Positions 1 through 64,000 of a DNA stretch of 64,000 bases are shown piece by piece. The position numbers and the translations under genes were made by a program. The notes beneath the pieces were generated by a model. It had not been told where the DNA came from and did not search any database. It saw only the letters and a program-made list of their open reading frames with translations. Origin of the DNA: Candidatus Tectimicrobiota bacterium (GTDB taxonomy: Bacteria > JACPUC01). The first letter of the stretch is position 1. Each line of letters begins with the position of its first letter. Where the stretch lies: contig JACPUC010000019.1 in assembly GCA_016192455.1 (NCBI GenBank), positions 62,001 to 126,000 on the forward strand, in the 5' to 3' direction.

Positions 1-8
1 GGCCTGCA

Positions 9-971
9 TCACGCCACCCCCTGCTCTTCGGTGACGAGTTGGATGAAGATCTCCTCCAGGCTCATGCTCAGCGGCCGCATCTCAAGCAAGCCCCACTGCC
101 GGTCATGCACGGTGCGCGCCAGCTCGCGGCGCACGTCCACCTCCCTGGAGCTTGTCACCTGGAAGGCGTGCACCGTCGGCTGAGCGCCGTCGCCGCGCGG
201 CATCTCCTGCGGCGCCACGTCGAGGACGCCGGGCACTCCCCGCAACGCCTGCTGCACCTGCGGCAGCGGTCCGTCCACCTGGAGGTACAGGGCGCGGCCT
301 TTCTGCAGGCGCGCGTGCAGGTTCTCCGGCGTATCGACGGCCACGATCTTGCCGCGATTGATGATCGTCACCCGCTGGCAGATTTGGTTCACCTCCGGCA
401 GGATGTGCGAGCTCAGGATGACGGTGCGGCGACCCGCCATGTTCTTGATCAGCTCGCGAATCTCGACGATCTGCTGCGGGTCGAGGCCGATGGTGGGCTC
501 GTCGAGAATAAGGACCTCCGGGTCGTTCACCAACGCCTGGGCGATGCCCACCCGCTGGCGGTACCCCTTGGAGAGCTTGCCGACGGTGCGCTGCGTCATG
601 TGCGCCAGGCCGCACTCCTCCAGCACTTTGGCCACGCTGCCCTGGCGCTGCCGGCGTGGCACGCCCTTCACCTCCGCGACGAAGTTGAGGTACTCGCTCA
701 CTCGCAGCTCACTGTAGAGGGGCACCCCTTCGGGCAGGTAGCCGATGCGCCGGCGCACCTCGAGGGGTTCGGAAAAGACATCGTAGCCAGCGACCGTGGC
801 GCTCCCCTCCGTGGCGGGAAGGAAGCAGGTGAGGATGCGCATCGTGGTCGTCTTGCCGGCGCCGTTCGGCCCAAGGAAGCCGAGCACCTCTCCGCTCTGC
901 ACCTCGAACGACACCTTCGAGACCGCTTCGATGTTGCCGAACCGCTTGCTTAGGTTCTTTACCTCGATCAA
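9..971 (-). CDS. ABC transporter ATP-binding protein, ABC-2/GldA type
   Basis: ATPase subunit that would power an ABC-2-type exporter. Seen: Walker A GPNGAGKTT at residues 34-42, signature LSKGYRQR at 133-140 (the K variant typical of the GldA/ABC-2 group), Walker B LILDEP at 154-159 and H-loop His189. A tail of about 95 residues after the ATPase core is usual for this subgroup. The stop TGA overlaps an ATG at positions 9-7 of the same strand (ATGA), so the partner permease probably begins there and runs off the window. The cargo cannot be told from the ATPase alone. Confidence 0.9.
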   Translation of the reverse strand: MIEVKNLSKRFGNIEAVSKVSFEVQSGEVLGFLGPNGAGKTTTMRILTCFLPATEGSATVAGYDVFSEPLEVRRRIGYLPEGVPLYSELRVSEYLNFVAEVKGVPRRQRQGSVAKVLEECGLAHMTQRTVGKLSKGYRQRVGIAQALVNDPEVLILDEPTIGLDPQQIVEIRELIKNMAGRRTVILSSHILPEVNQICQRVTIINRGKIVAVDTPENLHARLQKGRALYLQVDGPLPQVQQALRGVPGVLDVAPQEMPRGDGAQPTVHAFQVTSSREVDVRRELARTVHDRQWGLLEMRPLSMSLEEIFIQLVTEEQGVA

Positions 972-1422
972 GGATGAGACTCCTCGGGCTCCCCTGTCGG
1001 GGAGGAAACGAGGTCTGGCGCAAGCTCTTCCCCCGCGGCTTCACGCAGCGCCGCCGGGGAACCATGCCGACGTGCACGACCTTTCCATGGCGGAGTGCCA
1101 CGCGCCGACATCTGACGGGCACCGTCCCTCAGGGATGCTTCCTGATCGTGGCCTTTCATGGTACGAGACCCCGGCTCGGAACACAAGGCCACCTCAGGCC
1201 TCTCCGGCCACGCTCCGTCCATGAACAGCCTCAGAAGCAGCAGGGCGCGCGCCGCGGGGGCACCCCTACTCGGGCTTCGCGGCGCGGCGACGGCGGAGCC
1301 GCGATCGTTCCCCTCCACTCCGGACCGGAGCCAGCGGGCTCCGCGGGGCCGGCGCGCCCTCCTCACCACGCGCGTCCCGAAGCAACATCGCTGCTCCGGG
1401 ACGCACCGCTCATCCCACGGCT
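972..1422. other. Gene-free interval between groEL and the ABC ATPase
   Basis: No reading frame here shows family motifs or convincing coding character. It must hold the promoter of the downstream minus-strand ATPase gene, but no clear -35/-10 pair was recognised. No strong hairpin followed by a T-run was found behind groEL. Confidence 0.4.
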
Positions 1423-3054
1423 TTAGTGCATATGCCCATGATGGCCATGGCCGCCCTTCTTCTCCTCCTCTTCCTCCTCGGGCTTGTCGGTGATGAGCGC
1501 CTCGGTCGTCAGCATCACCCCGGCGATGCTCGCCGCGTTCTGCAACGCCGTTCGCACCACTTTCGTCGGATCGATGATGCCCCAGTCCATCAAGTCGCCG
1601 AACCGATCCAGTTGCGCGTCGTAGCCGTAGGAGGCGGAGGCATTCGCCTGCACCTGCTGCAGCACAATGCTCCCCTCCTTGCCGGCGTTGTTGGCAATCT
1701 GCTTCAGCGGCTCGGCGAGGGCCTGGCGGACAATGGCGAGGCCAAGCTGCTGGTCACCTTGCAGCTTCTCCTGGGCCATGGCGGCGGCCGCCCGCACGAG
1801 CGCCACGCCGCCGCCGGGCACGATGCCCTCCTCAACGGCGGCGCGGGTGGCATGCAGCGCATCTTCCACCCTGGCTTTCTTCTCTTTCATCTCCGCCTCG
1901 GTCGCCGCGCCTACCTTGATCACGGCAACCCCGCCCACGATCTTGGCAAGTCGCTCCTGCAACTTCTCGCGGTCATAGTCCGAGGTCGTCTCCTCGATCT
2001 GCGCGCGGACCTGCTTGACGCGGCCCTCGATGTCCTTCTGCGATCCAGCCCCCTCGATGATCGTGGTATTGTCCTTGTCGATCTGGATACGCTTGCACCG
2101 CCCAAGGTCGTCCAGGGTGATGTTCTCGAGCTTGATGCCGAGGTCTTCCGAAAGGACGCGACCTTTCGTCAGGATGGCGATATCCTCAAGCATCGCCTTG
2201 CGCCGGTCGCCATACCCTGGCGCCTTCACGGCGACGCAACTGAGGGTGCCGCGGAGCTTGTTCACCACCAGCGTCGCCAGCGCCTCCCCCTCGACATCCT
2301 CGGCCACGATGAGCAGCGGCCGAGCGCTCCTGGCGATCTGCTCGAGCAAGGGGAGGAGATCGCGCATGGAGCTGATCTTCTTCTCATGCAGGAGGATGTA
2401 GGCGTTCTCCAGCGTCACCTCCATGCGCTGCGGGTCGGTAACGAAGTAGGGCGACAGGTAACCGCGGTCGAACTGCATCCCCTCGACCACTTCCAGCTCG
2501 GTGTGCAGGGTCTTGCCCTCCTCCACCGTGATGACGCCGTCCTTCCCCACCTTCTCCATCGCCTCGGCGATCAAATCGCCAATGGTTTGATCGTTGTTGG
2601 CGGAGATGGTTCCTACCTGGGCGATTTGGGTCTTGGACTGGGTCCCCTTGCTGAGCTTTTTGAGCTGCGCAATCGCCAGCTCCACTCCCCGCTCGATGCC
2701 GCGCTTGATCTCCATGGGGTTGTGACCGGCGGCGACACCCTTGATCCCCTCCCGGTAGATGGTGTGCGCCAGGACGGTGGCGGTGGTGGTGCCGTCGCCG
2801 GCGACATCGCTGGTCTTGCTGGCAACCTCGCGCACCATGCGGGCGCCCATGTTCTCGAACGGATCGACAAGCTCGATCTCCTTGGCCACGGTCACCCCGT
2901 CCTTCGTCGACGCCGGGCCGCCGAACTTCTTCTCGATCACCACGTTACGTCCCCGCGGCCCCAGGGTTACGGTAACGGCCTTCGCCAGCGTCTCTACACC
3001 CTTGAGAATTTTGTGTCGCGCATCGTCGCGATACAGGAGCTGCTTTGCAGGCAT
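1423..3054 (-). CDS. groL: Chaperonin GroEL (Hsp60) with histidine-rich tail
   Basis: Cytosolic ATP-dependent folding chaperonin, about 543 residues, normal length. Seen: N-terminal MPAKQLL, the [10 protein letters not shown] nucleotide-binding motif near residue 86, conserved apical and equatorial segments, and IVPGGGVAL near 410. ATG ATG occurs in tandem; the second (3054) gives the family-typical MPAKQ start and better spacing from the AGAAAGG ribosome site. It lies directly downstream of groES on the same strand, so groESL is an operon. The C-terminus is unusual: an acidic run of six Glu followed by [10 protein letters not shown] replaces the common GGM repeats. His-rich tails occur in some GroEL paralogues and may bind metal; that role is inferred. 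Confidence 0.98.
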
Positions 3055-3089
3055 CATCGTACCTTTCTTGTTGGCCCTCCGGGCAGGCG

Positions 3090-3383
3090 TTAGACGTTCG
3101 CGACGATGCCCAGGACATCGTCCTCCCGCATGATCAGGTACTCCTCACCATCGAGACGCACCTCAGTCCCCGCATACTTCCCGAACAGCACCCGGTCGCC
3201 GGCCTTCAGCTCGAGTGCCCTGACGGTTCCATTCTCGAGGATGCGTCCGTCGCCCACCGCGATCACATGCCCCTCTTGGGGCCGTTCCTTCGCCGTATCC
3301 GGGATGATGATGTCCCCGTGGCGCACCTCTTCTTCTTCAACACGCTGCACCAAAACGCGATCATGCAACGGTTTCACGTTCAT
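3090..3383 (-). CDS. groS: Co-chaperonin GroES (Hsp10)
   Basis: Heptameric lid for GroEL, 97 residues, normal length. Begins [19 protein letters not shown] and has the mobile-loop region and the [14 protein letters not shown] segment typical of GroES. The ATG at 3383 is chosen because AGGAG precedes it closely (CAGGAAAGGAGTTGTCA) and the protein then has the family length; an upstream in-frame extension of 63 codons is not conserved in style. First gene of a groES-groEL operon, with 35 bases between them. No CIRCE inverted repeat was found upstream; an unrelated nested palindrome lies at 3553-3594. Confidence 0.97.
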
Positions 3384-3552
3384 TGACAACTCCTTTCCTG
3401 AGCCTAGCAAGGGGTAGGGGAAGGCGATCCTCTCCTCTCTCAGGGCAAAGGTGACGCCATGCCGCCAGACTTGCCGAGGCGCCGAAAGAAAGCATCGCAA
3501 CCCCTTGTGTTTCAAGGTCTTTCGAACAGACTTCCGGACGTAACCCAGCGCC

Positions 3553-3594
3553 GCGTCTTGCCACTTTGACAAAGACGCCGAGGAGGCAAGACGC
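3553..3594. promoter_or_regulatory. Nested inverted repeat upstream of groES
   Basis: Perfect 10-bp arms GCGTCTTGCC (3553-3562) and GGCAAGACGC (3585-3594) enclose a second palindrome CTTTG-A-CAAAG (3564-3574). It lies 170-210 bases upstream of the groES start. Position and symmetry suggest an operator or leader hairpin for groESL. A CTTGAAA on the minus strand (3516-3510) resembles a heat-shock -35 box but has no good -10 partner. Function is inferred only. Confidence 0.4.
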
Positions 3595-3659
3595 TCTTCT
3601 CATCTTGGCAAATACCTTCCCCTCGCACCCCTCTCTGCAGTCACAGCCGGGGGCCTGAC

Positions 3660-3932
3660 CTAGTATCGTGTCCCCTACGTTCCATCACCTAATCCTGAGA
3701 GGGGACCTTCTCCCCAACCGCGCCCGCGGGGACTGATCGTAGGGGCGGGGCTTGCCCCGCCCGCAACCTCAGTCTGGGAAGGAACCGTGTCTCCTCGCGC
3801 GCCCCGGCTTGGAGGGGCGGTTCGCGAACCGCCCCTGGGCGTGTGGGAGAGCATGGGTTCCTCACAAGCCCCTTGCCAATGCAGCGAACAGCGCCGCAAC
3901 GATGTGAGCGAACTTCTGAGACGCAACACTAG
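3660..3932. mobile_element. MITE-like inverted-repeat element, copy 1
   Basis: A non-coding element starting CTAGTATCGTGTCCC and ending GACGCAACACTAG. Its ends are imperfect inverted repeats of each other, and the whole unit recurs at 36680-36881. Inside is the perfect palindrome AGGGGCGGTTCG-CGAACCGCCCCT (3813-3836). Compared with copy 2, this copy carries about 70-80 extra bases that include another palindrome, GGGCGGGGC-TT-GCCCCGCCC (3743-3762). No transposase is present, so it would be non-autonomous. TA at both tips would fit an IS630-like parent; that is inferred. Confidence 0.7.
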
Positions 3933-4073
3933 CTTCTCCCGCCGGCTCGCGCCTAGATCGCTCGGGCCTGTTGAGGGACCAGCAGAGACCGGCGCAACCG
4001 TGAGACGGGTGCGGCAAACACCCACCCCTTTACCGTCCGCCCAGCCAAGGGGGAGGCGCAGGGAGCATCACGC
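3933..4073. other. Short spacer after the MITE
   Basis: Nothing recognised between the element and the end of the Nudix gene. With 3384-3659, which holds only the nested palindrome, it completes the gene-free stretch upstream of groES. Confidence 0.3.
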
Positions 4074-4676
4074 TCAGGACGCGGTAACGCCCAAGAGAGC
4101 TGCGAAAGGTGTAATTGCCGTGAGGAACTGCGCCAGCATCGCCGCCGTCGCTCCCCAGATGACCTCACCTTGGTAGTCGTAGAAGAGAAGCTCACGTCGG
4201 CTGCCATCCGGCAAGAGACGGTACTCAACGCGCAGGTTACGCCGCTGCATCACGTGCGGCAAGGGAACCTCGATCAGGTAGGCAACTTCGCGCTGGGAAA
4301 TCTTGAAGTCATAGGGATACGGGATGATCCCCACCAGGGGAGTGACGAGGAAGTTCGTCACGGTGAAGTAATCATCCAGCTTGCCGACGATATCGATGGC
4401 GTTCGGCTCAACGCCCATCTCTTCGAAGGTTTCGCGCCGCACCGTATCCTCGATGCAGCGGTCGCCGTCATCAATCAGCCCGCCAGGGAAGGAAATCTGG
4501 TGCTTGTGATGCGCCACGCCTCCGGAACGGCGCGCTAGGAGGAGATGAATCTCCCCCTCCTTCTGATACAGCGGCACCAGCACACCGGCACGGCGCCGCG
4601 TCTCCCCTTGGGGAGCCAACTCCATGCGGGGACGATTCTCGAGAATTGTCCGGATGTGGCGGGCGACCTGTTGCAT
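4074..4676 (-). CDS. Nudix hydrolase, CoA pyrophosphatase (NudL-like)
   Basis: Probably hydrolyses CoA or acyl-CoA to phosphopantetheine and 3',5'-ADP. About 200 residues. Seen: LLLARRSGGVAHHKHQISFPGG, which matches the NuCoA motif that precedes the Nudix box in this subfamily, then GGLIDDGD...RRETFEEMGV as the Nudix box with the REXXEE core. ATG 4676 (MQQVARHIRTIL) is chosen because the longer frame adds 70 residues of low-complexity sequence not expected in the family. Monocistronic. Family assignment is firm; the exact substrate is inferred. Confidence 0.88.
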   Translation of the reverse strand: MQQVARHIRTILENRPRMELAPQGETRRRAGVLVPLYQKEGEIHLLLARRSGGVAHHKHQISFPGGLIDDGDRCIEDTVRRETFEEMGVEPNAIDIVGKLDDYFTVTNFLVTPLVGIIPYPYDFKISQREVAYLIEVPLPHVMQRRNLRVEYRLLPDGSRRELLFYDYQGEVIWGATAAMLAQFLTAITPFAALLGVTAS

Positions 4677-4866
4677 CACACAGCACCTGGATTGTGGAAA
4701 GGGAAGGCGCCAGGCAAGGAGCCCTGCGCCGCATTGCTCCGCAACGACTGCGTGAGGTAATGTAAACACAATGGCGGGGTGCGTCAATGCGCAAGGCGGA
4801 ACATCGTGCCCGCGGCCCTCGCGCGGCGTGGGTCGCGAGGCCAGCCATGGATCGCGGCAGGCCGGC

Positions 4867-5385
4867 GGCCGCGTGGCGATCATCACCCCCTCGGGTGGCC
4901 TGGGGGTGGAGCTGACCGACCTCTATGAAGCCGCCGGCCTGCAGGTGCCGATGCTCTCGCCCGCGCTGCAAGCTGAGATCGCCGCCGTCCTTCCCCCCTT
5001 CGGATCGCCTGCCAACCCCATCGACGTCACCCCCGTCTGGGCGCAGTTTGCCGCCCTCTACCGGCGCATCATCGAGCTGCTCTGCCGCAGCGATGAGGTG
5101 GACATCATCGTGCCGTGCATCGTCCTGAGCGCCACGCGCATGCCCGAGCTGATCGAGGCCGTGCGCGACACCGTGCTGCGCTGCCAGCGTGAGGAAGGCC
5201 GCTCCAAGCCAGTGGTCATCGCCTGGGGCTCGCTGCGGGAGTACCAGCACCATCAGGCCATCCTGGAGGAGGCGGAAATTCCCTGCTATCCCTGGAGCCA
5301 GGCCACAGCCGCCGCCATCGCCGGCATGGTGCGGTACGCGCGGGCGCGCCGACGCGCCTTGCTCCAAGCCGCTTCGCCGGCGTGA
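4867..5385 (+). pseudogene. C-terminal fragment of NDP-forming acyl-CoA synthetase
   Basis: About 170 residues match the second flavodoxin-like domain of ADP-forming acetyl/acyl-CoA synthetases: RVAIITPSGGLGVELTDLYE near the start and GSPANPIDVTP in the middle. Full-length proteins are about 450-700 residues and begin with a CoA-binding domain; that part and the catalytic His segment are missing here. The upstream 100 bases do not read as the missing domain in any frame. It is best called a 5'-truncated remnant, though an in-frame ATG exists at 4771. Confidence 0.65.
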
Positions 5386-5436
5386 TTCCCGTCGCCCAGC
5401 CGATCTCCCGCGCCTGGGGGCTGGGGGAGAGAAGCC

Positions 5437-5465
5437 TTGCCGAACGGGTCACCGTCCACTATACT
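5437..5465 (+). promoter_or_regulatory. Sigma-70-like promoter of the metal-uptake operon
   Basis: TTGCCG (5437-5442), a 17-base spacer, then TATACT (5460-5465). It lies about 45 bases before the first reading frame of the zinc operon. No Zur-type palindrome was recognised around it. Confidence 0.5.
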
Positions 5466-5511
5466 TGCGGCATTCCTTGCGGCGTAAGGACATCAACGGG
5501 ACTCAGCGGCG

Positions 5512-5817
5512 ATGCACCTCATTCACCCGCGCCTCTGGTCGGCAGCGCTTGCACTCCTCCTCACCCTGTCGCTGGGTGTGTTGGGACCGCTCGCCTCCGG
5601 ACATCTCCACGCCGCACCGGCGCCGAGTCTCTATAGCGTGCAGTGCCCCATCTACGCCTCCACGCGAGTCCCCCCGACAGCGCGTCACTCGCAGCCGCCG
5701 GCCGTCGTCTTGCCTGCCATCACCGCGCACGAGCCGGCTCTCCGACATACCCCTCCCAGCCCGTCGCCATCGCACCGCCTGTCGCAGCGCGCCCCTCCCG
5801 CGTTTTCGAGCATCTGA
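5512..5817 (+). CDS. Small secreted protein of unknown function
   Basis: 101 residues. Residues 1-35 form a signal peptide (positive start, hydrophobic ALALLLTLSLGVLGPLASG, then HAAPA). The mature part is Pro/Ser/His-rich with one Cys and has no recognised domain. It lies just behind the promoter at 5437-5465 and upstream of the porin in the metal-uptake operon. I do not recognise the family, and weak coding evidence means it may be spurious. Confidence 0.4.
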   Translation: MHLIHPRLWSAALALLLTLSLGVLGPLASGHLHAAPAPSLYSVQCPIYASTRVPPTARHSQPPAVVLPAITAHEPALRHTPPSPSPSHRLSQRAPPAFSSI

Positions 5818-5952
5818 AGGCGAGCGTCCACCGCCATGCCCGAGCCCGCCTTTGCCTTGTCATGCAAGGCGCCTGCTCGGCGGCGGCAGGGCGCGCTATG
5901 CTCCGACGCGCGGGCGCCGGCGCGGCGCCATTCCGGGAGAGGAGCGCAACGG

Positions 5953-7218
5953 ATGCGTCAAGGGTCATTGCTTGCCATTCTCCTCTTGCTCACTAGCCTG
6001 TGGAGCGTCGCCTCGAGAGCTAACGCCCAGAGCGCCATGCAGGCAGATATCGAGGCGCTCAAGCGGCTCGTAGGAGAGCTGCAGAGCAAGGTTGAGGCGC
6101 AGCAACGGAAGATTGAAGCGCTGGAGGCGAAGCAAGAGGCCGCGGCGATTGAAACGGAGTTGAAGCCCACACCCCCGCCGCCCCCCTCAGCGCCCGCGAC
6201 GTTGGCCCCAGGAAGGCGGCAGCCGGCAGCCGCGGGCGGCCTCCTGGCGAGAATCCCCCAGATCGGCGTGGTGGGTGACATTGTTTATACCGGCACGGAA
6301 CGCTCCGAGGACGCGGACGGCAACGACCGCTTCCGCTTCCGCGAGCTCGAGGTGGTGCTGGGCGATTTCGTCGATCCCTACACGAGGTTCGATGCCGCCG
6401 TGGTCTGGTCCGACGGGGAAGAGGTGGAGATCGAGGAAGCCTTCGTGACGCACTTTGGGCTGCCCTATGGCTTGGGAATGCGCCTGGGCAAGTTCCGGCC
6501 GCGCATCGGACGCATCAACCTGAAAGACCTCAACGCCCTCCCCTTCGTGAACGAGCCGCTGGTGATCAGTGAGTACTTTGGCGAGGAAGGCTTCGCCGCC
6601 ACCGGGCTAGAGCTCAGCCGCTTCATCCCAAACCCCTGGGACCTCTTCATGGAGGGGAGCGTCGCCTTCGTCGACGGCGGCAACGATGTGAGCTTCGGCG
6701 GCAACAGCCGACGGCCCATCCTTGTCGGTCATCTGCGCAGCTTCTTCGATTTCTCCGACCGCCTCGGGTTGCAGCTTGCGTTGACCGGCATGCTGGGCAG
6801 CACGGATGTGGACCGCACGATGGAAGCCTTCATCGGCGGAGCCAGCATGTCCTGGCACTACCAGCCGCGGGAGTTCTTGCGCCTCACCTGGCTGACCGAG
6901 GCGTACGGTCAAGACCGGCGCCAGGAAGCCCCGGGGATCGAAGCCAATCCGCTGGGATTCTTCAGCAACCTCGACCTGCGCTTCCACCCGCGCTGGTCCG
7001 TCGGGGCGCGCTACGATCTCGTCGAGCCGCTGGGGCTTGCCCGGCGTGATGGTGACCGGGACCAGGCCATCGCCGGCTACCTCACGTTCCACCAGAGCGA
7101 GTTTGCGCTCTTCCGCTTGCAGCTCCAGCACACCGAGTTCGCCTCCGGCAGAGAGGATGATGCGATCTTCCTGCAAACGCGGGTGCAGATCGGCGTGGAC
7201 CGGCATGCGTTGCAGTAG
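5953..7218 (+). CDS. Outer-membrane porin, phosphate-selective porin O/P-like
   Basis: 421 residues. A signal peptide (about 1-24, ending ANAQS) is followed by a coiled coil (MQADIEALKRLVGELQSKVEAQ region), a Pro-rich linker, and then a beta-barrel with alternating aromatic strands such as RFRELEVVLGDFVDPYTRFDAAVVW. The ATG at 5953 is chosen because GGAGAGGAG precedes it and it starts the signal peptide. It sits between a small secreted protein and ZnuA, so it probably lets metal or a metal chelate cross the outer membrane; the substrate is inferred from context. The presence of a porin implies a diderm cell. Confidence 0.8.
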   Translation: MRQGSLLAILLLLTSLWSVASRANAQSAMQADIEALKRLVGELQSKVEAQQRKIEALEAKQEAAAIETELKPTPPPPPSAPATLAPGRRQPAAAGGLLARIPQIGVVGDIVYTGTERSEDADGNDRFRFRELEVVLGDFVDPYTRFDAAVVWSDGEEVEIEEAFVTHFGLPYGLGMRLGKFRPRIGRINLKDLNALPFVNEPLVISEYFGEEGFAATGLELSRFIPNPWDLFMEGSVAFVDGGNDVSFGGNSRRPILVGHLRSFFDFSDRLGLQLALTGMLGSTDVDRTMEAFIGGASMSWHYQPREFLRLTWLTEAYGQDRRQEAPGIEANPLGFFSNLDLRFHPRWSVGARYDLVEPLGLARRDGDRDQAIAGYLTFHQSEFALFRLQLQHTEFASGREDDAIFLQTRVQIGVDRHALQ

Positions 7219-7300
7219 CCCGCGGGGGGACGCCATCGGCCTCCCGCCCGCCAGAGACGGAACAGAGTTCGGCGTCGGGCAGAGGGGTGAGGACAAGGGC

Positions 7301-8251
7301 ATGACAACTCGTCAACAGTGGCGCTTGCGCGCGGCTTGCCTGCTGTGGCTCGGCATCATCGCGGGACTGGCCCTGCTGCCGGCCGCGGCAAGCGCCAAGA
7401 CGCTGCGCGTCGTAGCAACGCACGCCATGTTCGGCGCCCTGGCACGCGAGCTGGGCGAAAACGCCGTCGAGGTTCACGTCATCGTCCCGCCCCAGCGTGA
7501 CATCCACTTCCTGGAACCGCGGCCCAGCGATGTCCTGAAGCTGGCGCGGGCACAGCTCTTCATCCACTCGGGCCTGGACCTGGAGCTCTGGCGCGGCCCC
7601 CTTGTCGAAGCCGCCCGCAACCGCCTCGTCTTCCCCGGCGCCGCCGGCGACTTCGATGCGGCCGTCGGTGTGCCGCTCCTGGATCCCCCAAGCCGCGACG
7701 CCTCGCGCGCGGAAGGGGATGTCCACATCTTCGGCAACCCCCACTACTGGCTCGACCCGGAGAACCTCCGCATCGTCGCCCGCCGCCTGGCGGAAAAACT
7801 GGCCACGCTGTTGCCGGAACGCGCCGCCCAGATCACCGCCACGGCGCAGCGCTTCGATGCGGCGCTGCGGGAGCGCATCGGCGCGTGGCGGGCGCGCTTC
7901 GCCCCTTACGCCGGCCAGGAGATCGTCGCCTACCACAACAGTTGGCCCTATTTGGCGCAGTTCCTGGGGGTGCGCATCACGCTCTTCTTGGAGCCAAAGC
8001 CGGGCATCCCCCCCTCCGGGAAGCACCTCGCCACCATCGTCGGTCTCATGCGCTCGCGCAACCTGAGGGTCATCATCAATGAGCCCCCCTACCCGACGCA
8101 GCCGGCGGAGGTGGTGGCGCAGCGGGTCGGCGGCAGGGTCGTGCTGCTGGCGCAAGTCCCGGGAGCTCTCCCCCAGACCGACACGCCAGTGAGCTTCTTC
8201 GAGGTCCTCGTGGGGCGCCTGGCAACAGCTCTCGGTCAGGGACGAGGCTGA
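7301..8251 (+). CDS. znuA: Zinc/manganese ABC transporter substrate-binding protein
   Basis: Periplasmic cluster A-I metal-binding protein, 316 residues. Signal peptide 1-32 (ALLPAAASA/K). Metal ligand candidates sit at the family positions: His69 (RDIHFLEP), His148 (NPHYWLDP), His212 (YHNSWPYLAQFLG) and Glu261 (IINEPPYP). There is no His-rich loop of the kind seen in many ZnuA, so manganese or another divalent metal is also possible. Operon with ZnuC and ZnuB downstream and the porin upstream. The ATG at 7301 places the signal peptide correctly. Confidence 0.88.
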   Translation: MTTRQQWRLRAACLLWLGIIAGLALLPAAASAKTLRVVATHAMFGALARELGENAVEVHVIVPPQRDIHFLEPRPSDVLKLARAQLFIHSGLDLELWRGPLVEAARNRLVFPGAAGDFDAAVGVPLLDPPSRDASRAEGDVHIFGNPHYWLDPENLRIVARRLAEKLATLLPERAAQITATAQRFDAALRERIGAWRARFAPYAGQEIVAYHNSWPYLAQFLGVRITLFLEPKPGIPPSGKHLATIVGLMRSRNLRVIINEPPYPTQPAEVVAQRVGGRVVLLAQVPGALPQTDTPVSFFEVLVGRLATALGQGRG

Positions 8252-8265
8252 GGAGCGTAGGAGGC

Positions 8266-8625
8266 ATGGGATACCTTCGGCGCCTCGGCATGGTCCTCAT
8301 CACGGTTGCCGCGCTCGCCGGCGCCGGCTGCGCGGGGGACGGCGCTCCGCCGGCATCTCCCCAAGCGCAGCCCGAGCGCGCCACACCCCCGGCGGCCCCG
8401 CGGTGGTACGGCGTGGTCCGCCTCGGCATGAGCAAGGACGAGGTGCTGCGCGTGGTCGGGCGCCCCTTCCACGTGCGGGCCGATCCTGGCGAGGTTGAGG
8501 AGGTGTGGACCTACCAGCGGATTCGTATCTTCCGCACCATTCTGCCCAGCGGTAGTGAGCGAGAGTCGCGGGTGCGGCTCTACTTCCAGAATGACCGCCT
8601 GGTGCGGGTGGACCAGGTGCCGTAA
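8266..8625 (+). CDS. Small lipoprotein, BamE/SmpA-OmlA-like fold
   Basis: 119 residues with a lipobox LAGAGC (Cys23) and a short Pro-rich linker. The fold that follows resembles BamE/SmpA: RLGMSKDEVLRVVGRPFHV, a WTYQR strand and a final RLYFQNDRLVRV strand. The gene is embedded in the zinc operon, 14 bases after znuA and 14 before znuC. True BamE assists outer-membrane protein assembly; here it may support the neighbouring porin, which is an inference. Confidence 0.7.
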   Translation: MGYLRRLGMVLITVAALAGAGCAGDGAPPASPQAQPERATPPAAPRWYGVVRLGMSKDEVLRVVGRPFHVRADPGEVEEVWTYQRIRIFRTILPSGSERESRVRLYFQNDRLVRVDQVP

Positions 8626-8639
8626 GGGAGGGCGCCGCA

Positions 8640-9374
8640 GTGACGCGGACGCCGCTGATCAGCTTGACGGAGGTGTCGCTCGGCTACAACGGGCAGCCGC
8701 TCCTGCGCGAGATCAGCTTCAGCGTGCTGGTTGGGGAGTTCCTCGCCATCCTGGGGCCGAACGGCGCCGGCAAGACGACGCTGGTGCGCGCCCTGTTGGG
8801 CCAGCTCCGCCCTCTCGGGGGCCGCCTCGAGCGCGCCGCGGTGCAGGGCGAACGCTTGCGGACCGGCTACGTCGCCCAGAGCGCCAGCCTCGACCCGATC
8901 TTCCCGTTCAGCGTCGCCGACATCGTGCTGCAGGGACGCCTGGGGCGCCGCCACGGCCTGCAACGGCTCAGCGCCACCGACCGCGACGAAGCGGCGCGCT
9001 GCCTCGACGAGGTGGGGCTCTCCCACCTCGCCACGATGCCGTTCCGCGACCTCTCCGGCGGCCAAAAACAGCGGCTGCTCATCGCCCGCGCCCTGGCGAC
9101 CCAGCCGCATCTCCTGCTCCTCGACGAACCGACGCGCGGCCTCGACCTCGCCTCGCGTCACGCTATCCTGGACCTCATCGCGACGCTGCACCGCAGGCGA
9201 GGCCTGACGATCGTGCTCATCACCCACGTGCTCGCCGAAGCAACACGGCTCGCCGAACGCGTCGCCCTGGTGCATCACGGCCGCGTCACCTCCGGCGCCA
9301 CCGCCGAGCTCCTGCAGCCTGATCGCCTGGGTCGCCTCTACGACATGGACGTGGAACTTCTCGAGGAGAGCTGA
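8640..9374 (+). CDS. znuC: Zinc/manganese ABC transporter ATPase
   Basis: 244-residue ATPase of the metal importer. Walker A GPNGAGKTT at 39-47, signature LSGGQKQR at 138-145, Walker B LLLLDEP at 158-164 and H-loop ITHV. Starts with GTG at 8640. Followed after 21 bases by the permease gene. With ZnuA and ZnuB it makes a complete importer. Confidence 0.92.
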   Translation: MTRTPLISLTEVSLGYNGQPLLREISFSVLVGEFLAILGPNGAGKTTLVRALLGQLRPLGGRLERAAVQGERLRTGYVAQSASLDPIFPFSVADIVLQGRLGRRHGLQRLSATDRDEAARCLDEVGLSHLATMPFRDLSGGQKQRLLIARALATQPHLLLLDEPTRGLDLASRHAILDLIATLHRRRGLTIVLITHVLAEATRLAERVALVHHGRVTSGATAELLQPDRLGRLYDMDVELLEES

Positions 9375-9395
9375 TCCCCAAGGAGCGCTGAGGAC

Positions 9396-10205
9396 GTGGA
9401 GAGCCTCTGGAACTTGCCATTCTTCCAAGACGCGTTGACCGCAGGGGTCCTGCTGGCGATCCCCTGTGCCATTCTCAGCGTCTACGTTGTGCTGAACCGG
9501 CTGGTGTTCCTCACCGCAACGCTCGGGCAGTGCGCGGTGGCCGGTTTTGGTTTGGGCTTCCTCATCGGCTGGCAGCCCTCGCTCGTCTCCCTGCTCCTCG
9601 TGCTTGCTGTCGTGCCTGCCTTCCTGCGCGGCGGCTCCGGCGGCACGGCGCCGATGGACAGCGTGCTGGGCATGCTCTTCGTCACGGCTTGGGCCAGCAG
9701 TATCCTGTTTATCGCCGGCAGCGCCGTCGGTCGCGAGGAAGTGGTGAATGCTATTGAAGGGAACGTGCTCACCATCTCCGCCGGGCAGCGCTGGCTTCTG
9801 GCGGCCCTGGCGGTGGGGGTGCTGCTGCTGCACCGCTTCGCCTCGCACGATTTCCTCTTCGTGGCGTTCGACCCGGAGATGGCGGCCAGCCTCGGCTACC
9901 ACGTCCTCCTCTGGCGCCTCTTCCTGTACGGCGCCCTGGGCATGAGCATCGGCATGACGACCAGAATCGGCAGCATCCAGCTTGTCTTTGCCCTACTGGT
10001 TTTCCCCGCCATGGTAGCGTTGCGCTTGAGCCACGACCTGCGGCGCATCTTCATGCTGGCGGTTGGCGCCGCGGTGGCAATGAGCCTCCTCGGTGTCGTG
10101 CTGTCGTTCACGCTCGACGTGCCCACAGCCTCCACGATCGTGGTCCTGCTTGGGCTCCTCTTTTGCGCCTCCTTGGTGGTTCGCCGCTGCCGAGCGCGGC
10201 TTTAG
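9396..10205 (+). CDS. znuB: Zinc/manganese ABC transporter permease
   Basis: 269-residue membrane protein with about eight hydrophobic segments, of the ABC-3 family. Seen: CAILSVYVVLNRLVFLTATLGQCAVAG near the N-terminus and the family-typical FALLVFPAMVALRLSHDLRRIF near residues 195-215. GTG start at 9396. Last gene of the metal-uptake operon. Confidence 0.9.
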   Translation: MESLWNLPFFQDALTAGVLLAIPCAILSVYVVLNRLVFLTATLGQCAVAGFGLGFLIGWQPSLVSLLLVLAVVPAFLRGGSGGTAPMDSVLGMLFVTAWASSILFIAGSAVGREEVVNAIEGNVLTISAGQRWLLAALAVGVLLLHRFASHDFLFVAFDPEMAASLGYHVLLWRLFLYGALGMSIGMTTRIGSIQLVFALLVFPAMVALRLSHDLRRIFMLAVGAAVAMSLLGVVLSFTLDVPTASTIVVLLGLLFCASLVVRRCRARL

Positions 10206-10413
10206 GCGCGCCGCACTCCGCGCCGCGCCATGCCGCGATGACACCCGCCGGCCCGCGCCGTCCCCAGCGGCTCGTCTCCGCCGCCTTGCCAAGCGAGGGC
10301 GAGGGCTTCATCATCGGCAGGCGGTCCCGCCGGCGCAGGGCCCACTCCCGTGCCGCACCGTGATGGCGCCAGGCCGCGCTGGCTACTCCTCCTGTTCCCC
10401 GTAGGATGGCACG

Positions 10414-11805
10414 ATGAAACGCGCTGGAACGCTTGCGGGAATCCTCCTGCCGCTGCTCCTCCTGGTGGCGCCGCTGCCGGAGTCCCTCAGCGCCTATCGG
10501 CTGCCCGGCGCGCTGGTCATCTTCACCATCCTCTTCTGGATGACGGAGGTGCTGCCGGCGGAGCTCACGAGCCTCATCTTCCTCCTCCTCCTGGCGATTC
10601 TGAAGGTTGCGCCGAACAGTGTGATTTTCAGCGGCTTTACGGCCGGCGCCTGGTGGCTCGTCTTCGCCGGCTTGACCCTCGGGGCGGCGGTGCAGAAGAG
10701 CGGGCTTGGTCGGCGCGTCGCCCTCCTGCTGCTGAGGGTGGCCGGCACCTCGTATGCCCAGGCACTCTTCGGGCTCATGCTCGCCGCCTTCCTCCTGGCG
10801 TTCCTCATCCCGTCGAGCTCCGCTCGAGCGGCCCTCATGGTCCCCCTGGCGATCGGGGTGGCCGAGGCCTTTCAGGTCGCCCCTCTTTCGGCGGCCGGGG
10901 CCGGGCTGGTGCTCGGCGTCACCGCCGCCTGCCACTTCCCCGCTTTCGGCATCCTCACCGCGACGGTCCCCAACCTCGTGCTCCTCGGCACGGCGGAGTC
11001 GCTCTACAACACCACCTTCCTCTACGGCACCTGGGCCTACCTCCTGATGCCAACCGTCGGCATTGCCAAGTTCTTCCTGACCTACCTCGTCGTGCTCCTG
11101 CTCTTCGGCCGCGGCGCGCCGCGCCGAGGAAGCTCTCCGCACCTGCAAAGGAGCGGCGCGTGGGAAGCTCCCGGCCCCCTCAGCGCCGAGGAAAAGCGGC
11201 TCATCATCATCCTGGGCCTGGCCCTGGCGGGGTGGAGCACGGACAGCCTGCACCAGATCAAGGCGAGCTGGATCGGCCTCGGCGCCGCGGCGCTCGCCCT
11301 CCTGCCGCGTTTGGGGACGCTCACCCCGCTGGATTTTCGCACCCGCATCAACTACAGCGCCCTCTTCTTCCTCGCCGGCATCCTCGGGCTGGGAAGCACG
11401 CTGCACGCCACCGGCGCCGGCAAGGTGCTCGGCACGTACCTGTTCACCTACGTGCCGCTGGCCTCGATGTCCGAATCCGCGCGCGTCGCCGTGGTGGCGC
11501 TCTTCTCAGCTCTGCTCGGCCTCTTCACTACGGTGCCGGCGCTGCCCGCGGTGCTCACGCCGATCCTGGGCAGCCTGGCGCAGCAACAGCAGCTTGACCT
11601 TTCGCGGCTCCTCGTGATGCAAGTCCTCGGCTTCAGCGTTGGGTTCTTCGTCTACCAGATGCCGCCGTTCGTCCTGGCGCAGGGATTCGGCTACTTCAGC
11701 GCCCGCCAGGGGACGCGCTTCCTGTTGCTGCTGACGGCCCTCTCCTTCCTCATCATCGTGCCTCTCAGCATTGCCTACTGGCGGCTCATCGGCTACCTGT
11801 CATAA
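10414..11805 (+). CDS. SLC13/DASS-family anion symporter
   Basis: 463 residues with about 12 hydrophobic segments. Seen: FWMTEVLPAELTSL near residue 45, IPSSSARAALMVPLA near 130 (the SNT-like sodium/substrate loop, here SSSARA), and a duplicated half ending in FVYQMPPFVLAQGFGYFS. The DASS family carries dicarboxylates, citrate or sulfate with sodium. The substrate here is unknown, and no catabolic gene is adjacent. It may be co-transcribed with the zinc operon but 208 bases separate them. Confidence 0.8.
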   Translation: MKRAGTLAGILLPLLLLVAPLPESLSAYRLPGALVIFTILFWMTEVLPAELTSLIFLLLLAILKVAPNSVIFSGFTAGAWWLVFAGLTLGAAVQKSGLGRRVALLLLRVAGTSYAQALFGLMLAAFLLAFLIPSSSARAALMVPLAIGVAEAFQVAPLSAAGAGLVLGVTAACHFPAFGILTATVPNLVLLGTAESLYNTTFLYGTWAYLLMPTVGIAKFFLTYLVVLLLFGRGAPRRGSSPHLQRSGAWEAPGPLSAEEKRLIIILGLALAGWSTDSLHQIKASWIGLGAAALALLPRLGTLTPLDFRTRINYSALFFLAGILGLGSTLHATGAGKVLGTYLFTYVPLASMSESARVAVVALFSALLGLFTTVPALPAVLTPILGSLAQQQQLDLSRLLVMQVLGFSVGFFVYQMPPFVLAQGFGYFSARQGTRFLLLLTALSFLIIVPLSIAYWRLIGYLS

Positions 11806-12061
11806 CGGGCCGACCGGCCGCGGACCCCACTACCCACGGCCGCAAGGGCTAAAAACGGCAAGGCGGCGGGAGCCCGGCTGCCGCGCGCCGCCAAGCGTCA
11901 TGACACCAACGCAGGCAGGGTCGCTCCTCCCGCTTGGACGGGAAGGCCGGCCCCTTCCGCCGGGCCGCTACTTGCAGCGGCCCGTGGGGGCATCCTGGCC
12001 AGGAGACCTGCGACACGGCCTTGATTTTTTCAGCCGCGGGCGGTATCAAGAATGGTTGCAA

Positions 12062-12135
<74 letters not shown>

Positions 12136-12902
12136 AGTTTTACCTCTCCCCCTGGCGCCGCGTTTCCTGGTTTCTCCACAACGCCTTCATCATGCCATGT
12201 AGGGGGGAAGTCTTTATGGGCGACCCTTGCTCCGCCACAGCCCCACTCCCCGCGACCTGTAGGGGCGGTTCGCGAACCGCCCCTACGATGAGGGGTGCGC
12301 AAGGGGGCGCGGCTGCCGCGCAAATCTCTGCGATCTCATGTGAGCAACAGCACAACTAGGAGCGACGCTCCTGCCGCGCTTGCCAGAATGCATAGAGCAA
12401 GCCGGTGACGCCCGTCCCCAGGGTTACCGAAATGACCAGCGAGAGGGATTCCATGCGGGTTCTTCCTTTGCCGCAGCTCACGGTACGTCTCCGTTGAGCC
12501 TGCCGTTTCTCTCTCCGGCGTCCTTCCATCGGCAATTGGTCGGGAGGGATGAACTGGGAACCTCGTTTACTCAGTGATCTGAACTTCCTGCTCGTCCCTT
12601 ACCCCAAACGACGTGCACGCCAAGGTTATTCTTGCAAGGTGCCGGCGCACTCCTCTTTCCTCCCCGCTACGGCTGCTCCTGGCGGCCGTGTGCGCGCCCC
12701 TGCGTTCCTTCAGGATCGGCGCCCTGCTCGCCTTGATTTTCGTCTGCCCCGTAGGCTATCTCTACGAACGAGCGGTGTTGCTCATCGCCGCTGGAGTCGG
12801 CACGCCGCCTCCGCCCGATGTCAGCCAGGCCGAGGAGGGTGCGCCCGGGAACGCAGTGATCGCACCCGGGCTGCTCCAAAGGCCGAGGCGTTGGAACAGC
12901 GG
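12136..12902. other. Gene-free interval with a REP-like palindrome
   Basis: Between tRNA-Cys and the methyltransferase. The only structure seen is the palindrome at 12259-12286. A GTG-started frame at 12613 with one hydrophobic segment is possible but unsupported. Confidence 0.4.
12259..12286. repeat. REP-like 28-bp palindrome
   Basis: Perfect palindrome GTAGGGGCGGTTCG-CGAACCGCCCCTAC. The same core occurs inside both MITE copies (3813-3836 and 36752-36780, the latter with one extra G). This copy has no MITE ends around it, so the palindrome also exists alone as an extragenic repeat. Confidence 0.75.
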
Positions 12903-13928
12903 ATGGCCAATCCACCCGGAACCCTGAACCAGCTCGTCGACCTGTTGCGGCAGTACCGGCTCAGCGCCGTCGCCATGGCGGCGTGCGAGCTGGACCTCTT
13001 CAGCGCCCTGGAGGACCCGGAGCAGAGCATCGAGGGTCTCGCTGCCCGCTGCGGCGCCTCAGCCCTGGGCATGGAGCTGCTCTTGAACGCCTGCGCCGCC
13101 CTCGGCCTGGTTCACTGCGGGGCGCGCGAGGGAGGGCGGCGCTACAGCAACAGCGCCCTCGCCCAGGTCTACCTCGTGCGCAGTTCCCCTCGCTTTATCG
13201 GCAGCGCGGCGATGCGGCAATACCACGTGCTCTACCAGACGTGGGGACGCCTTGCCGAGGCGCTGCGCACGCAGCGCCCCGTTCAACCCTACGGCAGGGA
13301 GGGCCTCGCCTCGATGTCGGACGAGGAGGTCCGCGCGTACGTGCTGGGCCTCTACGAACGCGGGCGCGACGGCGCGCGCGCCTTCGCGCGCCGCCTGGAC
13401 CTCTGCGATCGCCGGCATCTCCTCGATGTTGGGGCAGGGGCCGGCACCTACTCCTTCGAGCTGCTCGAGCGCTCTCCGCACCTGCACGCCACGCTCTTCG
13501 AGCTACCGCGCGTCTTGCGGTTCACCCGGGAGCTCCTCGGCGGCGTCTCCATCGCGCCACGTGTTCGGCTGCGAGAAGGCGACTACCATGAGGACGACTT
13601 GGGGAGCGGCTACGATTGCGCGCTCCTCTCCAATATCCTGCAAACCGAGTCGGAGACCTCGTGTCAAGCCTTGCTACGGAAAGTATTCGCGTCGCTGGAG
13701 CCGGGCGGCCTCCTGATCGTGAATGGGATCATGCACGACGCGACGTCGCCCGCGGAGCTGGAGCAAGCACTCTTCTCCCTCTCCATGCTCCTCTACTTCC
13801 CTGAAGGGCGCGCCCACGCCGCGGACACCGTCACCACCTGGCTGACGGAAGTCGGGTTCACCTCCATCACCACCTCGCCCCCGGAGCCGCCGGCCATCCA
13901 CACCCTGATCGCGGCCCGCAAGCCGTAG
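12903..13928 (+). CDS. O-methyltransferase, family 2 (SAM-dependent)
   Basis: 341 residues. The N-terminal winged-helix dimerisation domain (about 1-90, LNQLVDLLRQYRLSAVAMAACELDLFSAL) is followed by a Rossmann methyltransferase domain with the SAM motif LLDVGAGAGTYSFELL near residue 175 and a LEPGGLLIVNG strand near 265. This matches the plant-type OMT/acetylserotonin methyltransferase architecture (PF00891). The ATG at 12903 starts at the conserved N-terminus. The substrate is unknown; UbiD lies 283 bases downstream, so a role in aromatic compound metabolism is possible. Confidence 0.82.
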   Translation: MANPPGTLNQLVDLLRQYRLSAVAMAACELDLFSALEDPEQSIEGLAARCGASALGMELLLNACAALGLVHCGAREGGRRYSNSALAQVYLVRSSPRFIGSAAMRQYHVLYQTWGRLAEALRTQRPVQPYGREGLASMSDEEVRAYVLGLYERGRDGARAFARRLDLCDRRHLLDVGAGAGTYSFELLERSPHLHATLFELPRVLRFTRELLGGVSIAPRVRLREGDYHEDDLGSGYDCALLSNILQTESETSCQALLRKVFASLEPGGLLIVNGIMHDATSPAELEQALFSLSMLLYFPEGRAHAADTVTTWLTEVGFTSITTSPPEPPAIHTLIAARKP

Positions 13929-14211
13929 GCGCCCTGGCCGTCGCCCCTGCCCGTAGCCGCGGAGGCGCTGCGCCAGCCGCAGGAGCCGCCGCGCCCCGGC
14001 GAGCGCGGCATGCCGCTCCGCGGCGGAAGGGCGGGCGAGGAGCAGCGGCTGGCAAAGCCGCCCTTCAGCTTGGCATCCCGGCGCGCGCTGAGAGGGCCGG
14101 CGCACATCAGCCCCTTTCCACTCCCCTTGCCCATGCCCGGACGAGGAGAAGCGGCATGCCGACCGAGACCCCCAGGGGAGGCGCTCGGGCCACCTAGCGA
14201 AAGGCGAAGCG

Positions 14212-15771
14212 ATGCACGACCTGCGCTCGTTCCTTGATGAGCTGGCGCGACAGGACGACCTCCTGCGTCTCACCCAGGAGATCAATCTCAACTATGCCGC
14301 CGCGGTCTTCTCCGCCACCTCGAAGGCGGTCCTCTTCGAGCATCCAGCAGGCTATGACGCCGCCTTGGCGGGGAGCGTCTGCGCGACGCGGTCAAAGATC
14401 GGCTTGGCCTTGAATGTTCCCGAGCGGGAGCTTCTGCCGACGCTCCGCCAGCGTCTCGAAACCTTGCCCGAGCCGGTGCTGCTGCGGGACGGCCCGGTGA
14501 AGGCGCAACGCTACGTGGGCGCCGAGGTGGACCTCACGGCGCTCCCTATCCACCTGCAGCACGAGAAGGACGGCGGTCCCTACATCAGCGCCTCGATGGA
14601 TATCACGAAGAATGAGGCGGGCGGCCACAATCTCGGGCTGCGGCGTCTCATGGTCGTTGACGAGCGGCATACCACCATCGACCTGCGCGCCCCCTCCGAT
14701 CTGCGCAACGCCTATCGCCGGGCGCTCGCCCGGGGCGAGACGCTGGACATCGCCTTCGCCATCGGCATGCACCCCGCCTACTCCCTCGCCTGCCTCCTGA
14801 AGACGCCGGCGCGCGACGCCTATCGCCTGCTCGCCGGCCTCAGCCCGGACCGCCTCGAGCTGGTCCCCTGCGATACGGTCGATCTGCTGGTGCCGGCACA
14901 GGCGGAGTACGTGCTGGAGGGCACCCTGTCGCCGGCTGGCTACACCGAGGTCGAGGGACCCTTCGGGGAGTTCCTCGGCAGTTACGGGCGCGCGGGGCTC
15001 AACCCGCTCGTGGAGATCAAGGCCATCACGCACCGCGAGCAACCGATCTTCCAGACTATGACCATCAGCGGCCGCAACCTGGCAACAACGGAAACCGGCC
15101 AGCTCGGCTCGCTGCGCTCCGAGCACCTGCTCTGGGAGATTTTGCAGCGGGCCATCGACCAGCCGGTGAACGTCTATTGCCCCCCCTCCACCTCCAGCCT
15201 CGGCGCCGTCGCCGCCATCAAGCCAACGAACAGCGGCGACGGCAAGAACGCCCTGCTGGCGCTGCTGGCGACGAACGTCAAGTTCGCCGTGGTCGTCGAT
15301 GACGACGTGGACATCTTCAACCCCGCCGAGGTGCACTGGGCGATTACCACGCGCTCGCAGCCCGATCGCGACCTCATCGTCGTGCAGGATGGACGGTCGA
15401 TCCCGCTCGATCCCTCCCTCCCAGCCGCGCAGCCTCCCTTCTTCACGGCCAAGCTCGGCATTGACGCCACGAAGTCCGCGTCGCTGCCGCCGGCGCGCTT
15501 TGAAACCCCCGAGCCGCCCTTCCACGAGCTGCTGCGGGAAGGTCTCGAGGTATTCCTCGCCGCGGCCGGCCGCGAGGAGCCGGAGCGCATCGCACCGGAG
15601 ACGCTGCGGGCCGAGATGCTGCGCCTCCTTGACGCCGGCCCCTGCACCTACTTCGACCTCCTGAAGCCGTTCGCGCGGGTGCCCCACCAGCAGCTTCTGC
15701 GGACCGTCGCCGACCTGACCTCCGGGGGACGCCTGAAGCGCACGGCGGATGGGAGGCTGAGCCGCCGCTAG
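14212..15771 (+). CDS. UbiD-family decarboxylase, homologue 1
   Basis: 519 residues. Family members use prenylated FMN made by UbiX to (de)carboxylate aromatic or unsaturated acids. Seen: YISASMDITKNEAGGHNLGLRRL near 130, the catalytic Glu pair EVEGPFGEFLG near 248 and the VVVDDDVDIFNP metal/FMN region near 365. Beyond the usual fold, about 90 extra C-terminal residues look like a winged helix (YFDLLKPFARVPHQQLLRTV). ATG 14212 begins the family-typical DLRSFLDEL. No ubiX is present in the window, so the cofactor must come from elsewhere. Substrate unknown. Confidence 0.88.
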   Translation: MHDLRSFLDELARQDDLLRLTQEINLNYAAAVFSATSKAVLFEHPAGYDAALAGSVCATRSKIGLALNVPERELLPTLRQRLETLPEPVLLRDGPVKAQRYVGAEVDLTALPIHLQHEKDGGPYISASMDITKNEAGGHNLGLRRLMVVDERHTTIDLRAPSDLRNAYRRALARGETLDIAFAIGMHPAYSLACLLKTPARDAYRLLAGLSPDRLELVPCDTVDLLVPAQAEYVLEGTLSPAGYTEVEGPFGEFLGSYGRAGLNPLVEIKAITHREQPIFQTMTISGRNLATTETGQLGSLRSEHLLWEILQRAIDQPVNVYCPPSTSSLGAVAAIKPTNSGDGKNALLALLATNVKFAVVVDDDVDIFNPAEVHWAITTRSQPDRDLIVVQDGRSIPLDPSLPAAQPPFFTAKLGIDATKSASLPPARFETPEPPFHELLREGLEVFLAAAGREEPERIAPETLRAEMLRLLDAGPCTYFDLLKPFARVPHQQLLRTVADLTSGGRLKRTADGRLSRR

Positions 15772-16422
15772 GGAGTTGGCGCTCGGCGCTGCCATGCGGC
15801 GCGGGTGACCCGATGCCCCAGGCCGCTGGCATCGCAGGGGCGGCGCCGGCTCAGCACCGACGCCGATTGGGCAGCACCCCTCAGCGCCTTGTGAAGGCGC
15901 GCCACGCTGCTCGCGCTGCCCCCCCCCAGCCCCATCCCCCTAAGGCCGCGCAGATCGACAGTTGCCAGAAGCCTTGCAAGAGGGTAGCATGTTGTATCCC
16001 AGGCTCTGATGGTACCGACCTTTCCGCGGGCCGGCGGCGTTGCCTGGAAATTGCTTCGCGTCGGGCTCTTCTCGGAGGGCATGCCAACACCCTGGCGAGC
16101 CAGCGGCGGGCGGCTGCCCTGCCGCACGTGGCGAGAAAGCTCGCTACCTCGCTGCGGCCAACGTTCCGCCAAGGGTGACATTCGCGACGCGAGTGGGGAC
16201 ATCCCCCCCGCTTCCTTGGCTTCACTCCGGCTTCGCCCCGCCTGGAGTCCGCGGGAGCACGCGTGCCTCCCTGCGCTTCGTCTTCGCCAGCCCTGGGGCG
16301 CCGATGCCACCAGGCCGCCGCGGTAGCCCAAGAAGGGTGCGACCCGGTATGAGCGCTCGCGGTCGCTCCACCTCCGCCCTCGACTTCGCAGCGCTCTTGG
16401 AGCAGCGTCGAAGGTTTTGAAT
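15772..16422. other. Gene-free interval
   Basis: About 650 bases before the SsuB-like gene. No convincing gene, repeat or promoter box was recognised. It should contain the promoter of the following transporter operon. Confidence 0.35.
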
Positions 16423-17205
16423 ATGCTCACGGTCCAACAGTTGCGGAAAGAGTACGCGAGCAAAGGCGGGGTGCCCACCCTGGCCATCGAGGAGGTCAGC
16501 TTCCACGTCAAGGAGGGTGAGTTCGTCTCCATCGTCGGCCCTTCCGGCTGCGGCAAGACCACCCTGCTGATGAACCTCGCCGGCCTGATTACGCCCACGA
16601 GTGGCGAGATCGTCGTCAACGACCGCCAGGTGGTGGAGCCGCCCGAAGGCGTCTTCCTGCTGTTCCAGGAGTACAATCGTTCCTTGCTGCCCTGGCGGTC
16701 GGTGCTCGCCAACGTCATGTACGGACTGGAGCTGCGGCGCCAGCGTTCGAAGGCGCGCCATCCCGAGGAGCAAGCGCGCCGGTACCTCGAGGTGGTGGGG
16801 CTGCAAGGGTTCGACCGACATTACCCCTGGCAGCTTTCGGGCGGCATGCAGCAGCGCGTCGCCATCGCCCGCGCCCTCACCTGCGAACCCGAGATCCTCC
16901 TCATGGACGAACCGTTCGGCTCGCTCGACGCGCAAACCCGCTCCGATCTGGAAGATGTGCTCCTGAAGCTCTGGGACGAGTTCCGGCAGACCATCCTCTT
17001 CGTGACGCACGACATCGACGAGGCGATCTACCTCTCCGATCGCGTCCTCGTGCTCAGCACCCGTCCCTCGCGCATCCTCCACGAGCTCACCATCGACTTG
17101 CATCGCCCAAGAAGCCAGCTCGGCACGAAAGCCGATCGGCGCTTCATCGAGTACCGGGCGCAAATCTACGAGATGATCACCACCAACGCGTCGTGCCGCT
17201 CGTAA
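16423..17205 (+). CDS. SsuB/TauB-type ABC transporter ATPase
   Basis: 260-residue ATPase of the nitrate/sulfonate/taurine (NitT/TauT) family. Walker A GPSGCGKTT near 39-47, Q-loop FQEYNRSLLPWR, signature LSGGMQQRV near 138, Walker B ILLMDEPFGSLDA near 158 and H-loop VTHDIDEA. ATG 16423 is preferred to the TTG two codons upstream. First gene of ssuB-ssuC-ssuA order, 40 bases before the permease. The transported ligand cannot be read from the sequence. Confidence 0.92.
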   Translation: MLTVQQLRKEYASKGGVPTLAIEEVSFHVKEGEFVSIVGPSGCGKTTLLMNLAGLITPTSGEIVVNDRQVVEPPEGVFLLFQEYNRSLLPWRSVLANVMYGLELRRQRSKARHPEEQARRYLEVVGLQGFDRHYPWQLSGGMQQRVAIARALTCEPEILLMDEPFGSLDAQTRSDLEDVLLKLWDEFRQTILFVTHDIDEAIYLSDRVLVLSTRPSRILHELTIDLHRPRSQLGTKADRRFIEYRAQIYEMITTNASCRS

Positions 17206-17245
17206 CCTTGGCAAGCACCCGCAAGCTGGAGGGACGTCGTTTCCC

Positions 17246-18031
17246 ATGGTGCTGAAGATCCTGCGAGAAACCCGGCTTGGAGGAGCCACGATCGTCATCC
17301 TGCTGCTGCTGACGTGGGAGGTCTTCTCGCGCCTCTCCCTCGTTGATCCGCTTTACGTGCCGACGGTCACCAGCATCCTCGAGGCGCTCTGGAGCGTGCT
17401 GCGCTCGGGAGAGCTGCCGGGCCACTACGCCGCAAGCCTGGTGCGCGCCGGCATGGGCTATGGACTGGCAACGCTCTGTGGGATCGTGTTCGGCACCGTG
17501 ATCGGTTACGCTCTGATCGCCTACAACCTCACCGAGCCCCTGGTGGAGCTTCTCCGTCCCGTCCCTTCAACCGCCCTCATCCCGCTCGCCATCCTCTTCC
17601 TCGGCATCGGTGATGAGATGAAGGTCTTCATTGTCGCCTGGGCCTCTTTCTGGCCGATCCTCCTCAATACCATTGACGGCGTGCGCAGCGTCGACCGCCT
17701 GCTCGTGGATACCGCCCTCACCTTCGGTTCGGAGCGCCGGGAGATCGTTCGCAAGATCATCCTGCCGGCGGCGGCGCCCCAGATTGCCACCGGCATGCGC
17801 GTCAGCCTGGCGCTGGCGCTGATCCTCACCGTGGTGGTCGAGATGATCTCCGGCAACAACGGCATCGGCTTCTTCATCCTCGACTCGGAGCGCGCCTTTC
17901 GGATCAAGGAGATGTTCGCCGGAACCTTCTCCCTGGCCGTTGTGGGCTACCTGCTGAACCGCCTGTTCATCACGGCGGACTCCTATCTCCTCGGCTGGCA
18001 CCGCGGCCTCACCTCGAAGGAGCAGCGCTGA
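17246..18031 (+). CDS. SsuC/TauC-type ABC transporter permease
   Basis: 261 residues, six hydrophobic segments, with the cytoplasmic EAA-like loop TFGSERREIVRKIILPAAAPQIATGMR near 155-180. Typical of NitT/TauT permeases. It sits between its ATPase and its binding protein in one operon. Confidence 0.9.
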   Translation: MVLKILRETRLGGATIVILLLLTWEVFSRLSLVDPLYVPTVTSILEALWSVLRSGELPGHYAASLVRAGMGYGLATLCGIVFGTVIGYALIAYNLTEPLVELLRPVPSTALIPLAILFLGIGDEMKVFIVAWASFWPILLNTIDGVRSVDRLLVDTALTFGSERREIVRKIILPAAAPQIATGMRVSLALALILTVVVEMISGNNGIGFFILDSERAFRIKEMFAGTFSLAVVGYLLNRLFITADSYLLGWHRGLTSKEQR

Positions 18032-18438
18032 GCAAGGTGCCAGGCGCGGCGCCCCACCTGCCTGCCCGTCCGCCTTTCGCCGCGCAACCTCGCGGGGCGA
18101 GGGCGAGCGCGCCGCCGGGTGCCGGGCGGAGGCTGCCCCCGCCGCCGGAACCCGCGCGCAGCAGCGGCGCAGCCTGCTTCAGTCGCGGCCTCCCTCCCAT
18201 CCAGGGGCGGACGCGGAGAAGCGGGAATGGTTGCGGATGAGGCCCGACGGTGGGGAGAAGACCCGGTATCGACACGTCGCCCAGGAACGCGGCAGGCGAT
18301 GCCGGAACGCGGCAGGCGATGCGGGGAGGCGGCCGGCAGAGGGGCGCGGCTTGCGTCGCAGGCGCGCCGTGGGATGCGGGTTGACCAGGGCTGGCGCGGC
18401 TGGATCAACCCGCCACGTTCGTCAGAGGAGGGGGAACC
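18032..18438. other. Spacer with a small tandem repeat
   Basis: Gap between permease and binding-protein genes. It holds two copies of a 19-base unit beginning GGAACGCGGC at 18284-18302 and 18304-18322. No gene recognised; the longer-than-usual gap may hold a separate promoter for the binding protein. Confidence 0.4.
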
Positions 18439-19434
18439 ATGATGCAACAGCGTAGGGGGCTTTTCCGCTGGAGCATGGCGGCGTGCCTGGGTGGTCTCAT
18501 CCTGGTCGGCATGCTGGCCGGCCCGGCCGTGGCGCAGCAGACCCTGCCGCTGAAGGTCGGCCTCATGCGCATCGTCGGCGTGATCCCGACCTACGCGGCG
18601 ATCGATCGGGGGTTCTTCAAGGAGGCGGGCGTTGATTTCCAACCCACGGACATGGCGGGCGGCGCCGTTATTTTGCCGGCGATTTCCGGCGGCTCGCTCG
18701 ACGTGGGCTTCACGAACGTCGTGTCGCTCTTCATGGCGCGCGATCAGGGGTTCGACTACACCATCGTCGCCGGCAACACGTACGAAAACAAGATCCTGAA
18801 GCCCGACTCGCCCCTCGGCTATATCGGCACCAGCGCGCTCATGGTGCTGCCGGATTCCCCCATCAAGACGGTGAAGGACCTCGAAGGGAAAACCATCGCG
18901 ATAAACACCCGCCGCACTATCCTGACCATGGCGGTGGAGGAGCTGATGTCGCAGAAAGGCGCCGATCCCAGCACCGTGAAGTGGATCGAGGTGCCGTTCC
19001 CGCGCATGGCGGCTCCCCTGAAGATGAAGCAGGTTGACGCCATCATGGACGTGCAGCCCTTCGTAACGATCTTTGAAGCGAAAGAGGGTCTGCGCGTCCT
19101 CGACTACCCGCTCGCCGGCATCCGCAAGGAGACCATTCCGGTGGCCCTGTGGGCGGCGCGCGAGGCCTGGATGCGCGACAACCGCGAGGTCCTCAACCGC
19201 TTCATCAAGGCGAACAATAAGGGTATCGAGTACGTCAACCAGTATCCCGAGGAGCGCAAGCGGCTCGCCGCCGCCAACCTGAAGATGGACCCAAAGGTCG
19301 CCGAGCGCGTGGTCTGGCAGTTGTGGAAAACGAAGGTCGACATTGACGACTTGCAGTGGGTCTCCGACCTGGCGCTGAAGTGGAAGCTCATCCAGAAGAA
19401 GCAGAACGTGCGGAGCTTCGTCTATCAGCCGTAA
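18439..19434 (+). CDS. NMT1/SsuA-type ABC substrate-binding protein
   Basis: 331 residues with a signal peptide (about 1-33, ending PAVAQQ). Type II periplasmic fold of the NitT/TauT family: LKVGLMRIVGVIPTYAAIDRGFFKEAGV, then ISGGSLDVGFTNVVSLF and SPIKTVKDLEGKTIAINT. GGAGGGGGAACC precedes the ATG. A close paralogue lies at 40622-41611 and shares long blocks such as KWIEVPFPRM. The ligand is unknown; family members bind sulfonates, thiamine precursors, aromatic acids and others. Confidence 0.9.
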   Translation: MMQQRRGLFRWSMAACLGGLILVGMLAGPAVAQQTLPLKVGLMRIVGVIPTYAAIDRGFFKEAGVDFQPTDMAGGAVILPAISGGSLDVGFTNVVSLFMARDQGFDYTIVAGNTYENKILKPDSPLGYIGTSALMVLPDSPIKTVKDLEGKTIAINTRRTILTMAVEELMSQKGADPSTVKWIEVPFPRMAAPLKMKQVDAIMDVQPFVTIFEAKEGLRVLDYPLAGIRKETIPVALWAAREAWMRDNREVLNRFIKANNKGIEYVNQYPEERKRLAAANLKMDPKVAERVVWQLWKTKVDIDDLQWVSDLALKWKLIQKKQNVRSFVYQP

Positions 19435-19685
19435 CCATGCCGGGCAAGGGCGGCGCTCCGGGAGCGAAGGCTGTCGCGGCCTGGCGGCGGGGTGAAGCGA
19501 GGCCGCGCTGGGCGGGCCGGAGGGCCGCCGTGCGAAATGGAAGCGACGACGACGGCGCTCTCGCTGAGCGCCGCGAAGACTCGGGGGGCGTCATGAGCTG
19601 GGATGCCGGAAGCAGCGCCGTGAGCTCCAGCACGCGGGTGCGGCCCGCGGCAGCCCAAGCAGAACCGAAGAAAGGATGCAGCACG

Positions 19686-20933
19686 ATGAGTTCGCCACCT
19701 CGCGCCATGCGTTTCCTCCCGCCGCTCGCCGCCCTGCTGCTCGTCGGCAGCCTGACGCTCCTCGGCCCCGGCGCGCCGCCTGGCTGGGCGGCCGACCCCA
19801 TCCTGATCGGCGAGATCAACTCGTACAGCGGCGTGGCGTCCGCCTTCACCGCGCCGTACCGCGAAGCCATCAAGATGGCCGTCGAGGAGATCAATGCGCG
19901 CGGCGGCGCGCTGGGACGCCCGATCGAGGTCCTCTTCCGCGACGATAAGCTGCGTCCGGATGAAGGCATCAAGCACGCCCAGGAGCTCGTCGTCCAGCGC
20001 CAGGTGGCGATCCTCGCCGGCACGTTCTCAAGCGCGGTCGGCCTCGCCGTCTCCGAGTTCGCCCGCCGCGCCAAGAAGCTCTTCGTCGCCGCGGAACCCC
20101 TCACCGATGTCCTCACCTGGCAGAAAGGGCATCGCTACGTCTTCCGCGTGCGGCCGAACACTTACGAGCAGGGGCGCATGCTGGCGGAGCGCGCCGCCAA
20201 GCTGCCGCACCGGCGCTACGCGGTGATCGGCCCGAACTACGAGTACGGCCGCAAGGCCTGGGAAGGGTTCTGGAACCGCCTGCGCGAGCTGAAGCCCGGG
20301 GTTGAGATGGTGGCCGAGTACTGGCCGAAACTCGGCGAGGGCGAATACAGCTCCTACATCACCGGCATCCTGAACGCCAAGCCCGAGGTAGTGTACACCT
20401 CCCTCTTCGGCAGCGACTGGATCGCCTTCGTGAAGCAGGCGTCGCCCTTCGGGCTCTTTCAGCGCGCCTTTGTCATCGGCATCCTGCTCGGCGAGCCGGA
20501 GTACATCGAGCCCCTGGGGATGTCGGCGCCCGAGGGGATGCTGGTCACGGGCTACCCCTGGTATGCGATCGACACACCGGCGCACACCGACTTCGTGAAG
20601 CGCTACCGCGAGCGCACCGGCACGCCGCCGCGTCAAGGCTCCCTCGTCGGCTACATCACCCTTCTCTCCATCGCCGCGGCCATCGACCGTGCAGGGTCGC
20701 TGGAGACGGAAAAGCTCGTCACCGCCATGGAGGACCTTGAGGTCAGCACACCGATCGGTCCCATCCGCTACCGCGGCTTCGACCACCAATCGACGATGGG
20801 CGCCTGGATCGGCACCACGAAGCGCGATCCCCAGCGCGGCTTTGGGATCATGATCGACTGGCGCTACGTGCCTGGGGAAGAGGTCCTTCCGGGCAAAGAG
20901 GAGGTGGAGAAGATGCGCCAGGCTGGGCAGTAG
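19686..20933 (+). CDS. Branched-chain amino acid-type ABC substrate-binding protein
   Basis: About 415 residues, with a signal peptide (roughly 1-36, ending PPGWAA) and a periplasmic-binding type I fold (PF13458): DPILIGEINSYSGVASAFTAPYREAIKMAVEEIN. ATG 19686 follows GAAAGGA at suitable distance; ATG 19707 is an alternative. It heads an operon with a fused permease and two ATPases. Binding proteins of this class carry amino acids, amides, urea or aromatic acids; the ligand here is unknown. Confidence 0.9.
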   Translation: MSSPPRAMRFLPPLAALLLVGSLTLLGPGAPPGWAADPILIGEINSYSGVASAFTAPYREAIKMAVEEINARGGALGRPIEVLFRDDKLRPDEGIKHAQELVVQRQVAILAGTFSSAVGLAVSEFARRAKKLFVAAEPLTDVLTWQKGHRYVFRVRPNTYEQGRMLAERAAKLPHRRYAVIGPNYEYGRKAWEGFWNRLRELKPGVEMVAEYWPKLGEGEYSSYITGILNAKPEVVYTSLFGSDWIAFVKQASPFGLFQRAFVIGILLGEPEYIEPLGMSAPEGMLVTGYPWYAIDTPAHTDFVKRYRERTGTPPRQGSLVGYITLLSIAAAIDRAGSLETEKLVTAMEDLEVSTPIGPIRYRGFDHQSTMGAWIGTTKRDPQRGFGIMIDWRYVPGEEVLPGKEEVEKMRQAGQ

Positions 20934-21225
20934 GTGCGGGGACTGAAGCTTCCGGCGGCGGCAAGCGGGTGCCGCCGGGAGTCGACGCCGGCAGCGGCGC
21001 GCTGGCCCACCAGCGCGCCGCGCCTTCACCAGGGCATGGCGTCACCGCAGTTGAGATGAGCGCAGCGCCGTCCCTGCGCTTGGTGAAAAGCACGCAGGAC
21101 CGCCCGCAAGGTCCAGACCGCAGCGCCGACGCGTGACGGCTTCATCTCAGCGCTTCTCGTCTTCCCTTCCCCTGGCGGGCCCCGGCCCGGCCAGGCCGCT
21201 CCGCTGCCGGCTTGAGAAGAAATCC

Positions 21226-23100
21226 ATGCTCCATCTCATCCTCTTCCAGGGTCTTACCGGCCTAGCCAATGCCATGTTCCTCTTTCTCACCGCGGCCGGG
21301 TTGTCGCTGATCTTTGGGGTGACGCGGATCATCAATTTCGCCCATGGCTCCTTCTACATGCTGGCCGCCTACCTCACGTACTCCCTCGGCACGCTCCTGG
21401 CCGGCACTCCCTGGCAGCTCGGGGTGACGCTTGCGGTGGCCCCGTTGGCCGTCGCTCTCCTGGGCGGGCTCATCGAGGTGATTCTGCTGCGGCGCGTCTA
21501 TGCCGCCCCCACCCTGCACCAGCTCCTGCTCACCTTCGCTCTCGTCCTCATCTTCGGCGACGCGGTGGAATACGTGTGGGGCGAGGCGAACCTCAGCGTA
21601 CCCATCCCGGCGCTGCTGGGCGGCTCCGTCCGCCTGCTCGGCCAGCCGTTCCCGCTCTACTACCTCGGCGTCATCGGCTTCGGGCCGCTGATGGCGCTGC
21701 TGCTTTGGCTGCTGATGACGCGTACGCGCTGGGGCATCCTGGTGCGCGCCGCCACGCAGGACCGCGAGATGGTGACGGCGCTGGGGGTCAATCAGAAGCG
21801 TCTCTTCACCACCGTCTTCATCGTCGGCTCCTGGCTGGCCGGGTTTGCCGGCATGCTGGCCGCTCCAATGATCTCCGTGAATCCCGGCATGGACACCACC
21901 GTGATCGTCGAGGCGTTCGTCGTGGCCGTGATCGGCGGCATGGGGAGCTTCAGCGGCTCCCTCCTCGGAGCCCTCCTCATCGGCGAGCTGAAAGCCTTCG
22001 GCATCCTCTTCTTCCCGCGCATTTCCCTCGTCCTCGTCTTTGCGCTCATGGCCGTCGTCCTGGTGGCGCGTCCCTGGGGCTTGCTGGGCAAGGAGGAACC
22101 CCTTACCGCGGAAGGAGGAGAGCTGGCGGCCCTTCAGCATGAAGGGCTGCCGGTGCGCTGGCGGCCCTGGCTGGCGGTGTTTTTGGGGTTGCTGCTGCTT
22201 CCCGCGGTCCTGCCGCCGTTCTACCTCATCATCCTCACCGAACTGTTTGCGGCGGCCCTGCTGGCTGCAAGCCTGAACTTCCTGCTCGGCTACGGCGGCA
22301 TGATCTCCTTCGGCCACGCCGCCTACTTCGGCCTCGGCAGCTATGGAGCGGGGCTCCTCGTGGTGCGGGCCGGAGTCGGCATGCCCTTGGCCTTCCTCCT
22401 CGCGCCGCTGCTGGCGTTGGCCGGGGCGGCGCTTTACGGCGCCCTCAGCGTGCGCCTCAGCAGCATCTACTTCGCCATGCTCACCCTCGCGTTCGCCCAG
22501 ATCACCTACACGATCGCCTACCAGTGGTACGACCTCACCGGCGGCGATAACGGCCTCCTGGGCATCTGGCCGCACCCCACCTTGGCCGACCCAAGCGTCT
22601 ACTACTGGTTTGCCCTCGGCGTCACGACACTCTGTCTGGTGGCGCTCTTCTGCGTCGTCCGCTCCCCCTTTGGGCAATCGCTCCGGGCCATCCGCGACAA
22701 CCCCCTGCGGGCGCAAAGCCTGGGCATCTCAACGCGGCTGCATCAGTGGATCGCCTTCCTCATGGCGGGTCTGTTCGCCGGCATCGCCGGGGCGCTCTTC
22801 GTCTTCCAGAAGGGGAGCACCTTCCCGGATTACCTCTCCGTGGAGAAGAGCATCGAACCGCTCGTGATGATCCTCTTGGGCGGCATCGGCAGCCTGAGCG
22901 GGCCGCTCGTCGGCGCCGCCGTCTTCAAGCTGCTCGATACCATCATCACCCAGTATACGCAGTACTGGCAGGCCCTCCTGGGCGGCATCCTGGTCCTGCT
23001 GGTGGTGAACTTTCCCCGTGGCATCGTGGGGTACGTGCTGCAACTTTGGAGTCGCCGAGGACCGACGGATGACCCAGACGCCGCTGCTCCGCGTGCGTAA
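21226..23100 (+). CDS. Fused LivH-LivM branched-chain amino acid permease
   Basis: One 624-residue polypeptide contains both permease subunits. Residues about 1-300 are LivH-like (LSLIFGVTRIINFAHGSFYMLAAY; later GGMGSFSGSLLGALLIGE) and about 330-600 LivM-like (LNFLLGYGGMISFGHAAYFGLGSYGAG; later LLGGIGSLSGPLVGAAVF). Elsewhere in this window the two are separate genes (26782, 27703). The ATG at 21226 starts the first membrane segment. Its 3' end overlaps livG by 32 bases, so the unit is translationally coupled. Confidence 0.93.
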   Translation: MLHLILFQGLTGLANAMFLFLTAAGLSLIFGVTRIINFAHGSFYMLAAYLTYSLGTLLAGTPWQLGVTLAVAPLAVALLGGLIEVILLRRVYAAPTLHQLLLTFALVLIFGDAVEYVWGEANLSVPIPALLGGSVRLLGQPFPLYYLGVIGFGPLMALLLWLLMTRTRWGILVRAATQDREMVTALGVNQKRLFTTVFIVGSWLAGFAGMLAAPMISVNPGMDTTVIVEAFVVAVIGGMGSFSGSLLGALLIGELKAFGILFFPRISLVLVFALMAVVLVARPWGLLGKEEPLTAEGGELAALQHEGLPVRWRPWLAVFLGLLLLPAVLPPFYLIILTELFAAALLAASLNFLLGYGGMISFGHAAYFGLGSYGAGLLVVRAGVGMPLAFLLAPLLALAGAALYGALSVRLSSIYFAMLTLAFAQITYTIAYQWYDLTGGDNGLLGIWPHPTLADPSVYYWFALGVTTLCLVALFCVVRSPFGQSLRAIRDNPLRAQSLGISTRLHQWIAFLMAGLFAGIAGALFVFQKGSTFPDYLSVEKSIEPLVMILLGGIGSLSGPLVGAAVFKLLDTIITQYTQYWQALLGGILVLLVVNFPRGIVGYVLQLWSRRGPTDDPDAAAPRA

Positions 23101-23827
23101 TCTCGCCAAGGCATTCGGCGGCACGCGCGCCGTCGATCACGTCAACTTCGAGCTGCCGGCCGGGCGCGTCCAGGCGCTCATCGGACCCAACGGCGCCGGC
23201 AAGACGACCCTCTTCAATCTGCTCACCGGGCACCTGCGCGCTGACTCCGGCAGCGTCATCTTCAGGGAGAAGGAGATTCTCGGTCTGCCACCCCACGCCG
23301 TCTGGCGCCGCGGTATCAGCCGCACCTTCCAGGTGCCGGCGATCTTCGAGAACCTGACGCTGCTCGAGAACGTGCAGGTGGCGCTGCGCTCGCACGAACG
23401 CCGTCTCCTCCGCCCGCTGCCGCTGGCGCAAGCCCCGACGCGAGCGGCGGAGCTCGTGGCCGCCGTGCAGCTCTGCGAACCGCTGCAGGCGCCGGCATAC
23501 TCCCTCGCCTATGGGAATCGCAAGCGCCTCGAGCTCGCCATCGCCCTGGCGAATGAGCCGGCGCTCCTGCTGCTCGACGAGCCGACCGCGGGGCTGGCCC
23601 CCAGCGAACGCGCGCGCCTCATGCAGCTCGTCCATACCATCGCCACCCGCCAGTCCATCACGATCCTCTTCACGGAGCATGACATGGACGTGGTCTTTGA
23701 ACAGGCGCACTATGTCTTCGTGATGCACCAGGGCAGCCTCATCGAACAGGGAACTCCCGAGGAGGTCCGCGCCAACCGGAGGGTCCAGGAGGTCTACCTC
23801 GGCGAGGCGGAGAGCGGCAGCGTATGA
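23069..23827 (+). CDS. LivG-type ABC transporter ATPase
   Basis: 252 residues. Walker A GPNGAGKTT near 37-45, a LivG-typical GISRTFQVPAIFENLTLLENV stretch, Walker B LLLLDEPTAGLAP near 168 and H-loop TEHDMDVVF. The signature is SLAYGNRKRLEL rather than LSGGQ, as is usual in LivG. It overlaps the permease gene upstream and livF downstream (ATGA). Confidence 0.92.
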   Translation: MTQTPLLRVRNLAKAFGGTRAVDHVNFELPAGRVQALIGPNGAGKTTLFNLLTGHLRADSGSVIFREKEILGLPPHAVWRRGISRTFQVPAIFENLTLLENVQVALRSHERRLLRPLPLAQAPTRAAELVAAVQLCEPLQAPAYSLAYGNRKRLELAIALANEPALLLLDEPTAGLAPSERARLMQLVHTIATRQSITILFTEHDMDVVFEQAHYVFVMHQGSLIEQGTPEEVRANRRVQEVYLGEAESGSV

Positions 23828-24546
23828 TGATGCTGGAAGTGACAAACCTCGAGGTCGCCTACGGTCTCTCCCAGGTGCTGTTCGGCATTTCGCTGCGGGC
23901 CGGATCAGGGGAGATCGTGGCGCTCCTCGGCCGCAACGGCGCCGGCAAATCGACGACCCTGAAGGCGATCATGGGGCTGCTGCCGATCCGGGAGGGGCAC
24001 ATCCACCTGCGCGGCCGGGAGGTGACCGGGCAGCCGCCGTACATCTTGAACCAGCTCGGCATCGGCTACGTCCCCGAGGACCGCCGCATCTTCCACGGCC
24101 TGACGGTGCGCGAGAATCTCCTCGTCGGAGCCCTGCCCGAGCGCCGGCGCTCCAAACGCGGGCGGCAGGACGGCTGGGATTTCGAGCGCGTCTTCGAGCT
24201 CTTCCCCCTCCTCAGCGGCTTGGTGGAGCGCAAGGCCGGCACCCTGAGCGGCGGCGAGCAACAGATGCTGAGCATCGCGCGCACCCTGATGGGGAACCCC
24301 GACGTCCTCCTCCTCGATGAGCCGACCGAAGGACTGGCCCCGAAGATGGTGCACGCCCTCGAAGCCCAGATCGGCAAGCTGCGTGATGCCGGCCTCACCA
24401 TTCTGCTTTCCGAGCAGCGCGTTAAATTCGCGCTGCGCCTGGCCTCGCAAGCGTATCTCCTGGAGCGTGGGCGCATCGTCTTCCACGGCGGCACGGAGGA
24501 GCTGATGGCCAATGAGGCGGTGCGTCGCGCCCACCTCATGGTGTGA
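23824..24546 (+). CDS. LivF-type ABC transporter ATPase
   Basis: 240 residues. Walker A GRNGAGKST near 37-45, signature LSGGEQQML, Walker B LLLLDEPTEGLAP and a LivF-typical LSEQRVKFAL segment near residue 198. Three ATG codons in a row at 23824; the first overlaps the livG stop (ATGA). Last gene of this operon, converging on the VKOR gene. Confidence 0.92.
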   Translation: MMMLEVTNLEVAYGLSQVLFGISLRAGSGEIVALLGRNGAGKSTTLKAIMGLLPIREGHIHLRGREVTGQPPYILNQLGIGYVPEDRRIFHGLTVRENLLVGALPERRRSKRGRQDGWDFERVFELFPLLSGLVERKAGTLSGGEQQMLSIARTLMGNPDVLLLDEPTEGLAPKMVHALEAQIGKLRDAGLTILLSEQRVKFALRLASQAYLLERGRIVFHGGTEELMANEAVRRAHLMV

Positions 24547-24572
24547 GCCCCCTCAGCGTTGGCGCGCATCTC

Positions 24573-25016
24573 TCAGCGCGGCGCTCCCGCGGCAAGGGTG
24601 AGGAGGAGCGCCAGCGCCCCGTTGATGGCGTGGCTGAGCAGGCAGAGTCGGCATGGCAGGCGCAGCACCACCAGCAGCGCATGTGTCAGGTAGACGCCGA
24701 AGCCGACAGCCGTCCAGGCGCCGGTAATGAGCGCCGCGCGCCACGTCCAGTGCCAGGCCGCGAGGGGCGCCGGCCAGAGCGTCCAGAGGAGGATCAGCCC
24801 GTACCACACCAGCCCTAGCAGCGCATTGGGCACCCCCCAGACCGCCGCCTGCGGGGCCTCCAGCACATTCAGGCACCGCGAAGGGGGAACCTCAGTGTTT
24901 CGCCTGCGACGCGCCGCCGAGGCGTAGAAGGCCCAAGTGAAGCGGCCGGCAAGGCAGACCCCCGCAAAGCTCAACAGCACAATTCCAACCCGTAGCGCCT
25001 CCGCAGTCCCCATCAA
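24573..25016 (-). CDS. Vitamin K epoxide reductase (VKOR)-family membrane protein
   Basis: 147 residues with four or five membrane helices. Two cysteine sites fit VKOR: a loop Cys in RCLNVLEAPQAAVWGVPNALLGLVWYG (residues about 48-74) and the redox CXXC in LPCRLCLLSHAING (about 119-132). VKOR homologues reoxidise a periplasmic thiol oxidase with quinone to form disulfides. The usual second loop cysteine is not obvious, and no DsbA/thioredoxin partner is adjacent. Convergent with the Liv operon. Confidence 0.75.
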   Translation of the reverse strand: MMGTAEALRVGIVLLSFAGVCLAGRFTWAFYASAARRRRNTEVPPSRCLNVLEAPQAAVWGVPNALLGLVWYGLILLWTLWPAPLAAWHWTWRAALITGAWTAVGFGVYLTHALLVVLRLPCRLCLLSHAINGALALLLTLAAGAPR

Positions 25017-25739
25017 GCGAGCCTCCCTTCACTCGCGCCGCGCACTCCTCCCTACAAGTCTAGCTCGATAGACAGAAACCGCAGCTTCTTTTCCTTGCCG
25101 CCCCTCGCGAGGAGGCTGTTCCCCCGCGCGCGAGGGGAGGATGGACGGGAGGCAGCCGACCCGCAGGCGCCCAGGCCGGAGCGCCTCGTGACGACACGAC
25201 CGTTTCGCGGTCGACGTTCCGGAGCGCCTCCTGAATCAATCGAGAGGAAGCAGGCCATGGCCGGGCAGGCGGAACGTCTTGCCGGCAGCGCGGAAGAGAG
25301 GTGGCACAGCGGCGGTATGTCGCGCTTCGTCAAGCTCTCTCCGGCGATGGGGCGGCGGGCCGAGCGAGTCTGCCGCGCCCGTTCTGGGCCGGCCTCGGCG
25401 CGGCGTCTGCCGCGCTCCCCTGCCGCGTCGCGAGGCGAAACTTGACCCCTGAGTTGACACAAGGGCTTGTGAAGGTGCTGCGTCGGGTCTAGATTATCGT
25501 ATTACAAACCATAAACCGAAATCTCGTTTACCTGTTCGATCCTAACTCTCCTCTCCCCCAAGTTGAGAGGAGCGCCTGCGCAGGGGCGGGGGATGCCGGG
25601 CGACGCCGCAATGATCCAAGCCCTTCTTCCCAGGGAGTGAGAAAGCGCTACCAGGGAGGCCGCACTGCATAAGCGCCTCTGATCACCGTGCCGGCAGGCA
25701 CGAGGCGCCGGAATCGATAATTGTGGTGGGGGAAGATCA
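25017..25739. other. Gene-free interval
   Basis: About 720 bases before the receiver-domain gene. Open frames exist on both strands but none has family motifs. An AT-rich patch at about 25488-25530 is the likely promoter region for the response regulator; no clean -35/-10 was assigned. Confidence 0.35.
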
Positions 25740-26099
25740 ATGAACGAGATCATGATCGTTGATGACGAGCTGGCCATGGTTGAGGTGCTGCGGGAGTTCC
25801 TTACTCCTCTCGGATACCGGGTCGGCGCGGCATGCAACGGCAATGAGGCGCTGGAGCGCATTCGCCGGGAACGACCGCGCGTCGTCCTGCTGGATGTCCG
25901 CATGCCCGGCATGGGCGGCGTGGAAGCCTTGCTTCGCATCAAGGAGGAGATGCCGGAGGTGGCGGTCATCATGCTCTCGGCGGTTCATGAGGACGAGTTG
26001 GCGCGTCAGTGCATGAAGATGGGCGCCTCGGACTACATCACCAAACCGATTGACCTCGGCTACCTGGAGAGAAGCATCATGGCGACCGTGTGCCCGTAA
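25740..26099 (+). CDS. Stand-alone response-regulator receiver (CheY-like)
   Basis: 119 residues, a single REC domain without output domain. All active-site residues are present: Asp8 and Asp9 (acidic pocket), Asp52 (phospho-acceptor), Ser80 (in place of Thr) and Lys102 before Pro. GTGGGGGAAG precedes the ATG. No histidine kinase is nearby, so the partner is unknown. Confidence 0.92.
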   Translation: MNEIMIVDDELAMVEVLREFLTPLGYRVGAACNGNEALERIRRERPRVVLLDVRMPGMGGVEALLRIKEEMPEVAVIMLSAVHEDELARQCMKMGASDYITKPIDLGYLERSIMATVCP

Positions 26100-26781
26100 C
26101 CCGAGCCCGCCCGGCTTCGCGCCTCTCTCCTCCCTGACCACGTTTGCCTCGATTCCCAAGCGGCCTGAGCCTTCCTATCCTGCAGCAAGACAGCGTCGAC
26201 CGCAGCCTACAAATCGACAACCTCATCCCGAATCTCAAAGCCGTGAAGCGCGGCGAGCCGGCGCACCTGGGCGGCCAGTCTGACCAGCTCTGGCACTGGT
26301 AGCGGGAGACGCGCGCCGAGAAAGTCTGCTGGCGCGCGAGCCTGAAGAACCTCGCCGTTTGGCGAGGGAAAGTCTGCCGGCTGGAGCCGTTCGCCCCGCT
26401 TCCCCCGCACGCAACAACGCGGCGGACTTCAGCCGCGCCAGGCTCCCCGCGCCGCGCCACCCCTCCGGGGCGGCAGCTCGGCAGCGCCTGTACGACCTCG
26501 CCGCCATTCCCCTCGCCGGCGCCCCCCCCCCGCGCCTCTCACAGCATCACCAGCAAAGCCGCGTCCGCGGGCTGTAGAACAGCGCCGCACTTGTCAAGGA
26601 GCACAACGATTCACTACTATGCGTGTAATCGTGACTCGAGGCGGCGTCGCTTGCTCACGAATGGACCAGGGGGACTCTCTCCGGCGCGGGGTGGAAGCTG
26701 GAGGCGGTCCTCCCGGGCCCGGCTCGTGGAGCGCGCGCTCGCAACCTTGCGCGAAGAGACCCCGACAGCGAAACCCCTGCC
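26100..26781. other. Gene-free interval
   Basis: About 680 bases. A short hairpin CCTCGCC-GTTT-GGCGAGG (26350-26367) is visible but lacks a T-run. Nothing else recognised; the promoter of the second Liv operon must lie toward its right end. Confidence 0.35.
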
Positions 26782-27654
26782 ATGTTCCTCCAGCAACTGA
26801 TCAACGGCCTGATGCTCGGCAGCACGTACTCGCTGCTGGCGATCGGCTACGCGCTGGTCTCCGGCGTGCTCGACCTGGTGCACATCGCGCATGGCGAAGT
26901 CTTCATGCTGGGTGCTTTCATCGGCCTGCAGCTCGTGCTCTTCGCCAAGGTGAACTTCTTCGTCGCCATGCTCGGCGCCATGACGGCAACGTTGGTCCTC
27001 GGCATCTTCATCGAGCGTGCCGCCTTCCGTCCCTTGCAGAAGGGAGATTTTCTCTCGCCCCTCATCAGCACCCTCGGCGTGGCTCTTATCCTGCAGGAGT
27101 TCGCGCGCAACGTCTTCGGCGCCCATCCGGTCGGTTTCCCCGCCAGCTTTCAGATAAAAAGCTACCAGCTTGGCTTCCTCACCGTCTCCACCCTGCACCT
27201 CATCATCATCGGGCTGGCCTTCGCCATGATGGCGGCGCTGCACCTCTTCCTGACGCGGACGACGTTCGGTCTCGCCACGCGCGCCACGGCGGAGAACGCG
27301 CTGACGGCGCGCTTCATGGGCATCAACGTCAACGTCGTGGTGGTGGCGACGTTCGCCATCGCCTCGGCCATGGCGGGAGCCGCCGGGGTGCTGCTCGGCC
27401 TGGCCTACAACGCCATCACGCCGGTGATGGGGACGCAGATCGGCTTGAAGGCTTTGGCCATTATTGTCCTCGGTGGCTTCGGGAACATCACCGGCGCCAT
27501 GGCCGGGGGCATCATCCTGGGACTGCTGGAGGTGATGAGCGTGGCCTACGTCTCCTCGACGTATCGCGACGCCTTCTCCTTCGGCATCATCATGCTCATC
27601 CTGATCATCCGACCGACGGGCCTCTTCGGCCACCGGGTGCACAGCGAACAGTAA
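26782..27654 (+). CDS. LivH-type branched-chain amino acid permease
   Basis: 290 residues, about eight membrane segments. Family blocks: LLAIGYALVSGVLDLVHIAHGEVFMLGA near 20-45 and AIIVLGGFGNITGAMAGGIILG near 230. First gene of a six-gene operon (livH, livM, binding protein, livG, livF, DUF1989). Confidence 0.92.
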   Translation: MFLQQLINGLMLGSTYSLLAIGYALVSGVLDLVHIAHGEVFMLGAFIGLQLVLFAKVNFFVAMLGAMTATLVLGIFIERAAFRPLQKGDFLSPLISTLGVALILQEFARNVFGAHPVGFPASFQIKSYQLGFLTVSTLHLIIIGLAFAMMAALHLFLTRTTFGLATRATAENALTARFMGINVNVVVVATFAIASAMAGAAGVLLGLAYNAITPVMGTQIGLKALAIIVLGGFGNITGAMAGGIILGLLEVMSVAYVSSTYRDAFSFGIIMLILIIRPTGLFGHRVHSEQ

Positions 27655-27702
27655 CCCCCGACGGCGCGCGCCCCGGGGGTCGCGGAACAGAGTTGGTGCG
27701 CC

Positions 27703-28584
27703 ATGCTCAGCGGCTTTACCGAGAGTCTCCTGATCTTCATCGGCCTGAACATCATCCTCGGGCTGAGCGTCTACCCCACGTTCTCCACGGGCCAGATTTC
27801 CCTCGGTCAGGCCGGCTTCATGGCCATCGGGGCCTACTCCTCCTCGATCCTCTCCACGCGCCTCGGGGTCCCCTTCGCGCTGGCCCTGGCCGCCGGCGGC
27901 GCGGCGGCGGCCCTGGTGGGGGCGCTCATCGGCATCCCGGCGGTGCGCGTGCGCGGCATCTACCTCCTCATCGTCACCATCGCCTTCAACGAGATCGTGC
28001 GCGTCTTCTTCCTGAACTTCAAACCGACCGGCGCGGCGACAGGCCTTTGGGGCATGCGGCAGAGCACGAACCTGGCCTGGGTTTACGGCCTCGTCGTCCT
28101 TCTCATCCTCTTCTTTTACAACGTGCAGCGCTCCCGCCTCGGTCGGGCGTTCGAGGCCATCCGCCAGAACGAGGTGGCGGTGGGGATGATGGGGGTGAAC
28201 ATCGCCCGCGCCAAGCTCATGGTCTTCGCTCTCGGCGCCGCCATCGCCGGCCTCGGTGGGGGGCTGTTTGCGCACTACACGCTGTTCATCGAATCGGAGC
28301 TCTTCGGCTTCCCGATGTCCGCCGAGATGATCGTGTACGTGGTCCTGGGCGGCATGGACACCTTCTGGGGTCCGATCGTCGGGGCCATCCTCCTGACCAT
28401 CCTGCCCGAGTGGCTGCGGCTCCTGCATGATTGGCGCATGACCTTCTTCGGCCTGCTGATGATCATCTTCATGATCGTGCGGCCGCGCGGGCTGGTGGGC
28501 AGGGAGACGGTGTCGCAGCTCAGCGCGTTTGTCGTTCAACGGCTTCCGTGGCAGCGTTCGCCGCGAAGCTCGACGATTTCTTGA
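27703..28584 (+). CDS. LivM-type branched-chain amino acid permease
   Basis: 293 residues. Family blocks: LGLSVYPTFSTGQISLGQAGFMAIGAYSS near 20-48 and YVVLGGMDTFWGPIVGAILL near 210. It pairs with the separate LivH upstream, unlike the fused permease at 21226. Followed by a perfect hairpin and the binding-protein gene. Confidence 0.92.
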   Translation: MLSGFTESLLIFIGLNIILGLSVYPTFSTGQISLGQAGFMAIGAYSSSILSTRLGVPFALALAAGGAAAALVGALIGIPAVRVRGIYLLIVTIAFNEIVRVFFLNFKPTGAATGLWGMRQSTNLAWVYGLVVLLILFFYNVQRSRLGRAFEAIRQNEVAVGMMGVNIARAKLMVFALGAAIAGLGGGLFAHYTLFIESELFGFPMSAEMIVYVVLGGMDTFWGPIVGAILLTILPEWLRLLHDWRMTFFGLLMIIFMIVRPRGLVGRETVSQLSAFVVQRLPWQRSPRSSTIS

Positions 28585-28589
28585 CGCAC

Positions 28590-28609
28590 GTGGATCGCCG
28601 CCGATCCAC
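28590..28609 (+). promoter_or_regulatory. Intercistronic hairpin before the binding-protein gene
   Basis: Perfect 8-bp stem GTGGATCG / CGATCCAC with a CCGC loop, 19 bases before the binding-protein ATG and just upstream of its GGGGGAG ribosome site. Hairpins here often protect or raise expression of the binding-protein message over the permease genes; that function is inferred. Confidence 0.5.
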
Positions 28610-28628
28610 CACCTTTGGGGGAGAGACG

Positions 28629-29807
28629 ATGCACGCACGTTGCGCAGCACTACGGATTACTTTAGTGGCGCTGACCATCGCCGTGATGCTGGCGGCGCCG
28701 AGCTCCGGCTGGTCGAAGCTGGCCGGCAAAGAGGTCACCCTTGGCATGCTGATCCCCTTGACCGGTCCCCTGGGACCGGAAGCCATCCGCCTGCGCATCG
28801 GGGCGAACCTGGCGGTGCAGGAGATCAACGCCAGCGGCGGCATCGGCGGCCTGCCGATCCGCATCATCGAGTACGATACCCGCAACAACCCCGGCGACGG
28901 CATCCGACTCATCAAGAAGCTGGCCCAGGAGGATAAGGTGCTCGAGGTGATTGGGCCGCTGACGAGCACCGAGTGCGAGATCGTCTTTCCGATCGCCAAC
29001 CAACTCAAGATCGTCGCCACCTCGCCTTCCGCCGCGGCGCCCGGCATCGGCGCCCGCAACCGCCCCTGGGCCTTCCGCACCGCCCTCTCCAGCGAGAAGC
29101 TGAACCGGCCGCTGGTGAAGAGGTGGGTGGCGAAGCACGGCCTCAAGACGGCGGTGATCATCACCGACAGCAAGGACCGCTTCAGCTTCTCCTACGGCAC
29201 GCAAGCTATGCCGCCGCTCCTCGAGGAGGCGGGCGTAAAGATTCTCGATCGCCCCATGTTCGTGCAGGGGGACGTCGATTTCAGCGCCCACGTCACGAAG
29301 ATCAAGACCCAGAAACCCGACGCCCTGGTGGTGGCGGCGCTCTACACCGAGGGCTCCAACATCGTGCGGGAGGTCCGCCGCCAGCAGGTTCCCGTGCAGA
29401 TCATCGGCGGCATCCCTCTGGGCTCGGCGCAGTTCATCACGCTGGGCGGCGAAGCGGTGGAGAACGCCTACGTCGTGTCGAGCTTCTGGGACGGCAATCC
29501 CACCCCCTTCATCAAGCAGTTCATCGACAAGTTCATCGCCGCCCACCCCCAGCAGCAGCCTCCGAACGACACCTCCGCCAATGCTTACGACACCGTCTAC
29601 ATCACCAAGAAGATCATCGAGGCGGGGGGCGTCACGAATAAGCCCGAAGACCTGGCAAGCGATCGCGAGAAGATCCGGCGCGGCTGGGAGTCGCTGAAAG
29701 ACTACCCGGGCGTCGGCGGCACGATGACACTCAACAAGGACGGCGATGCCGAGAAGGAGGGCTACCTCCTGCAGGTGCGCGGCGGCAAGTTCAATCTCGT
29801 CGATTGA
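28629..29807 (+). CDS. Branched-chain amino acid-type ABC substrate-binding protein
   Basis: 392 residues with a signal peptide (about 1-30). Type I periplasmic fold: GKEVTLGMLIPLTGPLGPEAIRLRIGANLAVQEINASGGIGG. GGGGGAG precedes ATG 28629. It is a paralogue of the proteins at 59059 and 62888, sharing blocks such as GVTNKPEDLASDREKIR and GDVDFSAHVTKIK. In an operon with livHMGF and a DUF1989 gene, which hints at a nitrogen-rich ligand; ligand not determined. Confidence 0.92.
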   Translation: MHARCAALRITLVALTIAVMLAAPSSGWSKLAGKEVTLGMLIPLTGPLGPEAIRLRIGANLAVQEINASGGIGGLPIRIIEYDTRNNPGDGIRLIKKLAQEDKVLEVIGPLTSTECEIVFPIANQLKIVATSPSAAAPGIGARNRPWAFRTALSSEKLNRPLVKRWVAKHGLKTAVIITDSKDRFSFSYGTQAMPPLLEEAGVKILDRPMFVQGDVDFSAHVTKIKTQKPDALVVAALYTEGSNIVREVRRQQVPVQIIGGIPLGSAQFITLGGEAVENAYVVSSFWDGNPTPFIKQFIDKFIAAHPQQQPPNDTSANAYDTVYITKKIIEAGGVTNKPEDLASDREKIRRGWESLKDYPGVGGTMTLNKDGDAEKEGYLLQVRGGKFNLVD

Positions 29808-29879
29808 TGCCGCTTCGCCCGCGCAGCCAGGCAGCGCAAGAAGCACCGGCGCGGGCCGTGACATCGGCCCGCGCTCGAC

Positions 29880-30734
29880 ATGGACCAGACTATGGAGTTC
29901 CTCTCCGTCGTCGCCCTGAGCAAGAACTTCGGCGGTCTGCGCGCCCTCCATGAGCTGAACCTCGTCGTGCGCGAGGGGGACGTGTTCGGCATCATCGGAC
30001 CCAACGGCTCTGGGAAGACGACGTTCTTCAACCTCGTGACCGGCATGTTCCCGGCCACTTCGGGCGACATTCGATTTCGCGGCGAGCCGACGAACCTGGC
30101 GCGTCTCCCCTCCCACGAGATTGCCGCGCGGGGAATCAGCCGCACCTTCCAGAACCAACGCCTCTTCGACCGCATGACGGTGCTCGAGAACGTGCTCGTG
30201 GGGATGCACACGCGCCTGCGCAGCGGACTGCTCAGCGCCGCCCTGCGCCTGCCGAGGACGCGGCGGGAGGAGCAGGCCGCCAAGCAGCGCGCCCTCGATC
30301 TCCTCGGCTTCTTCGGCGACCGCCTGCGGCCGCGGGCGGAGCATCCCGCCGCTTCCCTCTCCTACGCCAATCGCCGCCGCCTCGAGATCGCCCGCGCCCT
30401 GGCCTTGCAGCCGAAGCTCCTCCTCCTCGACGAACCGGCGGCGGGGATGAACCCCACCGAGTCCCGCCAGCTCATGGAGGACGTCCGCCGCATTCGCGAC
30501 GGGGGCGTCACGGTGCTGCTCATCGAGCACGACCTCAGCATCGTGGCGGGCATCTGCGATCGGGTGGCCGTTCTCGACCACGGGGAGAAGATCACCGAGG
30601 GCGCCTTCGAACAGGTGCGCGGCGAACCGCGCGTCATTGAAGCCTACCTCGGCCGGAGCGCGCGCCGCGGCGGCAAAGCCCGCGAACGCGGCGGCGGCCT
30701 CGAGGCGGGAGGAGGAGATGCTCGAACTCGTTGA
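29880..30734 (+). CDS. LivG-type ABC transporter ATPase
   Basis: 284 residues. Walker A GPNGSGKTT near 40-48, GISRTFQNQRLFDRMTVLENVLVGMH, Walker B LLLLDEPAAGMNP near 180 and H-loop IEHDLS. The last 25 residues are Arg/Gly-rich and overlap the start of livF by 17 bases. ATG 29880; ATG 29892 is an alternative start. Confidence 0.92.
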   Translation: MDQTMEFLSVVALSKNFGGLRALHELNLVVREGDVFGIIGPNGSGKTTFFNLVTGMFPATSGDIRFRGEPTNLARLPSHEIAARGISRTFQNQRLFDRMTVLENVLVGMHTRLRSGLLSAALRLPRTRREEQAAKQRALDLLGFFGDRLRPRAEHPAASLSYANRRRLEIARALALQPKLLLLDEPAAGMNPTESRQLMEDVRRIRDGGVTVLLIEHDLSIVAGICDRVAVLDHGEKITEGAFEQVRGEPRVIEAYLGRSARRGGKARERGGGLEAGGGDARTR

Positions 30735-31425
30735 GGTAACGACCCACTACGGCCCCTTGCGCATCCTGCATCGGGTGAGCCTTGAGGTGCGCGCCGGAGA
30801 GATGGTGGTGCTGCTGGGCGGCAACGCCGCCGGCAAGTCGACCACCATCCTCACCATCCTCGGCGCGGTGAAGCCCACCTCCGGCTCGGTCAGCTTCAAC
30901 GGGGAAGCCATCACCGGCTTGCCGACGGAACAGATCATCCGCCGCGGCATTGCCCTGGTTCCCGAAGCGCGCCGCATCTTCCGCCGCCTGAGCGTGCGCG
31001 AGAACCTCGCCCTGGGTGCCTATCGCCGCCGCGACGGCAAGGACGCGATCGGCGCCGACCTCGAGCTCGTCTACTCACTCTTCCCGCGTCTGAAGGAGCG
31101 CGAGCGGCAGCTCGGCGGCACCCTGAGCGGCGGCGAACAGCAGATGCTCGCCTTGGGGCGGGCGCTGATGGCCAGGCCCCAGCTCATCCTCATGGACGAG
31201 CCCTCCATGGGGCTGGCGCCGGCGCTGGTTGAGCAGCTCTTCGAGCTGATCGCCACCCTGCACCGGCGCGGCCTCAGCATCTTCCTCGTCGAGCAGAACG
31301 CCAACCTGTCGCTGAGCATCGCCGACCGCGCCTACGTGCTCCAGCAAGGGAGCATCGTGCTGAGCGGCACGGCAGCCGAGGTGCTTGCCAATGATCAGAT
31401 TCAGCGCGCCTATCTCGGCGCATAG
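30718..31425 (+). CDS. LivF-type ABC transporter ATPase
   Basis: 235 residues. Walker A GGNAAGKST near 35-43 (Ala in place of the usual Gly at the fourth position), signature LSGGEQQMLALG, Walker B LILMDEPSMGLAP and the LivF-typical VEQNANLSLSIADR. ATG 30718 follows GGGAGGAGG directly and begins at the conserved LELVEV. Confidence 0.92.
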   Translation: MLELVEVTTHYGPLRILHRVSLEVRAGEMVVLLGGNAAGKSTTILTILGAVKPTSGSVSFNGEAITGLPTEQIIRRGIALVPEARRIFRRLSVRENLALGAYRRRDGKDAIGADLELVYSLFPRLKERERQLGGTLSGGEQQMLALGRALMARPQLILMDEPSMGLAPALVEQLFELIATLHRRGLSIFLVEQNANLSLSIADRAYVLQQGSIVLSGTAAEVLANDQIQRAYLGA

Positions 31426-31435
31426 GAGACATGCC

Positions 31436-32143
31436 ATGGTGGAACTGAAGCAGGTGCACCAGCTCATCATTCCCAAAGCCCGCGGCAGAGCCTTCGAAGT
31501 GAAGAAGGGCCAGGTCTTCCGCTTGACCTGCATCGACGGCCCGCAGGTGGCCGACATGGATGTCTTCAACCGCAAGGATTTCAAGGAGGCCTTCAGCTCC
31601 TCCTTCACGCGCTCGGTGATGGGGTCGCACCTGACGACCGGGGCGCAGCTCCTCTCGGACGCGCCCCACTTCCGTCCCCTGATGACCATCGTGGCGGATA
31701 CCGTCGGCCTGAAGCCGTCGCGGCGCGGCGCCGTCTCGCATGATGTCATGCTTGGCCGCTGCAACCGCAAGCTGCACGAGTGGTTCACCGGCAACAAGCG
31801 CCACCCGAACTGTCAGGACAACCTGGCGCGCGCCATCAAGCCCTACGGCATGGAGCAGCACGACGTGCACGACCCCTTCAACGTCTTCATGCGCACCGGC
31901 CTGGGAAAAGATGGCCGTTTCTTTTACGAGGACCCGCTCGCCAAGCAAGGCGACTACGTCGAGTTTCGCGCCGACGTGGACTGCCTGGTGGCCATCTCGG
32001 CCTGCCCCGGAAAGTCGAGCGGCCCGGTGCCGAACCGGCTCGGGGTGGAAATCTTCGATGTCGTGCGGCCCCGCGGCGTGAAGGAGAGCGAGGTCTGGGC
32101 GCACATCAAGACTCCCGAGCCTCCCCGCGGCATGAGGAAGTAG
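31436..32143 (+). CDS. DUF1989 / urea-carboxylase-associated family protein
   Basis: 235 residues matching PF09347: RLTCIDGPQVADMDVFN near 30-46 (the family hallmark), GRCNRKLHEWF and HPNCQDNLARAI near 103-130 with the conserved Cys and His-x-x-Cys, and DVHDPFNVFM near 141. Relatives are encoded with urea carboxylase or in guanidine and amide utilisation loci; their chemistry is not settled. It follows livF by 10 bases with AGGAG before the ATG, so it is the last gene of the transporter operon and suggests that the imported compound is a urea-, guanidine- or amide-like nitrogen source (inference). Confidence 0.85.
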   Translation: MVELKQVHQLIIPKARGRAFEVKKGQVFRLTCIDGPQVADMDVFNRKDFKEAFSSSFTRSVMGSHLTTGAQLLSDAPHFRPLMTIVADTVGLKPSRRGAVSHDVMLGRCNRKLHEWFTGNKRHPNCQDNLARAIKPYGMEQHDVHDPFNVFMRTGLGKDGRFFYEDPLAKQGDYVEFRADVDCLVAISACPGKSSGPVPNRLGVEIFDVVRPRGVKESEVWAHIKTPEPPRGMRK

Positions 32144-32722
32144 CAAGCGTCGGCGAGGTCCCTCGCGGGCGCCCGGGGAGCGCCCAGCCCGGAAGGAGGC
32201 TGCCTGCGGCAGCGGCGGGGGTCCACGGCATGACGACTGGGGGGGGATCGCGGCGGCGGAGAGAGCGGCGTCCCACAACTTCCGGCTCTGGTGCGTGGTG
32301 CGATACTTGCCCCCTCGCCAGCGTCGGCAGCCGGGCGGGGGCGGGATCGCCTGCCTGCGCCGACCGTCAGCCTCACCCAGGCGACAAGGTGGGCGCCGGG
32401 CGGCCCCGCGCGGGAGTGGCGCAAGAAAAGCGGCGTCCCACCGTCACTTGTTTGGATCGGCGACCGGAGCCAACGGCTCTCTCTCCTCCTCCTTCTCCCC
32501 GCCGCGCCGCCACGGCATCCGGTTCCTGCCTCCCCGCAGGTGGGGGCTTTCCCCGACTGTGGCTGCCCCCGCGACGAGACGCCGCGCCGGTTAACTTCCC
32601 GCGTGTCTCGTGCCGACACGTCGAATGAGGAGTTTGGTGCTGCCGACGATTTTTTTCTGTGAGGAGCTTGCAAAACTTCGCCTGATTGGGTATAAGAACT
32701 GTGTTGTAATAAACAAATACTA
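32144..32722. other. Gene-free interval before the IclR regulator
   Basis: No supported gene. The right third turns abruptly AT-rich (about 32640-32740), consistent with a terminator and a promoter region; see the separate entries. Confidence 0.4.
32619..32656 (+). terminator. Weak candidate terminator
   Basis: CGTCG (32619-32623) can pair with CGACG (32644-32648), followed one base later by seven T (32650-32656). The stem is short and the loop long, so confidence is low. It would end the transcript of the Liv/DUF1989 operon. Confidence 0.3.
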
Positions 32723-32737
32723 TTCGTAAGTTACGAA
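32723..32737. promoter_or_regulatory. Palindromic operator candidate at the IclR start
   Basis: Perfect palindrome TTCGTAA-G-TTACGAA ending two bases before the IclR start codon, in an AT-rich stretch. IclR regulators usually bind short palindromes near their own promoter, so autoregulation is likely. No second copy was noticed upstream of the Liv operon. Confidence 0.55.
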
Positions 32738-32739
32738 CA

Positions 32740-33576
32740 ATGCGAACCCTCTCAACAGTCGAAAAAGCAATCGATGTCCTTCACCTGCTGGCGAAACATC
32801 GCTCCGGCCTGAGTGTCAAGGAGGTCGCCCAGCACCTGGGGGTGCAGAGGAGCACGGCGCATCAGTTCCTCGCCTCCCTGAAGAAGAAGGAATTGCTCGA
32901 ACAGCATCCGGTGACCCGCCACTACGTGGTCGGCGCGCGCCTTCTCTCGCTCGGCATGGCCTACGCGCGCAACCTCAACCTCCAGGACAGAGTGCAGCCG
33001 ATTCTCAAGAAGCTGCGCGATCAAGCCGGCGAAACGGTCCTGTTGCTCATGCGCTCGGGCGATAAGCTGGTGTACGTGGCGCAGGTGGAGAGCCTCCACT
33101 TCCACCGCAGCATCGTCCTCATCGGGGATTATATCCCGCTCCATTTCGGGGCCTCGGGGGCCGTCGTGCTCGCCCACCTTCCGGACGCGGAAGCAGAGGA
33201 GAGCATCACCAGGCTGCGGCTGAACACCCTCGACTGGAGAGACAGCAAGGGGAGATGGGACCCCTTGACCCTCCTGAACGATGGCTTTCGCCAGAAGCTG
33301 GCGAAGGTTCGCAAGCAGGGGTATTGCGCGAGTTTCGAGCAGCTCTTCAAGAGCGTGAATGCCATCGCCGCGCCGGTGTTCGACCTCCACGACCATGCTG
33401 CCGGATGTGTGAGCATCGTCGGCCCCAGCGAGCGCTTCACGCAGGAAGTCGTGAAGAGCCAGATTCGCCCCTTGCTGGAGACGGCGCAGGAAGTTTCGAG
33501 CGCTTTTGGCTCCGGGCTGGTGTGGGACGAGCGGGGGATGTGGTCGCACCGTGAAGCGATAGCTCGAACGGAGTGA
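32740..33576 (+). CDS. IclR-family transcriptional regulator
   Basis: 278 residues. N-terminal winged helix (about 5-65: STVEKAIDVLHLLAKHRSGLSVKEVAQHLGVQRSTAHQFLASL) and C-terminal effector domain (about 75-255: ETVLLLMRSGDKLVYVAQVES; later NAIAAPVFDLHDHAAGCVSIVGP). It lies between the Liv/DUF1989 operon and two M24-fold genes, all on the same strand, so it most likely controls one or both. ATG 32740 abuts the palindrome. Confidence 0.93.
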   Translation: MRTLSTVEKAIDVLHLLAKHRSGLSVKEVAQHLGVQRSTAHQFLASLKKKELLEQHPVTRHYVVGARLLSLGMAYARNLNLQDRVQPILKKLRDQAGETVLLLMRSGDKLVYVAQVESLHFHRSIVLIGDYIPLHFGASGAVVLAHLPDAEAEESITRLRLNTLDWRDSKGRWDPLTLLNDGFRQKLAKVRKQGYCASFEQLFKSVNAIAAPVFDLHDHAAGCVSIVGPSERFTQEVVKSQIRPLLETAQEVSSAFGSGLVWDERGMWSHREAIARTE

Positions 33577-34189
33577 AGCCGCGGCTATTCTCCGGGATGA
33601 AAGGGACCACGTCGGTCGTTCTGCCATGGAGAGGCTGGGTGGGTGGGGCGAAGTGGAATGGCGCCCACACGACCTCTTTGCAAAAGGCTGAGGTAGGAGC
33701 GACCTTCGCCCTCGACCCGGGGGCGCCTATGGACCCTCCCCGCGGCCGCGCCGCAAGCGCGACGCCTGGCACGCGGCGAGCGACTCCACCAGGTGCGCCG
33801 AGGGAGTTCCTCTCCCCGCCGCGTCGCCGCGAGAGGAGTGCGCGAAAACTCTTGGCGGGGCGGCGGCAGCGCCGCTGCATCCTTGCCTCGTCCGCAGAGC
33901 TGAAGGCTGCCCGGCGACACGCGCCCGACCGGCGGGCGCGCCCGAGGTTGAAACTTTGGCTGGGCCGCCGGCTCTGAAGATTGACAAGAGAGAATTCGAG
34001 GTGAGACCGTTGAACAACTAGGTTTCCTCTCGCACAGGTGCCAAGAAGGCGAAGAGGAGACCGAGCCGAGATAGAACATCGTGGGACTCCAGGGAACGGA
34101 GTCGCCCCTATGCTACTGCCTGCCTGAGTGGTACGTTGTTCGCCTTCCTCGACAGGGATGTCCAGACCACTAACGAGCAGGAGCACGAG
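33577..34189. other. Gene-free interval
   Basis: About 610 bases between the regulator and the first M24 gene. No conserved frame, repeat or palindrome recognised. Confidence 0.35.
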
Positions 34190-35389
34190 ATGCCAGAGAC
34201 ACGTACCGCGGCAGTCCGTTCATCTGTGCGCGTGAAAGGCTCGCGACACATGGAAACGAATCACCACCAAGAGTATGGGAAACGGCTGCAGCAGACGCGA
34301 CGCGCCATGACGACGCATGAGTTTGACCTCCTCTTCGTCTATGGAAGCGGCAAGCGCGACATGCTCCGCATGGACGGCATCCGGTACCTCGTTGGGCTGC
34401 CCATGGTGGCGGACCATGCGCTGCTGCGCCTGGAGCACGACGGGGCGCCGACCCTCTACCTGAGCCCGCCCTCGGTGGCCGCCTACGCCCAAGCGCAAAC
34501 CACCCTCTGCAACGTCCTCGGCGTCAACGACGTGGTGGAGCGCGCCGCCGCGGAGCTGCGGGAACGCAAGAGCCCGGCGCGGCGCATCGGCTTCATCGGC
34601 CGGGCCGTCATGCCTGGCGCCATGTTTGCGAGCCTAGCAGCCGCCCTTCCCGGCGAGGTCTGCGTGGAAGAGAACCTCTTGCAGGAGATCGGCAAGCAGA
34701 AGTCAGCCTGGGAGATCGAGTGTGTGAAGCGAGCCCAGGAGGTTGCCGACCACGGCTTCGCCCACCTGCGCAACGTGGCGCGGCCCGGTATGCGGGAGTT
34801 TGAGCTGGCCGCCGAGCTGGAGCGGCTGCTGCGGATGGAAGGGGCCAGCGATAACTTCGGGCTCGTCGCGGCGTCGCCGCACCATCAGGCGATTCACCCG
34901 CCCACGGCCCGTAAGTTGGAGGCGGGGGACATCCTCATCAGCGAACTCAGCCCGGAATGCGAGGGGTACTTCGCGCAGCTCTGCCGCACGCTGGTGCTCG
35001 GTCCTCCAATCGCCCGGCTGCGGGGTCGGTACGAGGTGCTCAAGGCGGCGTTCGACGCGGGGCTGGCGGCAGCCAAGCCCGGGGCCTTTGCGGCCGAGGT
35101 GGCGGAGTCGATCAACGCTGTGCTGCGGGAGGCCGGCTACGGGGAGTTCTGCAAGCCCCCCTACATGCGTTCGCGCGGGCATGGCCTGGGGCAGGGCTCC
35201 TGCTTGCCCGGGGAGCTGGAGGTGCAGAACAAGGTCGAGCTGGCGGAGGGGATGACCTTCGTGCTGCATCCCAACCAGTACCTTCCGGAGACGGGCTACA
35301 TGATGCTGGGAGAGACGTGTGTTGTCACCAGCACGGGAGGGGTGAGCCTCTCCTCGGTGGAGCGCACGCTGTTCGCGATCGATTTTTGA
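34190..35389 (+). CDS. M24-family (creatinase/aminopeptidase P fold) protein, copy 1
   Basis: 399 residues. N-terminal creatinase-N-like domain (about 1-165) and a pita-bread domain. In active metallopeptidases the metal site reads D...D...H...E...E. Here the first block is ISELSPECEGYFAQLCRT, so the Asp positions are Glu and Gln, while RGHGLG (His) and GET (Glu) remain. It may therefore be a metal-independent hydrolase like creatinase, which shares the fold, or have altered metal use. ATG 34190 follows AGGAG at 6 bases. It lies next to an IclR gene and a DUF1989 operon, which supports a role in small C-N compound breakdown (inference). Confidence 0.8.
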   Translation: MPETRTAAVRSSVRVKGSRHMETNHHQEYGKRLQQTRRAMTTHEFDLLFVYGSGKRDMLRMDGIRYLVGLPMVADHALLRLEHDGAPTLYLSPPSVAAYAQAQTTLCNVLGVNDVVERAAAELRERKSPARRIGFIGRAVMPGAMFASLAAALPGEVCVEENLLQEIGKQKSAWEIECVKRAQEVADHGFAHLRNVARPGMREFELAAELERLLRMEGASDNFGLVAASPHHQAIHPPTARKLEAGDILISELSPECEGYFAQLCRTLVLGPPIARLRGRYEVLKAAFDAGLAAAKPGAFAAEVAESINAVLREAGYGEFCKPPYMRSRGHGLGQGSCLPGELEVQNKVELAEGMTFVLHPNQYLPETGYMMLGETCVVTSTGGVSLSSVERTLFAIDF

Positions 35390-35443
35390 TGGTCGCTTGG
35401 TCGTCATCCTGCGGATGCCGATGAAGCTGAGGAGCGCAGAGCG

Positions 35444-36637
35444 GTGATCAAGACGTACGAGCCGGTGGTGCGCCATGGATTGGCAGGATGGGATCGAAAG
35501 AAAATCAGCCCCGAGGAGCTGCAGCAGCGGCTCAGCCGCATCAGGACAGCAATGCGCGCCAGAAAACTGGCGGTGCTTATCATCCACGGCGATGCCCGGC
35601 AGTATGGCGACCTCTGCTACGCCACCCACTTCGCCCCGATGGTCCATGAGGCGGTGGCCTTCATCCCGCGTGAAGAGAACCCGGTTCTCTACGTAGGGGT
35701 GGGGCCGCGTGACATCCCCTTCGCCCGCAAGCTCACGGCGGTGGAGGAAGTGCATCCCCTTGCCAGGCTCGAGGGGGAGATCGGCCTGCGCCTGCGGTAC
35801 TGGCTGCCGAAGCAGGGACGGGTCGGCCTCGTGAACGTGCAGGAATCGATGCGCGCACCCCTCTACGAGAGTCTCCTCGCCGATCTCTCCGATCTGCCCC
35901 TGGAGCCGTGCACCGCGTGGTACCGCGAGCTTCGCCTGGGCAAAACGGCGGCCGAGCTGGCGGTGATGCGCGAGGCGACGCAGCGTCTCGATCGTTGCGT
36001 CGAAGCCATCCTCGGCGCGCTCCGTCCTGGCGTGAGCGAACGGGACCTCGCCGTCGAGGCCGACTACGTGGCGCGCCGCCAGGGCGCCGAGGACTGCCGC
36101 GTCCTCGTCACCAGCGGGCCGGACGCGGACCGTTTCCTTCGCCCCGCCACGGTCGCCCCGATCGCGCCGCAGGGACGCCTGCTCGTTTACGTCGCCCTGG
36201 CCTTCGAGCGTTACTGGAGTGAACTGGGAAGCACGATCATCCTGTCACCCGGAGGCGCCGATCTCTCGCCCGCCGACGATGAGCTCTCCCGGCTCTACGA
36301 CAAGCTTCGCCAGGGGCTCGCGGCTGGCGACGCCGGTCAGCATGCCCTGCGCAAAGCCGGCAAAGCCTTGCGGCTGCACCTGGACGCGCACCAGGCGACC
36401 GGCGAAGGCGAGGTGCAGGGAATCGGTCTGGACCGCGAAGAGGCGCCGCTGCAGCCACTCCTCGGCGCGGCTGCCGAGACGGCGGCGCCCCTGCGGCCCG
36501 GCATGGTGGTGAGCCCGCGCATCCTGCGCTTCGCGGCAGGCGCAGGGGCGCTGTGCGCCGAGCCCCTCGTGCTGGGAGAAAGCGGCTGCGAGCGGCTCTC
36601 GGGAACGGAGCGTGTCATCCTGCGGTCCCTGCGGTGA
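35444..36637 (+). CDS. Divergent M24-fold protein, copy 2
   Basis: 397 residues, GTG start with GAGGAG upstream. The two-domain layout and segments such as RELRLGKTAAELAVMREATQ match the M24 family, but all usual metal ligands are lost: the Asp block reads LLVYVALAFERYWSELGST, the His block GIGLDREEAP and the final Glu block is absent or shifted. It is probably a non-metal or non-catalytic partner of copy 1, 54 bases upstream. Function unknown. Confidence 0.7.
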   Translation: MIKTYEPVVRHGLAGWDRKKISPEELQQRLSRIRTAMRARKLAVLIIHGDARQYGDLCYATHFAPMVHEAVAFIPREENPVLYVGVGPRDIPFARKLTAVEEVHPLARLEGEIGLRLRYWLPKQGRVGLVNVQESMRAPLYESLLADLSDLPLEPCTAWYRELRLGKTAAELAVMREATQRLDRCVEAILGALRPGVSERDLAVEADYVARRQGAEDCRVLVTSGPDADRFLRPATVAPIAPQGRLLVYVALAFERYWSELGSTIILSPGGADLSPADDELSRLYDKLRQGLAAGDAGQHALRKAGKALRLHLDAHQATGEGEVQGIGLDREEAPLQPLLGAAAETAAPLRPGMVVSPRILRFAAGAGALCAEPLVLGESGCERLSGTERVILRSLR

Positions 36638-36679
36638 GGATCAGAGGACCGCGGCGCGGCCGCGGGGAGAAGCGGGCGC

Positions 36680-36881
36680 CTAGTACCGTGTCCCATAAGT
36701 TCCAACACCTAATTCTGACAGGGGGCCTCGTCCCCTCGCGCACCCCGCCTTGTAGGGGGCGGTTCGCGAACCGCCCCTACGGGATGGGCGTGTGGGGGAG
36801 CATGGGTCCCTTACAAGCTCCTTGCCAATACAGCGAGCAACGCCGCAAATAGGTAAGCGAACTTGGTGGACGCAACACTAG
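36680..36881. mobile_element. MITE-like inverted-repeat element, copy 2
   Basis: Begins CTAGTACCGTGTCCCATAAG and ends with the reverse complement of CTAGTGTTGCGTCCACCAAG, giving terminal inverted repeats of about 35 bp at roughly 70 percent match. It contains the palindrome GGCGGTTCG-CGAACCGCC (core of 36752-36780). Most of its length aligns with 3660-3932, which has an additional internal palindrome block. No coding capacity. The remainder of the gap to surE at 37163 shows nothing recognisable. Confidence 0.7.
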
Positions 36882-37162
36882 GCAGCCGCCCTCACCGGCG
36901 GCCGAGCGAGGTTAGCGGCGACGCTGCTCAAGGGGGCATTTGCCCTGCCCATCGTCTTCTCACTTGCAGTTCGTGCCGCCCTGCGGTAGGGTATGCAAAG
37001 GGAAGCATGCCGAGAGGGAGCGACGGCGGCGCTGCACCGCGCGGGGCCGCCTTGACAGATGGGGGCCTCCACCTCAGCTCTGATCATTGCTCGAAGCGCG
37101 CGGCGTGGCACTTTCTCCATTGCCCTGCCTGCTGATTTTCGCTCCTGCACCAGGTTCTCTCC

Positions 37163-37960
37163 TTGCTCATCTTGCTCTCGAATGACGATGGAATACGGGC
37201 GCCGGGGTTGCGTTTCCTGCACGATGCGCTTACCTCCCTGGGCCGCGTCGCGGTGGTGGCGCCGGATCGCGACCAGAGCGCCGTCAGCCATTCCCTTACC
37301 CTGCACAACCCCCTGCGATTCAACGAGCTCAGCCCATCCTGGTACGAGGTGAACGGCACCCCGACCGATTGCATCAACCTCGCCGTGAACAACATTCTGG
37401 CCGGGGAGCGGCCGGCGCTCATTGTCGCCGGCATCAACGACGGCTTGAACCTCGGGGATGACGTCACCTACTCCGGCACTGTCTCCGCCGCCATGGAGGG
37501 GACCATCCTCGGCATTCCCTCCATAGCCTTCTCCCTGGCGGAGGACCCGACGGAGGAGAACATCGCCCTGCGCACCAACGAGGTGGCGGCGCGACAGCGG
37601 GGCTACGTCGTGGCGGCGGCCTTCGCCCGCAAGCTCGTCCAGCAGGTGCTCCAACACGGCGTGCCGCAGGGGACCTTCCTCAATGTCAACATCCCCTGCG
37701 TCGAGCGCAGCGAAGAGCTGCGCGGCGTCCAGATTACCCGCCAGGGCAAGCGCCAGCACCACGTCCCGGTGCTGAGGAACGTCGATCCCCGCGGGCGTCC
37801 TTACTTCTGGATCGGCGGCAGCACGTTTCAGTGGCTCGACGAGGAGGGCACCGACGTCGCCGCGGTCCGCGCCGGCTGCGTGTCGATCACGCCGTTGCAG
37901 CTTGACCTGACGAACTATGCCGCGTATGATGTGTTGCGTCGCTGGCATTTAACGCCTTGA
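37163..37960 (+). CDS. surE: 5'-nucleotidase SurE
   Basis: Nucleoside monophosphate phosphatase, 265 residues. Seen: ILLSNDDGIRAPG with Asp8-Asp9, Ser39 in APDRDQSAVSHS, and Asn92 in AGINDGLNLGDDVTYSGTVSAAMEG, i.e. the full metal and phosphate site. The only start that keeps the N-terminal strand is TTG at 37163. It is followed by pcm; surE-pcm is a widely conserved pair linked to stationary-phase survival and protein repair. Confidence 0.95.
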   Translation: MLILLSNDDGIRAPGLRFLHDALTSLGRVAVVAPDRDQSAVSHSLTLHNPLRFNELSPSWYEVNGTPTDCINLAVNNILAGERPALIVAGINDGLNLGDDVTYSGTVSAAMEGTILGIPSIAFSLAEDPTEENIALRTNEVAARQRGYVVAAAFARKLVQQVLQHGVPQGTFLNVNIPCVERSEELRGVQITRQGKRQHHVPVLRNVDPRGRPYFWIGGSTFQWLDEEGTDVAAVRAGCVSITPLQLDLTNYAAYDVLRRWHLTP

Positions 37961-38067
37961 GGCGGCGCGCCCGCGGCCAAGCCGCCGTGCCGAGCGCGCG
38001 GTGGCCGCGGAGCGTGAGCCGGCAGGCTCGTGCAGGGGCTGGAGCTGAGCGGGGGAGCGAGCAGCGC

Positions 38068-38739
38068 GTGGTCGTTAATTTGTTGCGCCGGCACTCAACA
38101 GACGTGGAGACGGCCAGACGCCAGATGGTTGAGGAGCATCTCATTCGCCGCGGCATCACCGATCCGCGCGTCCTCCTGGCGATGTCGAAGGTGCCGCGGC
38201 ACTGTTTCGTCGAGCCGGCCCTGCAAGGCCAGGCCTATGGCGACCATCCCCTGCCCATCGGCATGAAACAGACCATCTCCCAGCCTTACATGGTGGGGTT
38301 GATGACGCAGCTCCTGGAGCTGCGGGGGCGCGAGCGCGTCCTTGAGATCGGCGCCGGCTCCGGATATCAAACGGCGGTGCTGGCCGAGCTGGCCGAGCGG
38401 GTCTACGCGGTGGAGCGCGTCAAGTCCCTGGCCACGAAGGCGCGGCAGACGATCGAGAGCCTGGGCTACCACAACGTCATGATGCGCATCTTCGACGGCA
38501 CCTACGGCTGGCGCGAGGAGGCGCCGTTCGACGCCATTCTCTGCGCCGCCGCGGCGCCGGAAATTCCCAGCCGGCTCGTCGAGCAGCTCGCCGAGCCGGG
38601 CGTCATGGTCCTGCCCATCGGCGACGACCAGAGTCAGACCCTGGTGCGCGTGCTCCGCCGCGAAGGAAAGACCGAGGTGGAAGAGCACACCACCTGCGTC
38701 TTCGTCAAGTTGATCGGGGAGTACGCCTGGAAGGAGTAA
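38068..38739 (+). CDS. pcm: Protein-L-isoaspartate O-methyltransferase
   Basis: Repairs isoaspartyl residues using SAM. About 223 residues from GTG 38068; ATG 38125 is the other reasonable start and a TTG at 37957 overlaps the surE stop. Seen: MVEEHLIRRGITDPRVLLAMSKVPRHCFVEP, the QTISQPYMVGLMTQLL motif and the SAM-binding VLEIGAGSGYQTAVLAEL. The GTG start follows GGGGGAG and gives a typical N-terminal helix. Cotranscribed with surE. Confidence 0.94.
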   Translation: MVVNLLRRHSTDVETARRQMVEEHLIRRGITDPRVLLAMSKVPRHCFVEPALQGQAYGDHPLPIGMKQTISQPYMVGLMTQLLELRGRERVLEIGAGSGYQTAVLAELAERVYAVERVKSLATKARQTIESLGYHNVMMRIFDGTYGWREEAPFDAILCAAAAPEIPSRLVEQLAEPGVMVLPIGDDQSQTLVRVLRREGKTEVEEHTTCVFVKLIGEYAWKE

Positions 38740-38793
38740 GGGCGGCAGCGTCAGTGGTGATCGCCGCCATCAACAAGCAAGGAAGCGACCGGC

Positions 38794-38871
38794 CGGGGCG
38801 TAGCGCAGCCTGGTAAGCGCGCCTGCTTCGGGAGCAGGAGGTCGGTGGTTCAAATCCACTCGCCCCGACCA
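38794..38871 (+). tRNA. tRNA-Pro (CGG)
   Basis: Acceptor CGGGGCG (38794-38800) pairs with CGCCCCG (38861-38867). Anticodon stem CCTGC/GCAGG with loop TTCGGGA gives CGG. The T-arm GGTTCAAATCC is canonical, the discriminator is A and CCA is encoded (38869-38871). Confidence 0.97.
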
Positions 38872-39201
38872 ATGAAATTGAGAGCTCTCCCGACCCCTTT
38901 CTTGTTTCTGATAGTTGTCCAGAGTTCTCCCAAAGCTGCCCCAATAAAGCTCGGGTGAAGTTCCCTCCGCTTTCGTAGACGGCAGGGGAGAGGCTGCGGT
39001 GCTCTTCCCCGTCACCGAAGAAGTTCAACTCCCACACTAGATGACCGAATGAAGGGGGCAGGTCACGCGAGCTTCCAGCTCCTTGCAGTGATAGCTGCGC
39101 CCACTGCTGGCGGGCACGGGGCTGTGGCACGGCAGACCTTCAGCATCACCGTTGCCGGAACCTCGCCGCGGGCGAGCATGCGCGGCCAATCGCCCCTGCT
39201 C
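38872..39201. other. Gene-free interval downstream of tRNA-Pro
   Basis: 330 bases of lower GC than the flanks. The 3' sides of tRNA-Pro genes are frequent integration sites, but no integrase gene or direct repeat of the tRNA end was seen. Nothing else recognised. Confidence 0.3.
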
Positions 39202-39813
39202 TTATCCGCGCACGTAAGGGGGGCGAATGCTGATATTTTCAAGCCGTTCAATATGGCGGATGAAGCGGTACTTATCCTCCCGAAAATCCGTTACCTTGGA
39301 GCGTCCCGGTGGAAAATCACGGAAGGAGCCCGGTGCCAGTTTTGCCACCACGAACCCGACCTGCTGGTCCGCCGCCATCTCGGCGGTGATAGCTACCAGA
39401 TGCTCCACGTCGCGCGCGGTTGCCGTGCGCGGGATGCCCGCCCCCGCCGCCAGCCTCTCGAGGTCGACGTTGCCGGCGGTATGGCTGCGGTGACCCGAGG
39501 CGCCTTCATACTGCTCGTTGTCCATGACGACAATCGTCAGATTGGGAGGAAGCTCATTGGCCAAGGTGCAGAGCGCCCCGACATTGAACAGGGCGCTGCC
39601 GTCGGTGTCGAAGGTGAACACGCGCCGGTGCGGCAGGCCTACCGCCACGCCTAGCGAGAAGGGAATCGGACCACCGAGCAGCGAGATGAACATCGACCCT
39701 TCGCCCGGCATGAGACTGTACCACTCGCGTTTAACTCCATCGATGGAGGTCACCACGATGTCCTCCGCGCTCACGATTCTCGCCAGCCCTTTCAGTGCAT
39801 CGTAGCGTTTCAT
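39202..39813 (-). CDS. TPP-dependent decarboxylase, beta (TPP-binding) subunit, sulfopyruvate decarboxylase-like
   Basis: 203 residues. Binds the diphosphate of thiamine diphosphate: TFDTDGSALFNVGAL...VVMDN at residues 68-99, where TDG replaces the usual GDG. The split into two short subunits and length match sulfopyruvate decarboxylase ComE and phosphonopyruvate decarboxylase relatives. The start ATG overlaps the stop of the alpha subunit (ATGA at 39813-39810). The actual 2-oxo acid substrate is not known; a sulfopyruvate-type role would suit the neighbouring sulfonate-type transport protein (inference). Confidence 0.8.
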   Translation of the reverse strand: MKRYDALKGLARIVSAEDIVVTSIDGVKREWYSLMPGEGSMFISLLGGPIPFSLGVAVGLPHRRVFTFDTDGSALFNVGALCTLANELPPNLTIVVMDNEQYEGASGHRSHTAGNVDLERLAAGAGIPRTATARDVEHLVAITAEMAADQQVGFVVAKLAPGSFRDFPPGRSKVTDFREDKYRFIRHIERLENISIRPPYVRG

Positions 39814-40319
39814 CGAACGTCCCTCACGAGCGGCTGGCGAAACACCACCGCCGTATGATAGAGGCTGCTCACCCCATGAATGACTGCATTGGTGACGGCC
39901 GGAATGATATCCTCTTCACGATCGACGAAGCGATAGGGGATGCGCATGGCGTGCAACAACGGCTCCATGTAGATTCCATGGTCCACGCCCCATTCAAAGG
40001 GCTCGCCCAAATCGCCCCGATACCCCATCAGCATGGTCACCGGAATGCCGCTTGAAAAGCCCAGACGGGCCAGCGGCTCGCACGCGCTGCGCAGCCCCGA
40101 GTTCTCCATGACGAGCACCGCGCGATGGCCAACACACCAGGCCCCCGCCGCTATGGATGCTCCCTCGCCTTCGTTGGTTACGTGGATGTAACGGAGATCA
40201 GGGTCCGCATCCGCGGCTTTGTAGACTCCTGTCAGCAGCGTGTCAGGCAGGGCCACAACCAGGCGAACATGTGCCCGTTTCAGACCCTCAATAACTAACG
40301 CGGCAATACGGGGTTCCAC
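39810..40319 (-). CDS. TPP-dependent decarboxylase, alpha (PYR) subunit, sulfopyruvate decarboxylase-like
   Basis: 169 residues. PYR domain with the activating Glu in HVTNEGEGASIAAGAW (Glu50/Glu52) and MGYRGDLGEPFEWGVDHG near 98, resembling ComD. Upstream partner of the beta subunit in a two-gene unit. Confidence 0.8.
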   Translation of the reverse strand: MEPRIAALVIEGLKRAHVRLVVALPDTLLTGVYKAADADPDLRYIHVTNEGEGASIAAGAWCVGHRAVLVMENSGLRSACEPLARLGFSSGIPVTMLMGYRGDLGEPFEWGVDHGIYMEPLLHAMRIPYRFVDREEDIIPAVTNAVIHGVSSLYHTAVVFRQPLVRDVR

Positions 40320-40621
40320 CTCGTGAACTCCTCATTTACAGGATACCAACGAGCCCTGCATTGGTAGTTGAATCTCCGTAAGGTTCTTGGCACACACTCA
40401 CCTTCAATACCGAAGCACACCTCCGGCCATCTCAGCCGCTGAAAGAGAAGGCCAAAAACACTGCGGCAACAAGAGCCCGCCTTACTTCCTCACGCAAGAA
40501 TGGGAATTCTCAACAGTCTCTCCGCCGAGTCAGCCTGTTTGACATCATGGAAATCACGTGCAAAGCTTGGCCTCTCGAATGTTGGATACGGCAGGGTGCT
40601 GGTTGCCACAACGAGTCCCGC
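40320..40621. other. Gene-free interval
   Basis: About 300 bases between the orphan binding-protein gene and the decarboxylase pair, all on the minus strand. No clear promoter or terminator recognised. Confidence 0.3.
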
Positions 40622-41611
40622 CTACGGAGCAATCAAGCTGCGGACGTCCATCTTCTTCTCGATCAATTTCCATTTGAACGACAGGTCCGCGGCGTGCTGG
40701 AGTGGGCCGACATGAAGACGCCAATCCCAATTGTTCCAGGCCACCTTGTCCACGAGAGCCGGATTCATTTTCAGATGCTCGATGACAGCTCGCCGGCGTT
40801 CCTCTGGGTGGGCATTGATGTACTCGATGCTCTTTTGGTTCGCGGTCCGGAAACGGGCAAGAAGGTCTTGATTTTCCTGCACCCACGACTTGCGCGCCAC
40901 CCAGACCGAGATGGGGAAGAGTTCCTTGCTCACTCCCGCCAACGGATAATCAATGATGCGAAATTTGTGTTTGTCCTGAAAGATCGGCACGAAGGGCTGC
41001 ACCGTAACGATGGCGTCAGTCTGCTTCATCTTCAGCGGCGTATCCATGCGTGGAAATGGAACCTCGATCCATTTCACCGAATTGGCTTTGGCGCCTTGTT
41101 TATCCATCATCTCTTGAATCGTGATCGTCAAGATGTTGCGTAGGGTATTTACGGCGATGGTCTTGCCTTCAAGATCTTTCAGGCTCTTGATGGGCGAATC
41201 CTCGAGCACCATGATCGCCGTGGTCCCGGCGTAGCCGAGCGGCGTTCCCGGTTGCGGGATGCGTCCCTCGTAACTAATACCTGCCACCGCTAGATAATCG
41301 AACCCCTGATCGACCGCGATGAAGACGGAGACCACATTGCTGAAGCCGATATCAATGCTGCCGCCAGAGATAGCCGGGAGGATTACCGAGCCACCTCGCA
41401 GGTCGGTAATGAGGAGATCGAGGCCCTGTTCCTTGTAGAATCCCCGATCGGCGCCGCTGAAGACGGGCGCCAAGCCCATCATGCGCATGATGCCCAACTG
41501 GAGTTTTTTCGGTGTCTGCGCCGCAGCCGAAACTGCTACACCGAGCGCCAACGTGAGAACCAAGCAGCCGATCCCCAGCTTGCGAGCTCCACCATTCTTC
41601 CTGTGCGCCAT
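40622..41611 (-). CDS. NMT1/SsuA-type ABC substrate-binding protein, orphan paralogue
   Basis: 329 residues with signal peptide (about 1-31, AVSAAAQ). It shares long identical blocks with the protein at 18439 (AISGGS-D-GF-NVVS, SPIKSLKDLEGKTIAVNT, VKWIEVPFPRM, PLKMKQ-DAI), so the two are close paralogues. No ATPase or permease accompanies it, so it may use the transporter at 16423-18031. A GAGGAGGAGAAGAG tract precedes the ATG. A conserved leader element lies 70-195 bases upstream. Confidence 0.9.
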   Translation of the reverse strand: MAHRKNGGARKLGIGCLVLTLALGVAVSAAAQTPKKLQLGIMRMMGLAPVFSGADRGFYKEQGLDLLITDLRGGSVILPAISGGSIDIGFSNVVSVFIAVDQGFDYLAVAGISYEGRIPQPGTPLGYAGTTAIMVLEDSPIKSLKDLEGKTIAVNTLRNILTITIQEMMDKQGAKANSVKWIEVPFPRMDTPLKMKQTDAIVTVQPFVPIFQDKHKFRIIDYPLAGVSKELFPISVWVARKSWVQENQDLLARFRTANQKSIEYINAHPEERRRAVIEHLKMNPALVDKVAWNNWDWRLHVGPLQHAADLSFKWKLIEKKMDVRSLIAP

Positions 41612-41682
41612 CTCTTCTCCTCCTCCACCTCACGGACGGGTAAGCAAAACCTGGCCGCGCGATTCCTCTCTCGTGAAACACC

Positions 41683-41806
41683 ACCCATGGGGATGGCTGT
41701 TGCACATGCCGAAGTTGCAACTCCGCGTGGAGACCGCCGGCTCTCTGCCGTGCACGGCACGGGCAAGCGCAATCCTAAGGGTGGTGTCAAAGCATGGCAC
41801 GAATCG
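41683..41806 (-). promoter_or_regulatory. Conserved leader element, copy A
   Basis: Read on the minus strand it begins GATTCGTGCCATGCT and ends with a hairpin GTTGCA-N-TGCAAC followed by GGGTGG. On the plus strand the core CAACTCCGCGTGG is identical to copy B. It lies upstream of the orphan binding-protein gene. Related copies are at 43829-43931 and, more diverged, 60356-60452. Possible structured RNA leader or multi-site operator; no known riboswitch was recognised. Confidence 0.5.
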
Positions 41807-42298
41807 CCGATCCCTGCAAGCACCAGTTGCCAACCATCGACAAGGTGCAGACCACTCCACACCTGCCCCAGCCAAGCGGCCCGGTCTCTTCGCGCACTAC
41901 CAACCTGGCTGCCGGCAGACAGGCCCCGCTTCGGCCTCGCGCCTCATCTAAAGCGGCGTTGCGGGATCTAGCGTATCTCCCTGGCCCATGTTTATCACTG
42001 AGCACCATTGCACCATTATTCATGGCCTCAAAACGGCTTATGATCTCCCATGAAATCTTGAAATTACGTACTTACTGAATCCCAACCCCAGGGCGGCGAT
42101 CGCTCTGCGTGAAGACTTTCGCCCGCTCAAGCAAAGAAACCTCGCTACTCTCCCCTCCCGCCACGGCGGATAAACTGCACGTAGTCTCAAAGCAGCCGTC
42201 CACAACCGTTCCAGTGAGCATGGTCTTGTTGCCCCAATATCTTCCTCGACCAACCGCAAGCCAAAGACACGCTGCTCTGCGGTGAAAGCGCACCCGTT
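41807..42298. other. Gene-free interval
   Basis: About 490 bases between leader A and the end of UbiD homologue 2. No gene recognised; AT content is higher than in coding DNA. Confidence 0.3.
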
Positions 42299-43678
42299 TC
42301 ATCCTTTCATCTCAGTTTTCACTTTTTCCCAAAGTATTACTGCCTTGGCCCGAGTGTCGACCGAGAGTTCCAACCGTTGAGCGTACGGCCCCAGCGGACG
42401 CGTCGAGTCGATCCCTACCTTTGTAGTAACGCCCTGCTCCGTCGTCGAAGGATCCAAAATGACTCCCATGGAGCGCGGCATCACCATGATGCTGCGGTCC
42501 CCTTGCATGCGAGTAGACAACGACCACAGCACATCTTTTTCGTTAAAGACATCCACGTCGTCATCGACCACAATCACCAGCTTGCAGCCATGATCAATTC
42601 CAAAAGCGGCATAGATTGCCTGTTGAGGCTGGCCTTCCGCGGTCTTCTTGATTGAGATGTAGCAGTGGAAAATTCCACAGCCAGAAATCGGCACATGGAC
42701 CGCTTTGACATTAGGAACCGTGCGGCGCACTGCCTCGATGACATCGACTTCACGCGTAAATCCCATGACAGTGTTATGATCGCCCGCAAAACCGGAACAA
42801 ATACTCTGATACAGAGGTTCGTCCCTGTAGGAGACGGCCTCGACAAGGAAGACATTCTGGGTACTCCGCGACGAGGCATAGCCTGTAAATTCGCTGAACG
42901 GTCCTTCCGGTTCGCGCACGCTGGAAAGAATCCTTCCTTCGAGGACAATTTCGGTCCAGGCTGGAACCAGAAGATCAATCGTAGCGCAGCGCGCCACTTC
43001 CATCGGCTCTCCAAAAAGCCCGCCGATCAGCTCGAACTTGCTCTCGTCGTATGGCAAGAGCGCCATGGAGGCCAGGGAGTGGATGGGATGCAACCCTATA
43101 CATATTGCTGCCGGCAGGTCCTGCTTCAGCTCTTCCGCGCGAAGCTGATACTCCCAGACGCGGCGCCGGCTGTGCAAGCTGATCCCAAGCCTGTTTTTTC
43201 CCTTGAGCATGCAACGGTGATACCCCAACGTATCGGTGCCGCTCTTAGGGTCACGAGTGACCACCATGGCGGCGGTAATGTAAGGAGCCGGATCGACTGG
43301 GAAATGCGTGAGGATCGGCAGCTTCGTCAGGTCAACTTGGCTGCCGATCTGCACGTTGGCATGAAAAGGAGCCTTGTCTATCTCGGTGGGGGCGAATCGG
43401 TTCACACTGCGCTGCATAAATGTTTGCGTTGCCTGAGCAAGGGGAACACCCAAGGCGTCGGCAAAACGTTTTCGATGGGAGATGACGCCGGTGACCACGG
43501 GAATATCGAAACCCTTGATATGATCAAAGAGAAACAAAGGATAATGGCCATGCCGTTCGGCCTCGAGCATCAGGCCGCTCACCTCGTACTTGGGATCAAT
43601 CTCATCGTGGATGTGGAGCACTTCATCTGGTCGCTCGCTTTCCATCTTTGCAATAAAATCTCGCAACGCCTGACCCAT
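42299..43678 (-). CDS. UbiD-family decarboxylase, homologue 2
   Basis: 459 residues from ATG 43678 (ATG 43687 possible; AGGAGG lies just upstream of both). Catalytic Glu pair in REPEGPFSEFTGY near residue 255, YITAAMVVTRDPKSGTDTLGYHR near 130 and VIVVDDDVDVFNEKD near 385. The open frame extends 110 codons further upstream, but that part translates leader element B and is not protein-like. Neighbours are the orphan binding protein and TPP decarboxylase genes. Substrate unknown; prenyl-FMN dependence is assumed from the family. Confidence 0.88.
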   Translation of the reverse strand: MGQALRDFIAKMESERPDEVLHIHDEIDPKYEVSGLMLEAERHGHYPLFLFDHIKGFDIPVVTGVISHRKRFADALGVPLAQATQTFMQRSVNRFAPTEIDKAPFHANVQIGSQVDLTKLPILTHFPVDPAPYITAAMVVTRDPKSGTDTLGYHRCMLKGKNRLGISLHSRRRVWEYQLRAEELKQDLPAAICIGLHPIHSLASMALLPYDESKFELIGGLFGEPMEVARCATIDLLVPAWTEIVLEGRILSSVREPEGPFSEFTGYASSRSTQNVFLVEAVSYRDEPLYQSICSGFAGDHNTVMGFTREVDVIEAVRRTVPNVKAVHVPISGCGIFHCYISIKKTAEGQPQQAIYAAFGIDHGCKLVIVVDDDVDVFNEKDVLWSLSTRMQGDRSIMVMPRSMGVILDPSTTEQGVTTKVGIDSTRPLGPYAQRLELSVDTRAKAVILWEKVKTEMKG

Positions 43679-43828
43679 ACTCCTCATCCTCCTGTATGAA
43701 CCGAGCACTACCCAGCAGGCTGGCGGCGGCGGGCCAAGCCCATCGTCCGGACCGCCATCGCGGCTTCGATCCTCGAAAAGATCGCGCCACTTTGTAAAAC
43801 CCAATTTGCTTTCTTCCTTTGGGAAAGA

Positions 43829-43931
43829 ACCACCCTTCGGAGGAAGATGTTGCAAGTGCGCGAGGTGCAACTCCGCGTGGTGGTGACCACGCTCAACCAA
43901 AGAGGTGGACCTTGAGCATGGCACGAATCGC
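43829..43931 (-). promoter_or_regulatory. Conserved leader element, copy B
   Basis: Minus strand starts GATTCGTGCCATGCT (identical to copy A over 15 bases), contains CCACGCGGAGTTGCA (identical) and the pairing half TGCAAC, then GGGTGGT. It lies 150-250 bases upstream of UbiD homologue 2. The similarity to copy A runs over about 100 bases interrupted by variable loops. Confidence 0.5.
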
Positions 43932-44148
43932 GCCCCGCCACAAGTCTGAATCCCAGTGCCTCGACTACCAGGATAAGGAGAAAAAGGAATGTCCTGACCA
44001 ATGACCACATTTAGGAAGAGGGGCTGGAAACCCTGGAGAACTCCGCCATGAGCCGCGCCGTGCGGTGAATCCCAGCCTCGCGGGGGAGCTGGTTCTACCC
44101 ACGGGCAGATGGTCCGCTCGAGCGGTTGGGCGAGGCGCTGACAAACCT

Positions 44149-44501
44149 TCAGCGGCTTCTGCTCTGTGAAGGGGTCGTCCCGTCGCCGGAAAAGATGGGG
44201 GTGCGAAGCGCCGCTAGGCTGGCGGGCGCCTGCTGCACCTGCACGCCGGAAATGCGAATGCGCACGGAGGTAGTGAGCGGGGGAATGAGCAGTTCATCGT
44301 TCGGAGAGACAACGATGTCACAGGTGCCGGGAGGACCTGAACGGCGAAGGGCCCGTCAACCTCCGTGCTGGTCAGTGCGGCCAGCGGCTGCGCGCGCAAC
44401 CGCGCCTGCGGCACCCCTGCGAAGGTGAGCGCATTGAGAAGCGTGCCCCTGACCGCGAACCTGGAGGAGGCCATCCCGGGCGTCAAGAGGCGTGCCGGCA
44501 C
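44149..44501 (-). pseudogene. Frameshifted fragment with carboxypeptidase-regulatory-like (Ig-fold) domain
   Basis: Two overlapping minus-strand frames join into one protein-like sequence: FAVRGTLLNALTFAGVPQAR then TSTEVDGPFAVQV in one frame, and GTCDIVVSPNDELLIPPL then TTSVRIRISGVQVQQAP in another, switching near 44330. The pattern (V-x-G-T-V, GVPGARVRA, DGxF, PGTYDLVVxP) is that of CarboxypepD_reg repeats found in secreted proteins. It lacks the rest of a host protein and a start, so it is a decayed remnant. Confidence 0.5.
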
Positions 44502-44680
44502 AGGCAGGCCACGCAGGACGCACGACTCCCCTCATCTGCCTCCGTGGCAGGAGCGCCTCCCGTGGATGCTCGTATTTAAGCCCGAGTAAGCGCCGGCACC
44601 AGGAGCAGCCCGAACCGGAAGGAAACCGCTGAGCATCTCACCTGGCTTTGGGTTGACCGCGCGGCTGCCGCGGCGCTCCG

Positions 44681-45100
44681 CTACCGCGGCGCTTCCCCGC
44701 AAGAGGTGGCCGACGCTTGCCATTCACCGCGGGTTTGTAGACAGAGCAGCAGGATGACAAGTCCCATCAACGTATCACCAATGCCGGCGAGGAGAACGAT
44801 GCGGGAGGCCCGGAAGACGAGCACCTCGCCGTAGAGGAAAAGAACGGCGCACAGTTTGGAGACAACGGTGAACCATGCAAAGGCGCGGAAACGGCGGAGA
44901 TCGACGGCGGGCAAAAGGTAGGCAATGCCGAGGATGAAGAGGAAGACGCCGCTCTGCCGCGGGTAGAAGAGCGATGGTCCCTGCTGAAAGCCGAAGGCCT
45001 GCAGGACGGGGGCGGTGAAGAAGTAGAGCAGCAACCCCAGGACTAAGCTGTGCAGAGAGACCAGTCCCATCACCAGTCTGAAGGCTCGCGCGTAGTTCAT
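44681..45100 (-). CDS. Small four-helix membrane protein
   Basis: 139 residues with four hydrophobic helices (about 6-34, 46-66, 73-92, 98-120). Family not recognised. It starts 8 bases after the stop of the 978-residue fusion protein and is surely cotranscribed, so it may be an accessory membrane subunit. Confidence 0.65.
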   Translation of the reverse strand: MNYARAFRLVMGLVSLHSLVLGLLLYFFTAPVLQAFGFQQGPSLFYPRQSGVFLFILGIAYLLPAVDLRRFRAFAWFTVVSKLCAVLFLYGEVLVFRASRIVLLAGIGDTLMGLVILLLCLQTRGEWQASATSCGEAPR

Positions 45101-45108
45101 CGCCAGGC

Positions 45109-48045
45109 TCAGAAGGAGTAGAGGACGATGTAGAGCACCGCCAGCAGCAACATGCTGCTTCTCAACAGGGGACGTAGACGCCTGACCTCATGGGATTGGA
45201 GAAGACGGAGCATGCGCTGCAGCACGAAGAGCGACACCGCCATTCCCCCCAGCACCACGAGCACCTGCAGTCCCTTGACGGCGAAGGGCGGGACATGCAG
45301 GTAGCTCTCTGAGAACTTAATCCCAAAGGGAGCCAGGGCCATCGGCACAATCTTCCACGAATCCAGCAGGAAGGGCATGAGATGGTAGGCGAACTCCGCG
45401 GCCAGAATGAGGGGCACGGCAACGTGGGTGAGGCGGCTGAAGTGCAGCCGCGGGCTCTCCTCGGAGCGCCGCGCAAGCAGCCACGCCACCCCGCCGAATG
45501 AGGCAAGCACCGCGGCCAGAGCAGCCACCATGACGACGAAGGTGGACAGATAGGCGGAATCAGCCAGCAGGGGCCAGGCGTACTCCAACGGTCCCTTGAC
45601 GAGCAGGCGACTGACCTGGGTTGCGAGGAGAACGGGGATCAGGAAGTCGATGCTGACGATCGGCTGACGATTGGCCCACAGCTCCGCGCCGGGGAACCGC
45701 AGGTTCAGGCGCGGCGACTGGTGGGGGCAGAGCTTCAAGCAGTTGCCGCAGAGGATGCAGTACTCATTGGATTGCAACGAGAAGGCCCCCTGGTACATGG
45801 GGCAGCCCGCCACCTCCTCATTGCCGGTATAGCAGGCATGGGAGAGGCACTCGTTCTTGCAGATGTTGGTGTTGGCACGCAGCTCCAGGGGGGCTGCGGT
45901 GGCGAAGCCGGCGCTGGCGCCCCCCAGCGGACAGGCGTACCGACACCAGGCGCGGCGGTCAAAGAGAAAGCCGAAGACGACGGCGCCGCTGAGGATCGAG
46001 AGCAGGAGAACAGCCGTCGCCAGCGGCCAGGTGCTCATGTGGGTGGACTGCTCGGCCCACATGATCGTGAAGAACCCAGCCGCGCTCAGCGGCAGGGCAT
46101 AGCGGCGCAGGAAGGAGGGAACCTTCCAGCGCCGGCCGCCGAGGCGCGAGACGACGTCCCCGACCGCCGCCATGGGGCAGAGGCTGCACCAGAGCCGCGC
46201 GACGACGAACCAACTGGCCACCAACGCCGGCCACCAGATGGCCCAGACGAGGGGCAGGGCGACGTTGCGCTCCGCTTGCTGGGGGCCCAGCAGGGCGACC
46301 AGAATGATCACGAACAGCCCCACCACCGAGAAGAGTTGCGGCAGACCGGGGTAGAACCGGCTTTGCATCAGCTTGCGCAGCGGCTCCCAGCGAATGAGGT
46401 TAACGCGCTCCCGTTTCTCCAGCGCCGAGATGCCGACGAAGATGTGCTCGGCCCCCAAGTGCTCTCCCTGGGCCAGGTGCACGCCTCGGCGGATGGTCTC
46501 CTCCAGTTCCGCCAGGTTCTCCGGCCAGTCATAGGCGAAGAGCACGTTCATCGCCTCCTGGGTAAGGCCGGCGAGGCGGTTCCGACTCAGCGCGCTGTGC
46601 TTCTTGAGATAGTGGGCGATGAAAAGGCTAAGGTCCTTCTTGCGCTCGGAAAGTGCGGGAACCCGCACGTGCCGGGTGGCGAGGAGTTGGTGGAACTCCT
46701 CGAGAAAGGTTCCATCCTCGACGCGCTGGCGCAGGTCGACATCCGTGCCCGCCACGATGCGGACCTGCGCGCGGCGCACCAGCTTGTCGCCCAAGCGCGC
46801 AAAGCGCCCCGTCTTCATGAAGTCGAGGAGCTGCTGCTGCACCGTCAGGTGGAGCCGCTCGACGTGCTCGATATAGAGGGTGCCGCCGTCCGCGACCTCC
46901 AGGCATCCGAGGCGCCGTTGCTTGGCAAACGAATGCCCGCCGCGCTCGTGCCCGAACAGGGCGCTGCACTGCGACATCTCGACCACCAAGCCGTCGTGCT
47001 CCGCCTCGTCCTCGGGCTGGGGCTTGGCGCGTTTCGCGCCGTGATTCTGACCCTCACCCAAGGCCGGCAGCGAGGCGGCGTCGAAGACCAGGAAGTGATT
47101 GTCGCTGCGGGGACTCGATTCATGGAGGTGACGCGCGACGATCGCCTTCTCGGTGCCCAGAGGACCGCTGATGAGCACTGGCTGATCAGTCGGCGCCACG
47201 TTCTCGATCTGCCGCCGCAGCGCCTTCATGGGGGAAGAGGCGCCCAGCAGAGGGCCGGCGGCGGCCTGCGTCTGTTCCAGCAAGAAGTCGCTCAACGCGG
47301 CGCCGTGGTCGAGTTCCTGCTCCAGACGCACGTCCGTTTGCCGCAAGCGCTGGGCCAGAATCGGCACGAAGGTGCCGGCCAGCGAGGGCATCTCCCGCAG
47401 CAGGACATCGAAGCTCGCCGCGGAGATGCTGAGGAGCGTCGACTCCTTCAGGGCGCGCACCGAAGCGGAGCGCGGTTCGCCGGTCAGCAGCGCCATCTCC
47501 CCCAGGGTCTCTCCCGGCCCAAGCCTGGCGATTTCCGGCTCCCTCCCCCTCTCGATGGTGCGGAAGATGGAAACCTGGCCTGAGATGATCAGGTAGAAGG
47601 CATCCCCCGCTTCGTCCTGCAGGAACACCAGTTCGGAAGGGCCGAAACGCTTCTCCTCCGCAACCTCTGCCACTTTCGTCAGTTGTTCGTCGGAAAGCGT
47701 CTGAAAGATCGCGGTGGAACGCAGACGGTCCTTGCGCTGCTCGAACAAGGCGCCCTGAATCGCTTCCTCATCGCAAAATCCCATCTGCAGGAGAATTTGG
47801 CCCACCAGCTTCGGCACCCCGGTGGTGAGGAGCTGCGCGGCGTGGCTTAAAGCGGTCTCGATCTGCGTCGGGCTGCACGCGCCTAAGTGGACCAAGTAGT
47901 CCCCCAGGCGTCGCTGGGCTGGCTGTTCATCGGGTTTGTCTGGCAGGTTTGACTGAGTGGGGGGAGGGGAAGGAGAGGTATTGGGCGCAGCCACCGGCGG
48001 GGAGCCGGATTCAGCAACGAACGACGCGCTTGAAGCCTGGTCCAT
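45109..48045 (-). CDS. Fusion: cNMP-binding + degenerate sigma-54 AAA+ + NapH/NosR-like Fe-S membrane protein
   Basis: 978 residues. Order: Pro-rich start (1-45); GspE-N-like helical domain (47-105); cyclic-nucleotide-binding domain (113-240) with canonical phosphate cassette LGEMALLTGEPRSASVRA (Glu183, Arg192); sigma-54-interaction-type AAA+ domain (268-535) that is degraded: Walker A reads GPLGTEKA, GAFTGA is replaced by GGHSFA and Walker B is TLYIEH; then a membrane region from 570 with NapH-type WCSLCP (619-624) and WCRYACP (700-706), a Cys cluster (729, 733, 738, 748) and a ferredoxin motif C-x2-C-x2-C-x3-CP (763-773), and further helices. No DNA-binding HTH follows. The likely role is a membrane electron-transfer protein gated by cyclic nucleotide; inferred. 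Divergent from a nucleotide cyclase gene. Confidence 0.85.
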   Translation of the reverse strand: MDQASSASFVAESGSPPVAAPNTSPSPPPTQSNLPDKPDEQPAQRRLGDYLVHLGACSPTQIETALSHAAQLLTTGVPKLVGQILLQMGFCDEEAIQGALFEQRKDRLRSTAIFQTLSDEQLTKVAEVAEEKRFGPSELVFLQDEAGDAFYLIISGQVSIFRTIERGREPEIARLGPGETLGEMALLTGEPRSASVRALKESTLLSISAASFDVLLREMPSLAGTFVPILAQRLRQTDVRLEQELDHGAALSDFLLEQTQAAAGPLLGASSPMKALRRQIENVAPTDQPVLISGPLGTEKAIVARHLHESSPRSDNHFLVFDAASLPALGEGQNHGAKRAKPQPEDEAEHDGLVVEMSQCSALFGHERGGHSFAKQRRLGCLEVADGGTLYIEHVERLHLTVQQQLLDFMKTGRFARLGDKLVRRAQVRIVAGTDVDLRQRVEDGTFLEEFHQLLATRHVRVPALSERKKDLSLFIAHYLKKHSALSRNRLAGLTQEAMNVLFAYDWPENLAELEETIRRGVHLAQGEHLGAEHIFVGISALEKRERVNLIRWEPLRKLMQSRFYPGLPQLFSVVGLFVIILVALLGPQQAERNVALPLVWAIWWPALVASWFVVARLWCSLCPMAAVGDVVSRLGGRRWKVPSFLRRYALPLSAAGFFTIMWAEQSTHMSTWPLATAVLLLSILSGAVVFGFLFDRRAWCRYACPLGGASAGFATAAPLELRANTNICKNECLSHACYTGNEEVAGCPMYQGAFSLQSNEYCILCGNCLKLCPHQSPRLNLRFPGAELWANRQPIVSIDFLIPVLLATQVSRLLVKGPLEYAWPLLADSAYLSTFVVMVAALAAVLASFGGVAWLLARRSEESPRLHFSRLTHVAVPLILAAEFAYHLMPFLLDSWKIVPMALAPFGIKFSESYLHVPPFAVKGLQVLVVLGGMAVSLFVLQRMLRLLQSHEVRRLRPLLRSSMLLLAVLYIVLYSF

Positions 48046-49058
48046 AGCGATTTCCTGACTCCTGTTGCAGCAACGATACCCGCCGGAGACAGGCCAGGAA
48101 AAGCTTCGAAGCTGGTACGTCTCCGTGCTCAGGGAGTATCTTCCGCGGAAAATGCTGCAAGGATCATAACTGCCCGCGGTCAGCAGCCGACAGGACTACC
48201 CGCTTTGCGCTCTCTACTTGTGTTCGATAAGGTTCTCTCGCTCTCCCCCGTTGCCCGTTGTGTGTGCTGGTATGCCGGGGGCAACGCAGTGCTGCAAGCG
48301 GCCCTTGGCGCGGCGCCGTTGAGGCGCTGACACGGCACCGCGCTTGTTCATGCCGTGGCCGCCCGCAATCTAACAGATTAACTTGCCACCTATGGCAAGC
48401 TCACGCTTTGATACATGTCAAGAGTTGCCGGCAATTCGAGGGGAGCGGCGTGGCGTTCCTGGTGCTGCCACCAAGGTGCAGCGTGACACGGAAAGCACCG
48501 CGCGCCATCCACCCGCAAGGGGACGCTGCTGCGGCCCCGGGGCATGAGATGTGAAGCTTGCGGACTGTGAGCGGCGATCAAGGGCGCTATGCAGCTATCG
48601 CGGCATCTCATCGCTTCTGTCTTCGCGGCATGAATTCTGTGGGGGACCTCGTTCCCGCGGCCCCCGTTCCGCGAGCGAACGGCGGCGAAAAGGGCGCGGC
48701 AGCTCGAATTTTCCCAGAAGCAACGTCCCCTCGCGCCAGGAGGTTTTCGCTCACGAGTCTTTCTCTGGCGTGGCGTCCTGGTGCGTCAGATGCTTCCCTG
48801 GGACGGACCACCACCCCCCCCCGCCGGAGCCGCAAAGCGGCTTGACCCCTCGCCGCGCCCTTGTTAGAATGCGGGATAATTCCTGGACGTCGAGGCAGGC
48901 TGGCGCAATCAATCGGGACATGGCTCGCCAAGCTTCGTGCCGGGCACGTTCCTGCTCAGCAGGATCGTCTTTCCCGTGGTCGGGGTCTTGGCATCAACAA
49001 GTCGCCCCCGGCCGTTGGGCGGAGCGGTGCGGGTGAGCGCACGTCGGGAGTGAGGGTT
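48046..49058. other. Divergent promoter region
   Basis: About 1 kb between the fusion-protein gene and the cyclase gene, which are transcribed apart. No supported gene. It must contain both promoters; no CRP-type TGTGA-N6-TCACA site was recognised. Confidence 0.35.
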
Positions 49059-50936
49059 GTGAGTGTCCCTGGAGAGCTTCGGAAACTCCAGAGCTTCTAT
49101 CGCCGCGGCGCATGGCCCCAGGTCATTCAGGTTGGCGAGCAGTTGCGGCACCAGGGCCGGGATGACCATGTCCTCAACGCCTGGCTCGCCATGGCCTACC
49201 ATGTCACGAAGCAAGACCAGAAGGCCATCCCGCTCTGCGAGAAGCTGTACCAAACGGCCACTTTCAGCGATGTGCAGACGGAGTGCCGCGAAATCGGCAT
49301 CTCCGCGATGCGCTACCACGTCGTGCTGGCTCGCCACTTCTTCCAAGAGAAGCGGTACGATGAGGCTTTGCGCATCTGCGAACGGCTGAAAGTCTTCGAC
49401 AACAAGCTTTCCGACAAGTTCATCATCGCCGGCAAGGTCTATCTCGAGCAAGGACATTACTCGCGCGCTGCTGAAGAGTTCGCGCGCCTGCTCACCGAGC
49501 GCCCCGACCGCGCCGATAACGCCGTCGCATGCCTACGCTACCTCCTCGATGCCGAGCCGAGCAACGAAGCCGCCCACCGCGCCCTCTTCGACCTCTCCGA
49601 ACGCACCGGAACGACCCGGAAGCAGATCAGCGACAACGAGGCGCGGCTTGCCCGCTCGCCCGATGAGGCGCGGGCGATCTTTGCGTTGGGTTACCTCTAC
49701 ACCTTCAGCGGCTCCGCGCCGCAGGCCCTCGCTCTGTGGCAGCGCTACCTCGCGAAGTACCCGACGTGGAAACATCTCCACCTGGCGCGCGGCCACGCAC
49801 ACTTCCACCAGGACGACTACGCGCAGGCCGAGAATTGCTGGCAGCAGTTTGAGCCGGCAACAATCGCCGAGGCCGAAGCGCTCCTGCAGTGCTACAACCG
49901 CCTCTTCAGCCGCTCCTGGAGCTCCGAGCCGGTGCTCTGGCGGCTGGTCGAGCTCGGGGTGAAGTGGGACCGTCTCGATGTGGTCGAGGGTCCCCTGAAG
50001 ATCATGCGGAAGATCAAACCCGACTCGCCGATGATCGGCCAGATTCTTGAGCAGGTCCTCGTCCTCCAGGTGGACCGGCACACAAAAGCGGGAAGCTCCA
50101 CCGCGGCCCTGGCACGGCTGAAGGAGCTCGTTCGGCTGCATCCCGACAAGCCGGCCTACCAGCAACGGCTGGCAGAATTTCTTGCGGCTCACCCCGGGCT
50201 GCAGGCCCAGAAGGACGAGGTACGGGAGGCGCCTGCCCCCTCCGAACCAGCACACGGCGCCACCCTCGTGGGAGATCTCACCACCCCGGCTGGGGGATTG
50301 CATTCCGCGACCGAAGCCATCGTCGTCGTCGACCTCTGCGATTCCACCACCCTGGCCTCCAAGTTCGGTGACCGTTATCTCCTGGAGGTGAAGAAGCTTC
50401 TGGCGGATACCGCCGAGCCGCTTTTCAAGCAGCACCAAGTCCGCTGGCTGAAGAGCACGGGAGACGGTTACCTGAGCATTTTCCCCAACAGCCGGGAGGC
50501 AGCGTTGGCAGCCGTGACACTCCTGCGCACCTTTCAGGAGGAGAAGCAGCTCGCTGAGTCCCATCCCATTCACATCCGCATCGGCATCCACTTCGGCGAG
50601 ACGCAGGTCGATGGCAACGGCGAGCGCCATGGGCAGGTGGTTCACAAGGCCTTTCGGATCGAAGGGGTAAAGCCTTCGGACCTTACCCAAGTGGAGGGGA
50701 GCGCCCCGCGCGCAGAGGTGCCGCTGCGCAACCGCATCTTCCTCTCCGAAGAGGTGTACGACGACATCTATCAGGACGACATCCCGCGCTGCCGGTTTAT
50801 CGGTGTCACCGAGCTGAAGGGGTTCTCCGGCCTGCACCGCCTTTACGAGCTGAAGTGGCAGGAACAGCCGCGTAAACTTCAGCCGGCGGCGGGCGAAAGC
50901 GACCTTGAGCACCGCGGCACCGGTCCAAGGGTCTAG
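49059..50936 (+). CDS. TPR-repeat class III adenylate/guanylate cyclase
   Basis: 625 residues from GTG 49059 (GGGAG upstream; GTG 49050 also possible). Residues about 1-380 are helical TPR-like repeats. Residues 419-540 are a cyclase homology domain: VVVDLCDSTT with both metal Asp (425, 428), KSTGDGYL with base-recognising Lys465 and loop Asp469, RIGIHFGETQ, and GQVVHKAFRIEG where the transition-state Arg533 is kept but the usual Asn is His529. So it is probably active, making cAMP or cGMP. The divergent neighbour carries a matching cNMP-binding domain. Confidence 0.85.
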   Translation: MSVPGELRKLQSFYRRGAWPQVIQVGEQLRHQGRDDHVLNAWLAMAYHVTKQDQKAIPLCEKLYQTATFSDVQTECREIGISAMRYHVVLARHFFQEKRYDEALRICERLKVFDNKLSDKFIIAGKVYLEQGHYSRAAEEFARLLTERPDRADNAVACLRYLLDAEPSNEAAHRALFDLSERTGTTRKQISDNEARLARSPDEARAIFALGYLYTFSGSAPQALALWQRYLAKYPTWKHLHLARGHAHFHQDDYAQAENCWQQFEPATIAEAEALLQCYNRLFSRSWSSEPVLWRLVELGVKWDRLDVVEGPLKIMRKIKPDSPMIGQILEQVLVLQVDRHTKAGSSTAALARLKELVRLHPDKPAYQQRLAEFLAAHPGLQAQKDEVREAPAPSEPAHGATLVGDLTTPAGGLHSATEAIVVVDLCDSTTLASKFGDRYLLEVKKLLADTAEPLFKQHQVRWLKSTGDGYLSIFPNSREAALAAVTLLRTFQEEKQLAESHPIHIRIGIHFGETQVDGNGERHGQVVHKAFRIEGVKPSDLTQVEGSAPRAEVPLRNRIFLSEEVYDDIYQDDIPRCRFIGVTELKGFSGLHRLYELKWQEQPRKLQPAAGESDLEHRGTGPRV

Positions 50937-51008
50937 CGCGCCACGGTGCTCCTGGCGGCACAAAAAGCTCGCCTCACAGGCCCCGATCAAGCAGCGCGGC
51001 AGTCCCCC

Positions 51009-51240
51009 CACCTGCGGGTTCAAGACGTCGATTTCTCCCGCAACGAAATCCTCGTCCGCGACGGCAAGGGGGCCAAGGACCGGATGACGTTGCTTCCCGA
51101 GTCACTCAAGGCCCTGCTCCAGGAACACATGAAGAAAGTCAAGACGATCCATGAATGGGATCTGGCCGACGGCTGGGGCCGAGTTGCTACCGCCCGACGC
51201 CCTCGAGCGTAAGTATCCCAACGCTCCACCGGATGCCTAA
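51009..51240 (+). pseudogene. intI: Integron integrase (IntI) fragment, frameshifted
   Basis: The conserved stretch LRVQDVDFSRNEILVRDGKG followed by AKDRMTLLPESLKALLQEHM matches the IntI tyrosine recombinase core. After DGWGRV the frame shifts, and the text continues LLPPDALERKYPNAPPDA then stop; ALERKYPNA is the IntI-specific patch. The N-terminal core-binding domain and the catalytic residues beyond this point are absent. It reads in the same direction as the cassettes that follow. Confidence 0.75.
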
Positions 51241-51373
51241 AACTGGTGATACGGCATACGTAGTTGAGATGAAAGGTTTTGAGCGGATGAACAAGAGGAA
51301 GTGGGAACTTCTTGTGCAGAAGGACACAGTCTTAATTTCCAATCTTATACAGACTGTATAATCATTGTTAGGC
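51235..51373 (+). other. Candidate integron recombination site before the first cassette
   Basis: GCCTAA (51235-51240, overlapping the intI-fragment stop) mirrors TTAGGC of GTTAGGC (51367-51373), a sequence that fits the GTTRRRY core. Inside are a perfect palindrome TATACAG-A-CTGTATA (51346-51360) and partial arm pairing (TGAT/ATCA). It may be an attC of about 139 bp or the attI boundary. GC is clearly lower than in the surroundings. Confidence 0.45.
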
Positions 51374-51392
51374 GTCACATGATTTCAACACC

Positions 51393-52027
51393 ATGAGCGA
51401 TCTTCAAACGCTAACCGACGCCTTGCGGACTCGTTTTCCTGCGCCTCCCCCTCAGGCAACCGAGGGCTGGGCGAATCCTGCACTCTGCGTTCTGGACTGC
51501 GTCCTTTCCCTTAACCGACCCTACGACAGCGTTGTGCTGCCCCGTGTCACGCGGTTCGCCGAGAAACATACCGGCGTGGATACGCTCCAGGCGCTTCAAG
51601 TCCTGATGGGGTCCTACCCGAGCCTCTTCGACTTCTCGGCCGTCGAGCTCGACTACAAGGATTCCCGCCGTGCCAACACTCTGCAAGGAGTAGTCAGCTA
51701 CCTCCTGGATGTTGAGCAGGATTTCCCCGGTTCCAGCGAACTGCAGCGGCTGCGCGCCTGGGCAAATTGGGCACAACCGGGCGACTCCGCCTTCACTGGG
51801 GTGCGTGGCTTCGGTCTGGCGGGCTTCCAGTACCTTCGGCTGCTCTTCGGGGCGAACACCGCAAAGCCGGACGTCTGGATTTGCAGGTTCGTTCCGACAG
51901 CATCGCTCGCACCGTCGGTCCAACTGAGGCGCTATTCCTTCTTGAGCGTGCGGCAAAGCGCGCCAATCTTCACCTGAGGGACATCGACGCGGCGATTTGG
52001 AGTCAAGCTCACGGCAGCGCCGGCTAA
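51393..52027 (+). pseudogene. Integron cassette gene of unknown function, one frameshift
   Basis: The first frame runs MSDLQTLTDALRTRFPAP to KPDVWICRFV, then loses sense near 51891. The frame that follows, SDSIARTVGPTEALFLLERA ending IDAAIWSQAHGSAG, continues the protein and stops at TAA 52025-52027 inside the attC site, as is normal for cassettes. A single missing base explains it. Corrected length is about 211 residues. Family not recognised. ATG is only 20 bases after the GTTAGGC core, typical cassette packing. Confidence 0.65.
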
Positions 52028-52089
52028 CCACGGCATGCACCTAACCGCCGCAAAACGCGCGGCGGCGGGTGATGCCCCGGTCGTTAGCC
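52022..52089. repeat. attC recombination site
   Basis: 68 bp bounded by GGCTAAC (52022-52028) and GTTAGCC (52083-52089). The inside folds back: GGCATGCACC pairs with GGGTGATGCC with offset bases, and CCGCCGC with GCGGCGG around an AAAACGC loop. Imperfect inverted arms with unpaired extrahelical bases and GTTRRRY ends are the defining layout of attC. Confidence 0.8.
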
Positions 52090-52320
52090 GCAGTTCCCGG
52101 AGACCGCGATAGGCTTTTGGCTGAAACTCTTCGGTCGGGACCTCGGAGGGTGAACGAAGACCCCGCCTGGCGCAGCCTGCGATGGTGGAGAGGAGCGGAA
52201 AAGCTGGCGATGGCGGAAGGGAAGAAACAGGCGCTGCGGCAGAGGGGCTCCGTCCGCTGCTGAGCACCCAGACGTGAGCCAGCTTGAGCACGATTCGAGA
52301 ATCCGGGAGACTGTCACGTT

Positions 52321-52665
52321 ATGCTGACGGGCCGCCGCCTCCCTGATGATGCGCTCACGTTTGTTCAGCGATGCATCCGCGAACGCAAGGTTTACTGGAC
52401 CTACCATGTGAACATGCGTCTGGCTGGCCGTCACATTTCAAGGGACGCCATCTTCGGCGCCGTGGACAGCTACCAAGTCGTCGAATCGTATCCAGATGAC
52501 AAGTACTTCCCGAGCTATCTCGTCTTGGCGACGCCGACGGGCGCTGCATTCCACGTCCTTTTCGCGGTCGATGTTGAAGCCGACAATGTGCGGGTGATCA
52601 CCGCGTATCATCCCAACCCCAACGATTGGGAGCCGGATATGAGGACAAGGAGAAGCAAGACATGA
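52321..52665 (+). CDS. DUF4258-family protein, probable toxin
   Basis: 114 residues, small RelE-like DUF4258 fold: YWTYHVNMRLAGRHISRDAIFGAV near 27-50 and VLFAVDVEADNVRVITAYHPNP near 79-100. The stop overlaps the start of a YgiT-type zinc-finger gene (ATGA), the usual toxin-antitoxin arrangement. It lies in an integron cassette context, where such modules are common. The 230 bases upstream from attC hold no other recognised gene. Confidence 0.8.
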   Translation: MLTGRRLPDDALTFVQRCIRERKVYWTYHVNMRLAGRHISRDAIFGAVDSYQVVESYPDDKYFPSYLVLATPTGAAFHVLFAVDVEADNVRVITAYHPNPNDWEPDMRTRRSKT

Positions 52666-52883
52666 AATGCCGAGTGTGCGGCAGCATGTTGCATGCGACG
52701 ACCACCGATCTTCCGTTCAAGGTGAGCGATCGAACCATCGTCATCCTCAAACACCTGCCGGTAGCGCAGTGTGAAGGATGCAGTGAGTACCTGATTGCAG
52801 ACGCTGTGTTTGTGAAAGTTGAGGAACTGCTTGCCAAGGTCAACACGTCGGTTGAACTGGAAATCATTCAATTCGCTGCTTAG
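52662..52883 (+). CDS. YgiT-type zinc-finger protein, probable antitoxin
   Basis: 73 residues with two CXXC pairs, MKCRVCGSM and AQCEGCSEYL, which form a zinc finger as in the N-terminal domain of MqsA. The C-terminal HTH of full MqsA is absent, as in many DUF4258 partners. Coupled by ATGA to the toxin gene. GAGAAGC upstream serves as a ribosome site. Confidence 0.8.
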   Translation: MKCRVCGSMLHATTTDLPFKVSDRTIVILKHLPVAQCEGCSEYLIADAVFVKVEELLAKVNTSVELEIIQFAA

Positions 52884-52893
52884 CTGCGGCGCT

Positions 52894-52900
52894 GGCTAAC
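52894..52900. repeat. Truncated attC (one core site)
   Basis: GGCTAAC follows the antitoxin stop by 10 bases, identical to the first core of the attC at 52022. No GTTAGCC partner occurs downstream, so the site is broken off. It marks the right edge of the integron remnant. Confidence 0.5.
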
Positions 52901-52977
52901 AGGCGACTGGCACCGATGTATCTTTTTGACTGAGTGAAGGAGTGCAGGCCAGGGATAACCCACCCTGAAAACACCAG

Positions 52978-53018
52978 GGCCCCGGAAGCCGCTGCGCCAG
53001 GCATGGGCTTCCGGGGCC
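52978..53018 (-). terminator. Rho-independent-like terminator of UbiD homologue 3
   Basis: Perfect 13-bp stem GGCCCCGGAAGCC (52978-52990) / GGCTTCCGGGGCC (53006-53018). On the minus strand it is followed by CTGGTGTTTTC, a weak T tract. It lies 40 bases past the UbiD stop. Confidence 0.6.
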
Positions 53019-53057
53019 GTTTCATCTCGGCGCCGGTCAGGACGTCGTCTATCCCCC

Positions 53058-54671
53058 CTACTCCTTCGCCTCCTTCCAACCGCGGAACGGCTTGCGGCGC
53101 TGGGCCAGTTTCTCGCCGGTTTCGAGGTAGAGGCCCTGGACGGCCATCTGCGCCTCCTTGTCCCACTCCTCCGGCCAGTAGCCAAGGGCGTAGCCGTGGT
53201 AGGGGTAGCGCGTCTTCAACGGCGGCAAGCCGAGCTCCTCCCAGATTTCCTTCGCATGGTCCATGTACTCCTTCGCCGGCAGCGACACGGTTGGATAGGC
53301 GTGCTTGCGCGTCGCGTCGATGAGCATGGCCGAGGTGCCGACCGGCTTCGGGAAGCGGCGGTCCTCCGTCTCCGTCCCCGAGGGCGCCGCGGAGGGATCG
53401 AGCATGGAGGATTTCCCCGTCGTGATGCGCACGTCGAGGTGCGGCTGCATGCAGAATGAGAGCGCCCAGTTCACCGACTCCGGGTCGTCGGGGTCGATAT
53501 CGGGGTCCACGGTGATGATGATCTTGCCGATCGTCGGGTCGAGGGCGACGGCGGCGTTGAGCGCCTGCCAGGGCTGGCTCGGATTCGTCTTGTCGAGCTG
53601 GATGACGATGTACATCCAACTCCCGCTCATCTCGTGGAAGGCCACCCGCTGCACCGTGGGGATGTTGCAGTCGTACTTCAGGAATTTCAGCATCAGGGCG
53701 TCGTAGCTGATCTTGCGGATCATGCTGCTCTCGCTGGGCGGGAACTGGCTGATGAACGCTTGGTAGATCGGCTTGCGGCGGTGCGTGATGCAGGAGATGT
53801 TGAAGACGTGGTTCTTGGCGCGCTCCCCCATGTAGCCGCTGTACTCTCCAAAGGGAGCCTCATCCTCGAGGTACTCGGTGGAGAGCTCGCCCTCGACGAC
53901 GATCTCCGAGGTTGCCGGCACTTCGAGGTCCACCGTCTCGCACTTCACCAGCTCGATGGGCGCTCCGGCCAGACCTCCCGCGACATCGTACTCATTGACG
54001 CCGTAGGGGATCTTGGCGACGCTGCACATGCCGACATAGGGAACGCAGCCAAGGATGATGGCTGCCGGCAGGTTCTGGCCGAGCCGCCGCGCCTTCTCGA
54101 GGTGGATGCCGATGTGCTGCGCCCCGTGGGTCATGATGCCGGTGCGGGTCCGTCCCTTGATCATGCCGCGGTAGGTGCCGACATTGACAATGCTGGTTTC
54201 CGGATCCTTCGTCACCACGTAGGGAGAGGAGAGGTAGGGGGCGGTGTCATAGCCCGGGGTGGAGATAGGGATGGGGAACTTGTCGATGCCGCCCGCCTCG
54301 AGGAGGGCATCTCCTTGCAGGATGACCTCCTTGACCGGTCCGCCGTCCACCATCTTTGGCGGGATGGGGAAGCGCTGCGCCTGCACCCAGCGTTCCTGAA
54401 TCTCCTCCACCTTGCAGCCCATGCCGGCGGCGTAGATCGGCCGCGAGGCGCCCAGAATCCCCACCGCCACCTTGGCGTCGAAGGAGCGCCCACGCGAATC
54501 CGTGAGGCTCTCAAAGAGAAAGGCCTTGCGCTCATCGCTCGGCAGACCGCGGAACTGCCAGCGCACCAGCGGCATGAGCTCCGTGTCCTTGTTGATCGTG
54601 CGCTTGACGCGGTAGAGCAAGCCCTTCTGATCCAGGTCGTTGATGAAGTCGCGTAGATCCTTATACGCCAT
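53058..54671 (-). CDS. UbiD-family decarboxylase, homologue 3
   Basis: 537 residues from ATG 54671 (MAYKDLRDFINDL, GAGAGGAGAG upstream). Catalytic Glu pair in EDEAPFGEYSGYMG near 285, YLSSPYVVTKDPETSIVNVGTYRGM near 155, and an ITVDPDIDPDDPESVNWAL metal region near 405. It is longest in the middle and C-terminal parts, resembling the phenolic-acid/vanillate or 4-hydroxybenzoate decarboxylase type more than E. coli UbiD. Monocistronic with a strong terminator. Substrate unknown. Confidence 0.9.
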   Translation of the reverse strand: MAYKDLRDFINDLDQKGLLYRVKRTINKDTELMPLVRWQFRGLPSDERKAFLFESLTDSRGRSFDAKVAVGILGASRPIYAAGMGCKVEEIQERWVQAQRFPIPPKMVDGGPVKEVILQGDALLEAGGIDKFPIPISTPGYDTAPYLSSPYVVTKDPETSIVNVGTYRGMIKGRTRTGIMTHGAQHIGIHLEKARRLGQNLPAAIILGCVPYVGMCSVAKIPYGVNEYDVAGGLAGAPIELVKCETVDLEVPATSEIVVEGELSTEYLEDEAPFGEYSGYMGERAKNHVFNISCITHRRKPIYQAFISQFPPSESSMIRKISYDALMLKFLKYDCNIPTVQRVAFHEMSGSWMYIVIQLDKTNPSQPWQALNAAVALDPTIGKIIITVDPDIDPDDPESVNWALSFCMQPHLDVRITTGKSSMLDPSAAPSGTETEDRRFPKPVGTSAMLIDATRKHAYPTVSLPAKEYMDHAKEIWEELGLPPLKTRYPYHGYALGYWPEEWDKEAQMAVQGLYLETGEKLAQRRKPFRGWKEAKE

Positions 54672-54901
54672 CAATGGCTCTCCTCTCCGGTGCATCACGC
54701 CCAGCGCCTTGCCCGCCGGCCTGCCGCGCGCGCCGCGGCCCCGCAGAAATCCCCCCTGCCCCGCGCAGGCGGCAGGGCAAAGTTACCAACATCTTGAGTT
54801 TGACGCAAGGCCGCTGCGGAAAGCCAGCGGCGTGCGCTTGGGGGGAGTGACCCCTGGCGCCGTCTCCTCCAGGCGGCCGCCCATGCGGAGCCTCCTACCC
54901 C

Positions 54902-56239
54902 CTAACGGGCGCAGGTTCGAAAGCCGGCGAAGACGTCGCGCCGGTCGGGCGTAAAGAAGTTGCGCCAGGTGTTGCGGATCATCCGGGCGCGCGTGGCCCA
55001 ACAGCCCCCCCGCAGCACTCTGCGGCTGCCGAACCAGGGTTCGGAGTACTCCTTGTAGGGATCGGGCACGAAGCCTGGATACGGGCCGAAGACGCTGGAG
55101 GTCCACTCCCAAATGTTTCCCAGCATCTGCCGGCAGCCGAAGGCGCTGTCGCCGGCGGGAAGGGCGCGCGCATCGACGGTTCCCGCTCTCCGGGCATCCA
55201 GGTTGGCCCGCCGCGGCGTGGGAGGTTGATCCCCCCAGGGGAACCGGCGTTTGCGCCTGCTGAAGCCTCCGCCGGGGCGCGGCTCGCCGCAGGCGGCCAG
55301 TTCCCACTCCGCCTCGCTCGGCAGGCGCCGACCGGCCCAAGCGCAATAGGCCTCCGCCTCGTACCAGCAGACATGGATCACCGGGTGCCAATCGAGGAGC
55401 GGCGCCTCCCGATCGTACCTGCGAACACCCCAGCCGCCGTCGGCGGCGCGGCGCCAGTAGATGGGATGCTCGGCTCCCGCGGCCTGGCGCCAGGCCCATC
55501 CGACATCGCTCCAAAGCTCTCTGCGCCGGTAGCCGCCGGCCTCGACGAAGGCACGGAACTCGGCGTTCGTCACCGCCGTGCGGGAGATGGCAAAGGGCTC
55601 GATGGGAACAGGATGGGCCCATTTCTCGTTATCAAAGACGAAGGGTAGGTCGGGCGTGCCGCCTAGCATGAAGACGCCGCCGGGGACATCTACATCGCCT
55701 CGGCACGATTCGTCCGCTTGCCCCTGCCCAGCGGAGGACGACTCGGCTCCGCCGCGCTCGTTCGCGGGGGCCGCGAGCTTCGGCTCGGGGTAGGCGAGCG
55801 TCTGCAACATGTAGGTGAACGCTTCGGCGTGCATATCCTCGTGGAAGAGGACGAGCCGATGAAAGTACACCGCCTCGTCGCTGCAGGCGCCTCGCCGAAG
55901 ATGCGCCAGGATGCGTTCCAGGACCTCTTCCATGTAGCGCAGCGTCTCGGCGCGCGACGGCAACGGCAGGTCCCAGCGCGTGTCGTGGGGGATGGCGATG
56001 GAATCGTAGAGAGAATCGGAATCCCCGCGGGGCGCTGCTTCGCCGCGCAGGTGCCGCAGGATCCATTTTTCCTGGAACCAGGCGACATGCCCGATCTCCC
56101 AGCGGAATGGGTTGACGATGTCGAGCTTCGGCCCCATGAGCTGCTCATCGCTCAGGTGCGCCACGAGATCGAGGCTGCGCCCGCGCGCCTCGGATAAGCT
56201 CTCGATGAGGTCGGTTGCCACGTTCATGGAATTTCTCAT
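54902..56239 (-). CDS. senA: Selenoneine synthase SenA-like (EgtB family, DinB + FGE-sulfatase domains)
   Basis: About 445 residues. N-terminal DinB domain with iron ligands in NPFRWEIGHVAWFQEKW and LVLFHEDMHAEAFTYMLQTL (three His), and C-terminal formylglycine-generating-enzyme-like domain ending GNIWEWTSSVFGPYPGF and RVLRGGCWATRARMIRNTWR. This architecture is shared by EgtB (ergothioneine) and SenA (joins selenosugar to trimethyl-histidine). SenA is preferred because senB is the divergent neighbour; EgtD and the rest of the ergothioneine set are not in the window. The start could be 56239 or 56227; neither has a strong ribosome site. SenC was not found nearby. Confidence 0.8.
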   Translation of the reverse strand: MRNSMNVATDLIESLSEARGRSLDLVAHLSDEQLMGPKLDIVNPFRWEIGHVAWFQEKWILRHLRGEAAPRGDSDSLYDSIAIPHDTRWDLPLPSRAETLRYMEEVLERILAHLRRGACSDEAVYFHRLVLFHEDMHAEAFTYMLQTLAYPEPKLAAPANERGGAESSSAGQGQADESCRGDVDVPGGVFMLGGTPDLPFVFDNEKWAHPVPIEPFAISRTAVTNAEFRAFVEAGGYRRRELWSDVGWAWRQAAGAEHPIYWRRAADGGWGVRRYDREAPLLDWHPVIHVCWYEAEAYCAWAGRRLPSEAEWELAACGEPRPGGGFSRRKRRFPWGDQPPTPRRANLDARRAGTVDARALPAGDSAFGCRQMLGNIWEWTSSVFGPYPGFVPDPYKEYSEPWFGSRRVLRGGCWATRARMIRNTWRNFFTPDRRDVFAGFRTCAR

Positions 56240-56488
56240 ACTTCGCGGCTCGCCGTTCGCCGCCCGCCGCTCACCCGGCAGCGACGCCGCTCGTTCCGGC
56301 GGCAGGGTTCTTGCGCCGCGCTCAAACGCGACCACCGCGGCAGTATCCTGGCAGCGCCCAGCCCGGCTGCGCGGGGGAGCGGCGAGACGGGCGATCGTCG
56401 CCCCTCTTCAAAAAGTCTCTCCGGCAATGGCGCTCGGCGGAGAGAAAATGCTACCATAACAACGCCACACCTGAACCAGGAGGCTGCC

Positions 56489-57466
56489 ATGAAGATCTGA
56501 CTCGTGACGCCGGCCCCCGCTCGGTCCCGAAGCGGCAATCGTGCGACAGCCCTGCGCTGGGCAAGAATCCTGCGTGAGCTTGGCCATCGCGTCAGCATCG
56601 AGGTGGCGCACACGGGCGCCCCCTGCGACCTGATGATCGCCCTGCACGCGCGCCGCAGCGCTGCCTCGATCCAGCGTTTCCACCAGCGCCATCCTCAGGT
56701 TCCGCTTGTCGTCACCCTCACCGGCACCGACCTGTATCGGGACATCCAGACGAACCCCCGGGCGCAGCATTCGCTGGAGCTGGCGAGCCGACTCATCATC
56801 TTGCAGCCGATGGGGATTGAAGAGCTCGCCCCGCATCTGCGGGGCAAGGTGCGGGTGATCCACCAGTCCGCCGCGGCGGAGGTGAAGCCTGCGCGCAAGT
56901 CGAGCCGCAGCTTTGACGTCTGCGTCATCGGCCATCTGCGCCAGGTGAAAGACCCGTTCCGGACCGCCATGGCGGTCCGCCGTCTTCCTTCCGACTCGAT
57001 CCTCCGCGTCTTCCACGTCGGCCGGGCCCTCTCCAAGGCGATGGAGCAGCGCGCCACGGCTGAGACGCGGCGCAACCCGCGCTACACCTGGCTGAAGGAG
57101 AAATCCCCCGGCCAGGTGCGGCGGCGGCTGGCGCGCTGCCATCTCCTCGTGCTCAGCTCGAAAATGGAAGGCGGGGCGAACGTCATTTCCGAGGCGCTGG
57201 CTCTCGGCGTGCCGGTGCTCTCCTCGAACATCCGCGGCTCGATCGGCATTTTGGGGCCGGATTATCCGGGCTACTTCCCCGTGGGGAACACTGCTGCCCT
57301 CACGACCCTCTTGCTGCGTGCCGAGACGGAGCCGGACTTCTACCGCGAGCTGCAACGGTGCTGCGCCGAGCGCAAGCCCCTGGTCGACCCAACGCGGGAG
57401 CGCGAGGCGTGGCGGCGCCTGCTTCTGGATCTCCAGCCTGAGCCAGGGAATCAGCGTCTTTCCTAG
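56489..57466 (+). CDS. senB: Selenosugar synthase SenB-like glycosyltransferase, in-frame TGA at codon 4
   Basis: 325 codons. GT-B-like fold: LVTPAPARSRSGNRATALRW at the start, PLVVTLTGTDLYRDIQ near 75 and LLVLSSKMEGGANVISEAL near 217 (nucleotide-sugar site). SenB makes a selenosugar from UDP-GlcNAc and selenophosphate. AGGAGG (56478-56483) sits 5 bases before ATG 56489, giving M-K-I-TGA-L-V-T-P-A-P; homologues typically begin MKI-x-(L/I)VTPAP. The first alternative start after the TGA is GTG 56504, 20 bases from the SD. A SECIS-like hairpin follows. So codon 4 is selenocysteine, or the gene is a nonsense allele or weakly started at GTG. Confidence 0.78.
56517..56535 (+). promoter_or_regulatory. 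SECIS-like hairpin after the senB TGA
   Basis: CCGCT (56517-56521) pairs with AGCGG (56531-56535) around a nine-base loop that carries GGT at 56523-56525. The loop G is 23 bases after TGA (56498-56500). Bacterial SECIS elements are hairpins just 3' of UGA with G/GU in the apical loop; E. coli fdhF has GGU about 19-21 bases after its UGA. The stem is short, and chance similarity is possible in GC-rich DNA. Confidence 0.4.
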
Positions 57467-57729
57467 AAGTTCACTTCCTCGCGTCGGGTGCGGCATTGAG
57501 CGCAAGGGGGGAGGCAAGCGCCGGGAGCCCTTGCGCTCCCTTCCCCGCCAGGGCGCACTGCGCGGGCGCGAAAACAGCCGCGGACGGCGCCCCGCCAACC
57601 CGCGGAGCCCCGTCCTTCGCATGGGGACGTTGCGCAAAGCTACGCTCCGACCCCACACCTCGTTCGTCGCGGCTCATTTTTCCCACACGGACCGAGGACC
57701 ACGGGCAGGGCAACCACATGCCGTGCCGC
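57467..57729. other. Convergent intergenic spacer
   Basis: Between senB and the DszB-like gene, which point toward each other. No selD/senC-like frame is present and no T-tailed hairpin was recognised. Confidence 0.3.
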
Positions 57730-58806
57730 TTAGGCAAGCCCGGCTCCCCGAAGCGGCTCCCAGGCGATCCAGGCCTGGAGGTCGAAATCCGCCTTGATGA
57801 ATCCCCACCGCAAAAGGAAATCCTTCTGCCGCTCGATCGCCGCGATTGACTCTTCGGCCAGGTTGACTTCCATGCGGCAGTGGAAGTCCGAGGCATGCGC
57901 GGCGTCCACCCACTCCGCCGGCGCCCCCACGTCCTTGGCGACAATCAGGGCGACCTCGGAGCGATGCGTCGCCGCCCAGCGCGCCGCGTCATTCAGGCGT
58001 TTCACGTAGCGCGCCACTAGGTCGGGATGGTTGCGCACCAATTCGCCGCTGGCTGTCAATGCGGTGGGCGTCTGGTTGTTGGTGCGCACCGTGTGGTCGG
58101 GATGCCTGCCCACGTCCACGACCGTCGTGGCGCCGAGGAAATCAGCCAACCACGCCCCCGCCGCCCCCGCGCTGTACATCGCATCCACGTTGCCGTGGAT
58201 GAGGGCAAAGGCTTCAACCTGCTGGCGGCGCGCCCGATGCCCGCCGCTCCACAAGGTGCCGCGGTGGGACGCCGAGTCCGCGCCGAGGTAGCGCTCCACC
58301 ATCGGCAGATCAACCAGCTCCGCGTCCCGTTCGTCCATCCCCTCGAGGGCCAGCGCGGAGAGGTAGCCGCGCAGGCACATGGCGCGCCAGAAGTCAATCT
58401 GGTCGTTGACGCGGCGCGGCAAGGCCAAGCGGCGGCCGCGCAGGTCCCGAATGGTGCGGATGCCCGACTCCGGTCGGGCGATGATGGCCTGATACTCATC
58501 CACCCACGACAGGCCGATCAAGCGCACGTCGCCGCCGCGTGACCTCGTCCAGATGGGCGGGATGTTGCCCCCCTGGCGAAAGGAGTCGGACTGGGTATGG
58601 TCGAAGTGCGATTCGCGGATGCGCTGCTCCTCTGAGGCCCGCAGGGAGGCGATCTCGATGCCATCCGGCGCGAACTCCTCATCGAGCCAGCCGTGATCGA
58701 TGGCCAGGCTGGAAACGGTGGGAATCGGGCAGCGGGTGTACCAGAGTGCTTTCACCGCCGCTGGCGTCGTCCCCACCTCGGACGTCACCTCCGCTCGTTG
58801 TGCCAT
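57730..58806 (-). CDS. DszB-like sulfinate desulfinase / SsuA-fold protein
   Basis: 358 residues, periplasmic-binding type II fold but no signal peptide, so cytosolic. It resembles DszB (2'-hydroxybiphenyl-2-sulfinate desulfinase): Cys26 in YTRCPIPTV corresponds to catalytic Cys27, and His67 and Arg77 in ESHFDHTQSDSFRQGGNIPP have the same 10-residue spacing as His60/Arg70 of DszB and are followed by the same GG-IPP block. ATG 58806 follows GGAAGGG. No dszA/dszC/dszD genes nearby, so the physiological sulfinate is unknown; an SsuA-type binding role cannot be excluded. Confidence 0.7.
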   Translation of the reverse strand: MAQRAEVTSEVGTTPAAVKALWYTRCPIPTVSSLAIDHGWLDEEFAPDGIEIASLRASEEQRIRESHFDHTQSDSFRQGGNIPPIWTRSRGGDVRLIGLSWVDEYQAIIARPESGIRTIRDLRGRRLALPRRVNDQIDFWRAMCLRGYLSALALEGMDERDAELVDLPMVERYLGADSASHRGTLWSGGHRARRQQVEAFALIHGNVDAMYSAGAAGAWLADFLGATTVVDVGRHPDHTVRTNNQTPTALTASGELVRNHPDLVARYVKRLNDAARWAATHRSEVALIVAKDVGAPAEWVDAAHASDFHCRMEVNLAEESIAAIERQKDFLLRWGFIKADFDLQAWIAWEPLRGAGLA

Positions 58807-59058
58807 TGCAAGCCCTTCCTGCAATTTTGCCGAGGGTTCATGGTTCCTCTCCGCCTGGAAACCGGCAGGCTGCGGTGGCTTGCACCCTCACCACCGCGCC
58901 CGCCGGCCGCTGGGACATGGCAACGCTGCGCCGGCTCCTCGCCGGAGCGCTTCTCCAGGCCGACCAAAACTCTCCTGACCAGGACAGCCGCCCCGGCCGT
59001 AAACGCCACAAGACCTGCGCGAACCGCGGCGCGGCGCGCTCGACTCGGCGTTGCCCGC

Positions 59059-60225
59059 CTACTCAATGCGCAGGAACTCGCCCTTCGTCACCTGCACGAC
59101 GTAGATTTCCTTATCCGCGTCGCCATCCGGCCGAATGCTCGTCTTGCCGGTGATGCCGGGAAAATTCTTCAACTTTGCCAGGTGGTCGCGAATCTTCTTG
59201 CGGTCCTCCTGCTTTTGTTCCGGGCGGTTCGTGACGCCGCTCTCCTCAATGACCTTCTTCAGGATGTAAACGGTATCATAGACGCTGGCGGTGTAGTGCG
59301 GTGGGTCATGCTGCTTGCGCTCACGGAAGTTCTTGATGAAAGCCTGGGCGCGCGGGTCTGGATTGCCCAGCCAGAAATACGCCGGCATGACCACCCCTTC
59401 CACCGCCTCGCCGCCCTGGCGGATGAAGCCCCAGGCGCTCGAGCCGATGCCCATCACCACTGGCTGCTTCAAGCCTTGGCGCCGCACCTCTTTGACAAAA
59501 TTGGCGCCCTCGTACTGCACGGCGGAGAGGACGATGGCATCGGGGTTGGCGAACTTCACCTTCGTGACCTGGGCGGAGAAATCGACATCGCCGGTGACGA
59601 AGGTGAGCGTCGTATCTATCTCGATCTTCCGCTCCTTGAGGAGCGGCGGAAAATCCTGCGTCGCCTGCGTCTTCGACACGACGTCCTTGTTGTCGTAGAC
59701 CAGCACCACCTTCTTCACATTCGGGTTCCGCTTCAGGAAGACGTCGAGCGTCGAGCCGACCATGCGCTCGCTGGTCACCACATTGCGGAAGGTCCAGGGG
59801 CGGTTCTCCGCTGCAATGCCCTTGGCCGCCGCGGTGCCCGAGATCATGACGACGCCAGCGCGGTTGGCCACCGGAAAGGCCATCTTCGCCGAGGTGCTCA
59901 AAAACGGCCCCATGATCGCCAGCACCTGGTCTTGCTCGATGAGCCGGCGCGCGGCCTTGATGGCATCGTCAGGCTTGCTGGCGCTATCGTACTTGATGAA
60001 ACGCAGGGGCACGCCGCCAACGCCGCCGCCGCCGTTGATCTCCTGCAAGGCGATGTTCACGGTGACCTCATTGGTCTGTCCCCACTCCGCTGCCCAGCCG
60101 CTGAACGGATCGATCCAGCCCAGCACCACCTCCTTCCCCGCCAGCTTCTGGGCCGCGGCGACGCCTGGCACGAGAAGTGACACGAGAGCCGTTGCGCAGA
60201 GAATCCAGTAGACCAACCTTCTCAT
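59059..60225 (-). CDS. Branched-chain amino acid-type ABC substrate-binding protein
   Basis: 388 residues with signal peptide (about 1-25, PGVAAAQ). Type I fold: GKEVVLGWIDPFSGWAAEWGQTNEVTVNIALQEINGGGG. Paralogue of the proteins at 28629 and 62888 (shared GDVDFSAQVTKVK, GVTNRPE). No permease or ATPase beside it. GAAGAAGGGGGG precedes the ATG. Leader element copy C lies about 130-230 bases upstream. Confidence 0.92.
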   Translation of the reverse strand: MRRLVYWILCATALVSLLVPGVAAAQKLAGKEVVLGWIDPFSGWAAEWGQTNEVTVNIALQEINGGGGVGGVPLRFIKYDSASKPDDAIKAARRLIEQDQVLAIMGPFLSTSAKMAFPVANRAGVVMISGTAAAKGIAAENRPWTFRNVVTSERMVGSTLDVFLKRNPNVKKVVLVYDNKDVVSKTQATQDFPPLLKERKIEIDTTLTFVTGDVDFSAQVTKVKFANPDAIVLSAVQYEGANFVKEVRRQGLKQPVVMGIGSSAWGFIRQGGEAVEGVVMPAYFWLGNPDPRAQAFIKNFRERKQHDPPHYTASVYDTVYILKKVIEESGVTNRPEQKQEDRKKIRDHLAKLKNFPGITGKTSIRPDGDADKEIYVVQVTKGEFLRIE

Positions 60226-60355
60226 GGTATCCCCCCTTCTTCCAAACCCTCACCGAAGAGAACCCCGACCAGCCGAGGTCCCTTGCAACACCTGACGTGA
60301 CCACCTCCCCAACGCCCAACAACTCCAGATGAACCGAGCTCCGTCTCGAAGACCG

Positions 60356-60452
60356 CCCACCTTCGGAGTTGCGCTGTCAACGTGAGGAGGCACCACGATG
60401 TCTGGGCGTGCGGCACAGATAACCCAAAGGATGAAGTTAGAGCATGGCACGT
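60356..60452 (-). promoter_or_regulatory. Conserved leader element, copy C (diverged)
   Basis: Minus strand carries ACGTGCCATGCT as in copies A and B, then GTTG-ACAGCG-CAAC and CTCCGAAGGTGG matching copy B's CTCCGAAGGGTGG. The spacing between blocks is similar. Located upstream of the binding-protein gene at 59059-60225. Confidence 0.4.
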
Positions 60453-60681
60453 CTTGCAAAGGGCTGCAAGACTCAATCTCCGGTCATTGACGCAAGGCAG
60501 CTCACGCCGCTCCCGGGGCGCGGAGGTAGCGAGGTCGCGCCGACTGAAGCTCGCCAGGCCAGTCGCTGCGCAGGGCGGCGCCGGGGCTTCACCATCAGCA
60601 GCAGCCGCGCGCTTACCCCGCCCGCCACCTCTGGCGGCGACGGGGCGAGCAAGCCGGCTCACGCCGCCTCCCCACCCCCCC

Positions 60682-60710
60682 TTGACAACCATGCTTCGCA
60701 GGAGCATAGT
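60682..60710 (+). promoter_or_regulatory. Strong sigma-70-like promoter of the cold-shock gene
   Basis: TTGACA (60682-60687), exactly 17 bases, then CATAGT (60705-60710). Transcription would begin near 60717, giving a 5' leader of about 98 bases. Confidence 0.7.
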
Positions 60711-60727
60711 AGACTCAACGCGAAGTC

Positions 60728-60749
60728 GCAGTTATGGTGTCATAACTGC
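60728..60749 (+). promoter_or_regulatory. Cold-shock gene 5' leader hairpin
   Basis: Perfect 9-bp stem GCAGTTATG / CATAACTGC with a GTGT loop, right behind the predicted transcription start; a second stem CCAC-CAACAT-GTGG follows at about 60769. Long structured leaders that refold with temperature are typical of cspA-type messages. Confidence 0.55.
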
Positions 60750-60814
60750 ATGCAGGACCGCAGTTGCCACCAACATGTGGTGTCGCGGTTATTTTGTCGG
60801 TAAGGAGTACGTAC

Positions 60815-61015
60815 GTGAAGGGTGAAGTGAAGAAGTTGGTGCGGGATCGGGGGTTTGGCTTCATTCGAGCGGAGGATGGGCGAGAGATCTTCTTCCATTT
60901 TTCGGCACTACAACCAGGCGTGTTTGATACGCTGGTGGAAGGCGATGCCGTGGAGTTCCAGGTGGAGCAAGGGAACAAGGGTCCACGTGCGACTCAGATG
61001 TCGGTGATCGCCTAA
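60815..61015 (+). CDS. Cold-shock protein (CspA family)
   Basis: 66-residue single CSD/OB-fold RNA- and DNA-binding protein. RNP1 is RGFGFIRAEDG near 11-21 and RNP2 IFFHFSAL near 25-32. GTG 60815 is the start: AAGGAG lies 7 bases upstream and the protein begins VKGEVKKL as usual. Monocistronic with its own promoter and structured leader. Confidence 0.95.
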   Translation: MKGEVKKLVRDRGFGFIRAEDGREIFFHFSALQPGVFDTLVEGDAVEFQVEQGNKGPRATQMSVIA

Positions 61016-61409
61016 GGAGGGGTGGTAGCGCGGGGCACAACGGGCGGGTTTGGACGTGTGCCGCTGCGTGCCCCCGCGCGCCCCCGCGCGCCAACGAGAG
61101 AAGGGGGAGCCGTGGAAACGGCTTGAGGGTGTAAGTTCGATGGAGTGAAAGGGTGCTTTCTATCGCGCGAATCCCCGCCCCCTGACTGTTGTTGTGATTC
61201 CTCTCTGACGAGTCTCTGATCCCCCGCCGCAGGCGCTCAGTACTCTCTCCCAATCCTTTCGTTCCAGGCAGGTGGTGCGCTGGCGTGCGCCCCGCAGCGC
61301 CAGGTTCGTGCGCCCGAAGCGCGAGACGCGGCTCTGCCGCAGGCTGCTGCGCGGCAGGCCAGGCGCGGTCCGCTGCAGACCTGCCCCAGGACCGACCGCG
61401 GCGGCCGTT
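61016..61409. other. Convergent spacer
   Basis: Between the cold-shock and GAF genes, which converge. It contains a short GC repeat (GCCCCCGCGCGCCCCCGCGC region, 61069-61090) and nothing else recognised. Confidence 0.35.
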
Positions 61410-61874
61410 TCACTTTGCCGCATCGAAGCGACCCTGCTCCACCACGTGCTGGTGCGGCAGGACCTTCCAGGCCGCCATCGCGGCGTAGCTCTGGATCAGC
61501 TCGCGCTCCTCGGCGGCGAAGGCGCGCTCCTCTCGACTGCCGACGGCCATCATGCCGAGACGCCTGCCGGCGGCAAAGAGAGGAAGACCGGCCAACGACG
61601 CGATCTCCTCTTCCCGCACCCAGGGGATGTCGCGCACATGCTTGTCCGCCCGCACGTTCGGCACCCATACCGGCTCCGACCCCGCCGCAACCTTTCCCGC
61701 AAATCCTTCTCCAATCGGCACGATACGCCAGTCCTCGGCCTTGACGACGCGTCCGGCGTAAGCCATCACGCGCAGGCGCTGGCGTGAGTCAAAGAGACGC
61801 AGGCGAGCCATCGACAGACCGAGCAGCCGGACCGCGCACTCCACCACGGCATCGAAAGGTTCAAATTGGGTCAT
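61410..61874 (-). CDS. Stand-alone GAF-domain protein
   Basis: 154 residues, one GAF domain (about 5-140): MARLRLFDSRQRLRVMAYAG, GEGFAGKVAAGSEPVWVPNV and SLAGLPLFAAGRRLGMMAVGS. No catalytic output domain. Ligand unknown; single GAF proteins bind small molecules or act as redox or light sensors. Isolated gene. Confidence 0.8.
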   Translation of the reverse strand: MTQFEPFDAVVECAVRLLGLSMARLRLFDSRQRLRVMAYAGRVVKAEDWRIVPIGEGFAGKVAAGSEPVWVPNVRADKHVRDIPWVREEEIASLAGLPLFAAGRRLGMMAVGSREERAFAAEERELIQSYAAMAAWKVLPHQHVVEQGRFDAAK

Positions 61875-62887
61875 GCCAGTCTCACTTGGGCAGGGGTTGC
61901 AGCCTGGGCCGAGAGTCAGGGAAGCGCGTGAGCCTTGCCCCTCGGCCTCTTTGCCTGGCAGGCGCGGGCAGGCGCGCCTCCTCTCCGGAGGCTGCCGCCG
62001 CTATCGCGGCGCAGGGGCGCAGGGGAGTGTTTGCGGCCCCCAACCCCCCTTGGCACGGCCGCCTGCCGCGCAGTGGATTCATCAGGGAACTCTCGGGACG
62101 TACCACGAATTGAAGCTGCTCAGCATCTCGTAGGAGCGCTTGGCATCCTCGTAGGAGGCCTGCGCCACTCTACCCTGCTCTTTGTCTGTTTTCACCCTAC
62201 GCTTGAGCAGGGCAGTGGACGCTGTGGTGGGCACCTTACCTCTTATCCTCTCTTCCGAGACCCTACGCGCCCGCCCTCCGGATTTCGGCCGGACCTTCCA
62301 GGCTGCTCGTGGAGCAAGCGGCCAAGAAGGCGGCCCAGGAGGGGCGGCGCATGCAAGCCGCTCGTATCGCTCCCGCGGTCTGCCGCTCGCCGGTTTGGCG
62401 GCATTGCCTTTTCCGCCCGCCGAGGAGGCGGTGGCGCACAAGGCTGCCTTTGCGGCGAGCCGTGGCGCACTTTGCTTTGGCGGGGGGCGAAGAGCGTGAT
62501 ATAGTAGTCTCCTTCACAGTAACCGCCAGCACTCTTGTCGGGGCTCTCTGAACTTGCGGACTGAGGCCGCCGTGGGCAGCAGCCGGGATGCCCGGCGCCG
62601 CTCTTCCTGGGTGGTTGGAGCCGCGCCGGTGGCGCCGAGTGCGCTGTTCACGCGCCGGCACTTGAGGTAGGATGGAGGCACAGCGATTCGAGCTCTGAGA
62701 AACACGACACCCTGGAGCAGCCAGCCTTGTCCCCGTCGGTAACCTGGCCTCAATGCAACGGCACGACCGGGAGAGCAGGAGCCGGCTTCCAGATTTGTAA
62801 GGAGGTGCAAGCAACCGGAACGTTGTTCAAACACGGTTGGAGGTGAAGGGGGAAGCTACGTTCTAAGGCAGAGGAGGAGAACTCAAG
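61875..62887. other. Gene-free interval before the last gene
   Basis: About 1 kb between divergent genes. Short open frames on both strands are Arg/Ala-rich and lack motifs. No leader element of the A/B/C type was recognised upstream of the binding protein. Confidence 0.35.
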
Positions 62888-64000
62888 ATGGCAAGAAATT
62901 CTCAACGTCGCGCCTGGATAGTGTTCGTCATGGTAGCCATGGCCCTGAGCCTGCTGACGATCATGCCACGGCAAAGCGCCGCCATCGAAGGCCCCGAGAT
63001 CAAGATCGGCGTCTTGAAGCCCTACACGGGATGGGGGGCTGAGACGGCACAGTATGCCGAAATCGCCATGGACATGGCCCTGGACAAGATCAACAAGGCC
63101 GGCGGCATCAACGGCATCCCCATCCGGCTCATCAAGTACGACACGCGCAGCAAAGCGGAGGAGGCGATCCTGGCCGCCCGGCGGCTCCTGGAGCAGGACA
63201 AGGTGCTGGCCATCATGGGGCCTGAGCTGAGCGCCGAGGCGCAGGTCGTCTTCCCGGTCATCAATCGAGGCGGCGTGATGGCGGTCTCCTCGATGGCCTC
63301 GGCACCCGGCATTGCCGCCGCGAACCGCCCCTGGGCGTTCCGCAACATCATGACGAGCGAGAAGCTCCTTGAGCCGGCGTTGGCCAAGTTCTTGAGCAAG
63401 CATCCAGAGATCAAGAACGTGGTCATCGTGTATGACAATAAGGATTTCCTGTCGAAATCCGAAGGCACGAAACTCTTTCCGGAATTGTTGAAGCCGCACA
63501 ACATCAAGGTCGTGGACATGGTCGCCTTTCACACCGGCGATGTCGACTACGCGGCGCAGGTCACCAAGATCAAGAACACGAAGCACGATGGCATCATCCT
63601 TGCCGCCCTCTACTATGAAGGGGGGTACTTCGTGCGCGAGCTGCGGCGGCAAGGTGTGAAGAGTCCCGTGCTGGCCGGCATCGGCATCTCCAGCCCGGTG
63701 TTCATGCGCGCCGGAGGCGAAGCTACAGAAGGGGTTGTCAACGCGCAAGGGTTCTGGACGGGAAACCCGCGGCCCGAGGTGCAGGAGTTCGTGAAGGAGT
63801 TCCTGGAACGCGCCAAAGGGAAAGTCCAAGTGATTACGCCGCCGCAGTACACCGCCTCCAACTACGACTCGTTGATGATCACCGCCAAAATCATCAAGGA
63901 GTCGGGGGTGACGAACCGCTCCGAAGACCTCGCCAAGGACCGCGAGCGTATCCGCAACGGTTGGCAGAATCTGAAGGATTACCCGGGCATGCAGGGTAAG
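62888..64000 (+). CDS. Branched-chain amino acid-type ABC substrate-binding protein (3' end beyond window)
   Basis: 371 codons are present and the frame is still open at the window edge. Signal peptide about 1-32 (ALSLLTIMPRQSAAIEG). Type I periplasmic fold: GPEIKIGVLKPYTGWGAETAQYAEIAMDMALDKINKAGG. GAGGAGGAG precedes the ATG. Close paralogue of 28629 and 59059 (ANRPWAFRN, GDVDYAAQVTKIK, GVTNRSEDLAKDRERIRNGW). Permease and ATPase genes may follow outside. Confidence 0.93.
   Translation, partial: MARNSQRRAWIVFVMVAMALSLLTIMPRQSAAIEGPEIKIGVLKPYTGWGAETAQYAEIAMDMALDKINKAGGINGIPIRLIKYDTRSKAEEAILAARRLLEQDKVLAIMGPELSAEAQVVFPVINRGGVMAVSSMASAPGIAAANRPWAFRNIMTSEKLLEPALAKFLSKHPEIKNVVIVYDNKDFLSKSEGTKLFPELLKPHNIKVVDMVAFHTGDVDYAAQVTKIKNTKHDGIILAALYYEGGYFVRELRRQGVKSPVLAGIGISSPVFMRAGGEATEGVVNAQGFWTGNPRPEVQEFVKEFLERAKGKVQVITPPQYTASNYDSLMITAKIIKESGVTNRSEDLAKDRERIRNGWQNLKDYPGMQGK

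Follow-up and report, generated by a model that had tools for sequence, protein, structure and literature searches.

A single chain of 978 residues, encoded in the window (the whole 64,000-nucleotide stretch of Candidatus Tectimicrobiota DNA analyzed here), joins a cyclic-nucleotide-binding (CNB) domain, an AAA+ domain of the sigma-54-activator (bEBP) type and a NapH/NosR-like membrane iron-sulfur module, and it belongs to an old, conserved family that spans several phyla. We regard this anatomy and family assignment as close to certain. Judging from its sequence, the AAA+ domain is descended from sigma-54 activators and has lost both sigma-54 contact and ATP hydrolysis. The best explanation, to which we give a probability of roughly 0.45, is that this dead domain is a scaffold through which a part that senses a ligand is coupled to a membrane module of the quinol/ferredoxin type.

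The ORF runs on the minus strand (a detail absent from the initial annotation) from an ATG at 48045. It is free of Ns, and G+C by codon position follows a coding pattern in one and the same frame through every domain junction. In a Pfam scan of the chain, cNMP_binding (PF00027, residues 132–217) scored 84.7 bits against a cut-off of 27.5, and Fer4_5 (PF12801) scored 38.4 bits against 22. Sigma54_activat (PF00158, 117.8 bits) and AAA_lid_14 (PF25601, residues 467–541) also exceeded their cut-offs, and a Fer4 match (residues 761–776) fell below its own. The scan returned no DNA-binding domain or helix-turn-helix; transmembrane helices come next instead. The initial annotation had described one 978-residue chain with an intact cNMP-binding domain and no DNA-binding domain, and all of this holds, with coordinates that are exact (Table 1).

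Table 1. Features of the 978-residue protein and its neighbors (window coordinates)
Feature	Residues	Position	Strand	Evidence
CNB / dead bEBP-type AAA+ / NapH-NosR-like membrane iron-sulfur protein	978 aa	45109..48045	(-)	Pfam, reading frame, conserved architecture
MshEN/GspE-N-like helical segment, degenerate	45-105	47731..47913	(-)	phmmer; short pattern
CNB domain	108-240	47326..47724	(-)	Pfam, phmmer
Phosphate-binding cassette GEMALLTGEPRSASV, full consensus	182-196	47458..47502	(-)	pattern + alignment
Sigma54-activator-type AAA+ domain + lid, catalytically degenerate	267-541	46423..47247	(-)	Pfam, phmmer, Foldseek, motif reading
Broken Walker A GPLGTEK (canonical GESGTGK)	294-300	47146..47166	(-)	motif reading
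GGHSFA at GAFTGA position	369-374	46924..46941	(-)	motif reading
Broken Walker B LYIEH (canonical LFLDE)	390-394	46864..46878	(-)	motif reading
FLEEFHQL, lost RxDxxxR (R-finger) motif (canonical FREDLYYR)	447-454	46684..46707	(-)	motif reading; role from PMC3419264
NapH/NosR-like module, ~4 TM helices	547-793	45667..46407	(-)	Pfam, hydropathy, NCBIfam, alignment
Extra C-terminal membrane region past NapH-like part, ~4-5 hydrophobic helices	794-978	45112..45666	(-)	hydropathy, NCBIfam
Hydrophobic ORF, 8 bp downstream, possible operon partner	139 aa	44681..45100	(-)	ORF list; no Pfam family
Divergent neighbor with TPR repeats and, at 50319-50936, the domain of a putative class III nucleotidyl cyclase		48861..50936, start codon tentative	(+)	Pfam, alignment

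The same architecture recurs in cyanobacteria and several other phyla, as emerged from the cross-genome survey that the initial annotation had proposed. We collected 67 distinct AAA+/membrane fusions, the window copy included. Forty-one are cyanobacterial; the other 26 come from Desulfobacterota, Bacillota, an Armatimonadetes bin, further bins and the window's genome. These proteins are ORFs of fetched loci, reduced from 90 to 67 by removal of contained duplicates. Loci were taken from the best 30 of the 66 matches listed in the family search, and hand-picked cyanobacterial regions were added (14 of 15 in one batch, plus one more, gave members or repeats); the 67 are a non-random sample. All the other genomes sampled are related to the window's genome at domain level only. 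One of the 67 (L041) is a half gene without the Walker region; Walker counts cover 66. One phylum was represented by 244 genomes, of which 60 gave a match at E ≤ 1e-60, and the presence of PsaA/PsaB in all 60 holders identifies that phylum as the cyanobacteria. In a 62-row tree, built by a quick method without bootstrap and with the cyanobacterial set thinned, the 45 AAA+-bearing rows formed one group (SH-aLRT 99); the window copy sits on a long branch (1.35) and its placement is unsure. Our literature search (mostly narrow term sets, with subscription journals outside it) found, among the results listed, no description of the fusion family, which is apparently unstudied.

The initial annotation had named a misassembly of two genes, or parts that are separate in all other genomes, as findings that would count against it. 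CNB, AAA+ and membrane parts share a single ORF in 18 of 19 named loci; one relative (L070/L114) is split into two ORFs. We found nothing in favor of an assembly error or of two or three genes fused by chance. Against this stand the 66 further distinct proteins with the same fusion and the single coding frame throughout, and the same order of parts in other phyla places the fusion far beyond chance. One coding frame, no Ns and fused relatives rule out misassembly of the window ORF, and we give an artifactual or accidental fusion next to no credence.

Walker A, GAFTGA and Walker B are all broken in the AAA+ domain, as the initial annotation had read them, and the loss extends across the family. 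GAFTGA occurs in 0 of 67 members, neither R-finger arginine is kept in any of the 67, and the Walker B D-E pair is found in none of the 66 that cover the region. All three features are kept in 7/7 control activators, drawn from the 15 AAA_lid_14 loci (the window protein among them) of the window's own genome. Many cyanobacterial rows lack the GAFTGA loop altogether instead of carrying a substituted version, and the R-finger columns are gaps in 42 and 37 of the 67 rows, many of them cyanobacterial. The G-K of Walker A is retained in 26/66 members, some of which may bind ATP. The fold and lid resemble those of NtrC1, ZraR, FlrC and PspF, with a Foldseek TM-score of 0.95 (by target length) to FlrC (6luf) and a phmmer match to ZraR at E = 1e-37. 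Unlike these activators, the window protein lacks GAFTGA, Walker B, R-fingers and a DNA-binding domain and is fused to a membrane part, and its family occurs where sigma-54 is undetected. The window's genome does have sigma-54 (PF04552, E = 4e-64), and 58 of the 60 cyanobacterial genomes holding the family have no PF04552 match. In a control genome, that of Synechococcus elongatus, AAA_lid_14 finds a match and PF04552 does not. The missing matches in 58 of the 60 holders exclude sigma-54 activation as the general function; together, the lost GAFTGA, Walker and R-finger motifs and the holders without a sigma-54 match rule out a working sigma-54 activator. The suggestion that a transcription-activator ATPase was recycled is well supported by the same counts.

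Purifying selection acts on the dead AAA+ domain: of 96 pairs among relatives, the 25 closest have dN/dS values of about 0.05–0.17. The pairs do not include the window copy, which has no close relative among the genomes sampled. In PspF, changes at R162, D164 and R168 cut ATPase activity drastically, yet give constitutive hexamers (PMC3419264), a finding in keeping with a dead ring that stays assembled permanently.

Upstream of the AAA+ domain, the phosphate-binding cassette (PBC) of the window CNB is intact and aligns with cGMP/cAMP kinase sites; the ligand of the window copy is probably cAMP. The strict PBC pattern, that is, the cyclic-nucleotide consensus, is matched by the window copy alone (1/67) and a loose version by 8/67 members. 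Conservation over several phyla and decay of the pocket in most relatives are both observations beyond the initial annotation. A GAF domain occupies the CNB place in locus L073 (Pfam), of which L075 is a close relative. Four short cyanobacterial members of 657–723 residues (L097, L099, L100 and L101) keep the AAA+ domain and have no match to the window CNB; in L101, Pfam finds no CNB either. PBC decay in most relatives and the GAF domain in two bins rule out cAMP as a family-wide ligand. One alternative is that CNB and AAA+ are purely structural, a platform for an always-on electron-transfer protein free of ligand control. The decayed pockets, the four short members and the family-wide loss of catalytic residues favor this idea. 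We nevertheless find it unlikely, given the full PBC and cyclase neighbor of the window member and the GAF replacement, which suggests a swappable sensory input.

The weakest point of the initial annotation is its GspE-N-like start. In its favor, phmmer matched the first 111 residues to the type IV pilus protein PilF (6f8l, E = 1.9e-4) and to MshE (5htl, E = 0.006); against it, no Pfam MshEN model matched the chain at E ≤ 10. A short MshEN pattern is fitted by one of the 67 members, the window copy. The relaxed form of the MshEN c-di-GMP receptor has two 24-residue motifs separated by a 5-residue spacer (PMC5013675), a pattern from which the window copy departs at two positions per half motif and also in spacing.

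The membrane half carries 12 cysteines, all kept in 67/67 members: a CX2CP motif (C620/C623), a CX3CP motif (C701/C705) and the eight of a double 4Fe-4S motif (C729, C733, C738, C748; C763, C766, C769, C773). By count, these would be enough for at most three 4Fe-4S clusters, or for two plus a thiol pair. His753 is present in 65/67 members and is Gly in the window copy. By hydropathy, the ferredoxin loop and the two Cys-P motifs lie on the same side as the positively charged loop 630–669. The NapH/NosR-like domain with ferredoxin cysteines that had been described is borne out by the Fer4_5 match, the 12 cysteines and the top NCBIfam match of the C-terminal half, TIGR02163 (NapH subfamily, E = 5e-9). 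Like NapH/MauN (TIGR02163; NF007013 NapH), it has a four-helix membrane core, two Cys-P motifs and two 4Fe-4S motifs. It differs in its score (36.0 bits, far under the curated cut-off of 213.05), its extra C-terminal membrane region and its large cytoplasmic signaling N-terminus. The first Cys-P motif is CX2CP, compared to CX3CP in NapH (PMC5928378); the second is CX3CP. NosR and PceC (RdhC) share the membrane module with Cys-P motifs. Unlike them, the window chain has no Pfam match to an FMN-binding domain, and its C-terminal half does not match the NosR model NF046105 at E ≤ 1. Score and domain content thus rule out NapH or NosR proper. For the predicted model of the membrane half, Foldseek returned no PDB relative at E ≤ 0.001, and no VIA-align score exceeded Z 7.2. 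A search for a His-ligated haem in the C-terminal helices found no His column past residue 793 that reaches 60%.

The divergently transcribed neighbor contains a candidate cyclase domain. Its PF00211 score (18.4 bits, or 21.1 in a second run) is below the cut-off of 21.9, and it aligns with the Ma1120 cyclase (E = 2.5e-9) and keeps the Asp and Lys residues that we take to bind metal and substrate, respectively, in class III sites. Among the other family loci examined, none had an adjacent cyclase (one of four queries in one search was an ill-chosen ORF). The 139-residue downstream ORF has no relative in the neighborhoods of L070–L104, and clustering of 648 neighboring ORFs (window plus L070–L123) gave no operon partner common across phyla.

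These neighborhoods bear on two further alternatives. In the first, the protein acts in maturation or metal delivery, in the manner of NosR/CcoG, and its AAA+ ring holds on to a redox enzyme as client. NosR is active in NosZ activation besides electron transfer (PMC5928378), and a ring could hold a client without hydrolysis. However, no redox enzyme is conserved next to the gene across phyla and the hydrolysis motifs are absent, and we rate this idea as quite improbable. In the second, information flows in reverse: the Fe-S/quinone part senses, and CNB/AAA+ is the output, binding, for example, intact sigma-54 activators or response regulators, or sequestering cAMP. NosR was originally designated a regulator of transcription (PMC5928378). 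Also in favor are the sigma-54 and the 15 AAA_lid_14 loci of the window's genome and the response-regulator-like ORFs near L073, L075, L080, L105 and L107. On the other side, the rarity of sigma-54 matches among cyanobacterial holders implies that interference with sigma-54 activators is not general, the R-finger and Walker motifs required for mixed active rings are lost, and the clustering yielded no conserved partner gene. We think reverse flow improbable.

In the mechanism that we infer, which comprises ring assembly, the cAMP ligand, the quinone partner, the direction of signaling and the coupling itself, the CNB domain would be the input, in the window's genome probably for cAMP, plausibly supplied by the neighboring cyclase. 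The dead AAA+ domain would act as an oligomeric scaffold, probably a ring, and allosteric relay. The C-terminal half would probably exchange electrons with the quinone pool via cytoplasm-facing Fe-S clusters; NapH/NosR membrane segments have been proposed as quinol-oxidizing electron carriers, and an electron-transfer role has been proposed for NosR and PceC (RdhC), once called transcription regulators (PMC5928378). Binding of cAMP would shift the CNB/AAA+ assembly and so open or close electron flow. We hold this full sequence of steps tentatively, with slightly less confidence than the coupling as such. More doubtful is an electron valve gated by cAMP from the neighboring cyclase (possibly also responding to c-di-GMP via the MshEN-like start), in which a permanent, ATP-independent AAA+ ring gates electron exchange of the quinone pool with a ferredoxin partner in the cytoplasm, with sensors (CNB, GAF) swapped across cyanobacteria and anaerobes. 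The initial annotation had proposed that the domain passes a signal on to a membrane protein of redox type; the domain architecture, the conservation of the sequence and the adjoining cyclase are compatible with this putative activity and its presumed direction.

Such proteins go by the name of sigma-54 regulators in databases, and any automatic annotation of that kind would be wrong for them. In cyanobacteria without detectable sigma-54, the AAA+ domain persists under selection, joined to a membrane module for redox chemistry. Real coupling would mean that cyclic nucleotides act directly, at the post-translational level, on electron flow in the membrane, a link that could be tested in a tractable cyanobacterium such as Synechococcus elongatus. 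The valve, if real, would define a class of regulation where electron flow in respiration or photosynthesis is under the direct control of a dead ring derived from transcription activators.

Other proteins combine a CNB with a membrane part. In the MloK1 channel, whose CNB is a phmmer match, the CNB governs the membrane module of its own chain. The output there is an ion path; in the window protein it is a redox module, separated from the CNB by an AAA+ domain. SLC9C1 is a membrane protein controlled by a CNB domain in the same chain, again with an ion path as output. Synechocystis Slr0593, called a 'cAMP binding membrane protein' in PMC3516471, is a candidate relative by its name, which points to a CNB and a membrane part.

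The 978-aa frame is intact, as the initial annotation had it: codon-position G+C is coding-like and follows a single frame across all junctions, and the sequence contains no Ns. Pfam likewise bore out the proposed union of parts: a single chain carries a cyclic-nucleotide-binding (CNB) domain, an AAA+ domain of the sigma-54-activator type together with its lid, and the membrane iron-sulfur motifs of Fer4_5, and the scan found no DNA-binding domain in it. A GspE-N-like start held only in part: the first 105 residues show similarity to the N-terminal domain of PilF/MshE (phmmer, E = 1.9e-4 and 0.006), but residues 1–105 gave no confident Pfam family, and each half of this segment violates the relaxed c-di-GMP motif, as published, at two positions. 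In an AlphaFold model of the whole chain, the AAA+ domain fits onto experimentally determined activator structures (6luf, TM 0.95 by target length). Because mean pLDDT is 72.8 and pTM 0.47, the domain packing in this model is not to be trusted.

Coordinates of the family gene, its neighbours and features at related loci (L numbers, loci from other genomes)
Locus	Feature	Position	Strand	Remark
Window	Family gene	48045-45109	minus	978 aa, intact ORF
Window	Codon 753	45787-45789		Gly
Window	Divergent neighbour	48861-50936	plus	TPR repeats, putative class III cyclase
Window	UbiD-family decarboxylase	42299-44008
Window	UbiD-family decarboxylase	53058-54698
L114	Family gene, first ORF	4703-6514		CNB, N-terminal AAA+ part
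L114	Family gene, second ORF	6554-8320		AAA+ lid, membrane half
L073	Family gene	6584-9535		GAF for CNB
L075	Family gene	6735-9674		GAF for CNB
L105	Response-regulator-like ORF	963-1619
L107	Response-regulator-like ORF	4833-5516
L080	Response-regulator-like ORF	6365-6820

The first homologue search covered 59 genomes, the window's own and others related at domain level only, and returned the window's copy and one relative (31% identity over residues 378–947). Matches at E ≤ 1e-60 were then found in 60 of 244 genomes (43 of 108 genera) of that relative's phylum; all 60 carry PsaA/PsaB and are therefore cyanobacteria. A broad survey queried with the membrane half drew matches (E ≤ 1e-20) from 26 of 386 genomes. 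As we read their ORFs, the AAA+ fusion is present in 11, counting the window's own genome, and the other 15 encode a membrane-only protein. Among named genomes, 19 family loci were found, in Desulfobacterales, Desulfobulbaceae, Desulfocapsa/Desulfofustis, Peptococcaceae, Clostridiaceae, an Armatimonadetes bin and unassigned or 'Proteobacteria' bins. The survey across genomes proposed in the initial annotation thus shows that the fusion recurs, with the CNB, AAA+ and membrane parts in a single ORF at 18 of the 19 named loci and in two adjacent ORFs at the other. At L070/L114, the two ORFs lie 39 bp apart, which could mean that the gene is truly split or that the bin has a frameshift there. In a 62-row tree (quick method), the 45 AAA+-bearing rows form one group (SH-aLRT 99) opposite the membrane-only NapH-like relatives; the window copy is a long branch of unsure placement. 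All genomes compared with the window's are kin at domain level only, so its lineage seems to lack near kin among them.

Motifs were counted across 67 distinct fusion proteins; the genome that holds the window supplied seven canonical activators as controls. A GAFTGA-like motif occurs in 0/67 family proteins versus 7/7 controls, and the Walker B D-E in 0/66 covering the site versus 7/7; E persists in three Bacillota members and D in five cyanobacterial ones. Neither R-finger arginine is kept in any member, the columns being deleted in many cyanobacterial rows. P-loop positions 6–7 read EK (28), GK (26), GR (9), CK, WK, DK or a gap (1 each). Clades differ in how the P-loop decayed: the G has become E in the window copy and many cyanobacteria, and W in one bin; all three Bacillota members and some Desulfobacterota have exchanged K for R. 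The structural residues D471, L502, N510 and E513 are conserved throughout. For the 25 closest of 96 pairs (24 cyanobacterial, none with the window copy), dN/dS is 0.05–0.17 for AAA+, 0.09–0.27 for CNB and 0.02–0.10 for the membrane part. Judged by sequence, the AAA+ domain has lost its catalysis yet is maintained by selection. In PspF, changes at R162, D164 or R168 reportedly give a drastic ATPase drop and constitutive hexamers (PMC3419264). Given the loss of such residues, of contact with sigma-54 and, in many members, of the P-loop, and a fold kept under selection, the domain would most simply be a hydrolysis-independent ring or a smaller oligomeric scaffold.

Among the 60 cyanobacterial holders, sigma-54 (PF04552) exceeded the cut-off in one (a partial match), was sub-threshold in one more and had no match in 58. 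This agrees with reports that 29 cyanobacteria lack it (PMC3162934) and that there are rare exceptions (PMC12316311). Synechococcus elongatus, a named control, matched AAA_lid_14 and not sigma-54. The window's genome has sigma-54, and AAA_lid_14 at 15 places, family gene counted.

The NapH-like membrane domain with ferredoxin cysteines was also confirmed: 12 cysteines are invariant in 67/67, as a CX2C pair, a CX3C pair and eight in a ferredoxin-like loop. NapH/MauN is the nearest curated family (E = 5e-9), yet well below the family cut-off; some 185 residues of extra membrane region lie beyond the NapH-like part, and no convincing match of this half to a solved structure was found. By hydropathy and the positive-inside rule, the CX2C pair and the CX3C pair each lie where a helix pair presumably meets the cytoplasm. 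Residue 753, beside the ferredoxin motif, is His in 65/67 members and Gly in the window copy. Modules of the NapH/NosR kind are proposed to transfer electrons from quinol; CprC, a NosR homologue, was initially taken for a transcription regulator (PMC5928378).

The most economical reading of the family's role is ligand-controlled electron transfer: sensor domains at one end of the chain would take ligand input, which would control electron transfer by the cytoplasm-facing Fe-S/quinone module at the other. Its main rivals are signalling in the reverse direction, from the membrane redox module to the CNB/AAA+ part, and a purely structural role. The component parts are already known, but our searches of the open literature found no description of their fixed architecture, of how widely it is spread or of its occurrence where sigma-54 is not detected. 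Synechocystis Slr0593, listed as a 'cAMP binding membrane protein' (PMC3516471), may be a member.

The window's CNB domain is intact, as annotated: its phosphate-binding cassette is complete and aligns with cGMP/cAMP kinase sites. It alone of the 67 fits a strict cassette pattern based on CRP/PKA. The divergent neighbour's cyclase domain can be aligned with Ma1120 cyclase (E = 2.5e-9), and both the metal aspartates and the lysine are retained, but its score falls under the Pfam cut-off. With four cyclase-like loci and nine CNB matches in the genome, the chance of such adjacency is roughly 0.2%, an estimate made without a gene count for a post hoc hypothesis. No cyclase was seen near the other family loci examined; control by cAMP is therefore proposed for the window copy, not for the family. 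By Pfam, GAF replaces CNB at L073, and L072 has both. L075 shares the sensor swap of L073 within the same architecture, and at both L073 and L075 a further signalling-like ORF lies upstream and a CheY-like ORF downstream; response-regulator-like ORFs lie near the family gene in three further bins. In the window, NMT1-type substrate-binding and TPP-enzyme genes lie near the two UbiD-family decarboxylases.

Follow-up and report, generated by a model that had tools for sequence, protein, structure and literature searches.

In-frame UGA codons in senB: a probable selenocysteine at residue 145 of related SenB proteins and a candidate selenocysteine at codon 4

SenB is an enzyme by which selenium enters a small antioxidant. 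As judged by sequence comparison, it seems that in some bacteria SenB is itself a selenoprotein. In five senB genes related to that of the window (the whole 64,000-nt stretch of DNA that was analysed), residue 145 is specified by a conserved in-frame TGA, which very probably encodes selenocysteine (Sec). The window senB carries its in-frame TGA at codon 4, and we put the chance that this UGA is read as Sec at about even.

A senB gene interrupted by one TGA

The features of the window to which the analysis refers are as follows.

53058-54698, minus strand: UbiD-family decarboxylase, directly 3' of senA and on the same strand
54902-56335, minus strand: senA, selenoneine synthase, divergent from senB, intact (NF041186, 520.8 bits, cut-off 420)
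56478-56483, plus strand: Shine-Dalgarno sequence AGGAGG, 5 nt 5' of the ATG (sequence)
56489-57466, plus strand: senB, selenosugar synthase (Se-glycosyltransferase), with an in-frame TGA as codon 4 (TIGR04348; TAG stop at 57464-57466)
56498-56500, plus strand: the in-frame TGA, codon 4 of senB, where homologues have Cys or A/S/V/I/L/R/H/G/N/T/F/E
56504-56506, plus strand: GTG, alternative start or reinitiation codon of senB (sequence; AlphaFold2 model)
56517-56535, plus strand: hairpin CCGCUCG-GUCC-CGAAGCGG, apical loop at 56524-56527, 23 nt past the UGA
56921-56923, plus strand: TGC, Cys145 of the window senB, the site of the conserved TGA in five related senB genes (alignment)

The gene begins ATG (56489-56491), AAG, ATC, TGA (56498-56500), CTC, GTG, ACG. 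The AGGAGG 5 bases before this ATG and the ensuing M-K-I-TGA, from which the first-pass annotation had started, were confirmed from the sequence, and 5' of ATG 56489 the frame remains open for 14 codons, none of which is an ATG, GTG or TTG start. Over its 325 codons the gene retains the strong Shine-Dalgarno sequence and the ATG, and the TGA at codon 4 is its only internal stop and sole lesion. The protein past the TGA scores 417.7 bits with the equivalog HMM TIGR04348 (cut-off 300) and keeps the substrate and catalytic residues N17, T20, H53, R56, T78, T80, R151, K154, E227 and E235; the selenophosphate and UDP-sugar residues of the Variovorax enzyme are N20, T23, H58, R61, T83, T85, R155, K158, E231 and E239 (PMC10891094). 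The earlier description of an intact SenB-type protein behind the TGA is thus borne out, and the closest solved structures are those of SenB itself (8K5U, 8JJQ and 8FBX; phmmer 224-231 bits).

The register M-K-I-x-L-V-T-P-A is common to the window SenB and all aligned homologues, in agreement with the earlier remark that the residues flanking the TGA fit the expected SenB start. Since this register is shared, the TGA takes the place of exactly one residue, without a frameshift. In the AlphaFold2 model (mean pLDDT 95.2), residues 2-6 form strand β1 of the N-terminal Rossmann domain; codon 4 is not catalytic. Initiation at GTG 56504, which had been offered as an alternative, is a poor choice because it would remove strand β1.

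The gene linkage that goes with SenB was found, with the divergent senA adjoining and selD elsewhere in the genome, on contig C3. The window SenA has its HX3HXE motif in the form HEDMHAE, and the true start of senA is likely downstream of 56335. The genome also holds egtD (372.9 bits), whose own stop is TGA. With senA and egtD present, the TGA in senB is the only interruption of the selenoneine pathway.

Selenocysteine decoding in the window genome

The window genome (G000) is a metagenome-like assembly of 4.46 Mb in 31 contigs, 88% complete. The first-pass annotation had made its proposal depend on selA, selB and selC, and all three were found, selA at 596 bits, selB at 366 bits and tRNA-Sec at 75.5 bits with a UCA anticodon, together with a Sec-type selD whose only in-frame TGA is the canonical Sec site. 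From the presence of these four genes it follows that the genome decodes UGA as Sec; TGA is not reassigned. No in-frame stop was found in 96 ABC_tran, 48 Peripla_BP_6 and 32 Fdh-alpha matches sampled from the genome (about 176 altogether), and the TGA inside the window senB is unusual for this assembly. A formate-dehydrogenase alpha gene (G000:C20:257514-259514, L141; 857 bits, above the family cut-off) has no in-frame TGA despite Sec decoding in the genome. In a codon-usage scan of the window for broken genes, non-coding frames scored as coding at 65% GC.

A conserved TGA at residue 145 in related SenB

A TIGR04348 search of 386 and then 385 genomes extended the comparison. The search patterns behind the first homologue set of 80 loci had missed some nearer relatives; a whole-genome search added 21 loci, giving a full set of 102 SenB, namely the window gene and 101 homologues. 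Five further SenB genes have one in-frame TGA each, all at residue 145 and none at codon 4:

L154, in genome G317
L159, in genome G388
L160, in genome G387
L168, in genome G395
L170, in genome G398

The TGA stands in the context FEV-U-VIGHLRPVKDP or close variants of it, and Arg151, which belongs to the selenophosphate pocket, follows 6 residues later. At least four genera are represented by the five genes, in two families that both differ from that of the window. Cys occupies residue 145 in 65 of the 102 SenB, the window gene included, and the Cys145 genes are interspersed with the TGA145 genes on the tree. Such interspersed Cys and Sec forms are the usual picture of Sec/Cys exchange.

Synonymous constraint is also seen behind this TGA. 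Codons 151-154 (CGT CCC GTG AAG) are identical in all five genes and lie at bSECIS distance; they are the only run of at least three identical codons among 171 one-amino-acid positions, 9% of which are identical overall, while the Cys145 forms have a mean of 0.41 identical codons of the five over 151-155. The five genes (L154, L159, L160, L168 and L170) share the invariant CGTCCCGTGAAGGAY after the TGA and form GUCC-CGUGAA-GGAC with its loop 20 nt past the UGA. This stem alone is weak, at about -3 to -4 kcal/mol, and falls short of the published -7.5 limit.

Of the five genomes, the four that were examined for Sec machinery (G317, G387, G395 and G398) all have a Sec-type selD, and selA-selB-selC was found in one, G317, which was sampled as stretches covering about a third of the genome and has selA, selB and tRNA-Sec on one contig. 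SelD adjoins senB in G387, G395, G398, G386, G389 and G390, and in the first three of these the gene immediately 5' of senB is a selD with a Sec TGA. In the stretches L174-L179, a Sec-type selD stands immediately 5' of senB, with the order senA-selD-senB in L174, L175 and L176. Co-expression of selD with senB is possible, since the two genes adjoin. SenA is intact in every stretch of the related genomes where it was found. The hairpins past the Sec TGA of selD read GGGTCC-GGG-GGACCT in G000 (L147, 1531-1590) and GGATCC-GGG-GGATCT in G317 (L212, 4709-4800), and the compensatory changes between them support these hairpins as SECIS elements.

It is on the conserved TGA/Cys pair, the constraint on codons 151-154 and the Sec machinery or Sec-type selD of these genomes that we take SenB with Sec at residue 145 to be very probably real. 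A literature search, with coverage lying mostly outside subscription journals, returned no report of Sec in SenB.

Codon 4 among SenB homologues

The first-pass annotation had proposed aligning the 5' ends of homologous senB genes for a conserved TGA or Cys codon at codon 4. Cys is indeed found there, in 14 of the 102 SenB, chiefly within a single clade, and each of these 14 carries Cys or TGA at residue 145; TGA at codon 4, on the other hand, occurs in none of the 101 homologues, and the residue is variable. Among the first 80 loci, codon 4 is A in 24, S in 21, V in 12, I in 8, L in 3, R in 3, H in 2, C in 2, G in 2, N in 2 and T in 1, a pattern that, as read from the alignment, is at odds with both a conserved Cys and a conserved catalytic Sec. 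Position 4 has an entropy in the top 7% of SenB positions. Only 8 or 9 positions carry Cys in at least five of the 102 SenB and codon 4 is among them, a count that was made after the data had been seen, so that the Cys-pair argument for codon 4 is post hoc.

On the SenB tree the window gene is placed outside the Cys4 clade, with poor support. The rows closest to it by path carry F, N, C, C and C at codon 4, and R, H or L is seen in many further rows at the base. No close relative of the window genome was found in the genome collections searched or among viral contigs. With no such relative and no homologue with TGA at codon 4, conservation of this TGA cannot be shown.

The hairpin behind codon 4

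In the bSECIS model, a stem-loop lies 16-37 nt downstream of the UGA with an energy limit of -7.5 kcal/mol, and the hairpin behind codon 4, with its GUCC loop and a stability of -8.1 kcal/mol, is within the loop, spacing and energy limits of that model (PMC13188914). At 65% GC, this fit says little. When the 48-nt stretch was compared with shuffled versions, the folding z was 0.14 and 107 of 200 shuffles were at least as stable. In four window genes, a hairpin at least as stable comes after 20-44% of arbitrary codons when the published bSECIS limits are applied, and 22-47% of codons in the same genes pass the -7.5 kcal/mol limit; even with a stricter G[G/U] loop consensus, 14.5% of codons pass by chance. 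Of the 80 senB homologues, which have a sense codon at this position, 15 show an equal or better hairpin and 16 pass the hairpin test.

The true selD SECIS of the window genome, used as a positive control, scores no better than the senB hairpin and fails the synonymous-recoding test too. Consequently, since a true SECIS does not stand out, the hairpin test lacks power. The SECIS search that had been suggested as a check gave no Rfam match at the window senB and none at the true selD. The CCGCT/AGCGG hairpin reported earlier 23 bases past the TGA is therefore present and in the SECIS range, but it is no better than chance. As a proof of Sec it was rejected, given the z of 0.14, the chance rate of 14-47% and a test without power; as evidence for Sec it is neutral to mildly positive.

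Alternative readings of the codon-4 TGA

The weights that we give to Sec, to a nonsense mutation or artefact, and to read-through or restart are judgements and were not computed; the largest is that of Sec. A recent nonsense mutation, a strain polymorphism or a base-call error, by which CGA, TGC/TGT or a similar codon became TGA and the gene is off or a letter wrong, is quite possible without being probable. Codon 4 is hypervariable and encodes Arg in a number of related rows (CGG, AGA, CGT), and a single transition turns the Arg codon CGA into TGA; the TGA is known from one sequence in an incomplete, metagenome-like assembly (88%, 31 contigs), no homologue shares it and its hairpin is at chance level. 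Such a lesion would, however, be alone among the roughly 176 sampled domain matches of an assembly otherwise without in-frame stops, in a gene whose strong Shine-Dalgarno sequence and ATG are kept and which has no further damage. It would also have fallen on one of the 8 or 9 positions that bear Cys in at least five of 102 SenB (again a post hoc point), within a Sec-decoding genome and a family for which a TGA/Cys pair can be demonstrated. Given the residue-145 precedent, Sec is a priori a more likely reading of a TGA in the SenB of a Sec-decoding organism. Single-sequence selenoprotein cases stay candidates, sequencing error being possible (PMC1088965), and by this rule the window senB, as the single sequence with TGA at codon 4, is a candidate.

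We consider it unlikely that the UGA is a stop and that SenB is made at a low level, either by near-cognate read-through of UGA-C or by termination followed by a restart at GTG 56504. UGA followed by C is a weak stop context in bacteria, the stop comes as early as codon 4 of 325 with an in-frame GTG three bases past it, and codon 4, with its entropy in the top 7%, tolerates nearly any residue. Restart at this GTG, on the other side, deletes residues 2-6, the GTG is without a Shine-Dalgarno sequence of its own, and no homologue is experimentally known to begin there. A general reassignment of UGA in the window genome is next to impossible and was rejected: apart from the in-frame TGA itself nothing speaks for it, while the genome has selA, selB and tRNA-Sec, TGA serves as the stop of egtD and the sampled families have no other in-frame TGA, selD excepted.

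Discussion

In bacteria, SelB delivers Sec-tRNA to the UGA, aided by a downstream hairpin. We propose that SenB may be a facultative selenoprotein family, in which a non-catalytic Cys position is UGA-encoded in some Sec-decoding bacteria and read by SelB and tRNA-Sec. In the window gene, the ribosome would initiate at ATG 56489 and SelB with Sec-tRNA would decode the UGA at codon 4, the hairpin at 56517-56535 assisting. Full-length SenB, the consumer of selenophosphate for selenoneine, would then not be made unless Sec-tRNA, and with it selenium, is in good supply. For the window, we infer Sec at codon 4, use of the hairpin and a regulatory role.

The window SenB is like that of Variovorax paradoxus (8FBX/8JJQ; TIGR04348) in being a homologous full-length protein with the same substrate and catalytic residues, encoded beside senA. 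The Variovorax enzyme, in contrast to the window gene with its TGA at codon 4, has no Sec and is hydrophobic at both positions 4 and 145, yet it works. Neither site is therefore catalytic, and SenB catalysis has no need for residue 4; it follows that the benefit may be regulatory. A selenium gate, in which UGA at a tolerant, non-catalytic SenB position (145 in one lineage, 4 here) would act as a switch for selenium status with Sec itself not catalytic, is a doubtful proposal at present.

Like Sec-type SelD, SenB is an enzyme of selenium metabolism that may hold Sec itself, with Sec/Cys exchange in relatives. Unlike the catalytic Sec of SelD in its flexible Se-binding loop (PMC13188914), sites 4 and 145 of SenB, each in the first β-strand of its Rossmann domain, have no known catalytic role. 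Compared with bSECIS elements, the codon-4 hairpin is without evolutionary support, and the limits are reached by chance at 14-47% of codons.

Among known selenoproteins, the majority are redox enzymes that carry Sec at the active site. SenB with Sec at residue 145 is a probable new selenoprotein family, and if the reading is true, a Se-glycosyltransferase with Sec at a non-catalytic β-strand would fall outside this redox pattern. Sec and selenoneine, two big uses of selenophosphate, would be joined in one gene. Since annotation takes TGA as a stop, such genes appear broken or shortened and are missed. The reading further suggests UGA as a means by which the synthesis of an enzyme would be tied to the selenium supply.
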